Source of the DNA: Alphaproteobacteria bacterium
Lineage (GTDB): Bacteria > Pseudomonadota > Alphaproteobacteria > Micavibrionales > Micavibrionaceae
Assembly (NCBI GenBank): GCA_016125135.1
Contig: WGMJ01000016.1
Span: 1-64,000 of the forward strand
DNA length: 64,000 nt
Reading direction: 5' to 3'
Position 1 is the first letter of the stretch. Each line of letters starts with the position of its first letter. The notes under the pieces were generated by a model, which was given only the letters and a program-made list of their open reading frames with translations, did not search any database and was not told where the DNA came from. The position numbers and the translations under genes were made by a program. Positions 1-64,000 of this stretch are shown here, in pieces.

Positions 1-1
1 A

Positions 2-127
2 GTTATTATCGAGGCGCGTCCTGTTACGGACGAGGGGGAGCGTTTCGAAGCGCTTCATGCGACTGATGGCGCACCATCTAATTTCGGGATTATTGTTCCA
101 AAAGCCGTTATCAGGCGGTTAAACTAG
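2..127 (+). CDS. 3' end of an unidentified gene
   Basis: An open frame enters from the left edge and runs for 41 codons to a TAG stop at 125-127. The visible C-terminus ends ...IVPKAVIRRLN and is not recognised. It converges with the glutamate dehydrogenase gene on the other strand and overlaps its last 17 bases. A short tail-to-tail overlap of this kind is common in this window, which mildly supports a real gene, but with only 41 codons visible it could also be a chance frame. Confidence 0.4.
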   Translation, partial: VIIEARPVTDEGERFEALHATDGAPSNFGIIVPKAVIRRLN

Positions 128-3100
128 TTTTCATTTTTTCAATCATGACCAGAAGTGCGGACAGGTCAGCTGTACCACTGCGCTTCATAACCTGTGTTAC
201 GGCGATAATATTTTCCATGCGCATTGGCTTATCCATGACGCGCAGGGCTGTCATGCTGGCGACAAGCTCGGCCAGCTGGCTACGCAGAACATCACGCGCC
301 TGACGCTGTTCGGTTGTCATTTTCGGTAATTGGTCGATCTGGTTTTCGATCCATGTCAGGGAAATGGTTTCGGCCATTTGCCAATAGCTTGCCAGAACAT
401 CGCTGAATTTTTTCTTTGTTCTTTCGGCAACCGATAACAATGACGGAATTGTTGCAATATAACGTGTGGCGGCAATGATATGCGCGATATTCTCGGGCAA
501 GCCTTCGGCCTTCATGGCAGTGAAGGCGGCATGGAAATCATCCTGTCCGCTTTGTGGCAGGCAATCAGGCAATAATTTCAGCATGCTGTTGAAGGCGTCT
601 ACGAATGTTTTGCGGTCGGGCCTGCTGGTCTGGCGTTCAATCGAGATACAGATCGCGCCAAAGCAGTTTGATAGTTTTTCCATGGCCTGCAATTGTGCAG
701 TGGCCGAGATGCGGCTATCAAGCTGCTCGATTTGCCTCCAGAGTTTGCGCAGGCCCAACGCATCGCGGGCGGTTAACAGGGTCGGCATAACCTCGTCAAG
801 CGTTTTGCCCATGTCACTGGTGATACGGGAAATGAAAGTAATACCAAGGCGGTTGATAATACTATTGGCTTGCAGGGTCGCGATAATTTCGCGTTTCAAC
901 AGATGTTTCTGAATGAGCGGCTCGAATTTCTTCACGAGTACGGGCGGGAAATAGCCAATCAGCCAATCCTGCACGTCATTGCGGTCAGGCACTGATGAGC
1001 GCAAGAGGTCGCTGGTGAGTTTCATTTTGGCGTAGGCTTGCAGTACGGCCAGTTCGGGGCGGGTGAGGCCTTGCCCCGCTTTGGCGCGGCGGTCAATTTC
1101 TTCGTCGTCGGGCAACACTTCAAGCTGGCGGCTGATAAGCCATTTATCGCGCTCGAGTTGGGAAATAAGTGCGGCGTGTTTGTCGAGTTTATCAACGGCT
1201 TGCCGTTCCATCAAACTGATTGCCTGTGTTTGCTGGTAGTTATTCCCCAGCACAAGGGCGGCAACATCTTCTGTCATGGCGGCGAGCAATTTGTTGCGCT
1301 CGGCCGTTTTCAATTCTGTATTGCTGAGCAGGATTTTGATATTGACTTCATGGTCAGAGCAATCAACACCGCCGGAATTATCAACAAAATCGGTGTTCAG
1401 CTTTACGCCCTTTTGCGCCGCTTCAATGCGGGCGCGTTGTGTCATGGCAAGGTTGGCGCCCTCACCAATCACGCGGACACGGAGTTGTTTTGCATCAATC
1501 CGGTAATTATCATTGGCTTTGTCACCGCCCTGCACATGGCTTTCACTGCTGGCTTTCACGTAGGTGCCAATACCGCCGAAGAAAAGCAAGTCGGCTTCTG
1601 CCATCAGAATGGCTTGTATCAGTTCGGCTGGTGTGACTTTGCTATGTGATAATGCAAAACGTTTCTGGATTTCAGGGGTCAATTCAAGGTGCTTGTCCGA
1701 ACGTTTATAAATACGCCCGCCTTTTGAAAGTTTCTTTGTGTCGTATTGATCCCAGCCCAGCACATTATCAAAGAGGCGCTGGCGCTCTTTAAAGGATGCG
1801 GCAGGGTTCGGGTCAGGGTCACAGAAAATATGCAGGTGGTTAAAGGCGCCAATCAGGCGTGTATGGGGCGATTGCAGCATACCATTGCCGAATACATCGC
1901 CGCCCATATCGCCTACGCCTACAACGTCGAAAGGCTGGTTTTGTGTGTCGTGGTCAAGCTCGCGGAAGTGGCGCTTCACCGCTTCCCATGCACCGCGCGC
2001 TGTAATGCCCATTTTCTTATGGTCATAGCCTGCCGAGCCGCCGGAAGCAAATGCATCACCGAGCCAGAATTTATATTCCAGTGACAGGCTGTTCGCGATG
2101 TCCGAGAAAGTAGCTGTGCCCTTATCGGCAGCAACAACGAGGTAGGGGTCGTCTTCATCATGCCGCACAACATTTTTCGGCGGTATAATTTTGCCAGCTT
2201 TTTGGTTGTCGGTAATATCAAGCAGGCCACGAATAAAAATCTTGTAACACTCGATGCCTTCTTGTTGCGTGGCGGCGCGGTCACCCATCGCGGGCGGGTT
2301 CTTCACAATAAAACCACCTTTGGCACCTGTTGGCACGATAATCGAATTTTTAACCATCTGCGCTTTTATGAGGCCCAGAATTTCATTGCGGAAATCCTCG
2401 GCGCGGTCAGACCAGCGGATGCCTCCGCGCGCCACCTTGTCACCTCGTAAATGAACACCTTCTACGCGCGGCGAGTAGATAAAGATTTCACGGAACGGGC
2501 GGGGCTGTGGAAGTGCATCAATGCCGCGCGGCGCAATTTTGTACGAAATATAGCTGTGGCCCAACCATGCATTGGTACGTAGTGTTGCATTCACAAGTGA
2601 AAGCAGTGCACGCAAAATCTTTTCCTGATCAAGCGATACAACCTGTTCGAACTCTTTCTCTATCTCTTTCAGGAATTGTGTTTCATCGCGGCGCTTTTTA
2701 AGGGCGGGGTCAAAGCGGTTTTCGAAAAACTGCATCAGTTTTTCTGCAAAAGACGGGTAGGCGGTAACAGTCTGCTCGATAAAAGAAACGCTATGCGGCA
2801 ATGTTGTATGGCGCATATAGCGCACATAGCCGCGCAAAATAGCGATTTGCCGTGCATTCATTGGCGTTGTAAACACAAGCCCGTTCAGCGGGTCGTTCTC
2901 GATTGTACCGGCATGCACGTGGTAAAGCGCTTCTTCGAAACGGGCGCGTGCGGCCGCGAGGTTTGAAAGCTCGCCATTCTTATGTTTGAGCAACATGTCC
3001 TGAATCCAGACTGTTGTGCCATGGCCCATGGGTTCTGTTTCAAAGGGCACTTCTGCAATAACATGCAGGCCAAAATTCTCGAGCACGGGCAGAATGGATG

Positions 3101-4793
3101 AAAGCGTAAGTGCCTGTGAGTTGTGGTAGATTTTCAGGCCGAAGTCGGAATCCTTATCAGCGAGGCGCGGCTTGTTGTCGCTATAAAGCGCAAAGCCAAT
3201 GCCGGTGTTTTCCTTGACCATTTTATCAAGCTGGAAAACATCTTTTACAATCTCGTCATCATTATATTCGTCTTGATAGGCGGTCGGGAATGCGTTTTTG
3301 AAATTTTCGGCTAGAATAACGGCTTCGTCTTCGCTATTAGCGTGAACAAGAAGTGCACGGAACAAGCGTTCGCTCCACGCGCGGCCTGTTTGCTGTAGTC
3401 GGGCTTCCAGCGCAGCCTTGTTATATTTGTGCGGCTTAAATTCTGGTGTCGTAATAATGTAATTCACACGTGCAAGCGGAGAGTCATCCACTGTAAACTG
3501 GTAAGAGTTACAAGCGCCGCCAATGCCTTGTTCCAGAATGCGCTGCATTTGCAGGCGGATACGTGTGTCGTAGCGCTCGCGCGGTACATAGACAAGGCAT
3601 GACACGTAGCGGCCAAACGGATCGGGGCGTGTGTAAAGTGCAATGCGCGGGCGCTCTTGCAGGCGTAACAGGCTTTCGCAGATTTCAAAGAGGTTTTTGA
3701 TCTCGATCTGGAATAGCTCGTCACGCGGATATTTTTCAAGAATATGGCGTAACGCGCGGTAGTCGTGCGAGCCAACAGGGAAGCCGGATTTTTCTATCAC
3801 CTTGTCCGCTTTCAGGCGCAGATAAGGTGTCGAGTTGATCGAGCGTGAATAAGTAACGGATGTGAAGAGGCCAATAAAAAGCCTTTCGCCTACAACATTG
3901 CCATCCTTGTCGTACTGTTTAATGGAAACGGCATCGATTGGCACGCGGCGGTGTACGGTTGATTTGCGGTTAAGTTTCGTCACATGCAGTGGCGGCATAT
4001 TCAGGCGCAGTTTCTGCAAATTATTGGGGAGTGATTTATAGGTATGGTTTATATAGGCAGGCGTTTTATCATCGCTGAGAAGCCCGAGGCCTGCACCTTT
4101 CACAATATCAGTTGAAATAACGCCTTTTTTATCGCTTTTGAACTTGTATTCGCGGTAGCCCAGCAGGGTGAAATTATCATCATGCAGATAATCAAGGAAG
4201 TTGCCGTATTCTTCGATATCACGCTTTGGATATTTTGTTTTGGCTGAAAGTAGTTTTGCTTTTGTGTCTTTCAGTTTTGCTTTAAGGGCAAGCCAGTCTT
4301 TGGTTGCAAATTCAACGTCGTGTAAAATTTGTGCGATCTCGCTTTTTATTTCTGCGCCAACCCGGGCGGGTACTTTGGCAGAAAGCTGCACGTGAATGCA
4401 GGAAACCATTTTTGTGAAGCGCTTGTCTTCGAACTCGGGGTGGATTATCAGATCAATGCCGTAGCCGCGATCGGCAAGGGCGGTCACGATCGAGTCGATC
4501 AGGAAAGGCATATCATCCGATACAATATCAATAACCGTGTGTGCGTTTTCCCAGCCATGTTTCTTCTTCTCAGGAACATAAATGTCGATACTGACATCAC
4601 CTGTTTTGCGCTTGGTAATTTTATCGTTGTAATATTCGGTAATGCGGGCTGCCGCAACGGGGCTCACGGAGGCGAGATCATCCTCGGTGGTTTCTTCCCA
4701 GAATTTATCGAAAAAAGATTTCAGTTTCGCGCCGCCTTTGGTGTTCAGGTGGGCCTTGGCCGTTTTAAAAAGATTTGTGTGTGATGAAGCCAT
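111..4793 (-). CDS. gdhB: NAD-specific glutamate dehydrogenase, large (GDH-180) class
   Basis: Catabolic, NAD-dependent cytoplasmic enzyme that oxidises L-glutamate to 2-oxoglutarate and ammonia, feeding the TCA cycle. About 1,560 residues, the size expected of the 180-kDa class. The long N-terminal third is the ACT-like/regulatory part. The catalytic core carries the lysine motif VPTGAKGGF near residue 820 and the downstream dinucleotide-binding segment with RVIGEGANLAM and DNSGGVDCSDHEVN. A TTG at 4811 would add six residues (MALEFP), but the ATG at 4793 (MASSHTN) looks the better start; neither has a strong Shine-Dalgarno. It is divergent from fmt, with under 100 bases between them for both promoters. 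Identity is very secure; only the start is uncertain. Confidence 0.95.
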   Translation of the reverse strand: MASSHTNLFKTAKAHLNTKGGAKLKSFFDKFWEETTEDDLASVSPVAAARITEYYNDKITKRKTGDVSIDIYVPEKKKHGWENAHTVIDIVSDDMPFLIDSIVTALADRGYGIDLIIHPEFEDKRFTKMVSCIHVQLSAKVPARVGAEIKSEIAQILHDVEFATKDWLALKAKLKDTKAKLLSAKTKYPKRDIEEYGNFLDYLHDDNFTLLGYREYKFKSDKKGVISTDIVKGAGLGLLSDDKTPAYINHTYKSLPNNLQKLRLNMPPLHVTKLNRKSTVHRRVPIDAVSIKQYDKDGNVVGERLFIGLFTSVTYSRSINSTPYLRLKADKVIEKSGFPVGSHDYRALRHILEKYPRDELFQIEIKNLFEICESLLRLQERPRIALYTRPDPFGRYVSCLVYVPRERYDTRIRLQMQRILEQGIGGACNSYQFTVDDSPLARVNYIITTPEFKPHKYNKAALEARLQQTGRAWSERLFRALLVHANSEDEAVILAENFKNAFPTAYQDEYNDDEIVKDVFQLDKMVKENTGIGFALYSDNKPRLADKDSDFGLKIYHNSQALTLSSILPVLENFGLHVIAEVPFETEPMGHGTTVWIQDMLLKHKNGELSNLAAARARFEEALYHVHAGTIENDPLNGLVFTTPMNARQIAILRGYVRYMRHTTLPHSVSFIEQTVTAYPSFAEKLMQFFENRFDPALKKRRDETQFLKEIEKEFEQVVSLDQEKILRALLSLVNATLRTNAWLGHSYISYKIAPRGIDALPQPRPFREIFIYSPRVEGVHLRGDKVARGGIRWSDRAEDFRNEILGLIKAQMVKNSIIVPTGAKGGFIVKNPPAMGDRAATQQEGIECYKIFIRGLLDITDNQKAGKIIPPKNVVRHDEDDPYLVVAADKGTATFSDIANSLSLEYKFWLGDAFASGGSAGYDHKKMGITARGAWEAVKRHFRELDHDTQNQPFDVVGVGDMGGDVFGNGMLQSPHTRLIGAFNHLHIFCDPDPNPAASFKERQRLFDNVLGWDQYDTKKLSKGGRIYKRSDKHLELTPEIQKRFALSHSKVTPAELIQAILMAEADLLFFGGIGTYVKASSESHVQGGDKANDNYRIDAKQLRVRVIGEGANLAMTQRARIEAAQKGVKLNTDFVDNSGGVDCSDHEVNIKILLSNTELKTAERNKLLAAMTEDVAALVLGNNYQQTQAISLMERQAVDKLDKHAALISQLERDKWLISRQLEVLPDDEEIDRRAKAGQGLTRPELAVLQAYAKMKLTSDLLRSSVPDRNDVQDWLIGYFPPVLVKKFEPLIQKHLLKREIIATLQANSIINRLGITFISRITSDMGKTLDEVMPTLLTARDALGLRKLWRQIEQLDSRISATAQLQAMEKLSNCFGAICISIERQTSRPDRKTFVDAFNSMLKLLPDCLPQSGQDDFHAAFTAMKAEGLPENIAHIIAATRYIATIPSLLSVAERTKKKFSDVLASYWQMAETISLTWIENQIDQLPKMTTEQRQARDVLRSQLAELVASMTALRVMDKPMRMENIIAVTQVMKRSGTADLSALLVMIEKMKTSLTA

Positions 4794-4886
4794 CGGGAAC
4801 TCGAGTGCCAAAATTATTGTGTTGCAGAGACGAACGCAAGGGGTATCATTTCTTGCGATGCATTATAAAAAAGAGTATGAATTTTT

Positions 4887-5753
4887 ATGCTTAAAATAGT
4901 CTTTATGGGAACGCCGGATTTCGCTGCTGCACCGTTACGGAAACTGTTGGCCAGTGAACACCGTGTGACGGCTGTATACACGCGTGCACCCAAGCCCAAG
5001 GGACGCGGTCAGGTTTTACAAAAGTCGCCGGTTCATGAGTTGGCAGAAGCGCATAACATTCCCGTTTACACCCCCAAAAGTTTGAAGCGTGATGAAAAGC
5101 TACAAGAAGAATTCGCAAATCTTGATATGGATATCGCTGTTGTTGCGGCATACGGGCTGATATTGCCGAAGCGTGTTTTAGAAGCGCCGCGTTTTGGCTG
5201 TTTGAATATTCATGCCTCGCTGTTGCCCGATTGGCGAGGTGCTGCGCCTATTCAATATGCGATCTGGAAGGGCGATACAAAAAGCGGTGTTACCATTATG
5301 CAGATGGATGAAGGGCTTGATACAGGCGCGATGCTGCTAAAAGGTGAGGTACCGATAACCCTTGATACAACGGCACAAACGCTCCACGACGCATTGGCTG
5401 AAACGGGTGGCGATTTGCTGCTTGAAACACTCAAGCATGTTGAAGTGGGCACGCTGAAGCCCGAAAAGCAGGATGATGCAGCATCAACTTTCGCACCGAT
5501 GCTCACCAAGGAGGACGGTAAAATTGACTGGGCCAAGCCAGCAGCAGAAATTGATTGTCAGGTGCGGGCGCTGAACCCGTGGCCGGGTACCTATACCTAT
5601 AAGCGGGATGGCAAACGCCTCAAAATCCTCAAGGGCCATGTTGAAAATGGCCGCTATATAATAGACCTGCTCCAACCGGATGGCAGCAAGCCGATGGCGT
5701 GGAAAGACGCGCTGAATGGCAAAATTGTCACCGAAGGCGAAGAATTTACCTAA
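4887..5753 (+). CDS. fmt: Methionyl-tRNA formyltransferase, shortened C-terminal domain
   Basis: Transfers a formyl group from 10-formyl-THF to initiator Met-tRNA. The N-terminal catalytic domain is complete: MGTPDFAA at residues 7-14, catalytic Asn107 and His109 in LNIHASLLPDWRGAAP, and Asp145 in DEGLDTGAM. At 288 residues it is shorter than the usual 310-320. The shortage appears to fall inside the C-terminal tRNA-binding OB-fold, where the text passes straight from the LKILKGH strand to the IIDLLQPDGSKPM segment that normally lies some 20-25 residues further on. The common partner def (peptide deformylase) is not adjacent; fmt stands alone, divergent from gdhB. Function assigned with high confidence; the shortened OB-fold is from memory of the family. 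Confidence 0.93.
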   Translation: MLKIVFMGTPDFAAAPLRKLLASEHRVTAVYTRAPKPKGRGQVLQKSPVHELAEAHNIPVYTPKSLKRDEKLQEEFANLDMDIAVVAAYGLILPKRVLEAPRFGCLNIHASLLPDWRGAAPIQYAIWKGDTKSGVTIMQMDEGLDTGAMLLKGEVPITLDTTAQTLHDALAETGGDLLLETLKHVEVGTLKPEKQDDAASTFAPMLTKEDGKIDWAKPAAEIDCQVRALNPWPGTYTYKRDGKRLKILKGHVENGRYIIDLLQPDGSKPMAWKDALNGKIVTEGEEFT

Positions 5754-5859
5754 TATAGGCAAAAATTTCCCATATTTCTAATCTTCCGTGGCCCGAATGT
5801 GCCAATGTTTCTGGCACAGCCTTTGCATTACCATAAATCATATAAAGGGAGACAGATTT

Positions 5860-6006
5860 ATGAGCAGAATGGCAAAATTACTTTCTATCTATTCCATTGT
5901 AATGACAGGACTTTTCCTGTTTGGCGTGTTTACAAGTTTTCTCTGGTCAGCGGATCATGTGCTACTGGCACCTGAAATAGCGCTACTGGAGCCATCAACC
6001 AAGTAA
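5860..6006 (+). CDS. Small single-pass membrane protein, unknown
   Basis: A 48-residue frame starting MSRMAKLLS, with one clear hydrophobic helix at about residues 7-29 and a short acidic C-terminal tail ending EPSTK. The start is chosen because a purine-rich Shine-Dalgarno (AAAGGGAGAC) lies just upstream; a longer in-frame version beginning at 5788 has no such site and looks less natural. The gene sits alone between fmt and a strong terminator, as expected for a short monocistronic message. Function not recognised. Confidence 0.55.
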   Translation: MSRMAKLLSIYSIVMTGLFLFGVFTSFLWSADHVLLAPEIALLEPSTK

Positions 6007-6031
6007 GGTTTCCAACCCCCCGACCCCTCAA

Positions 6032-6091
6032 GCCGCCGGCCCTGCGTTCATTCTCTCCCCCCGACCGAAGAACGCATCCGGCGGCATTTTT
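6032..6091 (+). terminator. Strong Rho-independent terminator
   Basis: A long two-segment hairpin. GCCGCCGG at 6032-6039 pairs with CCGGCGGC at 6078-6085, and TGCGTTC at 6043-6049 pairs with GAACGCA at 6070-6076, followed by a T-rich run. It lies 25 bases after the small membrane protein gene and before sucA, insulating the two. Confidence 0.85.
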
Positions 6092-6116
6092 ATTGGCTTT
6101 TTTTTCATCTTTTTGG

Positions 6117-6125
6117 TGCTAATAT
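6117..6125 (+). promoter_or_regulatory. Putative extended -10 promoter element of sucA
   Basis: TGC directly followed by TAATAT and then a GC-rich discriminator (CCGCCG), about 32 bases before the sucA start. The TGn plus good -10 hexamer resembles an extended -10 promoter; no convincing -35 was seen. The same arrangement precedes ihfB and, more weakly, sucB. Confidence 0.4.
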
Positions 6126-6156
6126 CCGCCGCATAATAGTTTATAGAGGCGTTCCC

Positions 6157-9036
6157 ATGAGTTCATCATCAAATCTTTCTTTCCTGACAGGCTACAACGC
6201 GGAGTATATCGCGCAGCTTTACAACGAATATCTGAAAAACCCTGCAAGTGTTGACGCTAGTTGGCGCGCGGTGTTTCAGGATTTGAATGACTCGGACCAA
6301 GCGATCCTGCGTGATATTAGCGGTGCCAGCTGGACACCAAAAGAAATGCGTCGTGGCCAAGTGAAATTCGGCACACCGGTAAATGATGATTCAAAATCTG
6401 CAAAAGCATCGAGGGGTGACAAAGCAGCGGCGGCATCTTCTGCACCTGTATCGCCACAAGCCGCGCTTGATTCAATCCGCGCAACACAGCTTATCAATTC
6501 ATACCGCCGCTATGGTCATTACCTCGCGCAGCTTGATCCGTTGGGTTTTTATCAACCGAAAGGCCATCCCGAGCTTGATCCGTCATTTCACGGGTTTTCA
6601 TCAGCCGATTTTGACCGCCCGATACAACTGGGTGGCCAGCTGGGTATCGAGCAAGCAACTTTGGCGCAAATCGTTGCCGCTTTGCAATCGATTTATTGCG
6701 GCTCTATCGGCTTTGAAGTCGAGCAGGTCGATAACGTGCAGGAGCGTGAATGGCTACGCAGCCGCATTGAAGGCGGTGCCGCGACGATTAACTTCACAAA
6801 CGAAGAGAAAAAGCTCGCGCTGAAAAGTGTAACGCAGGGCGAAGTATTCGAAACATTCCTTGCAACCAAGTTTGTGGGCGCAAAACGCTTTGGTCTTGAT
6901 GGTGGCGAGTCGATGATGCCTGCGATCGAAGAAATTCTACGCACCGCGCACAAGCACGGCATGAAGGAAACCGTTTTCGGGATGGCGCACCGTGGCCGCT
7001 TGAACGTGCTCACGAATATCTGTGGCAAGAACTTTACATCGCTCTTTGTTGAATTCACAGGCTTTGCTTCGAACCCTGATGATATTCTTGGTTCAGGTGA
7101 CGTGAAATACCATATGGGCAACACGGCGGATAAAGACCTTGGTGGTGCTACCGTGCGCGTATCGCTAACGCCGAACCCGTCACACCTTGAATTTGTGAAC
7201 GCGGTTGCAACCGGTAAAGTGCGCGGCAAACAGAAACTACGCAAAGACACAGAGCGCCGCGAAGTGCTGACATGTTTGATGCATGGTGATGCTGCTTTTG
7301 CGGGTCAGGGTATTGTGCAGGAAACATTGTTGCTCTCGGAGCTTGAGGGTTACAAAACAGGTGGTACGATCCACATCATCACAAACAACCAGATCGGCTT
7401 TACCACGTTGCCGAAGCATGCGCGTTCAGGCCCGTATTCATCGGACATTGCCAAGATGCTGGGTTGCCCGATTATCCATGTGAACGGCGATGACATGAAC
7501 GCGGTTCTTTTCACGGCACGTCTTTGCGCTGAATACCGCCAGACATTCGGCCGTGATGTTGTGATGGACCTTATCGTTTATCGCCGCAATGGCCACAACG
7601 AGATTGATGAGCCAACGTTCACACAGCCTGCGATGTATAAAATCATCAAGGAGCGCCCATCATGCCGCACACTTTACGCTGCGCAATTGTGCCGTGAGGG
7701 TGTTATTACAGAAGCGGATGCCGACAAATACGTAGATGAGTACAAAAAAGTGCTCGAAGATGCATTTGATGCCGTGAAAAGCTACAAGGCGAATAAAGCC
7801 GATATGCTTGAAGGGCAATGGAGCGGGCTCACACAGCCGCGCGGCCTTATTGAAGACGGAAAAACATCTGTAGAAGAAAAAGACCGTCTGAAACAGATGG
7901 GCGAAATTCTGACAACAGTGCCTGCAGGGTTTAACCTGAACCCCAAAATTGCACGCCAGCTTGAAGCGAAAAAGCAGATGTTCGAGAGTGGCGAAGGTTT
8001 TGACTGGGCAACAGCCGAAGCGCTGGCGCTGGGTACACTGATTCAGGAAGGGTTTGATGTCCGCCTTTCAGGTGAAGATGTAAAGCGCGGCACGTTCTCG
8101 CATCGTCATGCTGTGTTCTTTGATCAGGAGAATAACGACAAGGAATATGCGCCACTCCAGAACGTCCGCACCGTGGAAGCATTCGAAGTGCATAACTCGC
8201 CGCTTTCAGAATTGGCGGTGCTGGGGTATGAGCTTGGCTATACATGGGCTGACCCACGCTCGCTTGTTATCTGGGAAGCGCAGTTTGGTGATTTCGTGAA
8301 TGGCGCACAAGTGATTATTGACCAGTATATTGCATCAGCCGAAACAAAATGGCTGCGTATGTCGGGCCTTGTTATGCTTTTGCCGCATGGTTCTGAAGGG
8401 CAGGGGCCTGAACACTCGTCTGCTCGTCCTGAGCGTTTCTTGCAAATATGCGCGGAAGACAACATGCAGGTAACAAATATTACAACGCCTGCAAACTACT
8501 TCCACGCGCTGCGCCGCCAGATGGTACGTAATTTCCGCAAGCCGCTTATTAATATGTCGCCTAAATCATTACTGCGTCATAAGCTTGCAACTTCAACCCT
8601 TGCTGAGATGTCGGGTTCGACAGCTTTCAAGCGCGTCATTGACGACGAGCAAGTGAAGGCCGACAAGGTGAAGCGTGTTGTTATGTGTTCCGGCAAGGTT
8701 TACTATGATCTTCTGGATGAACGCGAGAAGCGCGGCCTTGATAATATCGCGCTTGTGCGTCTCGAGCAGCTTTATCCGTTCCCGTTTGAAAGATTGATGG
8801 GCGTTCTGGCTGCATATAAAAATGCAACCGACTTCATCTGGTGCCAGGAAGAACCGCAAAACCAGGGTTACTGGTTCTTTACCAGCCCGCGCCTTGATGC
8901 TGTGTTGAACGAGGCGGGCCATAAAGGCAAACGCTTTGCCTATGCTGGCCGTATCGAAGGGGCTGCACCATCAACAGGCTACCTGAAAGTACACAACGAA
9001 GAACAGGCAGCGCTTGTAAAACAGGCACTCGGCTAA
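6157..9036 (+). CDS. sucA: 2-oxoglutarate dehydrogenase E1 component
   Basis: Thiamine-diphosphate-dependent E1 subunit of the 2-oxoglutarate dehydrogenase complex (TCA cycle, cytoplasm). The 959 residues match the family. The N-terminal E2-interaction segment (FLTGYNAEYIAQLYNEYL) is followed by the E1 dehydrogenase core with GMAHRGRLNVL near residue 275, the ThDP/metal segment GDAAFAGQG ... ITNNQIGFTT near residue 370-420, the transketolase-like pyrimidine domain (HGSEGQGPEHSSARPERFLQ), and the C-terminal domain with CQEEPQNQGYW. A GAGG Shine-Dalgarno precedes the ATG. Unlike the usual sucA-sucB order, the E2 gene lies about 8 kb away at 16973; no E3 (lpd) is in the window. Confidence 0.97.
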   Translation: MSSSSNLSFLTGYNAEYIAQLYNEYLKNPASVDASWRAVFQDLNDSDQAILRDISGASWTPKEMRRGQVKFGTPVNDDSKSAKASRGDKAAAASSAPVSPQAALDSIRATQLINSYRRYGHYLAQLDPLGFYQPKGHPELDPSFHGFSSADFDRPIQLGGQLGIEQATLAQIVAALQSIYCGSIGFEVEQVDNVQEREWLRSRIEGGAATINFTNEEKKLALKSVTQGEVFETFLATKFVGAKRFGLDGGESMMPAIEEILRTAHKHGMKETVFGMAHRGRLNVLTNICGKNFTSLFVEFTGFASNPDDILGSGDVKYHMGNTADKDLGGATVRVSLTPNPSHLEFVNAVATGKVRGKQKLRKDTERREVLTCLMHGDAAFAGQGIVQETLLLSELEGYKTGGTIHIITNNQIGFTTLPKHARSGPYSSDIAKMLGCPIIHVNGDDMNAVLFTARLCAEYRQTFGRDVVMDLIVYRRNGHNEIDEPTFTQPAMYKIIKERPSCRTLYAAQLCREGVITEADADKYVDEYKKVLEDAFDAVKSYKANKADMLEGQWSGLTQPRGLIEDGKTSVEEKDRLKQMGEILTTVPAGFNLNPKIARQLEAKKQMFESGEGFDWATAEALALGTLIQEGFDVRLSGEDVKRGTFSHRHAVFFDQENNDKEYAPLQNVRTVEAFEVHNSPLSELAVLGYELGYTWADPRSLVIWEAQFGDFVNGAQVIIDQYIASAETKWLRMSGLVMLLPHGSEGQGPEHSSARPERFLQICAEDNMQVTNITTPANYFHALRRQMVRNFRKPLINMSPKSLLRHKLATSTLAEMSGSTAFKRVIDDEQVKADKVKRVVMCSGKVYYDLLDEREKRGLDNIALVRLEQLYPFPFERLMGVLAAYKNATDFIWCQEEPQNQGYWFFTSPRLDAVLNEAGHKGKRFAYAGRIEGAAPSTGYLKVHNEEQAALVKQALG

Positions 9037-9048
9037 GTTTATTTAGTA

Positions 9049-9144
9049 ATGAATAAGGTGCTCAAGCAGATTGCGATTATTGTTATCGTGATGGCGCTTG
9101 CCTATATTGCGTTTGTGGTCAGTATCAATATTGCAAAAAACTAG
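9049..9144 (+). CDS. Tiny membrane peptide downstream of sucA
   Basis: A 31-codon frame starting 12 bases after the sucA stop: a basic start (MNKVLKQ), one hydrophobic helix and a short basic end (IAKN). The composition is typical of a real single-pass mini-protein and it would be co-transcribed with sucA, but the Shine-Dalgarno is weak. Its TAG lies in a CTAG that also supplies the stop of the opposing gene. Function unknown; possibly not translated. Confidence 0.4.
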   Translation: MNKVLKQIAIIVIVMALAYIAFVVSINIAKN

Positions 9145-9524
9145 CCGATACAAAGGCCAATTATTTTCCACTCGCCCTGTTGCTCGGCCACGCTGATATT
9201 CAAACGGCCGGGCACATGGTTGAATGTGCCTATATCTTGCGGTGAAACGAGAATGCGCACGTTATTAATATCGTCACGCGCGCTGACCCGTGCTTTGAGG
9301 GCTGTCATAAAATGGCTTTTCGGGCTAACGCGCATTTGCGGGTAGCGACGCTTTCTATCTGCAGAGGTGTAGTAACCTTGCTGGAACATCTCAACGGGCT
9401 TGCCGACAAAATCACGCTTCAAATCGGCAGGTGCTGTAAACCAGCGCGCTTTTGTCAACGTGAAGGCTACGTCCTTCGCGCGGCGTACAAAATATTCACC
9501 TAGATCTCTTAATGCGTCTGCCAT
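9141..9524 (-). CDS. Conserved-looking hypothetical protein, 127 aa
   Basis: A soluble 127-residue protein starting MADALRDLGEYF. The C-terminal half alternates short beta-like segments and ends with NISVAEQQGEWKIIGLCIG, a layout seen in small NTF2-like or SnoaL-like folds, but no diagnostic motif is present and this is only an impression. It is the last gene of a leftward series that includes the HAD phosphatase (33 bases upstream). It ends tail-to-tail with the mini-protein after sucA. No function is claimed. Confidence 0.7.
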   Translation of the reverse strand: MADALRDLGEYFVRRAKDVAFTLTKARWFTAPADLKRDFVGKPVEMFQQGYYTSADRKRRYPQMRVSPKSHFMTALKARVSARDDINNVRILVSPQDIGTFNHVPGRLNISVAEQQGEWKIIGLCIG

Positions 9525-9556
9525 AAAACCCTGTCTTGTTTTTATTGATTATTTTT

Positions 9557-10435
9557 CTAGAACGGCTTGAAGTCAACGGGTTTCGCAGCGTTATCGGGAA
9601 AATCGGTCGTGCCCAAGTGCAGGCTACGCGCCATGCTGTGGCGTCGTGCCCGTACAATATCCGCAGCTTCAAGCAATGTGGCAACCTGATAATCCGGTTT
9701 GATGAGCCTTGAATAGGCCTTCTCGTAGTTCGGGCGGAAGCCACCAGGAACGAAGATGGTAATAAAGCCGGCCTGTTGTGCATAGGCAATATCACTATCA
9801 AGCTGGTCGCCCATCATGATGTGCGGGAAGCGTGGTGCGGCGGGGTAACGTTTTGCCAGCTCGACATAGGTCTCTGTTGTTTTTTTGCCAACGAGCAAAC
9901 GCTCGGCGAAGTAATGTGTGAGGCCATAATGTTCAAGAATGCGGCGGCAGCGTTCGGTATCCTTGTTCTCTGTAATAAGAACAAGCGCATCAGAATCGTG
10001 GTGAAGTCGCTCGAGTGCTTCTTTCACACCAGGCAGAAGTTCCGGTATGCCGTCAACGAAGGCATAGCGGTTAAACTTATCGGCAATTGTTTCAACGGCT
10101 GTCGCGGGCAGGCCCCACGGCTCTGCAACATTTTCATCCAGCGCAGAAGCAAGGGCAACGTCTCTTTCATTTCTCAAAGCGCCGGCATGAAGAGCAACAG
10201 CACGCACCAGTAATTTTGCGTCATAGGCTTTTGCGCCATTTTTGTGCTGGATAATGGCTTCGTCTAAATCGCGGACAAAGCGCAGGCGTTCTTCGCGGCT
10301 CTCGAGCCCTTTGACGTTATAGAGCTTTTCAACATCATTCAGGATCTCCAGATGTGCGTCTTCAAAAAGTTTGTTTGTGTCGATGATAAGGTTATCAAGG
10401 TCGATAAAAGTAATCAGTGGTGCGCTCACAGTCAT
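9557..10435 (-). CDS. HAD-superfamily hydrolase
   Basis: Haloacid-dehalogenase-type hydrolase, probably a phosphatase. Motif I is FIDLDNLIIDT, with the nucleophile and acid Asp residues present but Asn replacing the usual Gly after DxD. Motif II is the Thr in LVLITENKD, the motif III lysine lies in LVGKKTTETY, and the acidic motif IV is MMGDQLDSDIAYAQQAG. About 290 residues including an alpha-helical cap. The start is put at the ATG at 10435; a GTG at 10444 would overlap the preceding gene's stop. It is probably coupled to the unknown gene and SIS isomerase upstream, so a sugar-phosphate substrate is plausible but not shown. Confidence 0.85.
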   Translation of the reverse strand: MTVSAPLITFIDLDNLIIDTNKLFEDAHLEILNDVEKLYNVKGLESREERLRFVRDLDEAIIQHKNGAKAYDAKLLVRAVALHAGALRNERDVALASALDENVAEPWGLPATAVETIADKFNRYAFVDGIPELLPGVKEALERLHHDSDALVLITENKDTERCRRILEHYGLTHYFAERLLVGKKTTETYVELAKRYPAAPRFPHIMMGDQLDSDIAYAQQAGFITIFVPGGFRPNYEKAYSRLIKPDYQVATLLEAADIVRARRHSMARSLHLGTTDFPDNAAKPVDFKPF

Positions 10436-10440
10436 ATGTC

Positions 10441-10911
10441 TCACCCATGTGCCAATGTTAAAGGTTTTAGTGGCTGGCCGTTTGTATAGGCCATATAATT
10501 GTCACGCACTTCTTCAGCGTGGTATACCCACACAAATTCGCCGCAGATATGGGAGTAATTTCCCTGTTCATTTAAAACAACTGCTTTTTCGAGGGGGATA
10601 TTTTTTAGTCTCGCCGAAAGTGCATAAACCAAAAGCTCGGCACGTGTTTTCGCATCATAATGCTCGGGGTAGAGAAGATTATCTTCAATGCGTAATCTTG
10701 TTTCTTCAACAAAGGCCAGTTGCTGCGCTTCATCGCCAAGCTCTACTTGCGGTATGGCAATACGTGCAACCTGCGAAAGCAGGAAGAGAGACGCATCGTC
10801 GTCACGCGAAAGGGCAGATTGTTCTGGCATAAGGGAATCTATAGCAAGCCAGAAGACATAATGGAAGGGCAAAGGGTTGTCAGGCTTATTGGTAGCCGAC
10901 TTTTTGCGCAC
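10441..10911 (-). CDS. Hypothetical protein in SIS/HAD operon
   Basis: 156 residues, soluble, not recognised. The start MRKKSATNK uses a GTG that overlaps the end of the SIS gene by 26 bases; an internal ATG (MPEQSALSRDD) near 10830 is an alternative, so the N-terminus is unsure. The middle is helical and the end contains GEFVWVYHAEEVRDNYMAYT. Its position between a GlmS-like isomerase and a HAD phosphatase suggests a shared pathway, but nothing in the sequence points to chemistry. Confidence 0.6.
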   Translation of the reverse strand: MRKKSATNKPDNPLPFHYVFWLAIDSLMPEQSALSRDDDASLFLLSQVARIAIPQVELGDEAQQLAFVEETRLRIEDNLLYPEHYDAKTRAELLVYALSARLKNIPLEKAVVLNEQGNYSHICGEFVWVYHAEEVRDNYMAYTNGQPLKPLTLAHG

Positions 10912-11866
10912 GTTTTGGCTTATCTATGTTTATTTTCAAGGCGTTAGCTGTGCCTAATAGCAAAGCCCAACCAGCAGCCAAATGTGTATAAGCTGCCAGA
11001 TTTGCAGGTGCTTGCGGCAAAACTATGGTGGGGAACGGTGTTTCCTGCGGGGCGAGCGCAATAATATGTGCGTCTGCTTGATCCTCTAATACTTGCTTGA
11101 ATTTAGTAGTGTGGGCACGGGGTGGATCAAGGAGAACAATTACATCATGCGCTTTGATGGTCTCTTGCGGGCCATGCAAAACTCCCGTGCCGCTCAGGCT
11201 GATAGCTTTTTTGCATGTCTCGGAAAATTTCAAAGCCAGTTCATCGCCTAATCCATTTGCAGGGCCAACAAAATAAATTGTTTCGGCATTTGCGATTTGT
11301 TCGATCATCTTTGCAGTTGGCGTGCTATCAAGAATTTGTTTCACTGCATTTGCAGTTGCTTGTAAATCGTGGGCCGTAAATTGATTTGGTAAAAGCGATT
11401 GCAGGAATAAAGCCTGTTCTACAACGCTTTTTGTTGCGGCTACAGCTTCTTCAGCGCCGCAGCCTAGTACATAAACATGGTTTGCGCAGCGCTCTGCCAA
11501 AGGCGATGCGCCATCACGCGTAATAGAAAAAATATTTTTATGACCCTGCGTGCGAAGTTTTTCTTCGAGGTCGAGTATCTCTTTCGTCTTGCCGCTATTG
11601 CTGATCAGAACGACATGTGCATCATCATGGGTATGGGCGAGGGCATCAACGCCGCCTTCTGCCGAGATAAAAGGGCCATGCGCTAACTTGCGTGATTCAA
11701 AAATCATGTTGCCCGCAGGGAAGTGCCGGCTGGAACCTTCGGCAATAATGTGAATACGCTTTGCTTGGCCGAGAGGCGCGAAAGCTTCATGGGTCTGCGT
11801 ATTAAAGGCGTCCAGCACCTTCACGGCTTCATGCATTTCTTTCGCGGTAACGGGGCCGAATTCCAT
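10886..11866 (-). CDS. SIS-domain (GlmS-like isomerase) protein
   Basis: A 326-residue double-SIS protein resembling the isomerase half of glucosamine-6-phosphate synthase, without the glutaminase domain. First SIS domain: EGSSRHFPAGNM and SNSGKTKEILD, the phosphosugar-binding serine loop. Linker: EEAVAATKSVVEQ. Second SIS domain: FVGPANGLGDELALKFSETCKK and GTGVLHGPQETI, equivalent to the ELKHGP region of GlmS. Proteins of this shape include AgaS/FrlB-type aldose-ketose isomerases or deglycases and sugar sensors. It heads the leftward operon with a HAD phosphatase. The substrate cannot be told from sequence. Confidence 0.85.
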   Translation of the reverse strand: MEFGPVTAKEMHEAVKVLDAFNTQTHEAFAPLGQAKRIHIIAEGSSRHFPAGNMIFESRKLAHGPFISAEGGVDALAHTHDDAHVVLISNSGKTKEILDLEEKLRTQGHKNIFSITRDGASPLAERCANHVYVLGCGAEEAVAATKSVVEQALFLQSLLPNQFTAHDLQATANAVKQILDSTPTAKMIEQIANAETIYFVGPANGLGDELALKFSETCKKAISLSGTGVLHGPQETIKAHDVIVLLDPPRAHTTKFKQVLEDQADAHIIALAPQETPFPTIVLPQAPANLAAYTHLAAGWALLLGTANALKINIDKPKRAQKVGYQ

Positions 11867-11928
11867 GGCTTATTGTGGCCTATCTATATGATATATAAAA
11901 GCTTTTTATGGCCATGGGAAGTTTTCGG

Positions 11929-11957
11929 TTGCAATCCCTTAATTATTTACATAATAT
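11929..11957 (+). promoter_or_regulatory. Promoter with leaderless geometry
   Basis: TTGCAA (11929-11934), a 17-base spacer, then TAATAT (11952-11957). The ATG of the next gene starts 7 bases after the -10, at the expected transcription start, so the message would have essentially no 5' leader. Confidence 0.5.
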
Positions 11958-11963
11958 GTAGCT

Positions 11964-12554
11964 ATGCTTAACTGGGATAAAAACCGGATATTAGGCCTTT
12001 TTAACGCGGGTGGGGCCAATGCACCCCAACGTAATCCGGATTCTTCCGGTGCGTTGATGACGCCTATTGAGTCGAGTGGCGCCACGATTGTTTTATCTCC
12101 GGATACATTCTCACCTGATGTTATCCAGCATATGCTATCAATACATGCGGATAATTCTGATCAGGAAGTTGGCTTCTATAGAATCATAGATGGACAAAGA
12201 GCGTGGATTGCAGCTGAAAGCGGCACGGATCGCACATCCGGATCAAGGGTTCATGCATTGCGCGGTGATGCCGTTGCTATGAACGAGCACGGTATAACAG
12301 ACCCTGCACAGGTTACATACTTAAAGCCGGTACGGGGGAAAATCCCGACGCCCGAACCAGGGCAAAGCGTACTGGTTTACAGTACAGGTGGAATAAAAAA
12401 AATCACAACCACATCAACGGTGTTTCCAAATAACAGTCTTTTCAGCTTTACGGGAGACCCTCGGGATTCATTATTGGCGGTCATTACTTTTGAGCCGCCA
12501 CCGAATAATCTGGAAGCGGCAACAGGCCCCGTAATTCGCCCCGCCACACCGTAA
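11964..12554 (+). CDS. Orphan hypothetical protein, 196 aa
   Basis: Starts MLNWDKNRILGLFN and is not recognised. No signal peptide or membrane segment is visible. The protein is rich in Ser, Thr, Pro and Gly, with a proline-rich C-terminus (ITFEPPPNNLEAATG), giving the look of a beta-rich or partly disordered protein. There is no Shine-Dalgarno; instead a good sigma-70-like promoter places the transcript start at or next to the ATG, suggesting leaderless translation. It stands alone, between the divergent SIS operon and the esterase-like gene. No function is proposed. Confidence 0.65.
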   Translation: MLNWDKNRILGLFNAGGANAPQRNPDSSGALMTPIESSGATIVLSPDTFSPDVIQHMLSIHADNSDQEVGFYRIIDGQRAWIAAESGTDRTSGSRVHALRGDAVAMNEHGITDPAQVTYLKPVRGKIPTPEPGQSVLVYSTGGIKKITTTSTVFPNNSLFSFTGDPRDSLLAVITFEPPPNNLEAATGPVIRPATP

Positions 12555-12576
12555 ATAAAGCTCCAGCATATTTTCC

Positions 12577-12603
12577 TTGACAAATAGGAATTTATTTTAT
12601 ACT
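12577..12603 (+). promoter_or_regulatory. Putative promoter of the esterase/tail-spike-like gene
   Basis: A perfect TTGACA at 12577-12582 and TATACT at 12598-12603, in an AT-rich gap about 50 bases before the gene. The spacer is only 15 bases, shorter than ideal, so strength is uncertain. Confidence 0.4.
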
Positions 12604-12650
12604 CTGAAACTCTTCAAGCCCCACGTGTATCCAAAAAAAGGAAAGAAAAA

Positions 12651-13979
12651 ATGCTGAACCCGCTCATGCATGCGCGGGCGCAAAACGCGCCTGCGTATAT
12701 ACCTGTGTTCGATTATATCGGTGCTGCGAATGTGCCTGCCCATATTGCGGCGGCCAATTTTAGCCAGTTCACGCAAGGCACGCTTGTTTTCGAATATGAT
12801 GACCCTGCGGTGCGCACGGCAGCGGCCAACCAAGGCGTACTTTATATTGGCGACACAACGGCCAATAATTTTTATTTCATACAAAAGAAAACATCACCCG
12901 CCGGTTCAATGAACCCGTGGACGCGTTCGGGCGGTGTGAACGGTGTTAATAATTTTGTGCAGGCCGACACATTCAACCACGGACGTGTGAAAGTGGCAAT
13001 TGCATGGAACGGAACCGATGTAAAATTCTATATTAACGGGCTTTTATTTTGCCACGATACAAATGTAACTGCACCCGTAATCTTTAATGACGGGGTGCGC
13101 ATTGGTACGGGCGCGAATGGTGGCTCGACGCTTGCGGGCATTACCAAGCAGCGTTTGCGCTATTATAATGGCCAGCTACCAACAAGCGAACTGCGCAAAT
13201 TAACCCGCGTTGAAACAATTATCAGCGGGGCCAGCTATAATAATGACATGAATGTTGTTGCGTTTCTGGGGCAATCAAATGCTTCAGGGCAGGGAAATAT
13301 TGGCAGTGTGCCGACCTATACAAATACAAGCTTGATGAAACTGATCGGGAATGACGGCGTTTTGAAATCATACGCCGACCCGTTTGATGCAACGGCCAGC
13401 GCTATTTTGCCACGCCTGTCCGATGGAACAGCGCCAGCGCTTTCTTACGCGGGCCGCGTGATTGATCTTGTTGCAGGCGCAACAGGTAAAACAACGGCTG
13501 CAGTGCCTGTCACGCTGCCTACAACTAGTATTGTGTCTGACTGGACACCGGAATTCGCTGCAGCGACAAATCGTAAAACCTATGGTGCGGTTTTATTTGC
13601 GGCGGTCCATCAGCTCCGTATGGCCAAACAGCACGGCCGCATGAAGGCGATTGTTTATCATCAGGGCGAACGTGATGCGGCGCTGGCAACCAGCAGTGCT
13701 AACTATGCTGCGCATTTGCAACTGGTCTGCCGCGAGCTTCAACGCGAATGCCCCGGCGTGCCGATATATATTATTTCGCTGCATACATGGCATAGCGGCA
13801 CAGGCGCTACAGAAACAAACTGGAATAATATTCAAACCGCACAGAATAATTTTGTTATGGCGGGGGTTAGCGTTATTCCAGCTGCAGGGAAATCAGTCAT
13901 CAGCGGCACCGAAGTTCACCTCGATGCCGCCGGACTGATCAGCCTCGGCGATGATATCGCCGCTGCGATTATTGGCTAG
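12651..13979 (+). CDS. LamG-like plus SGNH/sialate-O-acetylesterase-like protein
   Basis: 442 residues in two parts. Residues about 1-190 look like a concanavalin/LamG-type beta sandwich (YIGDTTANNFYFIQKK, VKVAIAWNGTDVKFYINGLL, RIGTGANGG). Residues about 205-442 form an SGNH hydrolase of the SASA/CE6 type: the nucleophile serine lies in VVAFLGQSNASGQG, a block with AIVYHQGERDA follows, and the acid/base pair is probably in TEVHLDAAG near the end. This binding-module-plus-deacetylase plan is seen in phage tail spikes and in enzymes trimming O-acetylated glycans. There is no classical signal peptide. A purine-rich Shine-Dalgarno (AAAGGAAAG) precedes the ATG. It could be a prophage remnant or a host surface enzyme; no other phage gene is nearby. 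Confidence 0.75.
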   Translation: MLNPLMHARAQNAPAYIPVFDYIGAANVPAHIAAANFSQFTQGTLVFEYDDPAVRTAAANQGVLYIGDTTANNFYFIQKKTSPAGSMNPWTRSGGVNGVNNFVQADTFNHGRVKVAIAWNGTDVKFYINGLLFCHDTNVTAPVIFNDGVRIGTGANGGSTLAGITKQRLRYYNGQLPTSELRKLTRVETIISGASYNNDMNVVAFLGQSNASGQGNIGSVPTYTNTSLMKLIGNDGVLKSYADPFDATASAILPRLSDGTAPALSYAGRVIDLVAGATGKTTAAVPVTLPTTSIVSDWTPEFAAATNRKTYGAVLFAAVHQLRMAKQHGRMKAIVYHQGERDAALATSSANYAAHLQLVCRELQRECPGVPIYIISLHTWHSGTGATETNWNNIQTAQNNFVMAGVSVIPAAGKSVISGTEVHLDAAGLISLGDDIAAAIIG

Positions 13980-13981
13980 GG

Positions 13982-14407
13982 TTATTTTGGCCTGAAATGC
14001 GAGGCGACCGACAGAATGATGCGCCTTGCCAATTTATCAGGATCATCTTCGGTAATAAGATCCCCTGCAGATTTGCCAACCATGTAAGTGACAACGCCGT
14101 TAGCGCTCGCGTTGATGATCATTGCAGGGATAGTACCGATGCCCGTGTAGGCGAAGTAGCTATTCGCAAGCTTCATGCCTGTCATCATTGTGCCAACGCC
14201 ACCTGCTACAGCTGCGCCAACCCTTACCGCAGTGCCCATATCCATAGGCCTGTCCGCAACGCGGGCAACATCGTAGATCATCTTGGCCCACGAACCTGCG
14301 AGAAAGGGCACATCAATATGTCCGCCGAGGGCGCCAGGGATGCCTACAGCAGCATTGGTGAATGCATATTTTAAAATGCAGTTGTTGATATCATCTTGCT
14401 TTGACAT
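13982..14407 (-). CDS. Gly/Ala-rich hydrophobic protein, 141 aa
   Basis: Starts MSKQDDINNCILKYAF. Two or three hydrophobic stretches are rich in Gly and Ala (TAVRVGAAVAGGVGTMM, IPAMIINASANGVVTYMVG), ending in a charged tail (DDPDKLARRIILSVASHF). The WAKMIYDVAR segment followed by small-residue helices faintly recalls DUF697-type membrane proteins, but this is not firm. A strong purine run (AAAGGGGG) lies before the ATG. It sits 14 bases after the glycine-zipper/HGN-repeat gene and is probably co-transcribed with it. It ends two bases from the opposing esterase gene. Function unknown. Confidence 0.7.
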   Translation of the reverse strand: MSKQDDINNCILKYAFTNAAVGIPGALGGHIDVPFLAGSWAKMIYDVARVADRPMDMGTAVRVGAAVAGGVGTMMTGMKLANSYFAYTGIGTIPAMIINASANGVVTYMVGKSAGDLITEDDPDKLARRIILSVASHFRPK

Positions 14408-14421
14408 TTTGTACCCCCTTT

Positions 14422-14802
14422 CTAGATTCTAATGCCATGACCATTCGTTGGCTGATTGCCATGAATGTTGGTGTTAGTGGGGTTGCCGTGCCCATTTGTG
14501 GGTTGGTTACCGTGGACGTTATTATCCATCGGGTTGCCATGAATGTCGGTACCGTCTGCATGGTCAAACAAGGTGCCATGATGATGGCTTGTTGGATCCG
14601 CAGGGTCGATGCCATCAATACCGCTCGCATCAACGCCTTCAGCGCCTTCAATCCCCACCAATCCCAGCGGGCTACCAGCGGCCATAACGGCAGCACCTTT
14701 AGCGAATATCGCACCTAGTACAGGGCCACCAATAATTGTGCCAACTGTCCCACCTGCAATTGCTGCCAATTTTACTTTTATCAATCCACCTATAAAACTC
14801 AT
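14422..14802 (-). CDS. Glycine-zipper protein with His-Gly-Asn repeats
   Basis: 126 residues in two halves. The N-terminal half is a hydrophobic Gly-rich segment (AIAGGTVGTIIGGPVLGAIF) of glycine-zipper type, likely to insert in or oligomerise at a membrane. The C-terminal half is polar and low-complexity: HHHGTLFDHADG followed by two 17-residue repeats of the pattern HGNPxxxNxHGNQPTNG and a final HGIRI. An optimal AGGAGG Shine-Dalgarno precedes the ATG, suggesting high expression. The 5' region holds a perfect 10-base inverted repeat and a structured intergenic element. The His/Asn-rich tail could bind metal or a surface partner; neither is shown. I do not recognise a family. Confidence 0.7.
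   Translation of the reverse strand: MSFIGGLIKVKLAAIAGGTVGTIIGGPVLGAIFAKGAAVMAAGSPLGLVGIEGAEGVDASGIDGIDPADPTSHHHGTLFDHADGTDIHGNPMDNNVHGNQPTNGHGNPTNTNIHGNQPTNGHGIRI
14440..14541 (-). repeat. Two tandem 51-bp coding repeats (17 aa each)
   Basis: Residues 88-104 and 105-121 of the glycine-zipper protein share HGNP...N(V/I)HGNQPTNG. Only positions 5-7 and 9 of the unit differ. The copies occupy 14491-14541 and 14440-14490 and probably arose by a recent tandem duplication. Confidence 0.8.
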
Positions 14803-14837
14803 ATTTTCCTCCTGTTGTTAAAGTTATGAGTATCCTT

Positions 14838-14860
14838 TTCGAACAAACCATTTGTTCGAA
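14838..14860. promoter_or_regulatory. Perfect 10-bp inverted repeat, possible operator
   Basis: TTCGAACAAA (14838-14847) and TTTGTTCGAA (14851-14860) flank a 3-base centre, about 40 bases upstream of the glycine-zipper gene start. A GATACT -10-like hexamer on the minus strand lies immediately downstream, so a bound repressor would cover the promoter. A hairpin in the leader RNA is the alternative reading. Confidence 0.5.
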
Positions 14861-14901
14861 TTGAATTTTGTTTAGTTAAAGATGCAGAAACCCATCGCGC
14901 T

Positions 14902-14914
14902 GGAACATTGTTCC
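14902..14914. promoter_or_regulatory. Second GAAC/GTTC palindrome upstream
   Basis: GGAACA and TGTTCC around a single central base. It shares the GAAC...GTTC core with the larger inverted repeat about 50 bases closer to the gene, hinting at paired sites for one regulator. The spacings differ, so this is tentative. Confidence 0.3.
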
Positions 14915-14964
14915 GGCACGGAAGATAACTCCGCGTTTCGCTTTTTTAGATAAAGAGAGCCCGC

Positions 14965-15037
14965 CCCCTGATGCTCAGCAGCAGAAGTTCATCACGCGCG
15001 TAGTGGCGCGCGGCAACCTAGGGTTGCGCATCAGGGG
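14965..15037. ncRNA. Structured intergenic element, three nested helices
   Basis: An outer 10-bp stem (CCCCTGATGC 14965-14974 with GCATCAGGGG 15028-15037) encloses two hairpins: CGCGCG 14995-15000 with CGCGCG 15007-15012, and GCAACC 15013-15018 with GGTTGC 15022-15027. The two inner hairpins abut, giving a near-perfect multi-branch fold. It lies between the terminator of the histidine-rich gene and the glycine-zipper gene. It could be a leader RNA or riboswitch, a small RNA, or a mobile palindromic element. I do not recognise a known family, and the strand is undecided; the minus strand would place it 5' of the glycine-zipper gene. Confidence 0.5.
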
Positions 15038-15064
15038 ATAAAAAAATCACTCGTCAGAGTGATT
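15038..15064 (-). terminator. Rho-independent terminator of the histidine-rich gene
   Basis: On the minus strand, AATCACTC and GAGTGATT (15045-15064) form an 8-bp stem with a 4-base loop, followed by a run of T residues (15044 downward). It begins 2 bases after the stop of the histidine-rich gene. It ends that transcript before the structured element. Confidence 0.75.
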
Positions 15065-15066
15065 GT

Positions 15067-15258
15067 TTAAGCGTGGCTTTTATCGTCCTTGTGGCCCACC
15101 TTTGCGTGGCCTGTCCGCGCGCTCACATGAATAATCTCGTCATGCTTGCCGTGATGGCCTTGGTGGTGCTCACCATGATGATGACCGTGATGATGTGTGC
15201 AGCCACAGCCTGAAGAAGCGGCGGATGCAGAGTCACTGCCTTTTTGATGTTGAGCCAT
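15067..15258 (-). CDS. Histidine-rich metal-binding-type mini-protein
   Basis: 63 residues, of which 16 are His, with the block THHHGHHHGEHHQGHHGKHD next to a CGC pair. The composition is typical of nickel, zinc or copper storage or buffering peptides (Hpn-like or metallochaperone tails), but no homologue is recalled. The polar Ser/Ala-rich N-terminus lacks a signal peptide, so it is probably cytoplasmic. An optimal AGGAGG Shine-Dalgarno and a terminator straight after the stop make it a compact monocistronic gene. A TTGACA element lies upstream. Confidence 0.75.
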   Translation of the reverse strand: MAQHQKGSDSASAASSGCGCTHHHGHHHGEHHQGHHGKHDEIIHVSARTGHAKVGHKDDKSHA

Positions 15259-15290
15259 ATGAAACCTCCTGTTTTATAATGTTATAATTA

Positions 15291-15319
15291 ATAAAAACAA
15301 AACTTTCCGAAAGTGTCAA
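15291..15319 (-). promoter_or_regulatory. Putative promoter of the histidine-rich gene
   Basis: On the minus strand a perfect TTGACA (15319-15314) is followed by a 17-base spacer and TTTTAT (15296-15291), a weak -10, inside a very AT-rich gap. It lies 33 bases before the start codon. Confidence 0.35.
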
Positions 15320-15448
15320 TAACTATATATAAAATAGCAATAATATTTCAATTTTATGAATTATGTCCTCTTTTGCTTGGGGGTGCAAGGGCCTATGCTG
15401 TATCCTTATCTAAATAACAAAAAATATAAACTGAACAGGTTGAGTACA

Positions 15449-15964
15449 ATGAGTTTAGATGATTCCGCATCACGTCGTTATTTTTCTGCGGCGACAAAGG
15501 GTAAGCAGGTCAGCACGGAAGACGAACGTGCCGTTATTGATGCTGCCGTATCAATGCTTGGAGATGTGGCGCACTTATTGAGATCGTCACTGGATAATGT
15601 GCGTAATCCACTTAAAGATTCTTTTGGTACGCCACAAAGTGCGGAACCGGTGGATATTTCTGCAGATGCTAAAAGCAGGATTTGGTTCTTACTGGTGAAT
15701 ATTGACCGTGGTGAAGGCAATCGAGTTGGTTATCGCAAGCTGACAATTGCATTAGATCAACCAAACTCTACGCTTAAATGCAACTGGGACTATATTTTCG
15801 ATGACGAGATTCCAGCGGGTACGGATGTGCATGGCAAGAAGAACTATCCGCTTGACCAGGCAGGTATAGAAGAAATAAGGCTGGATGCGCTGGCATATTT
15901 TTCGACCTTGCCAGAGGTGAGCCTGCAGGCAGTTGCCCGCCCTCAACGTGAGCTAGTCCATTAG
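15449..15964 (+). CDS. Hypothetical protein, about 171 aa
   Basis: Unrecognised soluble protein starting MSLDDSASRRYF. A predicted helical N-terminal half (ERAVIDAAVSMLGDVAHLL) is followed by a mixed part with WFLLVNIDRGEGNRVGYRKL and CNWDYIFDDEIPAG. An in-frame ATG at 15356 would add 31 residues; the later ATG is preferred because an AGGTTGAG-like Shine-Dalgarno precedes it and the extra residues look like untranslated leader. The neighbouring EamA gene follows after about 40 bases. Function unknown. Confidence 0.65.
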   Translation: MSLDDSASRRYFSAATKGKQVSTEDERAVIDAAVSMLGDVAHLLRSSLDNVRNPLKDSFGTPQSAEPVDISADAKSRIWFLLVNIDRGEGNRVGYRKLTIALDQPNSTLKCNWDYIFDDEIPAGTDVHGKKNYPLDQAGIEEIRLDALAYFSTLPEVSLQAVARPQRELVH

Positions 15965-16005
15965 TGTTTTTAATGCTATGCTGCTGGGCATAGATAGAAA
16001 CATTT

Positions 16006-16920
16006 ATGGAACTCTGGATCATCCTCTCGCTGCTTGCGCCACTCTGCTGGGCCTTTTCAAATATTATTGATCAATTCCTTGTGCGCGATAGTTTCAGCAC
16101 GTCCCCCACTGCCTATATCTTCTTTCAAGGTCTTTTTTATACGCCGTTACTCGTTGTCGTTTATTTACTCAGGCCGGAAGTGTTGGCGCTTGATATGCAC
16201 GAAATAGGACTTGTGCTGGCGGCCAGCCCGCTATGGGTTATCAACGCCATGCTTTATGTGCAGGCGCTGGCGCGTGATGATGCCAGTATCGCCGTGCCGC
16301 TTTATAACATGGTGACGTTCTTCGTTATTATTCTTGCGTGGATTTTCCTGGGGGAGACAATATCAACGCGTGACTTTTTCTACGGTTGCATTGTTGTTGT
16401 TGGCGCCACGCTCCTGATGTGGGATTTCAAAACCAATAAGATGAAAATTGCAACATTCCTGTTTATGATGGGTGCCTGTTGGACCTACGCTACATTTGCT
16501 ACTTTTACACGTGCGCAAACGCAGCAGATGCACTGGCTGGATTTTTATTTCTGGTATGCGCTTGGGTTTAATATGGTTTGTGTCATTGGGACGTTACTCA
16601 TGCCGAAGGCACGGACGCTTTTTATGGAAGTATGGCAGCAACCTTCAAAAAAAGCATTTACGCTCTCGTTTGTACAAGCCGCGCTGGATTTTGCGGCGTT
16701 GATGATGATCTCGGCGGCGTATAGTGCGGCAAAAACAGCGGGGCATGTGAGCTTCTATGCGTCTATTCAGCCGCTTTATGTTGTGACGATTGCCGGTATC
16801 GCGGGGATCTTTATGCCGCACGTCTTCGAGCCTTTACGCGCCAATAGGGCGTTGTTCTGGAAACTCGGATGTATCGGGATCATGCTTTTCGGTATATATT
16901 TCCTAACCGTTGTTACTTGA
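16006..16920 (+). CDS. EamA/DMT-family transporter
   Basis: A 304-residue inner-membrane protein of about ten hydrophobic helices arranged as two EamA repeats. The first starts [20 protein letters not shown]; the second begins around [20 protein letters not shown]. The [21 protein letters not shown] segment at the end of the first repeat is typical of the drug/metabolite transporter superfamily. Substrates range from amino acids and sugars to drugs and cannot be predicted. It lies just upstream of sucB, whose possible promoter overlaps the end of this gene. Confidence 0.85.
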
Positions 16921-16945
16921 TTATTTGGGCCTTCCGTGCGAGATT
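16917..16945 (+). promoter_or_regulatory. Weak putative promoter of sucB
   Basis: TTGATT (16917-16922), a 17-base spacer ending in TGC, then GAGATT (16940-16945) and a TTGCC discriminator. The -10 is poor, but the TGC-xAGATT-TTGCC layout resembles the region before ihfB. Confidence 0.25.
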
Positions 16946-16972
16946 TTGCCTAATAAGTTGAAGAGGTTATTT

Positions 16973-18184
16973 ATGAGTCAGATTGTTGTTCCATCACTTG
17001 GTGAATCCGTATCCGAAGCCACTGTTGCCAAATGGCTGAAAAAAGAGGGCGATGCCGTGAAAATGGACGAGCCACTGGTCGAGCTGGAAACAGACAAAGT
17101 CACCGTTGAAGTAAACGCACCTGAAGCAGGTGTTATCAGTAAAATTATTGCGCCTGTGGGTGCGAATGTGGCTGTGGGTGCCTTGCTGGGTGAACTCGGT
17201 AAGGGCAGCGCCGCGAATGATACGGTCAAACCTGCCGCCGCTGCAACGCCTGCGCCAGTAACCAAGGCCGCGCCGCCACCGCCTGTGAAAATGGCACCGT
17301 CTACTTCTGCAGGCGCAAAAGATGTGCAAGATGGCCCTGCCGCGCGCAAAATGATGGCCGATAACAATATCCAGTCAGGCGCGATTGCCGGAACAGGCAA
17401 AGATGGCCGCGTTACCAAAGAAGACGTACAGAATTTTGTAGCGTCTCCAGCGCCAGCGCAATCTGCTCCCCGCCAGACGGGCCCGCGTGAAGAACGTGTG
17501 AAAATGACACGTCTGCGTCAGCGTATCGCGCAACGTTTGAAAGAAGCACAAAACACAGCTGCGATGCTGACGACATTCAACGAAGTCGACATGACAGCGA
17601 TTATGGATTTGCGTAACCAGTACAAGGATGTTTTCGAGAAGAAATACGGTATTAAGCTCGGGTTTATGTCGTTCTTCGTGAAGGCGGCCGTGAACGCGCT
17701 GAAAGAATTCCCTGCCGTGAACGCTGAAATTAACGGCGATGATATTATTTACAAAAACTACTACGATATCAGCGTTGCTGTTTCAACGCCTCAAGGTCTG
17801 GTTGTGCCTGTGTTGCGTGACTGTGACACAAAGAATATGGCTGATATTGAAGCGGAGCTGATGCAGCTTGGTACAAAAGCCCGTGATGGTAAAATTGCCA
17901 TGGAAGATATGATGGGCGGTACATTCACCATTACCAATGGCGGTGTGTTTGGCTCGCTCATGTCAACGCCGATTATCAACCCGCCGCAAGTGGGCATTCT
18001 GGGGATGCACAAAATCCAGCAACGTCCGATGGTCATGCCTGATGGTTCTATCAAGGCGCGCCCGATGATGTATATCGCCATGTCATACGACCACCGTATT
18101 ATTGATGGCCGTGAGGCTGTTGGTTTTATCGTGAAAGTAAAAGAAGCGATTGAAGACCCGCAACGTTTACTCTTGGCTATCTAA
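16973..18184 (+). CDS. sucB: 2-oxoglutarate dehydrogenase E2, dihydrolipoyl succinyltransferase
   Basis: Core E2 of the 2-oxoglutarate dehydrogenase complex, moving the succinyl group from the lipoyl arm to CoA. 403 residues. The lipoyl domain (residues 1-75) has the modified lysine 42 in [11 protein letters not shown]. An Ala/Pro linker follows, then the E1/E3-binding domain near residue 120-155 ([12 protein letters not shown] ... [11 protein letters not shown]) and the acyltransferase domain with catalytic His and Asp in [13 protein letters not shown]. The single lipoyl domain favours succinyl over acetyl transfer. The ATG at 16973 follows a GAAGAGG Shine-Dalgarno; a longer upstream frame is not supported. 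It is separated from sucA by about 8 kb, and a tautomerase and an ATPase gene follow with tiny gaps. Confidence 0.96.
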
Positions 18185-18185
18185 T

Positions 18186-18374
18186 ATGCCAGTTATTCAT
18201 ATCAATCATCGTGCCGAGTTGACGAAAGAGCAAAAGAGAGCTCTTTCAAAAGGTGTGACAGATGTTTTTGTCAATCTTCTTGGAAAAGATCCGGAGCTGG
18301 TAGAGATATTCTGGCATGATATTGAAGACCATAATTTCGCCAAGGGCGGAAAATTATTGGAAGATAGAAAATAG
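18186..18374 (+). CDS. 4-oxalocrotonate tautomerase family protein
   Basis: 62 residues, the classic 4-OT length. After removal of Met the N-terminus is Pro, the catalytic base of the family (MPVIHINHRAELTKEQKRAL). The second half, DVFVNLLGKDPELVEIFWHDI, fits the small beta-alpha-beta tautomerase fold. It starts one base after the sucB stop, so it is probably translated from the same message. Family members isomerise enols or have promiscuous dehalogenase activity; the true substrate here is unknown. The usual active-site arginines are not clearly seen. Confidence 0.75.
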   Translation: MPVIHINHRAELTKEQKRALSKGVTDVFVNLLGKDPELVEIFWHDIEDHNFAKGGKLLEDRK

Positions 18375-18381
18375 TTTTCAA

Positions 18382-18939
18382 ATGAAAAGATATATTCTGG
18401 CCGGCACGCCGGGCGTGGGAAAAACCACGCTGCTGCGTGCATTTGATGATCTCGGGTATCCCGTTGTTGAAGAAGCAGCAACGGATTTGATTACGCGTCA
18501 TTATACCCACGGCGCGGCCGAGCCATGGAAGAGGCCCGCCTTTATCGACAATATTGTGAAGCTACAAAAAGAACGCCAACTGGAAGCGCCTGATAAGGCG
18601 GGGGATGTACAATTCCATGACCGCGCGGTGGTGTGTACGTATGCGCTCGCGCAATATCTGGGGTTCGATATTTCAGATGTTTTGATGGAGGAGATTAACC
18701 GCACGGTTTCAGAAAATGTTTTCGAACGTGATGTGTTTTTTATTCGCCCGCTGGGCTTTTGCATTCCGACTGATGTGCGCACAATCAATTACGACGAAAC
18801 GCTGAAATTCGAGAAAATCCACGAGGCGGCTTACGAGAAATTCGGTTATAACCTCGTTAGTATCGAGAAAAACCCTGTTGATACGCGTGTTGAAGATATT
18901 CTAAAGCATGTGGGGTTAGCAGCGGCGGCAGCAAATTAG
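18382..18939 (+). CDS. AAA_28-type P-loop ATPase/kinase
   Basis: 185 residues starting MKRYILAGTPGVGKTTLLRAF, with the Walker A loop at residues 9-16. The following YPVVEEAATDLI and QFHDRAVVCTYALAQYLG segments match the AAA_28/NadR-like group of small predicted kinases. The C-terminal part contains VFFIRPLGFCIPTDVRTINYDE. It begins 7 bases after the tautomerase. It ends convergently, overlapping the methyltransferase gene by 24 bases. Family members are mostly uncharacterised nucleotide or small-molecule kinases. Confidence 0.8.
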   Translation: MKRYILAGTPGVGKTTLLRAFDDLGYPVVEEAATDLITRHYTHGAAEPWKRPAFIDNIVKLQKERQLEAPDKAGDVQFHDRAVVCTYALAQYLGFDISDVLMEEINRTVSENVFERDVFFIRPLGFCIPTDVRTINYDETLKFEKIHEAAYEKFGYNLVSIEKNPVDTRVEDILKHVGLAAAAAN

Positions 18940-20067
18940 CACTTTCTGTTCATCGCCAAGTGTGCAGGCGAAAATATAATCATCCCCGCCATCTTTTAAA
19001 TTCAGCTTCTTGCGTAGCTCATCAACTGTGCCCGGAAAATTACGAAGCGTCAGGTTGGCTTTTTCAATATTATTTTTTTGCAGTTCACGCTTATCGGCCG
19101 GAATAATATTTTGAATGACAAAGCTCCGGCCCGGGAATTTTTCTAGCTTATGATCTGCCGTAAATAAATGTGTATGCGGGTGTAGCTTGGCAATATTGAA
19201 TTCCGCTGCAAGCTCGTTGAAAAGGCCAGCCTTCATAATGCCGGCATCAGGCTCATAGAGATAGGTTTGTGGTTGTGTGATGTTTGCTGGGGGTACAACT
19301 TTTGCGGTGAGTTTGTACGGTGTGTGCCCCAATATAATAGCGTGAATGGCTGGTTTTTCTTGCGTATCTGTAATGTGGAATAAAAGCTCTTTGCACTCAT
19401 TACCAAGGCTTACAACATAAATATGGGCAACATGACCGAGCTGCGAAATAGCCTGTGTAATATCCAGCACGGGTGAGGTTTTAATCAGAATATTTCTGGC
19501 TTTTTCTTTCAGTTTTGGCAGAAGCGCCAGCACGTTGGGTGATGTGTCTTCAAGTTTAAAAAGCCCACGTGTGCTTTCATTGCGGCGCTGCGGATCAATA
19601 TAAACAAGGTCAAGCGGCGGTAGATCATCAAGCGCGTCTTCAGCAGATTTATTGATAACATCAATTTGGGTATGAGAGAGCAGGGGCAGGTTATTTGCGA
19701 GTGTCTCTGAAGTTTCATGATCACGCTCGATGGCAAAGCCGCGTTTGAAATTTTGCGCGAACGCAGCTGTATCAGCGCCTGCGCCTGCTGTGAGGTCGGC
19801 AAATGTTTCGCCTGAAAATAAAGAGGCTTTAAAATGCGCTGTTGCGTCTGACGAGCATTGCTCGAGTAATGAGGGTGATGGAAAAATGAGCCCTTGAACA
19901 TTCAGCCATGCGGGCAGCTTTATTTTGGCTTTCTGGCGGCTTTTGATCTGGTCGAGAATCGCTTTACGTGGCCAATCAGCGGGCATAGGGCCAAGGGCAA
20001 GCTTTGTGATATCATCATTTTCATGTGCAATTACAAAGGCTTGTATATGTTTTTCTCTTAAATCCAT
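18916..20067 (-). CDS. THUMP-like class I SAM-dependent methyltransferase
   Basis: 383 residues. The SAM-binding core lies around residues 85-220: FADLTAGAGADTAAFA (glycine loop), FAIERDHETSETLANNL, then LVYIDPQRRNESTRGLF, in which DPQRR replaces the usual DPPY/DPP catalytic motif. The C-terminal part (KLEKFPGRSFVIQNI ... NLTLRNFPGTVDELRKKLNL) is the THUMP-like domain that follows this methyltransferase family. The proteins are widespread but poorly characterised; RNA methylation is usually suspected. It stands alone on the minus strand, converging on the ATPase gene. Confidence 0.82.
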   Translation of the reverse strand: MDLREKHIQAFVIAHENDDITKLALGPMPADWPRKAILDQIKSRQKAKIKLPAWLNVQGLIFPSPSLLEQCSSDATAHFKASLFSGETFADLTAGAGADTAAFAQNFKRGFAIERDHETSETLANNLPLLSHTQIDVINKSAEDALDDLPPLDLVYIDPQRRNESTRGLFKLEDTSPNVLALLPKLKEKARNILIKTSPVLDITQAISQLGHVAHIYVVSLGNECKELLFHITDTQEKPAIHAIILGHTPYKLTAKVVPPANITQPQTYLYEPDAGIMKAGLFNELAAEFNIAKLHPHTHLFTADHKLEKFPGRSFVIQNIIPADKRELQKNNIEKANLTLRNFPGTVDELRKKLNLKDGGDDYIFACTLGDEQKVLICCRRC

Positions 20068-20162
20068 GCGGCCCTATATTCTTAGAAATAGCCCAAAAAA
20101 GCAAATATCTATATGGAAAATTAACCGATATTTGCTGTAGTGTTAAAGAAACAGGGAAAAAC

Positions 20163-21041
20163 GTGAGAAGCCAGTATCAATTCAATGGCCGTGTTTTTAG
20201 CGGGTATGTTTACCAGTTCGGCGAACTGCTGCTGGGGCTGGACCCGCGCGCCGATGTTACATTCGGATTAGAGCAGGTCCGCAAGACCATCACGGAAAAA
20301 GAAACACTGAAACTTTTAGGGCAGGAATTATTCTCGGTTTTTACGGACCCGAAGAAGAGTCTGTCGATCCAACTGACAAACCTGCACCCTTATGACGATA
20401 ATATTGAAAGAATATTCAGCCATGTTGATTTTATTGCTGCCCAGATTGCTGCCGAGCGTGGCGTTGCAGGGCATGTGCTACGCCGCTCTGGTGAACGGCT
20501 TGTTTTTATGCCTGCCGAGAATGCAAACCTGACATGGGATAATCTGACAAGCATGGCGATTATGCGCCAGCGTTTTTCAAGCGCGTATCTGAACGCGGAA
20601 AAGAATGTAGCCATCGTTGATTTTGAACCGGTGCTTGCGATGTTCAGTGATATGGCAGGGGTGGGCACAGTCTGGAAGATGGTTGATGAGAATAACGGCA
20701 CCTACGAACACGGGCTGCTCAAGGGTTTGAAAATAAGCAGTTTTGCGCAAGAAGAAAAGCTGCCGCCGCCTTATTTGCAGCGCCCCAAATGGGAAACCTA
20801 TTTTGTGATTGAGCGTGATGGTATTGCGCAGCCACCTGTGAAAGCGACATTCGAGAACATGCGTGAAAAGCTTTTGCCGCTGTTTAAAGAAATGGCCAAA
20901 GAACAATGGGGCATTGAGGCGGAAACAGATTTGGATGCGTTTTGTAATGCGCTTATCCCTGATGAGACTGCTGAAGAGGGTTTTATTCTTTCGCTTCCGC
21001 AAGCCGCCACAGCGCCAAAACCTGTCGAGCCGGTTTTATAG
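20163..21041 (+). CDS. Hypothetical protein, 292 aa
   Basis: Starts with GTG after an AGGGAAAA Shine-Dalgarno, giving N-terminus (V)RSQYQFNGRVFSGY. Soluble, mixed alpha/beta, with no motif I recognise; a middle segment reads IVDFEPVLAMFSDMAGVG and the end is an Ala/Pro-rich tail. A frame extending up to 20025 overlaps the divergent methyltransferase start and is not favoured. It stands alone, with about 95 bases between it and the methyltransferase and a separate strong promoter after it. Confidence 0.7.
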   Translation: MRSQYQFNGRVFSGYVYQFGELLLGLDPRADVTFGLEQVRKTITEKETLKLLGQELFSVFTDPKKSLSIQLTNLHPYDDNIERIFSHVDFIAAQIAAERGVAGHVLRRSGERLVFMPAENANLTWDNLTSMAIMRQRFSSAYLNAEKNVAIVDFEPVLAMFSDMAGVGTVWKMVDENNGTYEHGLLKGLKISSFAQEEKLPPPYLQRPKWETYFVIERDGIAQPPVKATFENMREKLLPLFKEMAKEQWGIEAETDLDAFCNALIPDETAEEGFILSLPQAATAPKPVEPVL

Positions 21042-21089
21042 GCATGCGCACCGTTTTGCAGCCCTAAAGCACTTAAAGTCTAATTTCTA

Positions 21090-21118
21090 TTGACATATTG
21101 CTGACTCTGGGGTATATT
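21090..21118 (+). promoter_or_regulatory. Near-consensus sigma-70 promoter
   Basis: A perfect TTGACA (21090-21095), an exact 17-base spacer and TATATT (21113-21118), 30 bases before the next ATG. One of the best promoters in the window. Confidence 0.65.
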
Positions 21119-21148
21119 TCAACGAAAATTCAATTTAAAGGAGATGGC

Positions 21149-21496
21149 ATGGGTGAAGAGTCGCGGCTAGTGAGCAGAATTAAGGCTTGGTCAGACCCGC
21201 AGCATAATGCGCTTGTTCTGGTTGGGTCTCGTGAGGATGCGTCTCTTCTGGCGCGCGAATTTAATGCGCTGGATCGCCCATCTGAATTTTTCCGCACGCC
21301 TTTAACGCCAGTTGATGAAATTATATTTGTAATTCCTGTGTCCGACCCTACTGATGACAGTGTAACACAGCGTTTGAGTGCGCTAGGATTTACTGTGGGT
21401 GGATCAAGCTGTATTGGTGCCGGACCGCGCCCGCCTACAACTTTCACCGGTGTTGAAGTATACAGAGGCACGCCACCAGCGGCTATACTACGCTAA
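21149..21496 (+). CDS. Hypothetical protein, 115 aa
   Basis: Starts MGEESRLVSRIKAW after an AAAGGAG Shine-Dalgarno and a near-consensus promoter, so it is probably well expressed. A Rossmann-like beta/alpha beginning (NALVLVGSREDASLLAREFNAL) is followed by EIIFVIPVSDPTDD and a Gly/Pro-rich end. No family recognised. It ends 5 bases from the convergent polA stop. An upstream in-frame ATG lies within the promoter and is rejected. Confidence 0.65.
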   Translation: MGEESRLVSRIKAWSDPQHNALVLVGSREDASLLAREFNALDRPSEFFRTPLTPVDEIIFVIPVSDPTDDSVTQRLSALGFTVGGSSCIGAGPRPPTTFTGVEVYRGTPPAAILR

Positions 21497-21501
21497 TTTA
21501 A

Positions 21502-24294
21502 CTAATGCGCGGCATTCCAGTTAGCGCCCCAACCGGCTTCGGCGGTGAGGGGCGTTTTCAATTTTGAAACTGATTCCATGATGGCTTTTAGCTTTGCCGC
21601 TGTTTCTTCTACTTCATTCTCGGGCACTTCAAACACGAGTTCGTCATGCACTTGCAGCAGCATTTTTGTTTTTGAATTTGTATCGCGCAGATAATGATGT
21701 ATATCGATCATCGCGAGTTTCATCACATCAGCCGCTGTGCCCTGAATAGGCGCGTTAATGGCTTGACGCTCGGCAGCACCACGGCGTGGGCCCTTTTCCT
21801 CGATACCGAAAATCTTACACTTGCGGCCGTAGAGTGTTTTCACAGAACCGTATTTGCGTGCTTCAAGCTTGGCATTCTCCATATAAACGGCAAGCTCGGG
21901 GAATTTGGCGAAATATTGTTTGATATACTGGCTGGCGGTGCCCGCATCGATGCCTAGCTGGCGTGCAAGGCCAAAGCCGCTAATGCCGTAGACGATACCA
22001 AAGTTAATGGCTTTGGCTTGGCGGCGTAAATCGGTTGTCATCTCTTCTAAAGGCACGCCGAATACTTGTGAGGCGGTAATCGCATGAATATCCTGATTAT
22101 TGCGGAAGGCTTCTTGCAGGGCTGTAATGCCTGCCATTTCGGCAACAAGGCGTAATTCTACCTGTGAATAGTCAATTGAAACCAGCACATGGCCGGGTGC
22201 TGCAATAAACGCTTCACGGATGCGGCGGCCTTCCTCGGTTTTGATCGGGATGTTTTGCAAATTCGGGTCAGATGATGACAGACGCCCCGTATTAGTACCT
22301 ACCATATTATAAGAAGTGTGCACGCGGCCTGTAGCGGGCGCGATTTGTTCGAGTAATGTATCGGTATAGGTGGATTTTAATTTTGCAAGCTGGCGATATT
22401 CCAGCACTTTATTGACGATCTCGTGGCCTTGCTCGGCAAGATCTTCCAGCACTTCAGCGGCGGTTGACCATTCACCCGTTCTGGTTTTGACGCTACCTTC
22501 AATACCCATTTCTTCAAAAAGAACCGCGCCAAGCTGTTTGGGCGAGGCGACATTAAATTCATGCCCTGCAATGGTATGAATATCTTTTTCGAGCGAAACC
22601 AGCTTTGTGCCAAATTCCTGTGAGAGTTTTTTAAGGAGCGGCACATCCACACAAATGCCGTGCGCTTCCATTTGCGCAATCACAGGGATCAGCGGGCGTT
22701 CGATATCTTCATAAACGCTGACCATTTTCTCTTGCGCGAGGCGTGGCTTCAAAAGCTGGTGAATGCGCATTGTTGCATCTGTATCTTCCGCGGCGTAAGA
22801 AAGCGCGTTTTTAATATCGACTTCTGCAAATGAAATCTGTTTTTTACCTGTGCCGACAACATCCTTGAAGGCGATCATGTCGTGCCCGAGCAGATTTTTA
22901 GCGAGGTCATCAAGCCCGTTGCCCTGCCCCGTGCCTTCCAGCACGTAGGAGAGCAGCATTGTATCGTCAAAGCCTGTAATGGGCAGGCCTGCAAGTGCGA
23001 GCACCTGCATATCGAACTTCATATTATGCCCGATTTTTAAAATAGCAGGGTCAGTGAGTAGTGGCCCCAGAATTTCCTGTACTTTTTTCAAAGGCAGTTG
23101 TGGTGTGTCATCAGTACCGCCCAGCAGATCACCCTGCACATGGCCTAGCGGTATATAGCCTGCCGTGCCGTTCGGCAGCGCAAGGGCAATACCGACAAGC
23201 CTGGCTTTCGCGGGTGTGAGGTCTGTTGTTTCGGTATCAATCGCAAAAGTGCCCGCGGCGCGCGCTTGGGCTACAAAATCGCTTAAGGTTTTTTCGATAT
23301 TCAGCAGAATGTATGAATCGCGGTTTATTTTTACGATGTCATTCTCGCGCAAGCGAGAATCTTGTGCTTTGTTCCCTGAGATCCCCGCTTTTGCGGGGAT
23401 GACATCAGAAGCTGAAGAGGATTCATGCGGCACCGAGAGGCGCGTGAGGATTGATTTAAAACCCTGTGCTTTCAGGAAGGCAATAAGCTCGCCCGAGGGG
23501 AAAGTTGCAGGCACAAGGGAATCAAGTGGCACGGGGGTGGGGCTGTTATCATTCAGCGTTACCAGCTTCTTTGAAATAAGCGCGAGTTCTTTGTTCTCGA
23601 TCAATGTTTCACGGCGCTTTGTTTGTGGTATTTTATCGGCGTTTTCAAGCAGGTTCTCAAGCGTACCGTATTCGGTAATGAGTTGCGCGGCAGTTTTTAC
23701 GCCAATGCCCGGTACGCCTGGCACGTTATCAACCGCATCACCAATGAGGGATTGTACCTCAATGACTTTTTCAGGCGGTACGCCGAATTTTTCAACGACC
23801 TGCTCGGGGCCGATGAGTGTCTGTTTGATCGGATCCTGCATGCGGATACCGTCACCGATGAGTTGCATCAAATCTTTATCAGATGAAACGATGATAACAT
23901 TAAAGCCTTTTTGTACGGCTTGCTTTGCGTAGGTCGCGATAAGATCATCAGCTTCGTAACCGTCTTGCTCGATGGCGGGAATGCCAAAAGCGCGTGTTGC
24001 TTCACGCACGATGGGGAATTGCGGAATAAGATCTTCCGGTGCTGGCGGGCGGTTGGCTTTATATTCTTTATAAATTTCATCGCGGAATGTTTTACGGGCG
24101 GCATCGAAAATGACAGCGATATGGTCAGCGTGTTTATCCTGCACCAGCCGCAACATGATATTGCAAAAACCAAGGACGGCCCCCACAGGCGTGCCATCCG
24201 CGCGGGTGAGTGGCGGCAGGGCATGGTAGGCACGGAAAATAAAGCCGGAGCCATCGACCAGATAGAGCGTTTTAGAGGCGGTATTTGCGGACAT
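21502..24294 (-). CDS. polA: DNA polymerase I
   Basis: Repair and Okazaki-fragment polymerase, 930 residues, all three activities apparently intact. 5'-3' exonuclease, residues about 5-285 (LVDGSGFIFRAYHAL, DGYEADDLIATYA). 3'-5' proofreading domain from about 335: FAIDTETTDL (exo I), IGHNMKFDMQ (exo II) and YAAEDTDATMR (exo III). Polymerase domain: motif A VSIDYSQVELRLVAE, motif B RRQAKAINFGIVYG, motif C QVHDELVFEV. An oddity is residues 298-319, encoded by a palindromic DNA repeat inserted in frame in the linker between the first two domains (see the repeat entry). It is bounded by a convergent small gene and an AT-rich divergent promoter region. Confidence 0.97.
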   Translation of the reverse strand: MSANTASKTLYLVDGSGFIFRAYHALPPLTRADGTPVGAVLGFCNIMLRLVQDKHADHIAVIFDAARKTFRDEIYKEYKANRPPAPEDLIPQFPIVREATRAFGIPAIEQDGYEADDLIATYAKQAVQKGFNVIIVSSDKDLMQLIGDGIRMQDPIKQTLIGPEQVVEKFGVPPEKVIEVQSLIGDAVDNVPGVPGIGVKTAAQLITEYGTLENLLENADKIPQTKRRETLIENKELALISKKLVTLNDNSPTPVPLDSLVPATFPSGELIAFLKAQGFKSILTRLSVPHESSSASDVIPAKAGISGNKAQDSRLRENDIVKINRDSYILLNIEKTLSDFVAQARAAGTFAIDTETTDLTPAKARLVGIALALPNGTAGYIPLGHVQGDLLGGTDDTPQLPLKKVQEILGPLLTDPAILKIGHNMKFDMQVLALAGLPITGFDDTMLLSYVLEGTGQGNGLDDLAKNLLGHDMIAFKDVVGTGKKQISFAEVDIKNALSYAAEDTDATMRIHQLLKPRLAQEKMVSVYEDIERPLIPVIAQMEAHGICVDVPLLKKLSQEFGTKLVSLEKDIHTIAGHEFNVASPKQLGAVLFEEMGIEGSVKTRTGEWSTAAEVLEDLAEQGHEIVNKVLEYRQLAKLKSTYTDTLLEQIAPATGRVHTSYNMVGTNTGRLSSSDPNLQNIPIKTEEGRRIREAFIAAPGHVLVSIDYSQVELRLVAEMAGITALQEAFRNNQDIHAITASQVFGVPLEEMTTDLRRQAKAINFGIVYGISGFGLARQLGIDAGTASQYIKQYFAKFPELAVYMENAKLEARKYGSVKTLYGRKCKIFGIEEKGPRRGAAERQAINAPIQGTAADVMKLAMIDIHHYLRDTNSKTKMLLQVHDELVFEVPENEVEETAAKLKAIMESVSKLKTPLTAEAGWGANWNAAH
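23338..23403 (-). repeat. In-frame palindromic repeat inside polA
   Basis: A 66-bp element with GTCAT/ATGAC ends (23338-23342, 23399-23403) and two internal hairpins with 8-bp stems and 4-base loops: 23341-23360 (ATTCTCGC/GCGAGAAT) and 23381-23400 (ATCCCCGC/GCGGGGAT). Its translation, VIPAKAGIS...SRLREND, matches the widespread proteobacterial dispersed palindrome recognised by its VIPAKAGI...SRLRGND reading. It adds 22 codons with no frameshift, in the loop between the 5'-3' and 3'-5' exonuclease domains. Confidence 0.85.
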
Positions 24295-24372
24295 TGGCTT
24301 GTTTTAGCACTTCAAGGCAGGCAGACCAAGCGCTAAAACCCATTAAAAATCAATATATTAGCATTAAAAATA

Positions 24373-24401
24373 TTGACATAATGTAATAAAATGAGTATGT
24401 T
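24373..24401 (+). promoter_or_regulatory. Near-consensus promoter for exported protein gene
   Basis: A perfect TTGACA (24373-24378), 17 bases, then TATGTT (24396-24401), in a very AT-rich stretch between the divergent polA and the next gene. Confidence 0.6.
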
Positions 24402-24444
24402 TGACGGGTTTTAACATCGGGCGAGAAGGGTGTACCGACAAATT

Positions 24445-24957
24445 ATGCGTAAATTATGGTCTGAAATTACAGCTTCAGCGGCTTTAGGGGCGACGGCAAT
24501 GGTGGCGCTCATCATGGTTCCTGCATTGCTTATCAGTGCTTTTTCTGGCGCGCACAATGCCAATGCATCGTCGCCCGAGCCGGGTGGTTTCACAGTGCTT
24601 GATGATGGTGATTGTATTCAAGGCGCTGATGCACAACGTGATTTTTCAGTATGTCAGAACGGAACTGTAACAACGCATTTTGCCCGCGGTGCTTTAGGGT
24701 TTGAGCGCGATACCGAAATGGTTATTAATACGCGCACAAATACAGTCACCTTACGTGAGTTTGATGAACGTGGACGTATCGCGCATACAGAAGCAAATAC
24801 ACTCCGTGCCCAAAATAGCCGTATTTATTTTCAAGGCTTAATGTCAGAAAGCCGCGATGTGTTTGATAATGCGTTGAATCCTGCAGTACGTGATGTTGCA
24901 GAAAATGCTGTGTTGGGCTTTGCCCCTTCACCTGCATTGACGCCCTATATTTCATAG
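24445..24957 (+). CDS. Exported hypothetical protein, about 170 aa
   Basis: Starts MRKLWSEITAS with one long hydrophobic segment (residues about 10-32) resembling a signal peptide or anchor, and a possible cleavage after AHNANA. The mature part has two cysteines (DGDCIQGADA, FSVCQNGT) that could form a disulfide in the periplasm, and an arginine-rich beta-like middle (INTRTNTVTLREFDERG). No family recognised. A GTG at 24430 is an alternative start five codons upstream, and the spacing of the AGAAGGG site fits neither ideally. A strong promoter lies about 45 bases upstream. Confidence 0.65.
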   Translation: MRKLWSEITASAALGATAMVALIMVPALLISAFSGAHNANASSPEPGGFTVLDDGDCIQGADAQRDFSVCQNGTVTTHFARGALGFERDTEMVINTRTNTVTLREFDERGRIAHTEANTLRAQNSRIYFQGLMSESRDVFDNALNPAVRDVAENAVLGFAPSPALTPYIS

Positions 24958-24990
24958 AAATCCCTTTAAAAACAATAGCTTAAATATGTA

Positions 24991-25032
24991 GTTAACATAA
25001 CTTTATAATTGCGGTATTGTGTTATAGTTAAC
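24991..25032. promoter_or_regulatory. AT-rich inverted repeat upstream of exported protein gene
   Basis: GTTAAC at 24991-24996 is repeated at 25027-25032, and ATAAC/GTTAT pair inside it, giving an interrupted 11-bp dyad about 20 bases before the next ATG. It could be an operator overlapping a TATAGT -10-like hexamer, or chance in AT-rich DNA. Confidence 0.3.
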
Positions 25033-25052
25033 AAAATATTAATGGAGGCTTT

Positions 25053-25439
25053 ATGCTACGTTTTGGTTCAATAGCTTTAGGCGCAGTTGCTCTTGTTAGT
25101 GCAGTAAACCTTGCACAGGAATTTTCACCGCTAGGCGCAGATTTTAGAGCAGAGCGCACAGCAGTTATGGCACAAATTGATGCTGAACTTGCAAGCGGTG
25201 AATTATCAGTTTGTACATCACCGGGCTCAAGAATTATGATCTATCAGGAGCCGACCAGCCAGTTTGATGTGAGCGGTGTTATCGGTGGAGACAGCCCGCC
25301 TTACGCAGCGAACCTTGCGGATTGGATTAGAGACAGAGCATTAGAGCAGCCGGAGCGCGCAGTTCAAAGAGAACGCGTTACGGATCGTTGCCCTGCCGGT
25401 GGTGTTGAGCGCATAGTATCAGAGCGCACTTTTGGATAA
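25053..25439 (+). CDS. Exported hypothetical protein, 128 aa
   Basis: Starts MLRFGSIALGAVALVSAVN, a short signal-peptide-like helix, after a clear GGAGG Shine-Dalgarno. The mature part is charged with two cysteines (LSVCTSPGSR, VTDRCPAGG), so a disulfide-stabilised periplasmic protein is likely. It shares with the preceding gene the small exported two-cysteine design, but no clear sequence similarity was seen by eye. It ends 11 bases from the convergent sdhB stop. Function unknown. Confidence 0.65.
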   Translation: MLRFGSIALGAVALVSAVNLAQEFSPLGADFRAERTAVMAQIDAELASGELSVCTSPGSRIMIYQEPTSQFDVSGVIGGDSPPYAANLADWIRDRALEQPERAVQRERVTDRCPAGGVERIVSERTFG

Positions 25440-25450
25440 TTTTTAAGCTT

Positions 25451-26260
25451 TTAAGCCTGTCGCGCAACCATCAATTTCTTGATTTCGGCAATGGCCTTCG
25501 CGGGGTTCAGGCCTTTCGGGCAGGTTTTCGTACAATTCATAATGGTGTGGCAACGGTAGAGACGGAACGGGTCTTCGAGCTGGTCAAGCCTTTCGCCGGT
25601 TGCTTCGTCACGGCTATCGATGATCCAGCGGTATGCCTGTAGCAAGACTGCGGGGCCGAGATAGCGGTCACCATTCCACCAATAGCTGGGGCATGAAGTT
25701 GTACAGCAGAAACATAAAATACATGCTGCAGGGCCTTTACCATCATCACCATTCAGTGCGTTTGCATCTTCTGCGGTTTGTAAGCGCTCACGTGTTGGCG
25801 GCTGTGTTTCGGTTTTGATCCATGGTTCAACTGAGGCCAGCTGCGCATAAGCGTGGTTCAGGTCAGGCACAAGGTCTTTCAACACAGGCATATGCGGCAA
25901 TGGCGCAACGCGGATAGCGCCGTCAACATCTTCAATGGCTTTTAAACAGGCGAGTGTGTTTGTGCCGCCCAAGCCGCAATCACCGATATTCATGGCGCAT
26001 GAACCGCAAATGCCTTCGCGGCATGAACGGCGGAAAGTAAGTGTGCCGTCCACTTCGTTTTTGATGTAAATGAGCGCATCAAGAACCATGGGGCCGAATT
26101 TGGATGTATCAACTGTGTATTCGTCCCAGCGCGGGTTTTCGCCTGTGTCGGGGTCGAAGCGGTAAATGCGGAAGGTCTTTTTATTTTTGGCACCGTTCGA
26201 TGCGTCGATCTTTTTGCCTTGCAGGACTTTTGAATTTTGCGGGAGCGAGAACTGGGCCAT
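25451..26260 (-). CDS. sdhB: Succinate dehydrogenase iron-sulfur subunit, with loop insertion
   Basis: Electron-transfer subunit of complex II at the inner membrane. 269 residues. The [2Fe-2S] domain has CREGICGSC and a fourth Cys in NTLACLKA; the [4Fe-4S] and [3Fe-4S] clusters use [17 protein letters not shown] and [17 protein letters not shown]. An AAGGT Shine-Dalgarno precedes the ATG. The loop between the third and fourth [2Fe-2S] cysteines reads [16 protein letters not shown], about five residues longer than the usual AMNIDGTNTLA of alphaproteobacteria, and contains an extra Cys. The partner genes sdhC, sdhD and sdhA are not adjacent, which is unusual, because sdhB normally ends that operon. 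The upstream neighbour on this strand is a short unknown gene. Confidence 0.96.
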
Positions 26261-26319
26261 GAAAAATACCTTTAATTACGAGTCAGTAATATAAGGAATA
26301 TCACCGCACTTGTGAAGGT

Positions 26320-26565
26320 CTAGACGAGATTGCGGAGAGCAACTTTAAGCTGGTTAAGCGGGGTGCCATCGTAAAGGGGTTGTACATATCTGTTTTGTGC
26401 AGTCATTTTGTCTCGTATTGCTTTCTGGAAGCCTGTTTTCTCGAGACCGAGCTTCACAGCAGACTGAAAAACAGCGTTTAACCGCTCTCCCAAGCTAGGC
26501 TCCTCGGGCATTCTGCGAGGGCCTTTATAATCAGGGTTCCAGTTGGGATTCGGGCGTAGTGCCAC
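26320..26565 (-). CDS. Small hypothetical protein, 81 aa
   Basis: A basic, soluble 81-residue protein starting (GTG) MALRPNPNWNPDYKGPRR, followed by an amphipathic helix region (LNAVFQSAVKLGLEKTG). An AGGATAGGT Shine-Dalgarno precedes the GTG. It lies 60 bases upstream of sdhB on the same strand, so the two may share a transcript, but no link to complex II assembly is evident; it does not look like SdhE or SdhAF proteins. Function unknown. Confidence 0.55.
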   Translation of the reverse strand: MALRPNPNWNPDYKGPRRMPEEPSLGERLNAVFQSAVKLGLEKTGFQKAIRDKMTAQNRYVQPLYDGTPLNQLKVALRNLV

Positions 26566-26646
26566 TTTTAACCTATCCTGTTCTTTTATTTGTTTTTATG
26601 CTTAAATAAGCGTAACAAAACCCGCCTGCGCAACGCAATATTTTTC

Positions 26647-27657
26647 ATGAAAATCCTGCATTTCTGCCTTTTTTTACTCTTTCTGCTGGCCGCTTTTACC
26701 GGCGCAGGTCTGTTATTACAGAAAAAAGACGCTCTTCCTGAGGGGGCTTTCGGGCAAAAGCTAAGCTATTTCCGTGATCACGGGCAGGAATATGACGTTG
26801 TATTCATCGGCAATAGCCGCACCTACCGCCAGATTGACGCGCCCGCGATGGAGCATGTGTGCCCACGGCTGAAGATTTTCAATTTCGGTATCCAGAATTT
26901 GATGCTTGAAGAAATGGATTTCATTGTTGATTGGGTGAAGCGCTACGGCAAAAAAAATGTCGAGATTATTGTTTCCGAGCCATCGCCCGCCATGAATAAT
27001 TTCAAGCAGATGCAAAGTGACAGGCTGGTTTATTTTTCGTCATTACCGCATTTACAAAGACGCTTTGAAAATATCTGGACGTATAACGAGCCTGTGCACA
27101 AGAAGATATATAGAAGTGCTGTTGCGCTTTACGGTACATTCTATGCTGGCACGCATATAGGCCAGTTGGGCAAAAAACTATTCCCCGATGCTTATAAGGC
27201 CGCAGCTGAAGAAGATAAGGACGCGATTGGTATGCCGGAGAGTGCTGCCGAGAATGAAGGTTATTTCAGTCTTGATGCGCATGCAAAAACGAATTCATAT
27301 ATTTATGCACGGCAGACAAGCTATTTCAGAAAATTCGATGCCGAGCATCGCGCTGAAGCGGCCAAGCAAGTGTTCGCCCCTGTGCGTGTGAGCATTTTCA
27401 ACCGCTACTATGATGGTTCAAAAATAGGGTTTTTCATGCCGCCGACCCCGTCACGTTTTGAAGCGGACGCAGAGATGGAAAAACACTTACACGAAAAAAA
27501 TAAAGAAGCCGTTATTCTGAACATGAATGACCAGAGGGCTTTTCCACAGCTTTTCGAGGCCGACCGTTGGTTCGACGAAGGGCACCTGAATGAAACTGGC
27601 GCGTGGGAAATGTCGGAAATGATTGCACAGGAACTTTGCACAGATGTTATTCACTGA
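26647..27657 (+). CDS. SGNH-type protein paired with MBOAT acyltransferase
   Basis: 336 residues. The N-terminal anchor helix (MKILHFCLFLLFLLAAFTG) is followed by a periplasmic SGNH-like domain: FIGNSRTYRQID supplies the block I serine, and FDEGHLNETGAW near the end supplies the Asp-x-x-His pair. The GNSR form recalls AlgX/AlgJ and DltD-like partners, which finish transfer of acetyl groups to exported glycans, rather than ordinary lipases. The start at 26647 is chosen because the helix begins there; an upstream frame from 26590 adds a basic stretch. It overlaps the MBOAT gene by 14 bases, so the two are tightly coupled. Confidence 0.82.
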   Translation: MKILHFCLFLLFLLAAFTGAGLLLQKKDALPEGAFGQKLSYFRDHGQEYDVVFIGNSRTYRQIDAPAMEHVCPRLKIFNFGIQNLMLEEMDFIVDWVKRYGKKNVEIIVSEPSPAMNNFKQMQSDRLVYFSSLPHLQRRFENIWTYNEPVHKKIYRSAVALYGTFYAGTHIGQLGKKLFPDAYKAAAEEDKDAIGMPESAAENEGYFSLDAHAKTNSYIYARQTSYFRKFDAEHRAEAAKQVFAPVRVSIFNRYYDGSKIGFFMPPTPSRFEADAEMEKHLHEKNKEAVILNMNDQRAFPQLFEADRWFDEGHLNETGAWEMSEMIAQELCTDVIH

Positions 27658-29032
27658 GGCACGTTTTTTTATATTCTTTGCCGTTGTCTTTGGTTTGTAC
27701 TGGCTCTTGCGGCCCAACACATGGCGTAAAGGGTTACTGCTTCTTGCCAGCAATGTTTTCTATGGCGCGTGGGACCCGCGTTTTCTAGCGCTCATATGGT
27801 TCTCGGTGCTGCTGGATTATATAGTCGGGTTTCTGCTGGCGCGCGAGGGCGATGATTCAAAACGTAAAATGCTGGTATGGCTAAGTGTTGCAGCTAATCT
27901 TGCCGTCCTTGGCTTCTTCAAATATTTCAACTTTTTTGCGGACTCGTTGCAGGTTCTTCTAGCGAGTATGGGTGTGCAGGCAGACTGGAACACGCTGCAT
28001 ATTATTCTACCTGTCGGGATCAGCTTTTATACGTTCCAGTCACTCAGCTATACGATCGATGTTTACCGCAAGCAGATACAGGCCGAAAAATCATTATTGA
28101 ATTACGCGACCTTCGTGATGTTTTTCCCGCAGTTGGTCGCGGGGCCGATTGTCCGTGCGGCAGACTTCCTGCCGCAATTGGAGATTAAACAGGAATGGCG
28201 GGAAGTTGCGTGGCGTTCTTGTGTTTTGTTGTTCCTGATCGGGTTTTTCAAGAAGGCCTGTGTGTCCGACACGCTTGCGCCTTATATTGACCACATCTTC
28301 AGCACGCCCGAACAATATGGCGGCGCTTCAGTTATACTGGGGACGATTTTATATGCCGTGCAGATTTATTGTGATTTCTCGGGTTATACCGATATGGCCA
28401 TCGCGACCGCTGGTTTGCTGGGCTATAAGCTGCCGCTAAACTTTAATGCGCCATATCTGGCAACGAGCGTTATTGATTTCTGGCATCGCTGGCATATCAG
28501 CCTTTCGACATGGTTGCGGGATTATTTGTATATCTCGCTTGGCGGTAACAGGTTGGGCGCAATAAAACGCTACCGCAACTTAATGCTCACAATGTTTTTA
28601 GGCGGGCTATGGCACGGTGCAAACTGGACGTTTGTTATGTGGGGCGCATTGCACGGCCTTGCGCTGAGCCTTAATCACCTTGTTGCAAAAGTAACAACAA
28701 ATATGAATGTTGTGCGCAGTGTTGCGCAAATAATTCTGACATTCGCGTTTGTGTGTTTCGCATGGGTGTTTTTCCGCGCGGAAAATATACAAACTGCCTT
28801 TGTGGTGCTTGCGCAGATGGGGCGCAGTGGCGCAGAATCGTTGCCCGTCATTTTATGGGCTGTGTTCGGTGTTCTGGCGCTCACGCATATATTGTGGCGT
28901 AAAATCGGCCTTTTCGATAAAATCGCACATGCGCCAACTGCCATTTTTAGCCTTATTTTGGCCGTTTTTATTGTGATTTCTGCTCTGTTAATGCCTATGG
29001 GATATCAGCCCTTTATATATTTTCAATTCTAG
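27644..29032 (+). CDS. MBOAT-family O-acyltransferase (AlgI-like)
   Basis: A 462-residue polytopic inner-membrane protein of the AlgI/PatA branch. Typical features are the opening MLFTEARFFIFFAVVFGLYW, DFWHRWHISLSTWLRDYLYI, ISLGGNRLG, and the catalytic histidine in GGLWHGANWTFVMWG. Such proteins move acyl groups, usually acetyl, across the membrane for the periplasmic SGNH partner to attach to alginate, cellulose or peptidoglycan. The partner gene directly precedes and overlaps it. No polymer-synthase gene is adjacent, so the target glycan is unknown; the surface polysaccharide encoded 15 kb further on is one candidate. Confidence 0.93.
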   Translation: MLFTEARFFIFFAVVFGLYWLLRPNTWRKGLLLLASNVFYGAWDPRFLALIWFSVLLDYIVGFLLAREGDDSKRKMLVWLSVAANLAVLGFFKYFNFFADSLQVLLASMGVQADWNTLHIILPVGISFYTFQSLSYTIDVYRKQIQAEKSLLNYATFVMFFPQLVAGPIVRAADFLPQLEIKQEWREVAWRSCVLLFLIGFFKKACVSDTLAPYIDHIFSTPEQYGGASVILGTILYAVQIYCDFSGYTDMAIATAGLLGYKLPLNFNAPYLATSVIDFWHRWHISLSTWLRDYLYISLGGNRLGAIKRYRNLMLTMFLGGLWHGANWTFVMWGALHGLALSLNHLVAKVTTNMNVVRSVAQIILTFAFVCFAWVFFRAENIQTAFVVLAQMGRSGAESLPVILWAVFGVLALTHILWRKIGLFDKIAHAPTAIFSLILAVFIVISALLMPMGYQPFIYFQF

Positions 29033-29040
29033 GCTGTTCG

Positions 29041-29049
29041 TGCTAGATT
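29041..29049 (+). promoter_or_regulatory. Putative extended -10 element of ihfB
   Basis: TGC followed by TAGATT and a TCCC discriminator, 21 bases before the ihfB start. It matches the layout upstream of sucA. No good -35 is visible. Confidence 0.35.
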
Positions 29050-29069
29050 TCCCGTAAGAGGAAAGACAA

Positions 29070-29351
29070 ATGACAAAATCAGAACTTGTACAAAAACTGG
29101 CTGAAGCAAACCCGCATCTTTACCTGCGTGATGTCGAAAAGATTGTCGACACTGTTTTTGATGAAATTGTCAGCGCGCTGGGCCGTGGCGACCGCGTGGA
29201 GCTTCGTGGTTTTGGTGCTTTCTCGGTGAAAGAGCGTGCAGCCCGTAAAGGCCGTAACCCGCGTACAGGCGAAACTGTGCAGGTTGAAGCGAAACGCATG
29301 CCGTTCTTCAAAACAGGCAAGGAATTACGTGACCGTTTGAACGGCAAGTAA
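29070..29351 (+). CDS. ihfB: Integration host factor beta subunit
   Basis: A 93-residue DNA-bending protein of the HU/IHF family. [17 protein letters not shown] begins the helical dimerisation part, and the beta-arm holds [23 protein letters not shown]. The conserved arm-tip Pro lies in GRNPRTG, and the end is [13 protein letters not shown]. The ELRGFGAF core and the alphaproteobacterial neighbourhood (lapA-like, pyrF) favour IHF-beta over HU. A GAGGAAAG Shine-Dalgarno precedes the ATG. It starts the run ihfB–lapA-like–pyrF. Confidence 0.92.
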
Positions 29352-29359
29352 TTCGTACA

Positions 29360-29680
29360 ATGAAATTCATTTTCTGGCTGATCTCTATTCCGCTGTCGCT
29401 CTGCGTCTTGCTGTGGGCGATCATTAATGCTGACTATGTCAGTTTCCAATACCTGCCCGTTCTCGACCCTGTGACTATTCCTGTTTTCTCGTTATTTCTG
29501 GCGGCTTTAGGCGGCGGATTTATATGGGGTGCGCTGTCGGTATGGCTACTCAGTGGCAAGGAGCGCCGCGAACGCCGCGAACTGAAAAAGCAATTGCGCA
29601 GGCTGGAAAAAGAAATGACAGACAAGCCCGCTGTAACAACACAACAAGCGGTTATTGCCGCACCTGACCTGCCCTTTTAA
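29360..29680 (+). CDS. LapA-domain membrane protein
   Basis: 106 residues with two transmembrane helices (MKFIFWLISIPLSLCVLLWA and PVFSLFLAALGGGFIWGA), separated by a short loop with the NADYVSFQYLPV signature, then a basic coiled-coil-like cytoplasmic tail (KERRERRELKKQLRRLEKEM). This is the lipopolysaccharide-assembly protein A (LapA/YciS, DUF1049) domain layout. In enterobacteria LapA helps LapB regulate LpxC turnover; no LapB is seen here. It sits 8 bases after ihfB, the normal alphaproteobacterial position. Confidence 0.82.
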   Translation: MKFIFWLISIPLSLCVLLWAIINADYVSFQYLPVLDPVTIPVFSLFLAALGGGFIWGALSVWLLSGKERRERRELKKQLRRLEKEMTDKPAVTTQQAVIAAPDLPF

Positions 29681-29691
29681 TGGAGATATGA

Positions 29692-30399
29692 ATGGATAAT
29701 AAAATATTCTGTGCTGTTGATACAGGTGATATGACACGCGCCCTCCATATTGCAAAGGCGATGGAGAAAACAACGGGCGCTGTTAAACTGGGCCTCGAGT
29801 TTTTTGTACAAAATGGTGCGGACGGCGTTGAGCAGGTAACGTCAGAATGCCCGGGCCTAAGTATTTTTCTGGACCTGAAATTCCATGATATCCCGAACAC
29901 AGTGGCAGGTGCTGTGCGTAATGTTTGTTCGCTGCAGGCAGATTTCACAACAATCCATACAAGCGGCGGGCTTGATATGATGCGGGCTGCAACGGAAGCC
30001 GCCCATGAATATGCCGCGAAACATAATTTGCCCCGCACGAAGATACTGGGTGTCACGGTGCTGACCAGCCTTGATGATGGCGATATGGATGATGTGGGCC
30101 AGTGCAAACCGGTGGCTGACCAGGTGAAGCGCTTGGCCGCGCTGGCACAAAAAGCAGGGCTTGATGGAATCGTGTGTTCGAGTCACGAGATTGCAGCCCT
30201 GAGAGAAGCCCTTGGCCCCGACCTTATATTAATGGTACCGGGCATTCGCCCTGCCGGTGGCGCTGTGGCAGACCAGAAGCGTGTTATGACGCCGCCAGAG
30301 GCCTTAACCTTGGGCGCAACGCACTTAGTTATAGGCCGTCCGATTACAGAGGCGGCTGACCCTGCGCAGGCGGCGCAAAACATTATTTCATCATTATGA
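29692..30399 (+). CDS. pyrF: Orotidine 5'-phosphate decarboxylase
   Basis: Last step of UMP synthesis. 235 residues of TIM-barrel type. FCAVDTGD opens the barrel, LDLKFHDIPNTVAG carries the catalytic Lys/Asp set, VLTSLDDGDM is on strand 5, and the phosphate-binding end is VPGIRPAGG ... VIGRPITEA. A GGAGA Shine-Dalgarno precedes it. In many alphaproteobacteria this locus continues with trpF, trpB and trpA before accD; here accD follows directly after 60 bases, so the tryptophan genes are absent from this place. Confidence 0.95.
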   Translation: MDNKIFCAVDTGDMTRALHIAKAMEKTTGAVKLGLEFFVQNGADGVEQVTSECPGLSIFLDLKFHDIPNTVAGAVRNVCSLQADFTTIHTSGGLDMMRAATEAAHEYAAKHNLPRTKILGVTVLTSLDDGDMDDVGQCKPVADQVKRLAALAQKAGLDGIVCSSHEIAALREALGPDLILMVPGIRPAGGAVADQKRVMTPPEALTLGATHLVIGRPITEAADPAQAAQNIISSL

Positions 30400-30404
30400 C
30401 AAAA

Positions 30405-30432
30405 TTGGACAGAAGGCCTGAAAATCTATAAA
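30405..30432 (+). promoter_or_regulatory. Putative promoter of accD-folC
   Basis: TTGGAC (30405-30410), a 16-base spacer and TATAAA (30427-30432), 28 bases before accD. It suggests accD-folC can be transcribed apart from the ihfB-pyrF run. Confidence 0.4.
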
Positions 30433-30459
30433 AACTAGGACTTCAGAAAGCGAGTACAC

Positions 30460-31485
30460 ATGAATTGGCTGACGAACTTTATCCGCCCGAAAATCCGCTC
30501 GATGGTCGCGGGCCAGAAGGAAGTACCGGATAATCTCTGGCAGAAATGCCCCTCATGCGATGGCATGCTGTTTCACCGCGAGCTGAAGGAAAACAGCAAT
30601 GTTTGCTACCATTGCGGTCATCACCTCAAGATCTATGTTACCGAGCGGCTCGATATCCTATTCGACGATGGTTATGACTTGCTGAAATCACCTGCCGTGA
30701 AGCAAGACCCGCTGAAATTTAAAGACCGCAAACGTTATGCAGACCGCCTGAAAGAAGCGAAAGCAAAAACAGAACGCGAGGATGCGATTGTTCTCGCGCA
30801 AGGTACTATTGGCGGCTTCCCTGTTATTGTTGCTGCATTTGATTTTGAATTTATGGGCGGCTCGATGGGGGCTGCTGTAGGAGAAGGGATTTTGCGTGCC
30901 GCGGAAGTTGCCGTTGAAGAACAGGCTGCATTGATTGTTGTGCCTGCCTCGGGTGGTGCGCGTATGCAAGAAGGCGCGATTTCGCTGATGCAAATGCCAC
31001 GCACCGTGATTGCACGCCAATTGATGAAAGAAGCGCGCCTGCCTTATTTTGTGCTGTTAACCGACCCTACAACGGGCGGTGTATCGGCGTCATTCGCGAT
31101 GCTGGGTGATGTGCATATTGCAGAGCCGGGCGCGATGATTGGCTTTGCCGGTAAGCGCGTGATTGAAGAAACAATTCGCCAGCAATTGCCTGACGGGTTC
31201 CAGACAGCGGAATATCTGGTTGAGCATGGTATGGTGGATATGGTTGTGGCGCGGAAAGACCAACGCGCAACTTTTGCCAAGCTTCTTGGCTTCCTGATGC
31301 CGCAAAGTGCTGCGCTTAGCGTTCAGCATGGCGGCAAATCAAAGCGTGTGAAAACAGGCGCCAGCGGTAAAGCGCTTGAAAGTGCGCATAAGGCTTCAGG
31401 TAATATCGCACGCTATGTGGCGGATATCCCTGCCGATCTGACAGCTGCGAATAGCGACAAAAAGCAGAAACGTGCAAAAAGATAG
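30460..31485 (+). CDS. accD: Acetyl-CoA carboxylase carboxyltransferase beta subunit
   Basis: Beta half of the carboxyltransferase that makes malonyl-CoA for fatty-acid synthesis; it pairs with AccA, which is not in this window. 341 residues. The N-terminal zinc ribbon uses Cys30, Cys33, Cys49 and Cys52 (CPSC ... CYHCGHH). The crotonase-fold body contains FMGGSMGAAVGEGILRA, VPASGGARMQEGAISLMQM and TTGGVSASFAMLGDV, the biotin and CoA sites. The basic Lys-rich tail after residue 300 is a lineage extension. It overlaps folC by 14 bases, and the accD-folC pair is conserved in proteobacteria. Confidence 0.97.
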   Translation: MNWLTNFIRPKIRSMVAGQKEVPDNLWQKCPSCDGMLFHRELKENSNVCYHCGHHLKIYVTERLDILFDDGYDLLKSPAVKQDPLKFKDRKRYADRLKEAKAKTEREDAIVLAQGTIGGFPVIVAAFDFEFMGGSMGAAVGEGILRAAEVAVEEQAALIVVPASGGARMQEGAISLMQMPRTVIARQLMKEARLPYFVLLTDPTTGGVSASFAMLGDVHIAEPGAMIGFAGKRVIEETIRQQLPDGFQTAEYLVEHGMVDMVVARKDQRATFAKLLGFLMPQSAALSVQHGGKSKRVKTGASGKALESAHKASGNIARYVADIPADLTAANSDKKQKRAKR

Positions 31486-32791
31486 TTTTGCAATTGACCC
31501 CGATCCACGACTAGACGCTGTTTTACAGCGTCTTTTCAATTTCTACCCCGTTGCAATTGATTTAAAAACAGATCGTATCTTACGGTTGCTTGCCCGCTTT
31601 GATAATCCGCATTTGAAATTACCGCCTGTCATTCATGTGGCAGGAACAAACGGCAAAGGTTCGGTGATTGCTTTTATACGCGCCATGTGCGAGGCCGCAG
31701 GGCTAAAATGCCATGTTTTAACCTCACCGCATCTGGTGCGTTTTAACGAGCGCATTGTGGTCGCCAGTAAGGACATAGAAACAGAGGCTTTATTAAAGGT
31801 GCTGGCACGTTGTGAAGAAGCAAATGCGCAAGAACCCATTACATTTTTTGAACTGACAACCGTGGCGCCGATGCTGGCCTTTACCGAAACGCCGGCTGAT
31901 GTTTGTATTCTAGAAACGGGAATGGGCGGGCGCTTTGATGCAACTAATGTTGTGCCGCAGCCACTTGCAACGGCAATTACAATGATCTCTTACGACCATA
32001 TGCAATATTTGGGTGATACGCTGGCGAAAATTGCTTTTGAAAAAGCGGGCATTATGAAGCGTGGTGTGCCCTGCATTACAGGATATCAAACACCGCAAGC
32101 TATTGCAGAAGGCGTGCCCGATGTTTTTGATGCAGAAGCGCAGAAAGCGGGAGCGCAATGGCTGGCAGCAGAGCGTGATTGGAAAATAGAGAATAATATT
32201 TTCACTTACGGGGATTTTAGCTTTGAATTTCCGCCGCTTGCACTAAAAGGTGCGCACCAACTGGAGAATGCAGGCGTGGCACTGGTAACGCTTCATACGG
32301 TAAAAGACACTTTAAAGATCAGCGAAACTGCTATGCGCGAGGGCTTACAAAAAGCACAATGGCGTGGGCGCTTACAGAAATTGACGCACGGCCCGCTTGT
32401 GAACGCACTTGATGGGGAGAGCGAGCTATGGCTTGACGGGGCGCATAATGACTCGGGTGCAGCAACACTTGCTGCGCAGTTCGAGAAATGGAAGAACGAG
32501 GATGATAAACCGCTCCATATCATTATGGGGATGGTCATGGGCAAGGAAAAGGAGGTCTTCCTGAGACAGGTACTGCCCTATGCCGAAACATTGACAATGA
32601 TAGACGTGCCTGAGAACAGCAAAAGCATGAAGGCCGCAGAACTGGCAGACGCGGCCAAGCAGTGCGATTTCACCAAGCCTGTTTATGTGCGCACAGCTGA
32701 AGATTGTATAGGTGTGCACAATAAAAAAGGCCGCATAATGATCTGCGGCTCTCTTTATCTGGCGGGGGCTATATTACGGGACAATGCGTAA
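31472..32791 (+). CDS. folC: Folylpolyglutamate / dihydrofolate synthase
   Basis: Adds glutamate to dihydropteroate and/or folates, a cytoplasmic Mur-ligase relative. 439 residues. The ATP-binding loop VAGTNGKGSV lies at residues 56-65, preceded by the expected PPVIH strand; SPHLVRFNERI is the folate-binding omega region. MGGRFDATNV and the central-domain segment LDGAHNDSGA are further family marks. It uses a GTG start inside the end of accD. Its TAA abuts the trxA stop on the opposite strand with no bases between. Confidence 0.95.
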   Translation: MQKDSFAIDPDPRLDAVLQRLFNFYPVAIDLKTDRILRLLARFDNPHLKLPPVIHVAGTNGKGSVIAFIRAMCEAAGLKCHVLTSPHLVRFNERIVVASKDIETEALLKVLARCEEANAQEPITFFELTTVAPMLAFTETPADVCILETGMGGRFDATNVVPQPLATAITMISYDHMQYLGDTLAKIAFEKAGIMKRGVPCITGYQTPQAIAEGVPDVFDAEAQKAGAQWLAAERDWKIENNIFTYGDFSFEFPPLALKGAHQLENAGVALVTLHTVKDTLKISETAMREGLQKAQWRGRLQKLTHGPLVNALDGESELWLDGAHNDSGAATLAAQFEKWKNEDDKPLHIIMGMVMGKEKEVFLRQVLPYAETLTMIDVPENSKSMKAAELADAAKQCDFTKPVYVRTAEDCIGVHNKKGRIMICGSLYLAGAILRDNA

Positions 32792-33115
32792 TTATACGCT
32801 TGTGTTCACCCATTCAACGAGCTGTGATTTCGACATGCTGCCCACTTTTGTTGCAGCAACCTGACCACCTTTAAACACCATGAATGTTGGTATACCGCGT
32901 ACGCCGTATTTTGTTGGCGCGTTCGGGCTTTCATCGATGTTTACCTTAACCACCTTGGCTTTACCTGCAACTTCTGCGGCCAGCTCATCAACAAGCGGTG
33001 ACATCATTTTGCATGGGCCACACCATTCTGCCCAGAAATCCACAACGACCGGTTCGTCTGATTTTAGAACTTCATTCTCGAAGTTTGCGTCGCTGACGCT
33101 TACGCTTTTAGCCAT
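32792..33115 (-). CDS. trxA: Thioredoxin
   Basis: A 107-residue disulfide reductase with the active site WCGPC at residues 31-35 in FWAEWCGPCKMMSP, and the cis-Pro loop GVRGIPTFMVFKGGQ. A good GGAG Shine-Dalgarno lies upstream. It follows addA on the same strand across a 44-base gap with a TATAAT-like hexamer, so it may have its own promoter. It ends exactly against folC, tail to tail, the standard order in alphaproteobacteria. Confidence 0.97.
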   Translation of the reverse strand: MAKSVSVSDANFENEVLKSDEPVVVDFWAEWCGPCKMMSPLVDELAAEVAGKAKVVKVNIDESPNAPTKYGVRGIPTFMVFKGGQVAATKVGSMSKSQLVEWVNTSV

Positions 33116-33159
33116 AGTTTTTACTCCTTAGTACTCACTTATATTAATATGGGTTTATA

Positions 33160-36100
33160 TTATAACCCGTCAAGAAGCATCAATTTTGCCTCATCTGTCC
33201 ATAATAATCCACATACGATTGTACGTCCCGGATAGATCGCTGCAAGGGCATTTTTATAGGCATTCATTTGATTTATATAGGTTTTTGGTACGTCCTGCGA
33301 ATTCTGCGGTGACGGACGATTCGTCTTATAATCAATTATCAATATTCGCGACTCGGTTATCAGCAAACGGTCAATTTGCCCGCTGAGTAAGCGGCCATCA
33401 GGCAGGATTCCACTCACCGGCACCTCAGCAAGCGAGCCTGTGCCGAAGATGGGCGCAAAAGTTTCATCGCGTAACACGCGTAAAGTTTCATCAAGAATAT
33501 TCTGGCGTGTTTCATCACTTAAATCATGCGCGTAGGAAGCAAGATATTTCGCGCCGGCTGTTTCCCATGTAGCGGGATTGGCTTCAGGTAAAAGTTGCAA
33601 TAGCTTGTGTGTAAGCGTTCCGCGCAGGAAACGGTTTTTATCAGAAAGTGCGAGCGGCGAGAAAGCGGGTGTTTTATCTTCTTCCTCTTGCAATTTAGAG
33701 GGCGTTAAGCGCTTGGGTGCCAGTGCACTGGCTTGCGCTTTTGTAAAAAGCCAGGCGGGGAGCGTTACTTCAGGGTCTCCAGTTTCTTCTGTTTTTACAG
33801 GGGTCTTCTCGATTGTGCCGTAATGGCTGGCCGTGGTGAGGGATTGCATGCCGGCAGCGCATTTATGATACCAGGAGTGCTCGGATGGCTTCGATTTAGC
33901 ATAGCCGCAGATATAAAGCTCGCGCTCGGCACGGGTGAGGGCTACATAAAGCAGGCGGTTATATTCCTGCAACATTAATTCTTCGGCGTGGGCAGCGCCT
34001 GTTTGGTATTGCCGGCCTTCGGAATCCTTGTTGCGTGCCCAGAGCGGGAGTGGCAAGCCTGATTTGCGCTGCCAGAGGAATGTTGAGTCCTTGTTTTTAT
34101 CGCGCCCGCTCATGCAGGTATCAACAAGGAATACAATCGGCGCTTCCAAACCCTTGGAGCCGTAGATCGTCATGAAGCGGGCAAGGTTGCCATGATCTTC
34201 CATCTCGCGTTTCATTTCGCTCGGGATATTGCGGAGTTTATGGATAAGCGTTTGCAGGCCAATCTCTGGCTCATTCTGATAAAGCTCCAGTGCCTTACCA
34301 AGAAGCTCGAATACAGGCTCACGCGCTTGTGCCCCCAAACGTTTTAATAGTGCGCGTAGGCCAGTGCCTTGCGGGTCGGCAGGGCATGGGGCATTAATAA
34401 GTGAATGTAAAAAGAAGTAAGCGCTTTCATCACGCGCGGCGGCTACAAGCTGCGCAAGCCATGTGGCGATTTCGGGCTTATCTTCCCGCACGCGGGTATA
34501 AAGTGTTTTTGTGCCCCGATTATAAGCAAGCGTATAAAGTGCGTCATCATCGAGCCTGATAAAGGGGGACTTTAAAAGCGCTGCGAGCGTTAGATCATCT
34601 TGCGGCAGGAGTGCGAACTCGGCAGCGCAGAGAATATCATGCACCGAGATATCTTCATCCAATTTGAAACGGTCAAGCCCGCTTGTCGGGATATTATATT
34701 TACGGAAGGCTTTGATAATGCGTTTTACAAAAGTATTGCGGCTGCGGAACAGCACCATAATATCACCAGCTTTTGCACGGCCTTGCTTGATAAGACTATC
34801 AGCTGTTTGTGCGATACGCTCAGCGAGCACATTCATGCGGCTTGATTGCTCGGTAATTTCTGTTGGCAATTGCCATGCGGGGCGTGTTTCAGCGCGTTCT
34901 TCCAGCTCCAGATCCCATAGCTCGATATAGCCTTTATGGGTTTTTGCGGGTGTATGGGTGAGCGTGCGCGCAACAACACCGTTTTGCGCTGTAGAGTTAT
35001 TAAAGACAGCATCGGTGAAGCTTAAAATCTCGGCAGCGGAACGGTAGGAGGTGTGAAGCGAAACATCTTCCCATTTGCGCTGCGCAAGCTGTGCCTGTTC
35101 CCTGAAGGCAATATGGTTACGTTCGAACTCTTCGGGTGCGGCGCGCTGGAAGCTGAAAATGGATTGTTTTTCATCGCCCACTGTAAAGAGTGTGCGCGGG
35201 CCATCGGTTTCACGCGTATTACCGCTGAAAAATTCAGAAACAAGAATGCGGGTAATATCCCACTGTTCGGGGTTTGTATCCTGCGCTTCATCAATCAGGA
35301 GATGCTCGAGGCCTTCATCAAGCTTGTAAAGGATCCATTGAATAGCGCTTGCGCCCTTTACTGTGAAACCTTTGCCGCGTAGAAGTTCGAGGGTTTTGAT
35401 AATAAGGTCATCGTAATCTAGTGCGGCTACGGTTTCTTTGAGTGCGGTATAGTGGGCAAGGATATCCCGTGCAAGTTCAAGTGCATCGGCGGTGTGAAGG
35501 GCGTTCAGGTAATCGCGCTTTTGCAGTTCAAGCGCCCAGATGGCTTCAGCAAAGCGGAAAAATAAACTGCTAAAATAATCTTGTTGCGCACTATCGGCAG
35601 CTTTCAAGTTTTTACGAATTGTTTTCTCGGATTTTGTAACAATTGCTTCAAGGAGAATATGCCAGTTTGCAAGGCGTTCTTCAGGATTAAGCGCGCACCA
35701 TTTATTGAGCGGCGATAAAAATGCCTCGGTTGCAACGGGAAGTGTTTTCTTGCCCGTTTGCATTTGGATAAGCGCACGGATTTCGGATAAATGATGTGCT
35801 TCAAGCCATGCATCATCACAGGCAGGCTTTATAATATCTTTCTCGCTGCTGAATTGGTCGAGCCCGAATGTCTTCAAGTAATGCTGATGCAGGTTCTGTT
35901 TCGGCAGTTCCATCAGTGCGAGGCGTTCACCAAGAATGGAAGTAATGATTTGCGGAAGTGCATGGGCCCCAGCGGCTTGTTGTAGCCTTGCTGTATTCTG
36001 CGCTTTTTGCGTGTCGGGGTGGGCGAGAAGTTCGCTGAAAACACGGCGCTGTGCTTCGGCGAGTAAATCCTTCTGTTTGAAATCTTCAAGGATTTCAAAG

Positions 36101-36588
36101 TGCGGGGATACGCCTGACTCGAGCGGGAAACGCTTCAGTACGGACTCACAAAAGCCGTGCAGGGTCATAATGCGGATGCCACCAGGGGCATCAAGCACAT
36201 TGGCAAAAAGGGCGCGTGCTGCCTGTAATTCATTTTCAGTCGGGTCGCGGCTGAGGAGCGCTTGCAGTTCTGCCAATAATGTTGCGTCTTCCATGGTGGC
36301 CCATGCGCCGAGTTTATTTTGCAGTTTGATCTGCATGTTTGTGGCACCTGCCTTGGTGAATGTAAGACAGAGAATTTTATGCGGTGGAAGGCCTGCACGC
36401 TGCGCTTTATCGTCAGGCAATAAAAGGCGTAGTAATCGTGCTGTTAAAACGGTTGTTTTACCGCTACCTGCTGAGGCAGACACCCAAACGGATGCGGCAG
36501 GGTTTGCGGCATCAAGCTGTTCTTTGGAGTATTTGGTCGCTTCCTGTGCTTGTGGCTGGGCATCCTGTTTCTTTAAGGGCTGGCTCAT
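33160..36588 (-). CDS. addA: Double-strand break repair helicase-nuclease AddA
   Basis: UvrD-like 3'-5' helicase and nuclease subunit of AddAB, the alphaproteobacterial counterpart of RecBCD. 1142 residues. The Walker A loop SASAGSGKTTVL lies at residues 38-49; the Walker B equivalent is HLLIDEAQDTNPEQW; VGDEKQSIFSFQRA and LTRAERELYICGY are further helicase motifs. The C-terminal PD-(D/E)xK nuclease reads GQIDRLLITESRILIIDYKTN, with catalytic Asp, Asp and Lys present. It overlaps addB by 4 bases (ATGA), consistent with equal production of the two subunits. Confidence 0.95.
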   Translation of the reverse strand: MSQPLKKQDAQPQAQEATKYSKEQLDAANPAASVWVSASAGSGKTTVLTARLLRLLLPDDKAQRAGLPPHKILCLTFTKAGATNMQIKLQNKLGAWATMEDATLLAELQALLSRDPTENELQAARALFANVLDAPGGIRIMTLHGFCESVLKRFPLESGVSPHFEILEDFKQKDLLAEAQRRVFSELLAHPDTQKAQNTARLQQAAGAHALPQIITSILGERLALMELPKQNLHQHYLKTFGLDQFSSEKDIIKPACDDAWLEAHHLSEIRALIQMQTGKKTLPVATEAFLSPLNKWCALNPEERLANWHILLEAIVTKSEKTIRKNLKAADSAQQDYFSSLFFRFAEAIWALELQKRDYLNALHTADALELARDILAHYTALKETVAALDYDDLIIKTLELLRGKGFTVKGASAIQWILYKLDEGLEHLLIDEAQDTNPEQWDITRILVSEFFSGNTRETDGPRTLFTVGDEKQSIFSFQRAAPEEFERNHIAFREQAQLAQRKWEDVSLHTSYRSAAEILSFTDAVFNNSTAQNGVVARTLTHTPAKTHKGYIELWDLELEERAETRPAWQLPTEITEQSSRMNVLAERIAQTADSLIKQGRAKAGDIMVLFRSRNTFVKRIIKAFRKYNIPTSGLDRFKLDEDISVHDILCAAEFALLPQDDLTLAALLKSPFIRLDDDALYTLAYNRGTKTLYTRVREDKPEIATWLAQLVAAARDESAYFFLHSLINAPCPADPQGTGLRALLKRLGAQAREPVFELLGKALELYQNEPEIGLQTLIHKLRNIPSEMKREMEDHGNLARFMTIYGSKGLEAPIVFLVDTCMSGRDKNKDSTFLWQRKSGLPLPLWARNKDSEGRQYQTGAAHAEELMLQEYNRLLYVALTRAERELYICGYAKSKPSEHSWYHKCAAGMQSLTTASHYGTIEKTPVKTEETGDPEVTLPAWLFTKAQASALAPKRLTPSKLQEEEDKTPAFSPLALSDKNRFLRGTLTHKLLQLLPEANPATWETAGAKYLASYAHDLSDETRQNILDETLRVLRDETFAPIFGTGSLAEVPVSGILPDGRLLSGQIDRLLITESRILIIDYKTNRPSPQNSQDVPKTYINQMNAYKNALAAIYPGRTIVCGLLWTDEAKLMLLDGL

Positions 36589-39464
36589 TCGTCGCCCCCT
36601 TGGTCGCCTTCACCAGCGACACCCCACTCATCAACACGCGCAAGATGGTGGTAATCATTATATTTTGGTGCAATCAGCGGGTCGGGCTGGCAGATATAGG
36701 GCGTATCATCATTCGCAAATGTTGTGACGAGATTAACAAAGCCGTCCCATGCGGTTTCTTTGCATGCTGTAAGCTCTTTCGCGAAACTGACGGCCCTGAA
36801 GGTGCCGCCGATTTTCAGGTAAAGCGCGTCATTTACATCGCCTGCAATTTTTTCAAACCCGCCGCGTTCGAGAATATTACTTTCGAGCATGATCTGGCTG
36901 CTGATACCTGCGGTAACTTTTTTCTTGGTTGGTGGCTCGCCCGTTTTATAATCAAGAATTTCGTAAGTGCCTGTGCCGTTTTTATCAATACGGTCGGCGC
37001 GGGCGGTGAGGGTGAAGGCGGGCGCTTCAATTTTTGTTTGGCCTTTTACTTCAAGCGCTGCAGGGAAAGTGCCGCCAGCGCGGCGATCACGTTCCCATGT
37101 TAAAAACTCTTCAAGTGTATTCATAAATTGCGGCAGCCAGAGAGCGAGGCGCTCGGTGTCATCCTTCAAAAGCTCCTGTGCTGCGATATGGGCGGCTTGT
37201 TTTATAGCGCTGATTGTCTTGTCGTTCCACGGGCCTGGATATTGCGGCAAAAGCGATTTTAATTGTTCATGGACGAAGGAGCCGATATCGGAGGCTTCTA
37301 ATGACGGCTCAAGGTCATCAAGCTTTTTCAGTTTTAAAATGCGTTTGGCGTAAATAATATACGGGTCGCGCATCCAGTTCTCGATATCGGTGACAGGTAG
37401 TTCGCTCGGGCGCGCGGCAAGAGGCGGTTTTACAATCGGGCGGTCGATGGCGATTGTTTCATCCGTGCGGTCAAGACGCTCGGCAAAATTTATAATCTCG
37501 GCATGTTGGCGCGGGAATTTCTGCCCGACAGCTTCAAGCAGAGTTTGCAAGCGTACCCACCAGCGCGAAGGTACGGCAACGGTGCCGCCGCTTTTTACGG
37601 CGCGGGTTAAAATAACATCATGCGCCGAAAAGGCTTGCACGAAATCATGTGCAGAAAGGCCGATGCCTTGCTCGAGCGCGGGCAGGCCCGCATTTTTACG
37701 CATGGGGCGTGACATCCACGGGTCTTGCCCGACATCAGGCGGGAAGCTGCCTTCATTTAACCCCGCGATAATCACGCGGTCGGCCTGTACCATACGGGCC
37801 TCAAGCCGGCCCAGCAAAGTAACGCGCGGAATAACACCCGAGGTGACACGGATAGCGACATCGGCAAACAGCGTTGTAAGAATGGCACAATAATCACCCA
37901 AGCTGATGGCATGTTGTAAATTTGCGGATTGATAATGAAGCTGCGCAAGGAATGTAGCGAGGGCCTCACCGGCTTCGCTGCTCCAAATATCGGTTGTCCC
38001 TTCGATATTCTCGAGCACCTGCATGTGCGCTTGCAGGAAATCGCCAAGCTGATGGTCTTTTTCGGCAAGGGCAAGAAGGGGCGCAAAAACCAGCGTGAGC
38101 GTTTTCACGAAATCAGGCTCGTCTTTCTCGTAATGGGAAAGGCCTGCAAGATTGCGTACACCGCGTAAATATTTGACCTCGAAATTCTCGGGCAATTTGA
38201 TTTTGCAGTAGCGGCTTTTACAAAAATCAAGCAAGGCAACAGGCGCGAAATTGCGTGAGATCAAGTAAGGGAGTGAGAGGAAAAAGCGCCCGAGCGGGTG
38301 CTGCGTCATGGGGATGCCACCACTATCATCAATCTCGATATTCCAGCGCGTGCAAGTGGCGCGGATCAAGGTTGCCAGCGTGCGGTCAGGGCATATAACG
38401 GCGCAGGTTTTGTCAGGGGGTTCGAGCGTTTCGCGCAAGAGAACGGAAATAAACTCGGCTTCGGCTTGCGTGGTTTTACATTCATGCACGGTTAAATGTC
38501 TGGCGTTTGCGGTTGCCAGTTTTTCGATTTCATTTTTCTGCTGCGCCCATTGCGATGTATGGATGGAGGGGAGCATTAGTGTGCGCGCAAAATCGGCGCG
38601 TTGCTGTTGCCATGGTTGCAAGCCATCAAGATGCGGCCATGTTTCAACCGCGCTACGGTGTACACCACATTTTTCGAGTAAATTCTTGAGCATATATTGC
38701 GGGTGGGTGAGGTCGATTGCTTCCCACACATCGTCATCAATCGCGCTATCAAGCCCGGGGAGAACAAGCGTGCCTTCAGGCATATTGGCAACAACTTTGA
38801 GCAGGTTTGATGTCGCAAGCTGTGAACCTGTAGAGCCTGCCGCTATCACAGGGCCTGCGGGCGGTGACTTCTCCCAGAAATCTGCAAGTTCATAAAGAAG
38901 CTTCTGCCGCCGCGCGCTGGCATCCATCATGCCGTATTCTTCTAAAATCGTGGGCCAGTGCTGTGAAATAATATTCAGGAACTGCAATGTGATTTGCCAA
39001 TGCTCGGAAAAATCAGCGGGCACAATTTGTTCAAGCGCGGCAAAGGGCAGGTCATTGATGTGGAGCTGGTCAAGTAGCGCGCCAAGCGCACGGGCAAGTT
39101 TGAGCGCATGATCGGCCCCGTGTGCATAATCCGGCTGTGCAAGTACAAGGCGTGAAAGAAGAATTTGCCGCTGCAACGTCGGCATAGCGGGCTTGATGTC
39201 AACTGTATCAAGTTCAAGATGCGCAGAAAGCAACGTCATCTCCTCGTCATCAACATCACCAAGCGCTTGCAAGCGTGGCAGGAGGAGGGGCGTGTTACCC
39301 GCAAGTTTTAAAAAAGCATCCCGCACAACACGCGTTGCGCGGCGGGTTGGTAGCAGAAGGCGGTAAGTGCCAAGAAGTTCGGCGCGCCCGCCTGTCATAG
39401 CGAGAAGGCCTTGTGCCAGACTTTCGGCAAAAGGATAAATTGCGGGGATATTGTAGATTTTCAT
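36585..39464 (-). CDS. addB: Double-strand break repair protein AddB
   Basis: Partner of AddA: an inactivated helicase fold plus a C-terminal nuclease, acting on double-strand DNA ends. 959 residues, typical of the alphaproteobacterial AddB. No Walker A is seen near the N-terminus (LPTRRATRVVRDAFL sits where helicase motif I would be), in line with the family. Middle motifs include VIIAGLNEGSFPPDVGQDPW. The nuclease is LTARADRIDKNG ... YEILDYKTG with the needed acidic residues and Lys. Its start overlaps the murU stop by one base. Confidence 0.93.
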   Translation of the reverse strand: MKIYNIPAIYPFAESLAQGLLAMTGGRAELLGTYRLLLPTRRATRVVRDAFLKLAGNTPLLLPRLQALGDVDDEEMTLLSAHLELDTVDIKPAMPTLQRQILLSRLVLAQPDYAHGADHALKLARALGALLDQLHINDLPFAALEQIVPADFSEHWQITLQFLNIISQHWPTILEEYGMMDASARRQKLLYELADFWEKSPPAGPVIAAGSTGSQLATSNLLKVVANMPEGTLVLPGLDSAIDDDVWEAIDLTHPQYMLKNLLEKCGVHRSAVETWPHLDGLQPWQQQRADFARTLMLPSIHTSQWAQQKNEIEKLATANARHLTVHECKTTQAEAEFISVLLRETLEPPDKTCAVICPDRTLATLIRATCTRWNIEIDDSGGIPMTQHPLGRFFLSLPYLISRNFAPVALLDFCKSRYCKIKLPENFEVKYLRGVRNLAGLSHYEKDEPDFVKTLTLVFAPLLALAEKDHQLGDFLQAHMQVLENIEGTTDIWSSEAGEALATFLAQLHYQSANLQHAISLGDYCAILTTLFADVAIRVTSGVIPRVTLLGRLEARMVQADRVIIAGLNEGSFPPDVGQDPWMSRPMRKNAGLPALEQGIGLSAHDFVQAFSAHDVILTRAVKSGGTVAVPSRWWVRLQTLLEAVGQKFPRQHAEIINFAERLDRTDETIAIDRPIVKPPLAARPSELPVTDIENWMRDPYIIYAKRILKLKKLDDLEPSLEASDIGSFVHEQLKSLLPQYPGPWNDKTISAIKQAAHIAAQELLKDDTERLALWLPQFMNTLEEFLTWERDRRAGGTFPAALEVKGQTKIEAPAFTLTARADRIDKNGTGTYEILDYKTGEPPTKKKVTAGISSQIMLESNILERGGFEKIAGDVNDALYLKIGGTFRAVSFAKELTACKETAWDGFVNLVTTFANDDTPYICQPDPLIAPKYNDYHHLARVDEWGVAGEGDQGGDE

Positions 39465-40231
39465 TATGCCCTTAGTTTCGGCACATCAATTTCCGGCATG
39501 TCTTTTTTTTTACGATTCTCGGTATAAACAGCGTCAACGGCCTCAAGCTCGGCAGGGGTGCTGATATGATGCCACGCACCGTCATGCACGATGCCGACAA
39601 GCTGGCCACGTGCTTCGGCGGCATCAAATATTTTCAGGAACGAGAAAGGTGTATCGGGTGTGTTTTCAAAACTGCGTGAATCACAAATACGGATGCCGCC
39701 CCACATATATTTGCCCTGCTGTGTTTTGCTGCGTGTCATGCGGCCGGTTGCTTCATCGAAATCGTAATCGCCAACACCTTTTGTCAGGATCATGCGGTCA
39801 ACAGGCTCGAGAAGCATCAAGACTTCCATACGTGCGGGGTCCCATTCTTTGGCGAGACGCAAAAGTGCACTGTCGTCTTCACCGTTTTCCCAGAAGGCAT
39901 CACCATTGATGACGTAGAAAGGCTGGTCGCCAATAAGAGGCAGTGCCTTTTTAACGCCGAGGCCTGTATCAAGCAGTTCGGTTTCAGGGAAGAAATGGAA
40001 GTTCACGTTTTTATGTGTGGCGCTGAGATGGTCGCGCAACATATCGCCGTAATAATGCAGGTTCACGCAAATGTCGGTAACGCCTGCTTTTACAAGCTGA
40101 CCAACTGTATGGTCAATCACAGGCTTGCCTGCAATCGGTACCATTGGTTTTGGCATTGTGTCAGTATAAGGGCGCAGGCGTTTCCCCATGCCCGCAGCCA
40201 TAATGAAGCCCCATGTGGGATATGTGCTCAT
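39464..40231 (-). CDS. murU: Nucleotidyltransferase, likely MurNAc-1-P uridylyltransferase
   Basis: About 255 residues, NTP-transferase fold: GFIMAAGMGKRLRPYTDTMPKP (nucleotide-binding loop) near the N-terminus, FYVINGDAFW (metal-binding Asp) around residue 110, and a C-terminal AWHHISTPAELEAV segment. The tsaE-[amgK]-murU-addB-addA order is the alphaproteobacterial setting for MurU, part of the cell-wall recycling bypass to UDP-MurNAc. amgK, the sugar kinase that supplies MurNAc-1-P, is missing between tsaE and this gene, so the substrate is less certain. The ATG at 40231 is chosen over an upstream TTG at 40249, which would overlap tsaE. Confidence 0.8.
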   Translation of the reverse strand: MSTYPTWGFIMAAGMGKRLRPYTDTMPKPMVPIAGKPVIDHTVGQLVKAGVTDICVNLHYYGDMLRDHLSATHKNVNFHFFPETELLDTGLGVKKALPLIGDQPFYVINGDAFWENGEDDSALLRLAKEWDPARMEVLMLLEPVDRMILTKGVGDYDFDEATGRMTRSKTQQGKYMWGGIRICDSRSFENTPDTPFSFLKIFDAAEARGQLVGIVHDGAWHHISTPAELEAVDAVYTENRKKKDMPEIDVPKLRA

Positions 40232-40233
40232 TT

Positions 40234-40671
40234 TCAATCTCGTCCCCAAATTGTTACTGTACGGGCTTCATCTGAGGCGGGATCGGGCGAAAATGCAAGG
40301 GTTAATGCGTCTTTCGGGGCAAGATATCCAAGATTTTCAGGCCATTCCACGAGCGCAATGCCGTTTTGCAGCGCATCTTCCCAGCCGATTTCATAGACTT
40401 CTTCGGGCGCTGTAAGGCGGTATAAATCGAAGTGGCGCAATATGCCGCGCGGCGTTTCATATTCCTGAATAAGTGTGTAAGTGGGGCTTGGGATGAGGGC
40501 TTCTGCATCGTTCAGCAGATAGCGGATAAAGGCACGCGCGAAGGTTGTTTTTCCTGCCCCAAGATCGCCCTTTAACAGAATCATGCAGGGCGCGGTTGTT
40601 TTTTCTGCAAATGCCCGCGCAAAAGCTTCTGTCTCTTCAATGCTCTTGAGTTGGTGGGTCTCTTCCGTCAT
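40234..40671 (-). CDS. tsaE: tRNA t6A synthesis ATPase TsaE
   Basis: The small ATPase that works with TsaB and TsaD to make N6-threonylcarbamoyladenosine at tRNA position 37. 145 residues. The P-loop GDLGAGKTTFARAF lies at residues 35-48, followed by SPTYTLIQEYET and HFDLYRL, with WPENLGYL near the end. The start is set at the ATG at 40671 (MTEETHQL) after AGGAAAAC, not the longer frame. Only 9 bases separate it from the divergent exported-protein gene. murU follows after 2 bases. Confidence 0.93.
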   Translation of the reverse strand: MTEETHQLKSIEETEAFARAFAEKTTAPCMILLKGDLGAGKTTFARAFIRYLLNDAEALIPSPTYTLIQEYETPRGILRHFDLYRLTAPEEVYEIGWEDALQNGIALVEWPENLGYLAPKDALTLAFSPDPASDEARTVTIWGRD

Positions 40672-40680
40672 AGTTTTCCT

Positions 40681-41061
40681 ATGAAATTCCTTCTGCCTTT
40701 CCTGCTTCTGATTATCGCACTTCCTGCCAATGCGCAATCACCGAAAATATCAGAGAAAGACCAGTGTTTTCATGTCTGGAACCAGAGCGGTTACCGCGTT
40801 TATGGCAGTATTGAAACGGATTTCTACGAGGATCAGGACGGATTCAAGCGGCATCACCGCGCCAATTTTGTGCTTGAGCATCAGGAAAAACAGCAATTCT
40901 GCACCAAGGGCCCGTTTTATCCGGGGGGCAAGGTTGCGCTTGTTCTGCGCACAATTGTACCCGTCTTTAATTGCAAAACAAAACCGTATGGTGATGTTAT
41001 TATCAGGAGCCGCGAAAAAGACGATGGCGGCACAGAGCTTTATGCAAGCTGTGTGCTTTAG
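40681..41061 (+). CDS. Exported hypothetical protein, 126 aa
   Basis: A textbook signal peptide (MKFLLPFLLLIIALPANA, cleavage before QSPK) is followed by a mature domain with four cysteines (DQCFHVW, QFCTKGPF, VFNCKTK, ASCVL), suggesting two periplasmic disulfides. The beta-rich pattern (YRVYGSIETDFY, GKVALVLRTIVPVF) is not assigned. There is no Shine-Dalgarno before the start, and the divergent tsaE start is only 9 bases away, so initiation may be unusual. It ends with a 4-base convergent overlap with asd. Confidence 0.72.
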   Translation: MKFLLPFLLLIIALPANAQSPKISEKDQCFHVWNQSGYRVYGSIETDFYEDQDGFKRHHRANFVLEHQEKQQFCTKGPFYPGGKVALVLRTIVPVFNCKTKPYGDVIIRSREKDDGGTELYASCVL

Positions 41062-42065
41062 GCTTTCCCAAGAAGTTCGGCAATTTGAACGGCATTAAGC
41101 GCAGCGCCTTTGCGTAAATTATCGGCCACGCACCAGAAATTCAAACCGTTATCAATGCTCTGGTCTTCACGCAGGCGAGAGACATACACATTATCCTCAC
41201 CGTGAATCTCGACAGGCGTGACATACTCGAGGTCACTTTCAAGGTCGATATAGGTGAGGCCCTTGGCAGTGCGCCATGCTTTTTTGGCATCATTCATTGA
41301 AAGCTCACCTTCAAACTCGACATTAACCATCATGCTGTGGCCTACAAAGACAGGCACGCGCACGCAGTTGGCGCAGACCTTGATTTTCGGGTCAATAATT
41401 TTCTTTGTTTCCGCCATCATCTTCCATTCTTCCTTCGTCATGCGGTCATCCATGAAACGGTCAATTTGCGGGATCACGTTAAACGCGATTTGCTTGGGAA
41501 ACTCTTCGTTTTTCGCATCCTGATTCATGTAGAAACCCTTTGTCTGGTTAAAGAGTTCGTCCATGGCATCTTTACCTGCTCCGGAAACAGACTGGAAAGT
41601 TGTTACAACGACGCGTTTGATGGGCACGATATCATGCAGCGGTTTGAGCGCAACAACCATTTGTATGGTGCTGCAATTCGGGTTCGCGATAATGTTTTTC
41701 TTTTTATAATCTTTAATCGCGCCTGCGTTTACTTCCGGTACAATAAGCGGCACATCGGGGTCCATGCGCCATGCGCTGGAATTATCAATCACAACGCAGC
41801 CTGCTTTTGCCGCACGCGGTGCATATTCAAGTGCAACATCACCACCTGCTGATGCCAAGGCAATATCAACACCTGTAAAGTCAAAATCCTTCAGTGATTT
41901 TACACGCAGCGTTGTCTCGCCAAAAGAAACATCCTGCCCCGCAGAGCGGTCGGACGCGAGGGCGATAACTTCGGAAACAGGGAAATTGCGCTCGTAAAGC
42001 GTGTTGAGCATTTCGCCCCCGACTACGCCTGTAGCGCCCATAACGGCAACTTTTTGTTTTTTCAT
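41058..42065 (-). CDS. asd: Aspartate-semialdehyde dehydrogenase
   Basis: NADPH-dependent reduction of aspartyl phosphate, the branch point to lysine/diaminopimelate, threonine and methionine. 335 residues. VAVMGATGVVGGEML is the dinucleotide loop at 7-20, catalytic Cys131 lies in NPNCSTIQM, SGAGKDAMDEL follows the active site, and VPVFVGHSMMVNVEFE is a family marker. It stands alone on the minus strand, divergent from the CoA-transferase gene with under 60 bases between. Confidence 0.95.
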   Translation of the reverse strand: MKKQKVAVMGATGVVGGEMLNTLYERNFPVSEVIALASDRSAGQDVSFGETTLRVKSLKDFDFTGVDIALASAGGDVALEYAPRAAKAGCVVIDNSSAWRMDPDVPLIVPEVNAGAIKDYKKKNIIANPNCSTIQMVVALKPLHDIVPIKRVVVTTFQSVSGAGKDAMDELFNQTKGFYMNQDAKNEEFPKQIAFNVIPQIDRFMDDRMTKEEWKMMAETKKIIDPKIKVCANCVRVPVFVGHSMMVNVEFEGELSMNDAKKAWRTAKGLTYIDLESDLEYVTPVEIHGEDNVYVSRLREDQSIDNGLNFWCVADNLRKGAALNAVQIAELLGKA

Positions 42066-42123
42066 GCGGGTATTAAGCCAGCAGATCCTTGCGGGCGCAA
42101 TACCCCTACGGTATGAATAGTTT

Positions 42124-43284
42124 ATGACAGCGCTGAAAGGTTTGAAGGTTATTGATATGTCCCGTGTTTTGGCGGGGCCTTACTGCACCCAGATGCTGGG
42201 CGACATGGGTGCGGAAGTCATAAAAATTGAAAAGCCGGGCATGGGCGATGACACACGTGGCTGGGGCCCACCTTACCTTAAAGACGCAGACGGGAACGAT
42301 ACAACCGAGAGCGCTTATTATCTTTCTATCAACCGGAATAAAAAATCAGTTGCGCTTGATGTTGCAACGGAAGAAGGACAGACGGCCATCCATTCGCTTT
42401 TGCAAGATGCCGATATATTTATCGAGAATTTTAAAGTGGGCGGCTTGAAAAAATACGGGCTTTCATACGAGCAACTAAAAGACAAATACCCGCGCCTTAT
42501 TTATTGTGGCATTAGCGGCTACGGGCAAGAAGGGCCGCTTTCATCCGAACCCGGGTATGATTTTGTTGCGCAAGGTTATGCGGGCCTTATGGCTTCAACA
42601 GGCGTGCCCGATGGCGAACCCATGAAAGTGGGCGTTGCGGTGAGTGACATTCTGGCTGGTATGCATGCATGCGTTGCGATATTGGCAGCGCTTCATGCGC
42701 GTGAGAAAACAGGCAAGGGTCAGATGGTTGATGTCGCGCTGACCGATTGCACGCTCGCAACTATGACGAACCTCGCGCAATATTATTTAACGAGCGGCAA
42801 AGTGCCCCAGCGGCGTGGTAACCAGCATGCGACGATTGTGCCGTACCAAGCTTTCAAAACAGCAGACGGACATATTGTTATTTCTGTAGGGAATGACAAG
42901 CAATTCGCGCTTTTTGCCAAAACATTGCAGAAGGATTGGGCAACAGATGCACGCTTCGCCACGAATAAAAACAGGGTGATACACCGTGAGGTGCTTGTGC
43001 CGCTTATCGAACCGGAAATTGTGAAAAAAACAACGGCTGAATGGCTGGGCGTTTTGCGTGCGGCAGATATTCCGTGCGGGCCTGTAAACACAATGGATAA
43101 AATATTTGCCGATGCGCAGATTTTATCACGCGGCATGAAAATAGAAATGCAGCATCCGTTGTCAGACAAGCCAATTGCGCTTGTGGGCAGCCCGCTTAAA
43201 TTCTCGGCAACGCCTGTAGAATATAAAACCGCACCGCCTGTTTGCGGGCAGCATACGGATGAAGTTTTGAAAAAGAAGGGCTAG
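42124..43284 (+). CDS. Class III CoA-transferase (CaiB/BaiF family)
   Basis: A 386-residue CoA-transferase that exchanges CoA between carboxylic acids. N-terminal signature: LKVIDMSRVLAGPYCTQMLGD, then GAEVIKIEKPGMGDDTR. The middle has CGISGYGQEGPLSSEPGYD and the catalytic Asp in VDVALTDCTLA. The C-terminal AADIPCGPVNTMDKIF is characteristic of succinyl-CoA-dependent enzymes of this family. Substrate unknown. No acyl-CoA dehydrogenase or other partner is adjacent. It precedes a 224-base gap before the polysaccharide operon. Confidence 0.88.
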   Translation: MTALKGLKVIDMSRVLAGPYCTQMLGDMGAEVIKIEKPGMGDDTRGWGPPYLKDADGNDTTESAYYLSINRNKKSVALDVATEEGQTAIHSLLQDADIFIENFKVGGLKKYGLSYEQLKDKYPRLIYCGISGYGQEGPLSSEPGYDFVAQGYAGLMASTGVPDGEPMKVGVAVSDILAGMHACVAILAALHAREKTGKGQMVDVALTDCTLATMTNLAQYYLTSGKVPQRRGNQHATIVPYQAFKTADGHIVISVGNDKQFALFAKTLQKDWATDARFATNKNRVIHREVLVPLIEPEIVKKTTAEWLGVLRAADIPCGPVNTMDKIFADAQILSRGMKIEMQHPLSDKPIALVGSPLKFSATPVEYKTAPPVCGQHTDEVLKKKG

Positions 43285-43328
43285 AAAAAACGAAAGGCCC
43301 TAGATGTTGCCACCTAAGACCTTGGTTT

Positions 43329-43357
43329 TTGACGTCCGCTCTTCGCACACATATGCG
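43329..43357 (+). promoter_or_regulatory. Putative promoter of the polysaccharide operon
   Basis: TTGACG (43329-43334), exactly 17 bases, then TATGCG (43352-43357). It lies in the 224-base gap before manC, leaving a leader of about 145 bases. The leader has a T/A-rich later half and no clear Shine-Dalgarno before manC; no other feature was recognised in the gap. Confidence 0.35.
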
Positions 43358-43508
43358 GTCATCAACTAATTACAATTCTAGCAAAAAGGGGTTAAAGGAC
43401 CTTTAATCGCGGTTTTTGGCAGTTTTTATAGCCCAAAAACCCTGTAAAACCGCCAAAAATGCCCTGAAAACCCTTGATTTACAGCCCTTCGCCGTTAATA
43501 TCGCCGCT

Positions 43509-44936
43509 ATGTCAGAAATTATTCCAGTTATTCTCTCCGGCGGGTCGGGGACGCGTCTTTGGCCGCTCTCCCGCGCATCGATGCCGAAACAGTTTATTGC
43601 CCTTGCCGGCGAGCAGGATTTATTCACGCAAACACTCGGGCGCGTCAAAGATAATATCTTTGGTAATCCGCTTGTTGTGTGCAGCCACGAGCATCGTTTT
43701 CTGGTGCGTGAGCGTTGTATCAAGGCGGGCCTGCATAATGCTGAAATTTTGATCGAGCCGGAGGGGCGTAACACGGCAGCGGCCATTCTGGCAGCCGCGC
43801 TTTACATTGCGCGCACGAAGCCTGAGGCAACAATGCTTGTGATGCCATCGGACCATTTTATGCCGAAGCCTGATGAATTTGTGACGGCTGTAAAATCTGC
43901 AGCAGGCGGGACGGCAGACAATATTGTTCTTTTCGGTATCAAGCCCGCAAAGCCGCATACAGGCTATGGGTATATTCAAGGTGCTGGCGGCAGCAGCTTG
44001 CAGAAAGTGACGAAATTTACCGAGAAGCCAAATCTTGAAACCGCATTGCAATATCTGGCAAGCGGCAATTATTTCTGGAATAGCGGCATGTTCTTTGCCA
44101 AAGCGCAATTGCTGGCTGATGAGATGAAGCTGCATAACGCAGCCATTTTCGCTGCAACGGAAAAAGCACTTGCGGCTGGCGGCGAGGATTTGGGTGATTA
44201 CGTGATCGCGCGTGAAGAATACAAGCTTGTGCCATCGCTTGCATTCGATATCGCCGTTATGGAGAAAACAGACAAGGCGCAAGTGTTGCCGGTTGATTTT
44301 CCGTGGAATGATCTGGGGAGCTGGGATTCACTCTGGGATATCTCGCATGCGGATGAAAATAAAAACGTGAAGCAGGGGCAAGTGATCACCGTTGATACGA
44401 AGAACACTTACCTGCGCAGTGAAGGCCCTGTGCTGTGTGCCGTAGGCGTTGATAATATCATTGCTGTTGCCATGCATGATGCGGTGCTGGTTGCGCCGCG
44501 TGATCGCGCTGAGGAGATCAAGCATCTCGTTGAAAAAATGAAAGCGGATAATCAGGAAAAATTATTCGAGCATACGAAGTCATACCGCCCGTGGGGTTAT
44601 TACGAAGTTTTGCAAGATACGCCCGAATACAAAGCGAAGAAGCTCACAGTATGGCCGGGTAAGCGTTTGTCACTGCAGAAGCATAATTTCCGTTCGGAGC
44701 ATTGGGTTGTTGTGAGCGGTGTGGCCACAATTACGCTGGATGAAAGAACGTTTGATTTGAAGCCGGGTGAGTCTACTTACGTGCCTGTCGGGACAGTACA
44801 TCGTTTCGGCAATAACGGCAGCGAGCCGATGACGATTATCGAAGTGCAGACGGGCAGTTACTTTGGCGAAGATGATATTATCCGCTTTGAAGATGATTTC
44901 GGGCGTGTTGAAAATTCAGAAAAGAAAAGAGCATAG
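43509..44936 (+). CDS. manC: Mannose-1-P guanylyltransferase / mannose-6-P isomerase
   Basis: A bifunctional 475-residue enzyme making GDP-mannose. The nucleotidyltransferase half opens with ILSGGSGTRLWPLSRASMPKQF and has VMPSDHF and FTEKPNLETA. The type II phosphomannose isomerase cupin half starts near residue 360 with YRPWGYYEVL and ends with VPVGTVHRFGN. The ATG at 43509 directly before the SEIIPVILSGG strand is the natural start; the frame is open for another 31 codons upstream, but those look like leader. First gene of the surface polysaccharide operon; gmd follows after 3 bases. Confidence 0.95.
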   Translation: MSEIIPVILSGGSGTRLWPLSRASMPKQFIALAGEQDLFTQTLGRVKDNIFGNPLVVCSHEHRFLVRERCIKAGLHNAEILIEPEGRNTAAAILAAALYIARTKPEATMLVMPSDHFMPKPDEFVTAVKSAAGGTADNIVLFGIKPAKPHTGYGYIQGAGGSSLQKVTKFTEKPNLETALQYLASGNYFWNSGMFFAKAQLLADEMKLHNAAIFAATEKALAAGGEDLGDYVIAREEYKLVPSLAFDIAVMEKTDKAQVLPVDFPWNDLGSWDSLWDISHADENKNVKQGQVITVDTKNTYLRSEGPVLCAVGVDNIIAVAMHDAVLVAPRDRAEEIKHLVEKMKADNQEKLFEHTKSYRPWGYYEVLQDTPEYKAKKLTVWPGKRLSLQKHNFRSEHWVVVSGVATITLDERTFDLKPGESTYVPVGTVHRFGNNGSEPMTIIEVQTGSYFGEDDIIRFEDDFGRVENSEKKRA

Positions 44937-44939
44937 GAA

Positions 44940-46022
44940 ATGAGTCAAAAAGTTGCATTGATTACAGGTATTACGGGGCAGGATGGTTCATACCTTGCCG
45001 AATTCCTGTTGGAAAAAGGGTATAAGGTTCACGGGTTGAAGCGCCGTTCGTCGCTGTTTAACACCGCGCGTATTGACCATATCTATGAAGGACCGCATGA
45101 GCCGCACCGCAACTTCGTGCTTCACCACGGCGATATGACAGATTCATCAAACCTGTTGCACATGGTGCAGCAAGTGCAGCCTGATGAAATTTATAACCTT
45201 GCGGCACAATCACACGTGCAGGTGAGTTTCGAAGTGCCTGAATATTCGGCAAATGCCGACGCGATGGGAACATTGCGCTTGCTTGAGGCGATCCGTATTC
45301 TTGGGTTGGAAAAGAAAACAAAATTCTATCAGGCTTCAACGTCCGAGCTTTTTGGCAAGGTGCAAGAAACACCGCAGAAAGAAACAACGCCGTTCTACCC
45401 GCGTTCGCCATACGGTGTTGCGAAGCTTTATGCTTACTGGATTACTGTGAATTACCGCGAAGCTTACGATTTCTATGCGTGCAACGGCATTCTATTTAAC
45501 CATGAATCGCCACGCCGCGGTGAAACATTCGTCAGCCGTAAAATTTCACGCGCTGTTGCGCATATTATGCATGGGCTGCAAGACAAGCTATTCCTAGGCA
45601 ACCTGAACGCAAAGCGCGACTGGGGCCATGCCAAAGATTACGTAGAGGGCATGTGGCTGATGCTACAACAAGAGAAGCCTGAAGATTTTGTACTGGCAAC
45701 AGGCGAATGCTACAGCGTGCGCGACTTTGTGGAAGCTGCTTTCAAAGAGGTTGGCATTGATATCGTCTGGAAGGGCGAGGGTGTTGACGAGAAGGGCTTC
45801 GACAAGAAAACGGGCCGCGAGCTTGTAGGTGTTGATGCACGCTATTTCCGTCCCACGGAAGTTGATTTGCTTTTGGGGGATGCAACAAAAGCGAAGAAGC
45901 AAATGGGCTGGGAACCAAAAATTTCATACAAGGAATTGGTAAAAGAAATGGTTGCAACAGATGTTGCGCTTGTAAACTCGAACCACACACCTGAAAAACT
46001 CAAACTTTACGCAGCGGGGTAA
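44940..46022 (+). CDS. gmd: GDP-mannose 4,6-dehydratase
   Basis: Converts GDP-mannose to GDP-4-keto-6-deoxymannose, NADP-dependent SDR fold. 360 residues. [20 protein letters not shown] carries the GxxGxxG loop, [13 protein letters not shown] the family-specific loop, STSELFGKV the catalytic Ser/Thr-Glu, and [12 protein letters not shown] the Tyr-Lys pair. Also [15 protein letters not shown]. Its product is used by the next gene, fcl, to reach GDP-L-fucose; the two are separated by 4 bases. Confidence 0.97.
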
Positions 46023-46026
46023 CGCT

Positions 46027-46959
46027 ATGAAGGTCCTACTCACCGGCGGGCACGGGATGCTCGGCACAGCAATTCGCAAACTGCAGCCGCAATATCAACC
46101 GAACTGGGAGCTTGTTGCGCCAACGAGCCGTGAACTGAATCTGCTTGATCGCGAAAAGACCTTCAAATTCATCAAGGATGGCAAGTTCGACATGATCTTC
46201 ACGCTCGCTGGTAAAGTGGGCGGCTTGAAATCGAATATTGAAGAGCGCATTGGTTATATGAGCGAGAACTTCCATATCAATTTCAACGTCATTGAAGCTG
46301 CGCTAGAGGCCGGTGTGCCAAAGCTGGCTTATATGGCAACAAGCTGCATGTACCCGAAGGATTTCAAGCCTGTTTTGCAGGAAGAAGATGTATTGGCCGG
46401 CCCGCTTGACCCGTCAAACGTTGGTTATGCGCTGGCAAAAATTTCAGCGGCAAAACTGTGCGAGCTGATTAACGAAATGCACGGCCTTGCGTATAAAACT
46501 ATTATCCCTTGCAATATCTATGGGCCGAATGACCATTTTGACCCTGTGCGCTCGCACTTGTTACCCGCGATTATTTTGAAAGTGCATGATGCGAAAATGA
46601 AAAATGCGCCTTCGATCGAGATCTGGGGTAATGGCTTGCCGCGCCGCGAGTTTATTTACTCGGAAGATATCGCGAAATTCCTGCTACAGGCGGCAGACAA
46701 GATCGAGCAATGGGACCCGATGATGAATCTCGGCCTTGATAAGGATTATTCTGTGAATGAATATTACCAGATTGTGTCTGAAGTGCTCGGCTATAAGGGC
46801 AAGTTTACGCATAATCTGGACGCGCCGATGGGCGTAATGCACAAGCTGGTTGATTGCTCGCGGGCCAAGAAATTCGGCTGGAAGGCTGAAACATCTTTTG
46901 AAGATGGTATCCGCGCAGCTTATGACAGCTTCCTGACAAAACAGAAGAAGGCTGCCTAA
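46027..46959 (+). CDS. fcl: GDP-L-fucose synthase
   Basis: Epimerises and reduces GDP-4-keto-6-deoxymannose to GDP-L-fucose (NADPH). 310 residues. TGGHGMLGTAI is the nucleotide loop, MATSCMYPKDF carries the catalytic Ser/Cys, and NVGYALAKISAAKLCE holds the Tyr-Lys pair; NIYGPNDHFDP is a Gmer/WcaG signature. Together with gmd it commits the pathway to fucose, which explains the two fucosyltransferases downstream. Confidence 0.95.
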   Translation: MKVLLTGGHGMLGTAIRKLQPQYQPNWELVAPTSRELNLLDREKTFKFIKDGKFDMIFTLAGKVGGLKSNIEERIGYMSENFHINFNVIEAALEAGVPKLAYMATSCMYPKDFKPVLQEEDVLAGPLDPSNVGYALAKISAAKLCELINEMHGLAYKTIIPCNIYGPNDHFDPVRSHLLPAIILKVHDAKMKNAPSIEIWGNGLPRREFIYSEDIAKFLLQAADKIEQWDPMMNLGLDKDYSVNEYYQIVSEVLGYKGKFTHNLDAPMGVMHKLVDCSRAKKFGWKAETSFEDGIRAAYDSFLTKQKKAA

Positions 46960-46970
46960 TACAGGTTGGC

Positions 46971-47801
46971 ATGGAAAAAACAGGCCACCATATCATCATC
47001 CAGCCACAGCAAAGCCGCCCGCTTTGGGAGGATATCACCGAGCTATGGCATGCGCGCGCGCTCGTATGGGTTTTTGCATGGCGTGAAATTTCGGTGCGCT
47101 ATAAGCAGGCGCTGATCGGCTTCCTTTGGGTGTTCCTGCAGCCCGTTATCATGACGGCGATTTTTACTTTTGTTTTCAGTCATGTTGCAAAAATTCAGGT
47201 GAGTGGTAATTACCCTGTATTTGTGTTATGCGGGCTCATTCTCTGGCAGTATTTTTCACGCAGCGTATTCGAAGGCTGCAACGCGATGGTAAAAGAGAAG
47301 CTGATTATCACGAAAATCTATTTCCCGCGTGCGGCTATTATTGTTGCGCCCCATATCAGTAATTTTCTGGATGCTTTGATTGCGCTGCTTGTGCTGGTAG
47401 CGCTTATGCTGCTCACGGGCACTGCAATTTCGCCGATGATCTTCCTGATGCCTGTTTTCCTTGTGATGGCAGGGCTGCTCAGTATCGGTGTTTCGCTCGT
47501 GATTGCGCCGCTACAGGCCATGTACCGCGACTTTGCGATTATCATGCCGTTTTTGATCCAGCTTGCGATGTTCGCATCACCTGTTTTCTATCCTGCCACA
47601 TCAGTGCCTGAAAATTTAACATGGTTCTTTATGGTCAACCCGCTCTCCGGCTTGCTTGAGGGGATGCGCTGGGCAGCCTACGGTGCTGAATTCCCGCACG
47701 CGCTTGCACTTGTTTCAACGGCGCTGTGGACGATTGGCCTGTGTGTAGGCGGGTTATACACGTTCCGCATTCTTCAAGGCAGATTGGTTGACCGCCTATG
47801 A
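46971..47801 (+). CDS. wzm: Polysaccharide ABC transporter permease (Wzm-like)
   Basis: A 276-residue integral membrane protein of the ABC-2 type with six predicted helices. The amphipathic start, FAWREISVRYKQALIGFLW, is diagnostic of Wzm/TagG-type exporters, and VFEGCNAMVKEKLIITKIYFPR carries the coupling region. It flips a lipid-linked O-chain or teichoic-like glycan across the inner membrane. It overlaps the ATPase gene by 4 bases. No Wzx/Wzy genes are present, so assembly is probably ABC-dependent with whole-chain export. Confidence 0.92.
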   Translation: MEKTGHHIIIQPQQSRPLWEDITELWHARALVWVFAWREISVRYKQALIGFLWVFLQPVIMTAIFTFVFSHVAKIQVSGNYPVFVLCGLILWQYFSRSVFEGCNAMVKEKLIITKIYFPRAAIIVAPHISNFLDALIALLVLVALMLLTGTAISPMIFLMPVFLVMAGLLSIGVSLVIAPLQAMYRDFAIIMPFLIQLAMFASPVFYPATSVPENLTWFFMVNPLSGLLEGMRWAAYGAEFPHALALVSTALWTIGLCVGGLYTFRILQGRLVDRL

Positions 47802-49048
47802 TGATCAACGTTCAAAATCTTGGCAAAAAATACCAGAAGACGGATGACGGGCGTGTGATCTACCATACGCTGCGCGATAATCTGGCGAATATGCTCACCG
47901 GAAAGCGCCCCGAGAATATATACGAATTCTGGGCGCTGAAGGATGTTTCCTTTCAGGTGAATGAAGGTGATGTGGTGGGTGTACTGGGGCGTAACGGCGC
48001 TGGTAAAAGTACGCTATTAAAATTGCTTTCACGCATTACGGCGCCAACAACAGGCTCGGCCGAGCTTCACGGGCGTGTAGGCTCGCTTCTTGAAGTGGGC
48101 ACCGGCTTCCATTTAGAGCTGACGGGCCGCGAGAATATTTTCGTGAATGGTGCGATTATGGGGATGAACCGCCCCGAGATCCAACGCAAGTTTGATGACA
48201 TTGTGGAGTTTTCAGGCGTAGGCGAATTTCTGGATATGCCTGTGAAGCATTATTCAAGCGGGATGATTACGCGCCTTGCATTTTCGGTGGCGGCGTTCCT
48301 CGAACCTGAAATTCTGGTGATTGATGAAGTGCTGGCAACGGGCGATGACGAGTTTCAGAAGCGCTGTATGGGCCAGATGAAAAATATTTCAAAGTCAGGC
48401 CGCACAATTTTATTTGTCAGCCATAATATGAATGCGATTAACCAGCTTTGTAACCGCCTGTTCTGGCTTGAGCGTGGCACGCTGAAGGCTGATACAACAG
48501 ATGTTTACAATACACTGAATAAATATTTAATTGGCGAGGCGCAGGAAAACAGCACAACGCATTGGCTGGCAGATGATACGCATAAGCTCGAGAATGATTA
48601 TTTTACACTGAAATCTTTCGCGCTCGTTGATGCGCAAGGTGGTGCATTACCGCCCATTATCCCGAATGACCAGCAGGCGTTTGTTGAAATTAAAATAGAG
48701 ATGAAAGAATACCACCCGCCGATGGGTATGGGTTACTGTGTTACGTCTGAACGGGGTGAGCGGCTTTATTGGTCGTTCCATAATGATACCGAGTCAGAAA
48801 AACGGCCCGACTTGCAAGTGGGCGAACATATTATCCGTGCGCCGATTCCGCGCAATATGCTGAATGAGGGTAGTTACCAAGTTGAATTTGTTTCGCGCTT
48901 TATCCCTTATCGCTGGATTGTCGAGCCGGGCTCAAGCCCTGCAAGTCTTGTGTTGCAAATTCGCGGCGGCCTCAGCAAATCAAGCCTGTTTCAACAAAGG
49001 CGTGAAGCGTTGCTGGCCCCTGAAATTGTGTGGAGTAAGGCCGCGTGA
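47798..49048 (+). CDS. wzt: Polysaccharide ABC transporter ATPase with Wzt C-domain
   Basis: 416 residues. The nucleotide-binding domain has the Walker A GRNGAGKST at 64-72, signature HYSSGMITRLAFS and Walker B ILVIDEVLATGDD. From about residue 245 a second domain of beta-sandwich character (QAFVEIKIEMKEYHPP, HIIRAPIPRNMLNEGSYQVEF) corresponds to the Wzt carbohydrate-binding domain. In known O-antigen systems this domain recognises the modified non-reducing end of the chain. That fits the modifying enzymes encoded directly downstream. Confidence 0.93.
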   Translation: MMINVQNLGKKYQKTDDGRVIYHTLRDNLANMLTGKRPENIYEFWALKDVSFQVNEGDVVGVLGRNGAGKSTLLKLLSRITAPTTGSAELHGRVGSLLEVGTGFHLELTGRENIFVNGAIMGMNRPEIQRKFDDIVEFSGVGEFLDMPVKHYSSGMITRLAFSVAAFLEPEILVIDEVLATGDDEFQKRCMGQMKNISKSGRTILFVSHNMNAINQLCNRLFWLERGTLKADTTDVYNTLNKYLIGEAQENSTTHWLADDTHKLENDYFTLKSFALVDAQGGALPPIIPNDQQAFVEIKIEMKEYHPPMGMGYCVTSERGERLYWSFHNDTESEKRPDLQVGEHIIRAPIPRNMLNEGSYQVEFVSRFIPYRWIVEPGSSPASLVLQIRGGLSKSSLFQQRREALLAPEIVWSKAA

Positions 49049-49713
49049 TTTTTAATGTGCCCTTGAAAGAGAAAAATGCGCTTGGGTTGCCAAAACGCAA
49101 GAAGCTGCTGTTTGTTCCTGTGCCAAAAACAGGCACGCATTTTGTGAATAAAACACTTGAGAAGCATCAGGTTGATAAATGGATCAAACGCTTGCCGGGT
49201 TATTACGCGCATCCGACACGGGCTGATTATGCAGATTTATTCCGCAAGCTCCGCCGCAAGATTGCCAATTATAAAATGTTCACCGTTGTGCGAAACCCGT
49301 GGGACTGGCATGTATCGGCCTATCATTATATCAAGGGGGATGATGGTGCCGAGAAAAGCGGCATTATGCTGGAGTCTGAAATTTTCAAAGACCGTACTTT
49401 CCGTGATTATATTCTGAGTTTGAAAGACACGAGTGCAAAAATTACACCGAATGTTTTTTATATCCGCCAGCAAAGCGACTGGGTGCTGGATTATTTTGGG
49501 GAGCTAACGAATATCACTGTTATAAAGCAGGAAGATCTTGAGGGGAATTTAAGATGGTTCTTTGAAGAAGAGGATATTGATGTCCCTGTAACGGCTTCGC
49601 GCCCAAACGCATCAGAGCGTGATGATTACCGCAGTTACTATGATGACGAAACGCGTGAGATTGTGCGTTCGCTCCACGGGCGTGATATTAAGTTCTTCGG
49701 GTATGAGTTCTGA
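49045..49713 (+). CDS. Sulfotransferase-family protein
   Basis: 222 residues, GTG start sharing bases with the wzt stop. LLFVPVPKTGTHFVNKTL near residue 21 matches the 5'-phosphosulfate loop of PAPS-dependent sulfotransferases, and FTVVRNPWDWHVSAYHYIKG near residue 76 matches the 3'-phosphate-binding segment with its conserved Arg and Ser. It belongs to the broad sulfotransferase 2/3 type, using glycan acceptors. Its place in the operon predicts sulfation of the exported polysaccharide. PAPS-synthesis genes are not in the window. Confidence 0.82.
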   Translation: MIFNVPLKEKNALGLPKRKKLLFVPVPKTGTHFVNKTLEKHQVDKWIKRLPGYYAHPTRADYADLFRKLRRKIANYKMFTVVRNPWDWHVSAYHYIKGDDGAEKSGIMLESEIFKDRTFRDYILSLKDTSAKITPNVFYIRQQSDWVLDYFGELTNITVIKQEDLEGNLRWFFEEEDIDVPVTASRPNASERDDYRSYYDDETREIVRSLHGRDIKFFGYEF

Positions 49714-50480
49714 TGAAGGGCCTTCTTGCCAGTCTTCGTAACTTTCTTTGTGCGTTCGGGCTTGATCTCGGGCGTTTTATCCGCGCTTTGTTTTTCCTAC
49801 CGCGCTATATCTGTGGTGCTATAAAATATAAAAAACTACAGAAGGGGAATTTCCCGCTGGCGCTGGGGAGCCTTTATCCTGTATTGCACGAGGCTGGGGA
49901 GCAGGCGGGGGCACACCAAAGCCAGTATTTCTGGCAGGATTTGTACGTTGCAAAGAAAATACATGAACGTACGCCTCAGCGCCATGTTGATATTGGCTCC
50001 CGTATTGACGGGTTTATAGGTCAGCTGATTACATTTCGTGATGTTGATATTGTTGATATCCGCCCGCTGGATGTGAAAATTCCGCGCGTAACATTTATTC
50101 AGGATGATGCTACGGCGATGAAGCAGTTTGCGGATAATACACTGGAAAGTATTTCAACGCTTAATGCTGCCGAGCATTTTGGACTGGGCCGCTATGGTGA
50201 CCCGATTGACCCTGCGGCGCCGGAAAAATTTGCGCAAAGCCTTGCGCGCGTGCTGAAGCCAGATGGAGTGCTTTATTATGCTGTTCCCTGTGGTGTTGAA
50301 CGTTTATGTTTTAATGCGCACCGCATTTTTGCGCCACAAACGGTGCTTGATATGTTTGGCGCGCTTAAACTCGTCAAGCTTTCTGCGATCCTCGATGATT
50401 TTACTTTTGTTGAAGATTGCTCTATAGAATTACTAGCGCAGCAAAAATTCGGCTGCGGTATATTCGAGTTTACAAAATGA
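49713..50480 (+). CDS. DUF268/SAM-methyltransferase-like protein
   Basis: 255 residues. RHVDIGSRIDGFIGQL resembles a SAM-binding glycine loop, followed by VDIVDIRPLD (acidic residue at the end of strand 2), NTLESISTLNAAEHFGLGRYGD and LKPDGVLYYAVPCGVE, which fit a class I methyltransferase fold and the DUF268 family. A basic hydrophobic N-terminus (residues 1-40) may sit at the membrane. It may methylate a sugar of the polysaccharide. Start and stop overlap both neighbours by 1-4 bases, typical of this operon. Confidence 0.75.
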   Translation: MKGLLASLRNFLCAFGLDLGRFIRALFFLPRYICGAIKYKKLQKGNFPLALGSLYPVLHEAGEQAGAHQSQYFWQDLYVAKKIHERTPQRHVDIGSRIDGFIGQLITFRDVDIVDIRPLDVKIPRVTFIQDDATAMKQFADNTLESISTLNAAEHFGLGRYGDPIDPAAPEKFAQSLARVLKPDGVLYYAVPCGVERLCFNAHRIFAPQTVLDMFGALKLVKLSAILDDFTFVEDCSIELLAQQKFGCGIFEFTK

Positions 50481-51505
50481 AAGTAAAATTCCTCTCATCG
50501 TCACCGCAATGGCCTTGGCGGCGGCAGCTGCCTGATGGCAAAAGCCTGCACGGCGTTGAATTTCTGTTTGGCGATGAAACGGATTTTGACTGGCTGGTGA
50601 TCTATGACGGCATTCAAGTGCCGTATAGCTGCAAAGTTTCGCCTGCGCGGACAATTATAGTTACCGGCGAGCCGCCAAACGTAAAAATCCATGCGCAAAA
50701 ATTTATCGACCAGTTTGGCGTTTTACTAACGCCGCATAATTTGTACAAGCATAAAGGCAAGATTGTTACGAATACAGCTTTGCCATGGCTACTGGATGCA
50801 TCTTACGGTGCTGATGGTGTTGCGCGCGAATTTCTTGATATTGCGCAGTTGCAGGAAAAATCTGTTCCGAAAACAAAAATGCTCTCTGTTATTTGTTCGA
50901 ATAAAACAACAACGCCCGAGCATAGGTTACGCCTTGCCTTTGTCGAGAAGCTGAAAGAACATTTTGGCGACAGGCTGGATGTTTACGGGCGCGGCTTCCG
51001 CGATATGGAGGATAAAGGTGAAGCGATTTGGCCTTACCGCTATCATATTGCGCTCGAGAACAGCGTGTACGACCATTACTGGACGGAAAAACTCTCGGAC
51101 ACGTTCATTGCGCGGTGTTGCCCGTTTTATGCAGGCTGTAAAAACATATTCGATTACTTCCCGCAAAACAGCCTGATGCCGATCTCGATGACGGATCCGC
51201 CAGCGGCCATAGAACTTATAGAAAAAGCCTTGCAGGATGATGTGGCAGCGAACGCACAAGAAGCGCTTGTGGGCGCACGCGAGAAGGTTTTTGAAGATTA
51301 TAATATTTTTGCCGTGCTCGCAAAAATCGTGAAAGAGCGTGGCGCGGCAGATTCCGCAAAACAAGACATAACGATTCTGCCTGAGGCGACCTTCCAGAAG
51401 AACGGTTTTACGCGTATTATCCTGAACGGCGTTGAAAAGGCGCTGCCGGGTTTCAAGGCAGCGGTTAAAAATATCATCACGCAGAAATTAAAGAAGCGGA
51501 TATGA
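50477..51505 (+). CDS. GT10 fucosyltransferase (alpha-1,3/4 type)
   Basis: 342 residues. The diagnostic GT10 block is YRYHIALENSVYDHYWTEKL near residue 195-215, continued by PFYAGCKNIFDYFP; it contains the Glu-Asn-Ser and Thr-Glu-Lys residues that bind GDP-fucose. The N-terminal half is a separate Rossmann-like acceptor domain. Bacterial GT10 enzymes add L-fucose alpha-1,3 or 1,4 to GlcNAc or Glc, as in Helicobacter Lewis antigens; the linkage here cannot be read from sequence. The donor is made by the gmd/fcl genes in the same operon. The start ATG at 50477 overlaps the previous stop by 4 bases. Confidence 0.88.
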   Translation: MKVKFLSSSPQWPWRRQLPDGKSLHGVEFLFGDETDFDWLVIYDGIQVPYSCKVSPARTIIVTGEPPNVKIHAQKFIDQFGVLLTPHNLYKHKGKIVTNTALPWLLDASYGADGVAREFLDIAQLQEKSVPKTKMLSVICSNKTTTPEHRLRLAFVEKLKEHFGDRLDVYGRGFRDMEDKGEAIWPYRYHIALENSVYDHYWTEKLSDTFIARCCPFYAGCKNIFDYFPQNSLMPISMTDPPAAIELIEKALQDDVAANAQEALVGAREKVFEDYNIFAVLAKIVKERGAADSAKQDITILPEATFQKNGFTRIILNGVEKALPGFKAAVKNIITQKLKKRI

Positions 51506-52344
51506 GTGTTACGATAGAACTTCATGGCGGTCTGGGAAACCAGATGTTCCAATATGCGGCAGGTTATGCGCTGGCGAAACATCATGGTGTGGGGCTAACG
51601 CTTGATTTGCGCCGCTTTGGCGAATATAAGCTACGCAGTTATTTGCTCAATCGGTTTCCATTGGATACACACACAACGCTTGAGGGTGCTGAAGCGCCAG
51701 CCCTTGTTCATAAAATCAAGCGCCGCCTTGGTTTCTTGAATAAAGAAACGGGCGCTGTTTATAACGAGCCGCATTATCATTTTAACGATAACTTCTTTAC
51801 CCTTGCGCCGGACGTGGTTTTGAAGGGCTACTTCCAAAGTTGGAAATATTTCGAGACGGTGGCTGATGATGTCAGGCGGCAATTTACCAACGTGCCTGCC
51901 AAAGACCTTCCTGCAGACCGTGTGAAAGTATCGCTTCATGTGCGGCGCGGTGATTATGTAACGGATAAAAATGCACAAAAAGTTCACGGCGTTGACCTCG
52001 AGCGTTACTATAAGCAAGCCGTTGAAACAATGCAGATGCTGTATGGTATGGATATTACATTCGTGTTGTTTTCTGATGACCCTGCTTTTATCAAAGAGAA
52101 ATTTTCCCATTTGCAAAATATTATTGTCGCAGAAGGTGACCCTGAAGCGCCCGAGCAGGATATTGCCCTCATGTCAGCTTGTGACCATCACATATTGGCG
52201 AATAGCACTTTTAGCTGGTGGGGCGCATGGTTGAACCCGTCCAAGACAAAAACAGTTATTGCGCCGCGCCAGTGGTTTGCACGGGCAGCGCTCATCAAGG
52301 ATAATGCGTTGGACCTTTACCCTGCAGGGTGGATGCTGTTATGA
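51502..52344 (+). CDS. GT11 alpha-1,2-fucosyltransferase
   Basis: 280 residues with all GT11 signatures: IELHGGLGNQMFQYAAGYAL at the N-terminus, SLHVRRGDYV near residue 152 for the GDP-fucose site, and ILANSTFSWWGAWLN near residue 230. Family members add fucose alpha-1,2 to galactose or similar sugars to give H-type ends. The motif set includes the HxRRGDY form with the catalytic-region Arg. It is coupled by ATGA overlaps to the GT10 gene before and the GT2 gene after. Confidence 0.92.
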   Translation: MSVTIELHGGLGNQMFQYAAGYALAKHHGVGLTLDLRRFGEYKLRSYLLNRFPLDTHTTLEGAEAPALVHKIKRRLGFLNKETGAVYNEPHYHFNDNFFTLAPDVVLKGYFQSWKYFETVADDVRRQFTNVPAKDLPADRVKVSLHVRRGDYVTDKNAQKVHGVDLERYYKQAVETMQMLYGMDITFVLFSDDPAFIKEKFSHLQNIIVAEGDPEAPEQDIALMSACDHHILANSTFSWWGAWLNPSKTKTVIAPRQWFARAALIKDNALDLYPAGWMLL

Positions 52345-53339
52345 GCGTGGAAGAAAGCCCGCTTGTAAGCATTATCATGGGCGTTTACAATGCCGAGAAA
52401 TTTCTCGTTCCCGCTATCGAAAGCGTGCTTCAGCAAACCTATACCAATATCGAGCTGGTGATTGTTGATGATGGCTCGACAGACAGCACAACAAAAATTT
52501 TGAAGGATTTTGAAGCAAAAGATTTTCGTGTAAAAGTTGTGCTTCAGCAGAATGAAGGCTTAACGCGCGCGCTGAATACAGCGGCCTCGGTTGCCGAGGG
52601 GGTTTATCTGGCGCGGATGGATGCAGATGATATCTGCCACAAAGAAAGAATTGAAAAGCAGGCGGATTTCCTGCAGAAAAACATGGATATCGACCTGGTT
52701 GGCACGGCCCTGATGCTGATCGATGACGAAGGCAAGAAGAAACGCTTCTATACAAACCCGCTTTATGACGAGCAGATAAAGGCGCGGCTTGAAATGGCGC
52801 CAGCCTTTGCCCATCCCAGCATCATGATGCGGAAAATTCCCTTTATCGCGATTGGCGGTTATCGCCCCGCGTTCCGGTATGCGCAGGATTATGATTTATA
52901 TTTGCGCCTAATCAAGGAAACAAAATTTGCAAATTTACCCGAGCCGTTACTTTTTCACCGGGTTCATTCAGCGCGCGTGAGTGATGAAAGGCGGGCCGAG
53001 CAAGCGCTTTGCGGTGCGATGGCGCGCTATGATTACCGTGTGGGTGGCGGGGCTGTGCATGAGGATGAGGATTTATCGACATTTGATATCGGGCCTTTCA
53101 AATTCGGCACAGAAGAACAGCGGGAAACATGGTTTTACCATACGCTTTTCCTTTGTTTTCGTGCCAAGCGCAGTGATTTTTATGATGTGTGGCTTGAGTG
53201 CCCGTCACCTGCGTTACAAAAATTCTTTGCTGTGAAGGTATTTTTATTTTTGCTTGGCAAACAGCGCTATAAGGATATGAAAGAATATGCGCTAACACTT
53301 TATAGCGCGCACAAAACGTTACTTGCGTCGCCAGAGTGA
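52341..53339 (+). CDS. Family 2 glycosyltransferase
   Basis: A 332-residue inverting GT-A enzyme. VSIIMGVYNAEKFLVPAIES opens the fold, LVIVDDGSTDST is the nucleotide-binding loop, and YLARMDADDICHKERIE provides the metal-binding DAD motif. GYRPAFRYAQDYDLYLRL supplies the downstream QDYD residue group. The acceptor and donor are unknown. Last gene of the rightward operon; its end overlaps the convergent GT2 gene by 21 bases. Confidence 0.88.
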   Translation: MSVEESPLVSIIMGVYNAEKFLVPAIESVLQQTYTNIELVIVDDGSTDSTTKILKDFEAKDFRVKVVLQQNEGLTRALNTAASVAEGVYLARMDADDICHKERIEKQADFLQKNMDIDLVGTALMLIDDEGKKKRFYTNPLYDEQIKARLEMAPAFAHPSIMMRKIPFIAIGGYRPAFRYAQDYDLYLRLIKETKFANLPEPLLFHRVHSARVSDERRAEQALCGAMARYDYRVGGGAVHEDEDLSTFDIGPFKFGTEEQRETWFYHTLFLCFRAKRSDFYDVWLECPSPALQKFFAVKVFLFLLGKQRYKDMKEYALTLYSAHKTLLASPE

Positions 53340-54224
53340 GAGAGATGTGCCGTAATCGCCGTCACGGAATTTGTGGTAGATCCTTTTTATAAAACTCCAG
53401 AAGCGTTGCGGGCTGCGGAAGGCTCCAGAAACAACAAGGCCGAGTGCTTTGAAGATTTCACGGCGGCGGAAGGCTGCGCCTGCTAGCTCGAAATCAAGAC
53501 TTGCACGGAATTTTTGTGCCGTCCCCCGGCTGAAATTTGCCAGTAAAAGCCTGCGATTTTTGGCCCATATGCGCTCAACAGATTGCGCGACAGCTTCTGT
53601 TTGCGGGGTGCCAGACACATAAACATCGCAAAGCGGCTCCTGAATAATCCCGAAATCATGTTTGGTGGCGTAGCGGAGCAGCCAGTCCCAGTCCTCAAGA
53701 CGGGGCAGGTTTTCATCATAAAGGCCGATATTGCCGTCTTCAAAAAGCGTACGCTCGGCAACGAGTGTGGAGCCAGGGCTGACACTACAAACATCGATAA
53801 TAATCTCTTTCCAGTTTTTTCGCGGTTTTAAATAGCGCACAACATTACGCGCATTCGGGCGGATCATATTAAAGCTGGTGAAGGATGCTTTTATATTCTC
53901 GCTATGACGTCCTTCCATGAATTGCATCTGTTTTTCAAGTTTCAGTGGATGCCATGTGTCGTCGGAATCGAGCAGGGCCACAAAGGGCGATTGCGCGGTT
54001 TTAATGCCCGTATTGCGTGCAGCGGAAGCGCCTTTGTTTCGTTCGTGGCGTATATAGGTGATTGGCATATTGGCGGGGAAGCTTTTTGTAATGTCTTCAG
54101 TTGAAGCATCATCAACCACAATTACATCGTAATCGCGCCAGCTTTGTGCCTGAATGCTATTCAGCGCCCGCGCCAATACATCGGTACGGTTATAAACAGG
54201 GATAATGATACTGGCCTTTGCCAT
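53319..54224 (-). CDS. Family 2 glycosyltransferase (opposite strand)
   Basis: 301 residues counted from the ATG at 54224 (MAKASIIIPVYN); a longer frame extends another 65 codons but carries no fold features. GT-A motifs: IIIPVYNRTDVLARALNSI, VIVVDDASTEDI, FVALLDSDDTWHPLKLE (DxD) and LPRLEDWDWLLRYATK (EDW, typical of GT2). It closes the polysaccharide region from the other side and may add a sugar to the same glycan, but it is transcribed separately, with its promoter in the 52-base gap shared with the pseudouridine synthase. Confidence 0.88.
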   Translation of the reverse strand: MAKASIIIPVYNRTDVLARALNSIQAQSWRDYDVIVVDDASTEDITKSFPANMPITYIRHERNKGASAARNTGIKTAQSPFVALLDSDDTWHPLKLEKQMQFMEGRHSENIKASFTSFNMIRPNARNVVRYLKPRKNWKEIIIDVCSVSPGSTLVAERTLFEDGNIGLYDENLPRLEDWDWLLRYATKHDFGIIQEPLCDVYVSGTPQTEAVAQSVERIWAKNRRLLLANFSRGTAQKFRASLDFELAGAAFRRREIFKALGLVVSGAFRSPQRFWSFIKRIYHKFRDGDYGTSLSLWRRK

Positions 54225-54276
54225 GGGCCTATTTAACCATGGCGCGAAGTCTTTGTTAATGGTAAAACCTTGGGCT

Positions 54277-55203
54277 ATGCAGCTAATAACCACAACCGAA
54301 GATGATAAGGGCCAACGGCTCGAGCGCTTTTTGAAAAAGAAGCTGCCGAAAGTGCCATATGGCATGCTGCAAAAATGGCTCCGTACAGGACAGATCCGTG
54401 TAGACGGTAAACGCGCCAAGGCCGATTATACGCTGGAAGCCGCGCAGGAAATACGCTTACCGCCTTTTGCCGAGGCGACACAAAGGCAGGAAAAAACCTA
54501 TAACGAAAAAGACCATGCCTACATTAAAAAGCTGGTTATTTACGAAGATGAAGATGTGATTGCGCTCAACAAGCCCGGTGACATTGCTGTACAGGGCGGT
54601 ACGAACACAAAATGCCATATCGATTATTATTTGCCGTTACTGGCCACGAAAAAAGGTGTTGTGCCACGCTTGGTGCACAGGCTCGATAAAGAAACATCAG
54701 GCGTACTTATTTTGGCGCGATCAGCTGAGGCTGCCCGCAAGCTTGGCGATATTTTCAAGGGCCGCGAGGTGGAAAAAGAATATTGGGCACTCACTATGCC
54801 GACGCCGCCTGATATGGAGGGTGATATACGTGCAGCGGTCATCAAAGGCGAGGGGCGTGATACGGAGCGCATGGTTGTCAACGAAGAGTTTGGCAAGAAA
54901 GCGCGTACACTTTATGAAGTGGAGGAGCGCGCGGGTGATAAGGTCGCTTTTGTAAAATTCTTTCCTATTACAGGGCGCACGCACCAAATTCGTATCCATG
55001 CTGCGCATGCCGGATTCCCCTTATTGGGCGATGATAAATATGGCGGCGATATGGATGCGCTTTATGAGCATGATCTGACAAAGCGTGTGCATTTACATGC
55101 GGCGCGTATAACCTTCCCGCACCCGAAAAACGGCAAAAAAACAACGATAAAAGCACCGCTGGCCGATGATTTAAAGGTCTCATGGAAAGTTTTCGGTTTT
55201 TAG
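54277..55203 (+). CDS. RluA-family pseudouridine synthase
   Basis: About 308 residues. An N-terminal S4 RNA-binding domain (RLERFLKKKLPKVPYGMLQK ... IRVDGKRAKADY) is followed by the catalytic domain with VHRLDKETSGVLILARS, whose Asp is the nucleophile, and ITGRTHQIRIHAAHAGFPLLGD. The architecture fits RluC/RluD-type 23S rRNA enzymes; which one is unclear, so no symbol is given. The start at 54277 (MQLITTTEDD) is preferred to an in-frame ATG at 54259. The small membrane-anchored gene follows after 15 bases. Confidence 0.92.
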   Translation: MQLITTTEDDKGQRLERFLKKKLPKVPYGMLQKWLRTGQIRVDGKRAKADYTLEAAQEIRLPPFAEATQRQEKTYNEKDHAYIKKLVIYEDEDVIALNKPGDIAVQGGTNTKCHIDYYLPLLATKKGVVPRLVHRLDKETSGVLILARSAEAARKLGDIFKGREVEKEYWALTMPTPPDMEGDIRAAVIKGEGRDTERMVVNEEFGKKARTLYEVEERAGDKVAFVKFFPITGRTHQIRIHAAHAGFPLLGDDKYGGDMDALYEHDLTKRVHLHAARITFPHPKNGKKTTIKAPLADDLKVSWKVFGF

Positions 55204-55218
55204 GCTATAAAAAGAGCC

Positions 55219-56058
55219 ATGAAAACATTTATCAAATTCGTCTTTTTTACAGTTCTTTTTCTCGCGCTGATAGTTGTTGTGATGCTGAACGTGCTAGGCC
55301 GCCCCGGCGACGCGCAGCGTACAGGGCTTGAGCAAAGCGTTACCAAGCTTACGGGCTGGCATACGCATATTGGTTCGCTCAAGGATTTTGCATTGGCCCC
55401 TGGCATTATTATTGTTGCAGAAGAAATAGGTTCAGCCCCACGTATGGGTGTTCGTGACAGCGACCTTATGACGATCCAGCAAATTGATGTTCATATACCG
55501 TGGGGTGCTTATCTGGCGCAGCGCGGCGAGTTTCGCAAGCTTGATATAAGTGGTCTCAACGTGCCGGCGCGTTATGCAGGTGTTCCGCTCTCAGTGGATG
55601 AGGCTAGAAAAAAAGAAAATCTATATATTGTAAAAGGAAAAATAGGTGAACGCCCTGCTGAATTGCATGTTCCGCTTCTTCAAAAAGGCGCGGGCTTTGC
55701 CTTTGATGGTGATAAGGCTTCCGGCTTATCTGTATCAAACGGTGAAATGGTAGCAGACCTTTATTTCTACCCTGTCTCGCCACAGCTTGCTGTATGGGTT
55801 CTTTCATCATTCAAAGGCAATACAGATATTTTGCCGATCGGCAAGTTTAACGATGGGGCGCCGTGTAGTGTTCTTTTAAAAACAGCCGGCAAAGAAAAGA
55901 AGGATTATCTTTTAACCCGCGAGAGAGCCGCAGCGGGAGATTTATGGCCATGGCATCTTGATATCGCGGCGCAAGATAATGCCGCGGCGCGTGCTGAAGC
56001 ACGTACTTTGCTGGATGCATCGGGCCTCAAGCTCCCTTCAGGTTGTGTTCTTGAATGA
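55219..56058 (+). CDS. Membrane-anchored hypothetical protein, 279 aa
   Basis: An N-terminal transmembrane anchor (FIKFVFFTVLFLALIVVVML) is followed by a periplasmic domain with a repeated beta pattern (TGLEQSVTKLTGWHTHIGSL, MTIQQIDVHIPWGAYL, FRKLDISGLNVPARY). This resembles the short AsmA-like proteins that span the periplasm, but this is an impression rather than a motif match. It overlaps the ATP12 gene by 4 bases (ATGA), so the two are co-translated, in an apparent run with the pseudouridine synthase. Confidence 0.7.
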   Translation: MKTFIKFVFFTVLFLALIVVVMLNVLGRPGDAQRTGLEQSVTKLTGWHTHIGSLKDFALAPGIIIVAEEIGSAPRMGVRDSDLMTIQQIDVHIPWGAYLAQRGEFRKLDISGLNVPARYAGVPLSVDEARKKENLYIVKGKIGERPAELHVPLLQKGAGFAFDGDKASGLSVSNGEMVADLYFYPVSPQLAVWVLSSFKGNTDILPIGKFNDGAPCSVLLKTAGKEKKDYLLTRERAAAGDLWPWHLDIAAQDNAAARAEARTLLDASGLKLPSGCVLE

Positions 56059-56765
56059 AACGCTTTTACAAGCTTGTAACAATTTCTGAAGAGGCGGATG
56101 GTTTTTCCATTGTGCTGGATGGCAAACCGGTAAAAACCTCTCTACGGAATAAACTGTCAGCACCGAATAAAGCACTGGCTTTGGCCGTTATGCAGGAATG
56201 GGCTGCACAGGAAGATACAATAAAGCCCGAGACAATGGGGCTAACACAAATTTTAACGACGGCAATTGATAATGTGTCGGCAGAGATAGGTAGCTATCAA
56301 CGCGCTGTTTTACGTTATATCGATACTGATTTTCTTTGTTATCAGGCGGCAGAGCCTGTGGCGCTGGTAGAACGCCAGCAAAAAATATGGGGTGGCTGGC
56401 GGAGTGTGATGGCGGAACTTGTAGGCGCGCAGCTGGAAACGACTGATACATTAAAGGCACTGGAGCAAGATGGGGCCTACCATAAATGGCTCACCGACTA
56501 TGTAACCGCGCTTGAGGTGATGCGGCTTACCGTGCTGCAACTTGTCGTGTCACTTTCGGGGTCTGCCATTCTCGGGGTTTTGCTGCTTGAACAGAAAATA
56601 ACGGCTGATGAAATTTATGGTGCCCTTATGGTTGAAGATAATTTCAAGGCCGAAATCTATGACGAGGAAAAATATGGCGCAGCGCCTTTTCAGGAAAAGG
56701 CACGTGCATCTCTCAGAGGTGACCTTGAAGCGAGTGAAAGGTTTTTATTTTTACTGGAGGAATAA
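56055..56765 (+). CDS. ATP12-family F1-ATPase assembly chaperone
   Basis: 236 residues. Family marks: MKRFYKLVTISEEADGFSIV, LDGKPVKTSLRNKLSAPNKA, AVMQEWAAQEDTIKPETM, LTQILTTAIDNV and YIDTDFLCYQAAEP. ATP12 proteins in mitochondria and alphaproteobacteria bind the F1 alpha subunit during ATP-synthase assembly. Presence is a useful alphaproteobacterial marker. It is followed one base later (overlap) by the DUF486 gene. Confidence 0.92.
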   Translation: MKRFYKLVTISEEADGFSIVLDGKPVKTSLRNKLSAPNKALALAVMQEWAAQEDTIKPETMGLTQILTTAIDNVSAEIGSYQRAVLRYIDTDFLCYQAAEPVALVERQQKIWGGWRSVMAELVGAQLETTDTLKALEQDGAYHKWLTDYVTALEVMRLTVLQLVVSLSGSAILGVLLLEQKITADEIYGALMVEDNFKAEIYDEEKYGAAPFQEKARASLRGDLEASERFLFLLEE

Positions 56766-57106
56766 TGGCTTACCTGTTTCCAATTATACTGCTTGCGCTT
56801 TCAAATGTTTTTATGACGTTCGCATGGTACTGGCATTTGAAATTCCAGAATTTGCCAATGTGGATTTTTATTCTGATTTCGTGGGGCATCGCCTTTTTTG
56901 AATATTGCCTTGCCGTACCAGCGAACAGGCTTGGTGTTCAGGTCTTTTCGGTTTCCGAATTAAAAACATTGCAGGAAGTTATCACGTTAACTGTTTTTGT
57001 GGGATTTGCCGTTTTCTATCTGGGTGACCGCATGACTTTACAGCATATTCTTGGGTTTGCCGTTATTGCGATGGGCGCGGCCCTTATATTTACAGCGCCT
57101 AAATAG
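56765..57106 (+). CDS. DUF486 / DMT-like small membrane protein
   Basis: 113 residues with four helices. MAYLFPIILLALSNVFMTFA, AWYWHLKFQNLP, SWGIAFFEYCLAVPANRLG and LKTLQEVITLTVFVGFAVFYL are the DUF486 signatures; the family lies close to small multidrug resistance proteins. GGAGG directly precedes the start. Transport function is assumed for the family, not shown. It ends about 67 bases before a separate small gene. Confidence 0.85.
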   Translation: MAYLFPIILLALSNVFMTFAWYWHLKFQNLPMWIFILISWGIAFFEYCLAVPANRLGVQVFSVSELKTLQEVITLTVFVGFAVFYLGDRMTLQHILGFAVIAMGAALIFTAPK

Positions 57107-57173
57107 CATTTGCTGCGCTGCAAATAGCATCATTTTGCCTAAAGCCTATGATGGCCTTTCAGGGAGGAAAACA

Positions 57174-57437
57174 ATGGCTGAAACAGCAGTTAATCACGCA
57201 GATAAAACATTAGAAATAGGCGCGGCGGCAGGGATTCTGTCAGCAGTGGCGCTGCGGCAGGGCTTTAATCTTGACCTTGATGATTCTGCGCTGATTGGTG
57301 CTTTTGCCGCTGCCGCAGGCTGGGGCGTTGGGCGCTCGATCGGCAAATTCATGGAGAGTAACTTTTTAGGCATGGCCGTCAGTGGGGCTCTTGCTGCAAT
57401 TCCTGCCGGTATGGTTATTTACCATGGCGTGCTATAA
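57174..57437 (+). CDS. Small glycine-zipper membrane protein
   Basis: 87 residues starting MAETAVNHADKTLEIG after a very strong AGGGAGGAAAAC Shine-Dalgarno. Two Gly/Ala-rich hydrophobic segments (AAAGILSAVALRQG and LIGAFAAAAGWGVGRSIGK) and a third near the C-terminus (GMAVSGALAAIPAGMVIY) give a glycine-zipper character. It ends 4 bases from the mutL stop (convergent). It is not similar by eye to the glycine-zipper genes near 14 kb. Function unknown. Confidence 0.65.
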   Translation: MAETAVNHADKTLEIGAAAGILSAVALRQGFNLDLDDSALIGAFAAAAGWGVGRSIGKFMESNFLGMAVSGALAAIPAGMVIYHGVL

Positions 57438-57441
57438 GCGG

Positions 57442-59187
57442 CTATCTTCGCGAGAAAAGCTTCTCGATATCATCGAGGCTGAGTGTAATGTAAGTCGGGC
57501 GGCCATGGTTGCACTGGCCCGAGAGCGGCGTTTTTTCCATTTCGCGCAATAGCGCATTCATTTCATCAACATTCATGCGGCGGCCCGAGCGCACAGATCC
57601 GTAACAGGCGATGGTTGCTAGCACATGGTTTATTTTCTCTTGCAGGTTTTGCAAAGCGCCATGCTCAAGAAATTCATCCGCAAGGTCTTCGATCAGCTTT
57701 TTAATGTCAATACGGCCAGCGAGCAGTGTCGGCACGGCTTGCACGGCAATGGCATTCTGGCCAAAGGGTTCGATAACAAGGCCCATGCTTCTGAGTGTTT
57801 CTGCCTGTGACAGGAGGAGTGCTGATTTGGCATCATCAAGCGTAATAATTTCAGGCACGAGCAAGCCTTGTGACGGGATATGCCCACTTTCAAAATTGGC
57901 TTTCAGTCTTTCATAGACGAGGCGCTCATGCGCGGCATGCTGGTCAACAAGCACAATGCCTGTTGGCGTTTGCGCAAGAATATAATTCTCGTGGAATTGC
58001 GCCCGCGCTGCGCCAAGGGGGGAATCCTGTATATTCTCTGGCTCTGCATGCGGCATATCAACGCGGGACGAAGCGCTGTTTTCAAGCGGCATATAAAAAT
58101 TGCTGACATTTTCTGCCGCGCCTTTGTGGGCTGTAGGTGTATAGGCAGGCTTGCTCCAGAGTTGAGCGGGCACTGAAGAGGCTGTGCGCTGGCCATGTGT
58201 ATGGAGTGCATTTTTGATTGTACCCACAATAAGCCCGCGTATGGTGGCTGCATCACGGAAGCGCACTTCGGCTTTCGCGGGGTGAACGTTGACATCGACC
58301 TCTTGCGGGTTCACATCAAGAAACAAGACGACAACAGGGTGGCGGTTTCGCTCCATGACATCGGCATAGGCGGCACGCACGGCGCCAAGAAGCTGTTTGT
58401 CTTTTACGGCACGGCCATTCACAAAAATATACTGGTTTAACGCTGTGCCGCGGTCATGTGTGGGCAGGCCGGCAAAGCCGCGCAAGGTTGCGTCTGGCTT
58501 TTCATTGTGCACGGGGAAGCTATTTGCAATGAAATCCTTATCAATTAAATCATTCAGGCGTAGGGATTGTTGTTCAAAGAAATCGCCTTGTGCGGCTTTT
58601 ATATTCAGGCTGGTATGGCCGTTATGCGTGAGGCGAAATGAGATAAACGGATACGCCATCGCCATGCGTGTGACAATATCGCGAATGGCTTGATATTCGG
58701 CATTATCCGTTTTCATGAATTTCAGGCGTGCAGGGGTCGCATAGAAAATATCGGCCACTTCCACAATTGTGCCCTCGGGCGCGGCGGCAGGAGTTGCCTC
58801 ATGTTTTTTACCGCCCTCGACTTTTATTTCCCACGCTTCATCACTGCCACGTTGGCGGCTTTTAATTGATAAGCGACTAACGGCACCAATAGAAGGCAGT
58901 GCTTCGCCACGGAAGCCTAAATGTTTTATATTGAGTAGGTCATCATCGGGGAGTTTTGAGGTTGCGTGGCGGTCAACGGCGGCGCGTAATGTATCGCGGT
59001 CCATACCCGCGCCGTTATCCTGTATGCGTATCAGGCTTTTGCCGCCATCGCGGATATCGATATCAATGCTTGTTGCTTGTGCATCTATTGCGTTTTCGAT
59101 GAGTTCTTTTAAGGCAGCTGATGGACGTTCTACAACTTCGCCAGCGGCGATCTGGTTGATCAGTGTTTCCGGCAGATACCGGATCAT
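57442..59187 (-). CDS. mutL: DNA mismatch repair protein MutL
   Basis: 581 residues. The N-terminal GHKL ATPase has EVVERPSAALKELIENAIDA, DNGAGMDRDTL, HATSKL and LGFRGEALPSIGAVSRL. The C-terminal domain holds the endonuclease motif DQHAAHERLVYE (the DQHA-x2-E-x4-E form) and the metal-binding SGQCNHGRPTYI. Together these indicate an MutL of the nicking type, found in organisms without MutH. The gap around residue 330-400 is a flexible linker. It starts inside the end of the pentapeptide gene by 4 bases. Confidence 0.96.
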   Translation of the reverse strand: MIRYLPETLINQIAAGEVVERPSAALKELIENAIDAQATSIDIDIRDGGKSLIRIQDNGAGMDRDTLRAAVDRHATSKLPDDDLLNIKHLGFRGEALPSIGAVSRLSIKSRQRGSDEAWEIKVEGGKKHEATPAAAPEGTIVEVADIFYATPARLKFMKTDNAEYQAIRDIVTRMAMAYPFISFRLTHNGHTSLNIKAAQGDFFEQQSLRLNDLIDKDFIANSFPVHNEKPDATLRGFAGLPTHDRGTALNQYIFVNGRAVKDKQLLGAVRAAYADVMERNRHPVVVLFLDVNPQEVDVNVHPAKAEVRFRDAATIRGLIVGTIKNALHTHGQRTASSVPAQLWSKPAYTPTAHKGAAENVSNFYMPLENSASSRVDMPHAEPENIQDSPLGAARAQFHENYILAQTPTGIVLVDQHAAHERLVYERLKANFESGHIPSQGLLVPEIITLDDAKSALLLSQAETLRSMGLVIEPFGQNAIAVQAVPTLLAGRIDIKKLIEDLADEFLEHGALQNLQEKINHVLATIACYGSVRSGRRMNVDEMNALLREMEKTPLSGQCNHGRPTYITLSLDDIEKLFSRR

Positions 59188-60458
59188 GATTTGATTGCGG
59201 CTTCTATATTTGTGCCTTCAAGAATAACGCCTTCGAGGCTTGTTTCCCGTAAATCAGCACCATTCAGGTTGGCGCCCGTTAAATCAGCGCCGGTCAGAAT
59301 AGAGTTTGCTAAATTCGCGCCGCTCAAATTGGCAAAACGGAGGATAGCGCCCGAGAAATTGGTTTTCTGCATACGCTTATCGGTGTCCTTGCCAAGCTGT
59401 AGCGCGGCCAGATTTGCGCCTGTCAGGTCAACGCGTGACATTTGGGCATTGGTAAAGTTTGATCCACGTAGATCAGATTTTTTCAGTTTACAGTCGCGGA
59501 AGTTCGCATTTGTAAAGTTAGAGCTTTGCATTTGCGCTTCGTTCAAGTTCATGCCGATGAACACGGCATCAACGGCTTTTACGGCGATCATCGGGTAGCG
59601 TGCAAGGTCTTTGACTTCGCGCAGATCATAGGCGCTCAGATCCATCTGCGCGCCTTCTTTTCCGAAGGTGCGGACCCACATGGCGTGATCCTTGAGGATG
59701 TCAGCAATTGTCTTGCCGGTGTCGGCCAGTTTTTTGCCGAGCGCTTCGTCTGTAATGGCGGCGTCCTTGTTCAGCCCTGCTGTTTCGGCATGGTTGAGGA
59801 TGGTGCCCTTCATGATTGTCGATTTCAGGTTTGCCTGACGCAGGTCTGACCCCGAGAAATCGGCTTCCGAGAGATTTGCCCCCTGGAAGTTGACTTGCCG
59901 CAGATCAGCGTCCTTAATGACAACGCCGCTAAGGTCGGCTTCGGAGAAGTCAGCAGCTGTTGCACGTGCGCCCGAGAGATTTGTTGCGACCATGCGTGCA
60001 CCCGCAAAAACAGTGCGGGTTACGCCGCCCTGATCTGCTTCCATAGATTCGATTGGCTTGCCGCGTTTCTTCTCGAGCATATGGCCTTCGCGTAAGTCTG
60101 CAGAGCCAAGGTCGGCCCCGAAAAGATTTGCGCCGGCGACGAATGCGCCACGGAAATCGGCACGGCCAAAATTGGCACGTTCCAGATTCGCATTCTGAAG
60201 GTCACACGCAAAAAAGACAGAGCCTACAAATTTTCCACCAGCGAGATTTGCGTTTGCAAAAATAGAGCCAGTAAAATCAGCGCCGGATAAATCACAGCCT
60301 TTAAAGTCGAGTCTGGAGAGATTTTTGAATTTGAGCACGGCGCGTGCGCCGCCCATTTTGCCCTGAACAAAATTTGTGTGCTTTTTGATGATTTCGTCGA
60401 GTTGGCCTTGCGAGATTCTCTCATAGCCCTCGGCGTTTGATTTTTTATTGTTGCTCAT
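59184..60458 (-). CDS. Pentapeptide-repeat protein with internal spacer
   Basis: 424 residues. Pentapeptide repeats A(D/N)Lxx fill residues about 40-225 (LDFKGCDLSGADFTGS, ANLEAN-like steps) and 300-420 (ANLAALQLGKD, SGANLANSILTGADLTG). They form right-handed beta-helix blocks. Between them lies a non-repeat helical spacer containing HAMWVRTFGKEGAQMDLS. The N-terminus, KHTNFVQGKMGGARAVLKF, is a second copy of the same H-x2-(W/F)-...-G-x-x-G-A motif. Pentapeptide proteins may mimic DNA (gyrase protection), scaffold membrane complexes or be structural; no assignment is made. It overlaps mutL by 4 bases. Confidence 0.9.
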   Translation of the reverse strand: MSNNKKSNAEGYERISQGQLDEIIKKHTNFVQGKMGGARAVLKFKNLSRLDFKGCDLSGADFTGSIFANANLAGGKFVGSVFFACDLQNANLERANFGRADFRGAFVAGANLFGADLGSADLREGHMLEKKRGKPIESMEADQGGVTRTVFAGARMVATNLSGARATAADFSEADLSGVVIKDADLRQVNFQGANLSEADFSGSDLRQANLKSTIMKGTILNHAETAGLNKDAAITDEALGKKLADTGKTIADILKDHAMWVRTFGKEGAQMDLSAYDLREVKDLARYPMIAVKAVDAVFIGMNLNEAQMQSSNFTNANFRDCKLKKSDLRGSNFTNAQMSRVDLTGANLAALQLGKDTDKRMQKTNFSGAILRFANLSGANLANSILTGADLTGANLNGADLRETSLEGVILEGTNIEAAIKS

Positions 60459-60472
60459 ATGGGTATCAGATT

Positions 60473-60495
60473 GGCAAAACTTCGTGAATTTTGCC
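60473..60495. promoter_or_regulatory. Hairpin between pgi and the pentapeptide gene
   Basis: GGCAAAA (60473-60479) and TTTTGCC (60489-60495) make a 7-bp stem in the 59-base gap. There is no T-run after it on either strand, so it is not a typical terminator; an operator or RNA stem within the operon is possible. Confidence 0.3.
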
Positions 60496-60517
60496 TAAAA
60501 AATTAGAGGGTTACAGG

Positions 60518-61843
60518 CTAATTATCCAGAATTTTCAGTAGGGAATCGAGGTTTTTGTGTGGTTCTGTTAAATCGCCCTGCTTTTCCAGTGCTGGCGACA
60601 GTTCTTTGGCGATCTTTTTGCCCATTTCAACGCCCGGCTGATCGAACGGGTTTATGGAGCAAAAAACAGCTTCGGTGAAAGTGCGGTGCTCGTAAAAAGC
60701 CAAAAGCATGCCGAGACAGAACGCATTCAGTTCCTGCAGCAGGATGATGGATGACGGGCGGCCATTGCTTTCAAGCGCCTGCGCTTGTGCAAGCATATTT
60801 GCCATCAATCCGTTTTGCCGTGGCGAAATAATACCGATAAAATCAACGGGAACAGTCGCAGGTGATTCATGAATAAACTGCATGAAGGAATGCTGTGCAT
60901 TTGTGCCCGCTTCACCAAAAATAATTGCACAAGGCGATGATTTGAGCGCCACACCTTCGCGTGTTTTTTTCTTGCCGTTTGATTCCATGATCAGCTGCTG
61001 CAGGTAAGCAGGGAGGCGGCCAAGATTTTCAGCATAAGGAAGTACAGCATGTGCCTGACGACCATGGAGTAAATGGTATTGCCCCAGCATTGCCGCAAGA
61101 ACGGGCATGTTTTCTTCAAGGGGGGCTTCGGCAAAATGGCGGTCCATGCCGTGGGCGCCGTCTAACAGGTTTGAAAATACTTCAGAACCAAAGGAAATGC
61201 ATAGCGAGAGACCAATAGAAGACCAGACGCTATAGCGCCCACCGATACCTTCAGGGAAAGAAAAGATATTTTCTGCTCCGATGCCGAAACGCTGTGCTTC
61301 ATCCTTGTTTGCAGTCAGGGCGGCATAGTGGGATTTATCGGGCTGCCATGCGAGCGCACGTTTTGCGTTTTCCAGCGTTTCCATGGTGGTGAATGTTTTG
61401 GAAGCGATAAGAAAAAACGTTGTTTCGTGATTAAGGGCGGCAAGCGTTTGCTGTATATGGCTGGCATCAAGATTGGAAACATAGTGGCTGCGCGGGCCGT
61501 CTCTTTGCGGCTCTAGCGCTTTATAGATCATCGCGGGGCCAAGGTCAGACCCGCCAATGCCGATATTCACAATATCTGTATATTTTTTTTCCTGTCTTAT
61601 TTTATCGCTGAATTTTTTAAGCGGGTCGTAACTTTTACGGCTCTCGGGCGCGCGGATTTGTACATGCAGCGCCGGACGATTTTCAGTATTATTCACAACC
61701 TCACCGCTGAAAAGCTTGTCACGCCACGTGGAAAAGTCTTGCGCCTCTATTTTACGCAGGAAAGAGGGCAGAAGCTGGAGCGCGTTGCCATGGCGGGATA
61801 TATCAAGAAAAAATTTCTTATCTAGGTCAAAAGGCGTATCCAT
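60518..61843 (-). CDS. pgi: Glucose-6-phosphate isomerase, short form
   Basis: Interconverts glucose-6-P and fructose-6-P; cytoplasmic, central sugar metabolism. 441 residues, the shorter bacterial form. NIGIGGSDLGPAMIYKAL is the substrate loop, FLIASKTFTTMETLENA and IGGRYSVWSSIGLSLCISFG are the isomerase signatures, and FIHESPATVPVDFIG and INPFDQPGVEMGKKIA close the active site. The start overlaps the M16 gene by one base. It is part of a leftward series with the pentapeptide-mutL pair. Confidence 0.95.
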   Translation of the reverse strand: MDTPFDLDKKFFLDISRHGNALQLLPSFLRKIEAQDFSTWRDKLFSGEVVNNTENRPALHVQIRAPESRKSYDPLKKFSDKIRQEKKYTDIVNIGIGGSDLGPAMIYKALEPQRDGPRSHYVSNLDASHIQQTLAALNHETTFFLIASKTFTTMETLENAKRALAWQPDKSHYAALTANKDEAQRFGIGAENIFSFPEGIGGRYSVWSSIGLSLCISFGSEVFSNLLDGAHGMDRHFAEAPLEENMPVLAAMLGQYHLLHGRQAHAVLPYAENLGRLPAYLQQLIMESNGKKKTREGVALKSSPCAIIFGEAGTNAQHSFMQFIHESPATVPVDFIGIISPRQNGLMANMLAQAQALESNGRPSSIILLQELNAFCLGMLLAFYEHRTFTEAVFCSINPFDQPGVEMGKKIAKELSPALEKQGDLTEPHKNLDSLLKILDN

Positions 61844-63192
61844 TATTCAATTCCGAGGATTGTTTTTACAGCCGTAACATTATCCACGCCTTCCGGCATG
61901 CCGACAAGGACTATCAATGGCAGGGTCGAAAGTAGAGCGCCTGCCATTTGTTTTACATCCTCAGCAGTAACGCTTTCCAGCTCGCTTATATAATGTGTCA
62001 GATAATCTACGGGCCGGTTGTCCAACTGCAATGTTAGAAGGAAACTGGCGATGGCCTCGGTTGACGTCAGTTCAAGGGGAATGCTGCCAACGAGATAATC
62101 TTTTGTCTCCTGTAATTCCTGCTCGGCAGGAGGTGTCGTTTGCATGTCATGTGCTGTTTTTTTGTAGAGCGCAAGAAGCTGGCCAGCGGTTATATTTTTT
62201 GTGGAGGTTGAAACCTGCAGCAAATCCGCATGGTCCAGATGCAAGAAGCCGCTATAGATGCCGTATGTCAGGCCAGCTTTCTCGCGGACATTCTCCATCA
62301 AGCGCGAGCCAAAACCAGAGGCACCGAAAATATGGTTGAATACATCAGCTTTGGCAATGTCAGGGCTGGTTGCGTCAAGCGCAGGCATGGCAATGCGGAT
62401 AATTGTTTGCGGGATATTTTGCTGGTAAAGAAGCGGTGCGCTCGCTTGCGGGAATGTTGCTGGTGAAATATCTGGTTCAGATGATTTTTCGGGAAGGCTT
62501 GCGAATGTTTTTTCGAGATATTTTTCAAGCTCGGCGGCGTTAATATTGCCGGAAACGCCAATGACCAGCTTGTCGCGTGTTAAATGGGCTTCTTTAAATT
62601 TGCGCAAATCATCCGGCGTGATGGTGCGCAAGCTTGCAAGTGTGCCACCTGTATTCATGCCGTAAGGGTGGTCTTTAAAAAGTACGGAGAGCATAAGCCT
62701 GCTTGCCAGCCAGTCGGGGTCGGTCATATTGCTTCTGAGCCGCGAGAGATTGCTTGCCCGCATACGTTCAACAGCTTCTGTATCAAAACGTGGCTCTGTG
62801 AGGGCGATTTTTAGTAAATCGAAAGCCAGATTACGCTTGCTGCGTAGCGTTTGCATGGAGCCGCCAAAATCATCACGCGAGGATGTAAACACAAGGCCAA
62901 TACTTTCATCGGCCAGTTTTTTCTGGAAAGTTTTTGCATCCAGTTTGCCCGCCCCTTCATCAAGTGTATTCGAAAGCAGTTGCGCTGTGCCTTGCTTGTC
63001 GGGCACATCCCATTTACTGCCCGCATTCTTGAAGCTGAACTGGAGCGATATAACGGGGGTTGTTTTATCTTCAACCAGCCATGCCGTAATGCCTGATTTT
63101 GTTTTGATTTGCTGGATGGGTAAGTCGGCGCTGGCAAATGCAGAGAGTGGCGTGAATAGTAGAAGGGCAAGAATAAGGCGTAGTGGCATCAT
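61843..63192 (-). CDS. M16-family peptidase-like protein lacking zinc motif
   Basis: 449 residues. A signal peptide (LRLILALLLFTPLSAFA) is followed by an insulinase-fold domain: VSLQFSFKNAGSKW-type beta strands near residue 60, then KQGTAQLLSNTLDEGAG, where active members have HxxEH. The zinc ligands are absent, so this is the non-catalytic partner of a pair, as in mitochondrial-processing-peptidase-like PqqL/YmxG systems. A second M16 domain follows (FNHIFGASGFGSRLMENVREK). It is coupled by a 4-base overlap to the M16 gene upstream. Confidence 0.9.
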   Translation of the reverse strand: MMPLRLILALLLFTPLSAFASADLPIQQIKTKSGITAWLVEDKTTPVISLQFSFKNAGSKWDVPDKQGTAQLLSNTLDEGAGKLDAKTFQKKLADESIGLVFTSSRDDFGGSMQTLRSKRNLAFDLLKIALTEPRFDTEAVERMRASNLSRLRSNMTDPDWLASRLMLSVLFKDHPYGMNTGGTLASLRTITPDDLRKFKEAHLTRDKLVIGVSGNINAAELEKYLEKTFASLPEKSSEPDISPATFPQASAPLLYQQNIPQTIIRIAMPALDATSPDIAKADVFNHIFGASGFGSRLMENVREKAGLTYGIYSGFLHLDHADLLQVSTSTKNITAGQLLALYKKTAHDMQTTPPAEQELQETKDYLVGSIPLELTSTEAIASFLLTLQLDNRPVDYLTHYISELESVTAEDVKQMAGALLSTLPLIVLVGMPEGVDNVTAVKTILGIE

Positions 63193-64000
63193 TGCGCGTC
63201 CCCCTTCTCAAGCCAGCCGGTAATATTGCCTTTATCAGGCGCAATAAGTCGCAGTGCGTTTGCAATATCTTTTTGTGTTACGCCTTCAATTGCAACGGGA
63301 AGCATTTCAATATCATCAAGCGTTGCGCCGGTGGAAAGCGCGCGGCCGATATCCATGACGGGCCCCATCAAACTGTCGCGGGCGTAAGCGGCGCTCTCGA
63401 TTAAACGTTTTTTGGATTCTGCAATTTTTTCATTTGGAATGCCGTCTTGTATCAGGGCTGCAACTTCTTCGTTGATTTTTTGATTGATCGTTTCAAAGGA
63501 AACGCCTTCGGCAGGAACGGCCCAGATAATAATTTCACTGGTGCTACGCTTGAACGGGTCATAGCTCACATTCACCGAGGTTGCGACTTTTTGCTCAACA
63601 ACAAGTGACTGGTAAAAGCGGGATGCGGCGTTACCTGCGATAACATCCTGAATGACAAGAAGGGCTAATGCAGCCTTGTGGTCTTGCGTCAGGTTGGGAG
63701 CCAAAAATTTCTGCGCGTAAATAGGTTGCTCGACAAGCGGGTCGGTGCCTTTCACAATTTCACGTGTGGCCAGAGGCTGTGCATCAGGCAAAGTATGTGC
63801 GGCAGGTACTTTGTAGTCTTTCAACATGAAATATTTTTTAGCAAGGCTGCGTGCTTCGGCAACCGTAATATCGCCTGAAAAAACAAGCGCCATATTCGAG
63901 GGGCTATACCATTTGTCGATAAAGGATTTCGAGCGGGGCCAGTCAAGTTGCTCCATTTCGTTATGCCAGCCAATAATAGGGCGGCCATAGGGATGGTCGG
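63189..64000 (-). CDS. M16-family peptidase, C-terminal part
   Basis: The gene runs in from the right edge, so its start and the expected catalytic HxxEH lie outside the window. The visible 269 codons begin in DHPYGRPIIGWHNEMEQLD, typical of the end of the first M16 domain, and include WYSPSNMALVFSGDITVAEA (the inter-domain strand) and VIQDVIAGNAASRFYQSLV in the second domain. The likely pair with the zinc-less gene downstream implies a heterodimeric periplasmic peptidase. The ATG at 63956 is internal, not the start. Confidence 0.9.
   Translation of the reverse strand, partial: DHPYGRPIIGWHNEMEQLDWPRSKSFIDKWYSPSNMALVFSGDITVAEARSLAKKYFMLKDYKVPAAHTLPDAQPLATREIVKGTDPLVEQPIYAQKFLAPNLTQDHKAALALLVIQDVIAGNAASRFYQSLVVEQKVATSVNVSYDPFKRSTSEIIIWAVPAEGVSFETINQKINEEVAALIQDGIPNEKIAESKKRLIESAAYARDSLMGPVMDIGRALSTGATLDDIEMLPVAIEGVTQKDIANALRLIAPDKGNITGWLEKGDAQ

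Follow-up and report, generated by a model that had tools for sequence, protein, structure and literature searches.

A REP dimer in the DNA polymerase I gene of an alphaproteobacterium, and a GIY-YIG nuclease as a candidate for its mobility

CGTC REPs, including RPE-6 of Rickettsia and dRS3 of Neisseria, have already been published (PMC3733652). In that work, RPE-6 is equated with CGTC-1 and RPE-4 with CGTC-4, and dRS3 is likewise a CGTC-1 repeat. TGTC or CCTC are common variants of the CGTC tag, and most, but not all, CGTC-1 REPs have an unpaired CCA tail. DNA polymerase I is named among the repair genes that carry REPs. CGTC REPs are said to have no dedicated transposase, no mobility gene was reported, and their mover was left open (PMC3733652).

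For GTAG REPs, movement by RAYTs is a hypothesis cited in the same paper (PMC3733652). REPINs and RAYT REPtrons comprise hairpin dimers as non-autonomous elements and a related nuclease-carrying unit, a scheme similar to the one proposed here. They have a GTAG tag and an HUH tyrosine transposase, whereas the system considered here has a GTCA tag and a GIY-YIG nuclease as its candidate enzyme. Among the open-licence papers listed, no title or abstract connects REP, CGTC or Rickettsia repeats with nucleases of the GIY-YIG type, leaving aside papers that merely mention GIY-YIG, e.g., PMC9465073 and PMC10928387. The insertion in polA described below adds, taken alone, to a published phenomenon; the association between GIY-YIG genes and REPs is the new part.

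The palindromic insert in PolA

The window, i.e., the whole stretch of 64,000 nucleotides analysed, contains the following features.

21502..24294, minus strand: polA, encoding DNA polymerase I of 930 amino acids (open reading frame, Pfam, NCBIfam)
PolA residues 9-261: 5'-3' nuclease domain (PF02739, PF01367)
PolA residues 332-519: 3'-5' exonuclease domain (PF01612)
PolA residues 553-927: polymerase domain (PF00476)
23338..23403, no strand assigned: 66-bp palindromic element, a head-to-head REP dimer, equal to PolA codons 298-319 (minus strand)
23338..23360, plus strand: first REP, with the GTC tag at 23338-23340, an 8-bp stem (23341-23348 / 23353-23360) and a 4-nt loop
23361..23380, no strand assigned: 20-nt spacer separating both REPs
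23381..23403, minus strand: second REP in opposite orientation, with an 8-bp stem (23381-23388 / 23393-23400), a 4-nt loop and GAC at its end (23401-23403)

The original prediction of a 66-bp palindrome with two perfect 8-bp stems, in frame in polA, is exact in coordinates and sequence (stem-loops 23341-23360 and 23381-23400). The element is read in frame as 22 codons, 298-319, with the motif VIPAKAGI beginning at the first of these residues, 298. Open reading frame and domain coordinates also confirm the predicted linker position between the 5' nuclease and 3'-5' exonuclease domains, directly before the Klenow part. The first REP (inverted repeat I4) matches the half-element search pattern without mismatch, and the second (I5) matches it on the minus strand with two. 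This pattern, tolerating up to three mismatches, occurs twice in the window versus 0.01 times expected. As single-stranded DNA the element has a folding energy of -17.9 kcal/mol (z = -5.8), equalled by none of 200 shuffles. No Rfam family reaches its gathering score anywhere in the window.

The nuclease, exonuclease and polymerase domains are each matched over nearly their full length, TIGR00593 and NF004397 of NCBIfam match above cut-off, and PolA from residue 323 onward aligns with the entire E. coli Klenow fragment. The PolA alignment proposed with the original prediction showed the insert at residues 298-319 to be absent from all 51 other PolA proteins compared, the closest of which is 62% identical; genomes of the same genus are lacking in the sets searched (58 and 142). 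In relatives, the linker joining the 5' nuclease to the Klenow part is long and of variable length. Three of the 51 proteins have different palindromic inserts in this linker. One of these measures 75 bp (G011), and another (G001) is a single copy by one pattern search, so that its dispersal is not shown. What had looked like an additional insert in one relative was a stretch of undetermined bases; it was discarded, and the linker of this protein stayed in the count.

The REP family is found at 25 sites of the 2.23-Mb genome, at least 11 of which hold full pairs (one of 64 bp, two of 65 bp, seven of 66 bp and one of 79 bp) with related stems, similar lengths and, between the copies compared, a variable spacer. 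The underlying pattern search returned 45 rows versus none for the reversed control, some rows being one hairpin read from both strands. In the 35 tagged copies among the 45 rows, the one stem pair left free by the pattern is C-G in 21 and T-A in 14, and never mixed. No clean target-site duplications were discerned by eye in the flanks of these copies. The whole-genome search therefore substantiates the predicted dispersed repeat. A long linker, variable in relatives, could have suggested an old part of PolA that only resembles a repeat; this reading is refuted by the 25 sites and the full pairs of like length and related stems, and virtually nothing is left of it.

Assignment to the CGTC superfamily

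The element meets the description of CGTC-1 head-to-head dimers in its stem (8 bp starting A-T, T-A), its 4-nt loop, its outer GTC tags and its dispersal (at least 11 such dimers among the 25 sites). It differs in having the TGTC variant of the tag, at both outer ends, and in its tails, which are CTT and CTC instead of CCA. The tail test is thus not met, which is not treated as disqualifying because CCA is only usual in CGTC-1 (PMC3733652). Judged by anatomy alone, the polA element belongs to the CGTC REP superfamily.

A parallel to the palindromic elements of Rickettsia had been drawn from the outset. The likeness holds, as RPE-6 and RPE-4 are also inserted in frame into protein genes, in another host lineage. 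Based on anatomy and PMC3733652, the relation would go beyond a parallel, placing the element in one superfamily with RPE-6, RPE-4 and dRS3; this kinship is taken from the paper and not from base-by-base comparison. The dRS3 repeats form clustered arrays, whereas single dimers are present in this genome (no dRS3 record was compared). In N. gonorrhoeae, a GIY-YIG gene of the subfamily discussed below lies within an array of GTCATTCCCGC-type hairpins.

The notion that a repair enzyme is a special host could not be maintained: DNA polymerase I has a precedent in PMC3733652, and full pairs lie in frame in three further genes of this genome, namely lpxK, recO and a squalene/phytoene synthase-type gene. 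For REP-tagged repair enzymes, PMC3733652 speculates that the repeat is kept for changing the enzyme, e.g., through a mutator effect. The different palindromic inserts in three other PolA linkers, and the insertion in recO, could be taken in this sense. The nearly full-length domains of PolA and the insertions in lpxK and the synthase-type gene, however, speak against it, and recurrent inserts are explained by tolerance, as the length of the linker varies in relatives. Retention for an effect on PolA is hence considered very improbable.

The dimers are laid out like REPINs, and a RAYT or other HUH (Y1) transposase that has been lost or is encoded elsewhere could be envisaged as their mover. 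The polA element fails both REPIN tests, the GTAG tag and a genomic RAYT: no match to Y1_Tnp (RAYT-type, PF01797) was found in the genome (completeness 99.8%), while five of 14 control genomes have one. With none in the genome, RAYT was rejected as mobiliser. Furthermore, tyrosine transposase genes of CGTC-positive species are never flanked by CGTC repeats (PMC3733652). Movement by such an enzyme is improbable.

GIY-YIG nuclease genes between outward REPs

Where PMC3733652 knows of no mobility gene for CGTC-1, the present analysis puts forward a GIY-YIG gene. The genome contains three GIY-YIG genes (C21, C18 and C23) encoding a W-x-R-x-W-K tail, each with REPs on both sides; its other two GIY-YIG matches have no flanking REPs. 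The arrangement expected of the proposed unit, a gene of this type enclosed by outward-facing REPs, is thus present in this genome. A first GIY-YIG search in 95 relatives had yielded mostly UPF0213-type genes without REPs, which became the control set. In pooled loci with full flanks, an outward REP adjoins the gene in 81 of 101 cases, on both sides in 54; in the UPF0213-like controls, this is seen in one of 26, and never on both sides.

A protein-based scan of an 84,980-species collection gave 585 confirmed matches, of which the best 80 were evaluated; 74 of these have full flanks. In 61 of the 74 loci, one or both sides carry an outward REP no farther than 250 bp away, and in 38 both sides do, versus 22/521 and 1/521 windows shifted inside the loci, respectively. 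A strict recount of 73 loci gave 23 outward-only pairs and one inward-only pair, nine loci being without any REP under the strict hairpin test; two of eight plasmid loci (L208 and L212) have no REP beside the gene. Eleven of the 23 outward-only pairs span 354-360 bp, six exactly 355 bp, and in 22 of them the hairpin is followed by CCAG at either end. The left and the right REP share identical stem arms in 26 of 40 pairs, compared with 6.5 expected (0/10,000 shuffles).

The stem class follows the nuclease tree, with 20 changes over 81 rows versus 35.8 when shuffled (minimum 30, 300 shuffles). Where a phylum is named (47 rows), the stem requires 10 changes versus 20.4 and the host phylum 17 versus 18.7. 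Host class retains some signal on this tree (16 changes versus 23.0), which leaves common descent of host and repeat as a possibility.

The GIY-YIG nuclease is thus a candidate enzyme for moving REPs. We hold it to be somewhat probable that the polA insert, two outward-facing CGTC-type hairpins placed into the gene as a head-to-head dimer, is a non-autonomous element moved by a nuclease of this subfamily, although transposition was not observed. The mover would most likely be the nuclease of approximately 95 amino acids whose own gene lies between REPs, often as part of a compact unit about 355 bp long. It is inferred to recognise its own REP hairpin, either as an extruded cruciform or as a single strand exposed during replication, and to cut at the boundary of tag and stem. 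Cutting may release or copy the DNA between two outward REPs, be it a gene-bearing unit or a bare dimer; that it leads to insertion at new sites is equally an inference. In polA, the insertion would be tolerated because its 66 bp provide 22 codons without a stop in the frame and orientation used, at a linker of variable length.

Whether CGTC REPs, including RPE-6/RPE-4 and dRS3, form an unrecognised transposable class, whose autonomous member is a unit of about 355 bp with two REPs and the gene, is in our judgement an even bet. If so, an element class across many phyla would be writing inserts of 22 residues into essential proteins, and there would be a mechanism by which enzymes such as PolA and LpxK acquire ready-made peptides. 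Such a system would resemble REPtrons but rely on a nuclease without relation to HUH transposases, and it would be remarkably small for an autonomous element. For the CGTC REPs, which form a large group among the short repeats of bacteria, one specific and cheaply tested mover candidate is now available.

Orthologous sites, distribution and the nuclease protein

In A. lipoferum, a nuclease unit lies between sufB and sufC and is missing from three sister plasmids. Another unit is carried by pNL2 of Novosphingobium aromaticivorans. In Sphingobium, the unit is present in seven plasmids and missing from four, none of which offers a clean empty site, since all four hold an inverted repeat. TomTYG64 and TomTYG74 carry a lone REP palindrome at the orthologous site, a third plasmid a REP-like hairpin that differs in its stem and lacks the GTC tag, and the fourth an unrelated inverted repeat. 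These sites fit insertion into a REP, or deletion down to one, as well as movement of the unit.

Homing endonucleases are among the proteins known to contain GIY-YIG domains. The gene could accordingly be a homing-like parasite or passenger that cuts REPs and is copied in by repair, the REPs being spread by other means. The repeats at the four gene-less sites slightly raise this reading and slightly lower that of a nuclease-driven element. Ten of 20 subfamily members match TIGR01453, if weakly, and REP-rich genomes without a good gene exist, both of which favour it as well. The gene's position inside outward pairs, the matched ends and the recurrent unit length, on the other hand, have the look of a mobile unit, and in one plasmid a bare dimer and a nuclease unit have common extended ends. 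No other mobiliser was found in this genome or reported in PMC3733652. A homing or passenger role is considered unlikely, but remains a serious possibility.

Exact insertion boundaries were not obtained at the Azospirillum and Shinella sites, which are too diverged, and the empty-site search for an S. meliloti locus gave, besides the locus, scattered partial matches among the matches listed (134 records). In a 50-kb stretch of Sphingobium plasmid compared in three strains, one 83-bp dimer is present in two and missing in one, with altered flanks.

Across genomes, REPs occur in 62 of 79 with the gene and 21 of 63 without a match at 1e-15 (Fisher 7e-8, Spearman 0.60). After subtraction of two REPs per gene, the association is weaker (34/60 versus 12/43, p = 0.005; Spearman 0.42). 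Comparison inside genera gives 10 higher, three lower and six tied, which falls short of significance (p = 0.09). No REP of the pattern searched was found in 17 of the 79 genomes, and five of the 63 carry at least 10 REPs: G080 has 13 (with no match at all), G050 28, G094 27, G091 15 and G141 12. Little weight is given to this correlation.

In the records examined, genes of the subfamily are named 'GIY-YIG nuclease family protein', 'hypothetical protein' or 'excinuclease ABC subunit C'; should the proposed role hold, they would be transposition enzymes. All 20 members tested contain PF01541, the Pfam domain shared with UPF0213/YhbQ-type and UvrC proteins of related fold. The REP-linked subfamily differs from UPF0213-like proteins in its conserved tail, W-x-R-x-W-K ... 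N-x-x-W-x-D-L. R29 and E66 are invariant residues in the subfamily alignment. An AlphaFold model of the nuclease reaches a pLDDT of 95, and its closest fold in the PDB is UPF0213, the sole match at E <= 0.001, followed by Slx1 and UvrC with weak E-values.

A REP element within DNA polymerase I

Two features of the window are concerned:
24294-21502, minus strand: polA, encoding DNA polymerase I (PolA, 930 aa)
23338-23403: 66-bp element of two opposed perfect hairpins (stem 8 bp, loop 4 nt in both)

The hairpins are separated by a 20-nt spacer, and the outer ends of the element are GTC/GAC. It encodes PolA residues 298-319 (VIPAKAGISGNKAQDSRLREND) without a stop or frameshift. The original prediction, a 66-bp palindrome with two 8-bp stems lying in frame at these residues, was confirmed in coordinates and reading; the insertion is real, and its pattern was not produced by chance. 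The insert is located in the linker between the 5' nuclease and the 3'-5' exonuclease: alignment with the E. coli Klenow fragment begins at residue 323 and continues to the C-terminus, and Pfam assigns the two domains to residues 9-261 and 332-519, respectively.

CGTC REPs are a published superfamily of GTC-tagged hairpin repeats. According to PMC3733652, their stems are 8 or 9 bp long and nearly always start with A-T pairs; the loops have 4 or 5 nt, the tags are CGTC or TGTC, and most form head-to-head dimers. They occur chiefly in alphaproteobacteria, including Micavibrio; Neisseria dRS3 belongs to the superfamily, as do RPE-6 and RPE-4 of Rickettsia. The paper describes REPs within repair genes, including DNA polymerase I, and states that insertions may occupy flexible linkers. 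It reports no association of CGTC repeats with transposase genes, a dedicated transposase apparently being lacking. The window element matches the CGTC-1 REP features given there, the tail excepted; the polA insertion alone is thus of a published kind, and what is new is the likely mobiliser. The prediction had also stressed that the host is an essential replication and repair enzyme. The host is indeed polA, but its special status falls away, as DNA polymerase I already appears as a REP host in that source.

PolA was present in 55 of the 58 genomes searched, own genome included, and the linker was inspected in 52 (50 in one comparison and two by eye; three fragmentary matches were left out). 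In the proposed presence/absence check in relatives, the same insert is missing from all 51 other linkers inspected. As the closest PolA in the 58 genomes shares only 62% identity, the age of the insertion cannot be judged. Three of these 51 linkers contain other palindromic inserts:
Genome G011: 75 bp, ends GTCATCCCGA.../...TCGGGATGAC, reading VIPTEVEGS...DPSTNARDD
Genome G014: one hairpin, reading DARLRGHDD
Genome G001: ends GTCATCCTGAG/CTCAGGATGAC

The G011 repeat is dispersed in its genome (13 matches, polA copy included), and the stem of the G014 insert is also found elsewhere in G014. One pattern search of G001 gave no second copy of its linker insert. In the 3'-5' exonuclease domain, the G001 PolA (locus L249) has one more palindromic insert, which is of another, non-GTC type and reads SPSPRPSPREAR...GEGRGEG.

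Copies in the Micavibrionaceae genome

A half-element search of the own genome, allowing up to three mismatches, yielded 45 rows against 0 for the reversed control. Sites were counted from 36 rows (35 tagged copies and one untagged at C23:11659, C numbers denoting contigs); the remaining nine were left out as opposite-strand readings of hairpins already counted. The palindrome had been taken to be a dispersed repeat, and the genome-wide count supports this, with 25 sites and at least 11 full pairs of 64-79 bp (one of 64, two of 65, seven of 66 and one of 79 bp). The number of pairs is a lower bound, since partners of some sites miss the search pattern, as seen in the sequences of loci L007 and L019. 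Contig C17 (272,706 bases; one of 23 contigs, approximately 12% of the genome) holds 12 of the 25 sites. One stem pair left unconstrained by the pattern is C-G in 21 and T-A in 14 of the 35 tagged copies and never mixed; therefore, the stem is conserved rather than its letters. Four of the 11 full pairs lie in frame inside ORFs, all in the same reading frame, giving V-I-...-D:
polA
C17:237958: lpxK
C19:135750: recO, Pfam and NCBIfam matches split into two stretches around the insert
C17:243451: squalene/phytoene synthase-type gene, its integrity less sure because the Pfam match stops near the insert

REPs beside a GIY-YIG nuclease gene

No Y1_Tnp match was obtained in the own genome, which has five GIY-YIG matches. 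Three of these (on C21, C18 and C23) are small genes whose products end in a W-x-R-x-W-K tail, and each is flanked by REPs on both sides; no REP lies near the other two. The C21 unit comprises 352 bp with identical hairpins at both ends, and on C18 the gene is enclosed by two full head-to-head REP pairs.

This subfamily was followed by a protein-based scan of 84,980 species genomes, of which the best 80 of at least 585 confirmed matches were kept without using REPs in the selection. By record title, the hosts of these 80 include Proteobacteria, Nitrospirae, Chloroflexi, Planctomycetes, Elusimicrobia, Patescibacteria and others. Among the 74 loci with 250 bp available on both sides, an outward hairpin with a GTC tag is present on one or both sides in 61 and on both in 38, compared with 22 and 1 of 521 equal-size windows shifted within the same loci. 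In a pooled set of scan, relatives' and plasmid loci (excluding duplicates, short flanks and loci with neither motif), an outward REP adjoins 81 of 101 subfamily genes, 54 on both sides, versus 1 of 26 UPF0213-like GIY-YIG control genes, none on both. A recount of 73 scan loci gave 23 clean outward pairs, one clean inward pair, 15 outward pairs with extra inward REPs, 23 one-sided outward REPs, two with one-sided inward REPs only, and nine without a REP.

The strict hairpin test is blind to repeat families with bulged stems. In G001, a VIPTEVEGS-type repeat at 30525 (+) and 30862 (-) flanks the GIY-YIG gene C47:30582-30851. This dispersed bulged-stem repeat (GTCATCCCGAGCGAAGTCGAGGGATC), separate from the REPs, has 13 matches in G011 and 17 in G001. 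Across 142 genomes, gene and REP numbers are strongly correlated, in part trivially, because REPs flanking the gene itself are counted; the correlation is modest after correction and not significant within genera. Five of the 142 are REP-rich without a good subfamily gene.

The 23 clean units measure 354-610 bp, 11 of them 354-360 bp and six exactly 355 bp. By record title, the latter stem from Nitrospirae, Nitrospira, Thermodesulfovibrionia, Desulfobacterales and Proteobacteria (two from one isolate). CCAG follows both hairpins in 22 units and CCAT in the remaining one. Left and right stem arms are the same in 26 of 40 pairs versus 6.5 by shuffling (reached in 0 of 10,000 shuffles). Stem identity increases with protein identity over 81 loci (Mantel r = 0.51, p = 0.0002), and stem class changes 20 times on the nuclease tree versus 35.8 with shuffled labels. 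Where the host phylum is named (47 rows, 28 of them Pseudomonadota), there are 10 stem-class changes versus 20.4, and 17 phylum changes versus 18.7; for 37 rows with a named host class, the values are 8 versus 13.6 and 16 versus 23.0. Stems thus track the nuclease more closely than the host. This is a prediction of a nuclease-site pair, although some host signal persists.

The nuclease as likely mobiliser

The subfamily nuclease is likely the mobiliser of the REPs, though no movement was observed. Plasmids offer presence/absence cases: a subfamily gene occurs in 33 plasmid records, of which eight were inspected, and six of these loci have outward REPs beside it (none in L208 and L212). Azospirillum lipoferum 4B carries the unit between sufB and sufC; it is absent from three sister plasmids, where the site surroundings are altered. 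Sphingobium plasmids carry the unit in seven records, and four have both flanks without it; three with and these four were aligned, leaving out three further one-sided records. The gene-free site retains a lone REP in TomTYG64 and TomTYG74, and in TomTYG65 a REP-like hairpin with a different stem and no GTC tag. With repeats present at the gene-free site, the data fit a homing-like event that placed the nuclease gene in a REP, or a deletion across short repeats, as well as they fit movement. In TomMM7A, where the unit is present, a bare dimer and the nuclease unit have common extended ends (hairpin + CCCGCT). TomTYG72 has an unrelated-type inverted repeat (CTCTCCTTCAGGGGAGAGG) at its gene-free site (L214, near 1020).

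Regarding the protein, PF01541 matched all 20 members of the subfamily alignment A2; their NCBIfam matches, to other models containing GIY-YIG, are all weak. For one member, taken from a Micavibrio record, the AlphaFold model reaches a mean pLDDT of 95. Among solved structures, only the UPF0213 protein 1zg2 attains E ≤ 0.001; a further UPF0213 protein, together with Slx1 and the nuclease domain of UvrC, matches at weak E-values with TM-scores of approximately 0.4-0.6. As Slx1 acts on branched DNA, according to structure titles, action of the nuclease on the REP hairpin or cruciform is plausible, by inference only. No paper connecting GIY-YIG nucleases with these REPs was among the matches listed, which cover open-licence PubMed Central only, and a word search of the main text of the MITE review PMC10969869 did not find 'GIY'.

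A subfamily gene of N. gonorrhoeae is embedded in an array of hairpins of the GTCATTCCCGC type, equated with dRS3 in PMC3733652. In S. meliloti pSymB (L212, ~1992-2282), CTCATCCCTGTGCTCGTCACAGGGAT palindromes rather than GTC-tagged REPs occur on both sides of the GIY-YIG gene; these may be a further repeat partner for this nuclease family. TomMM7A_25950 (L210, AP027312.1), a small GIY-YIG gene bracketed by REPs, is annotated 'excinuclease ABC subunit C', likely a misannotation.
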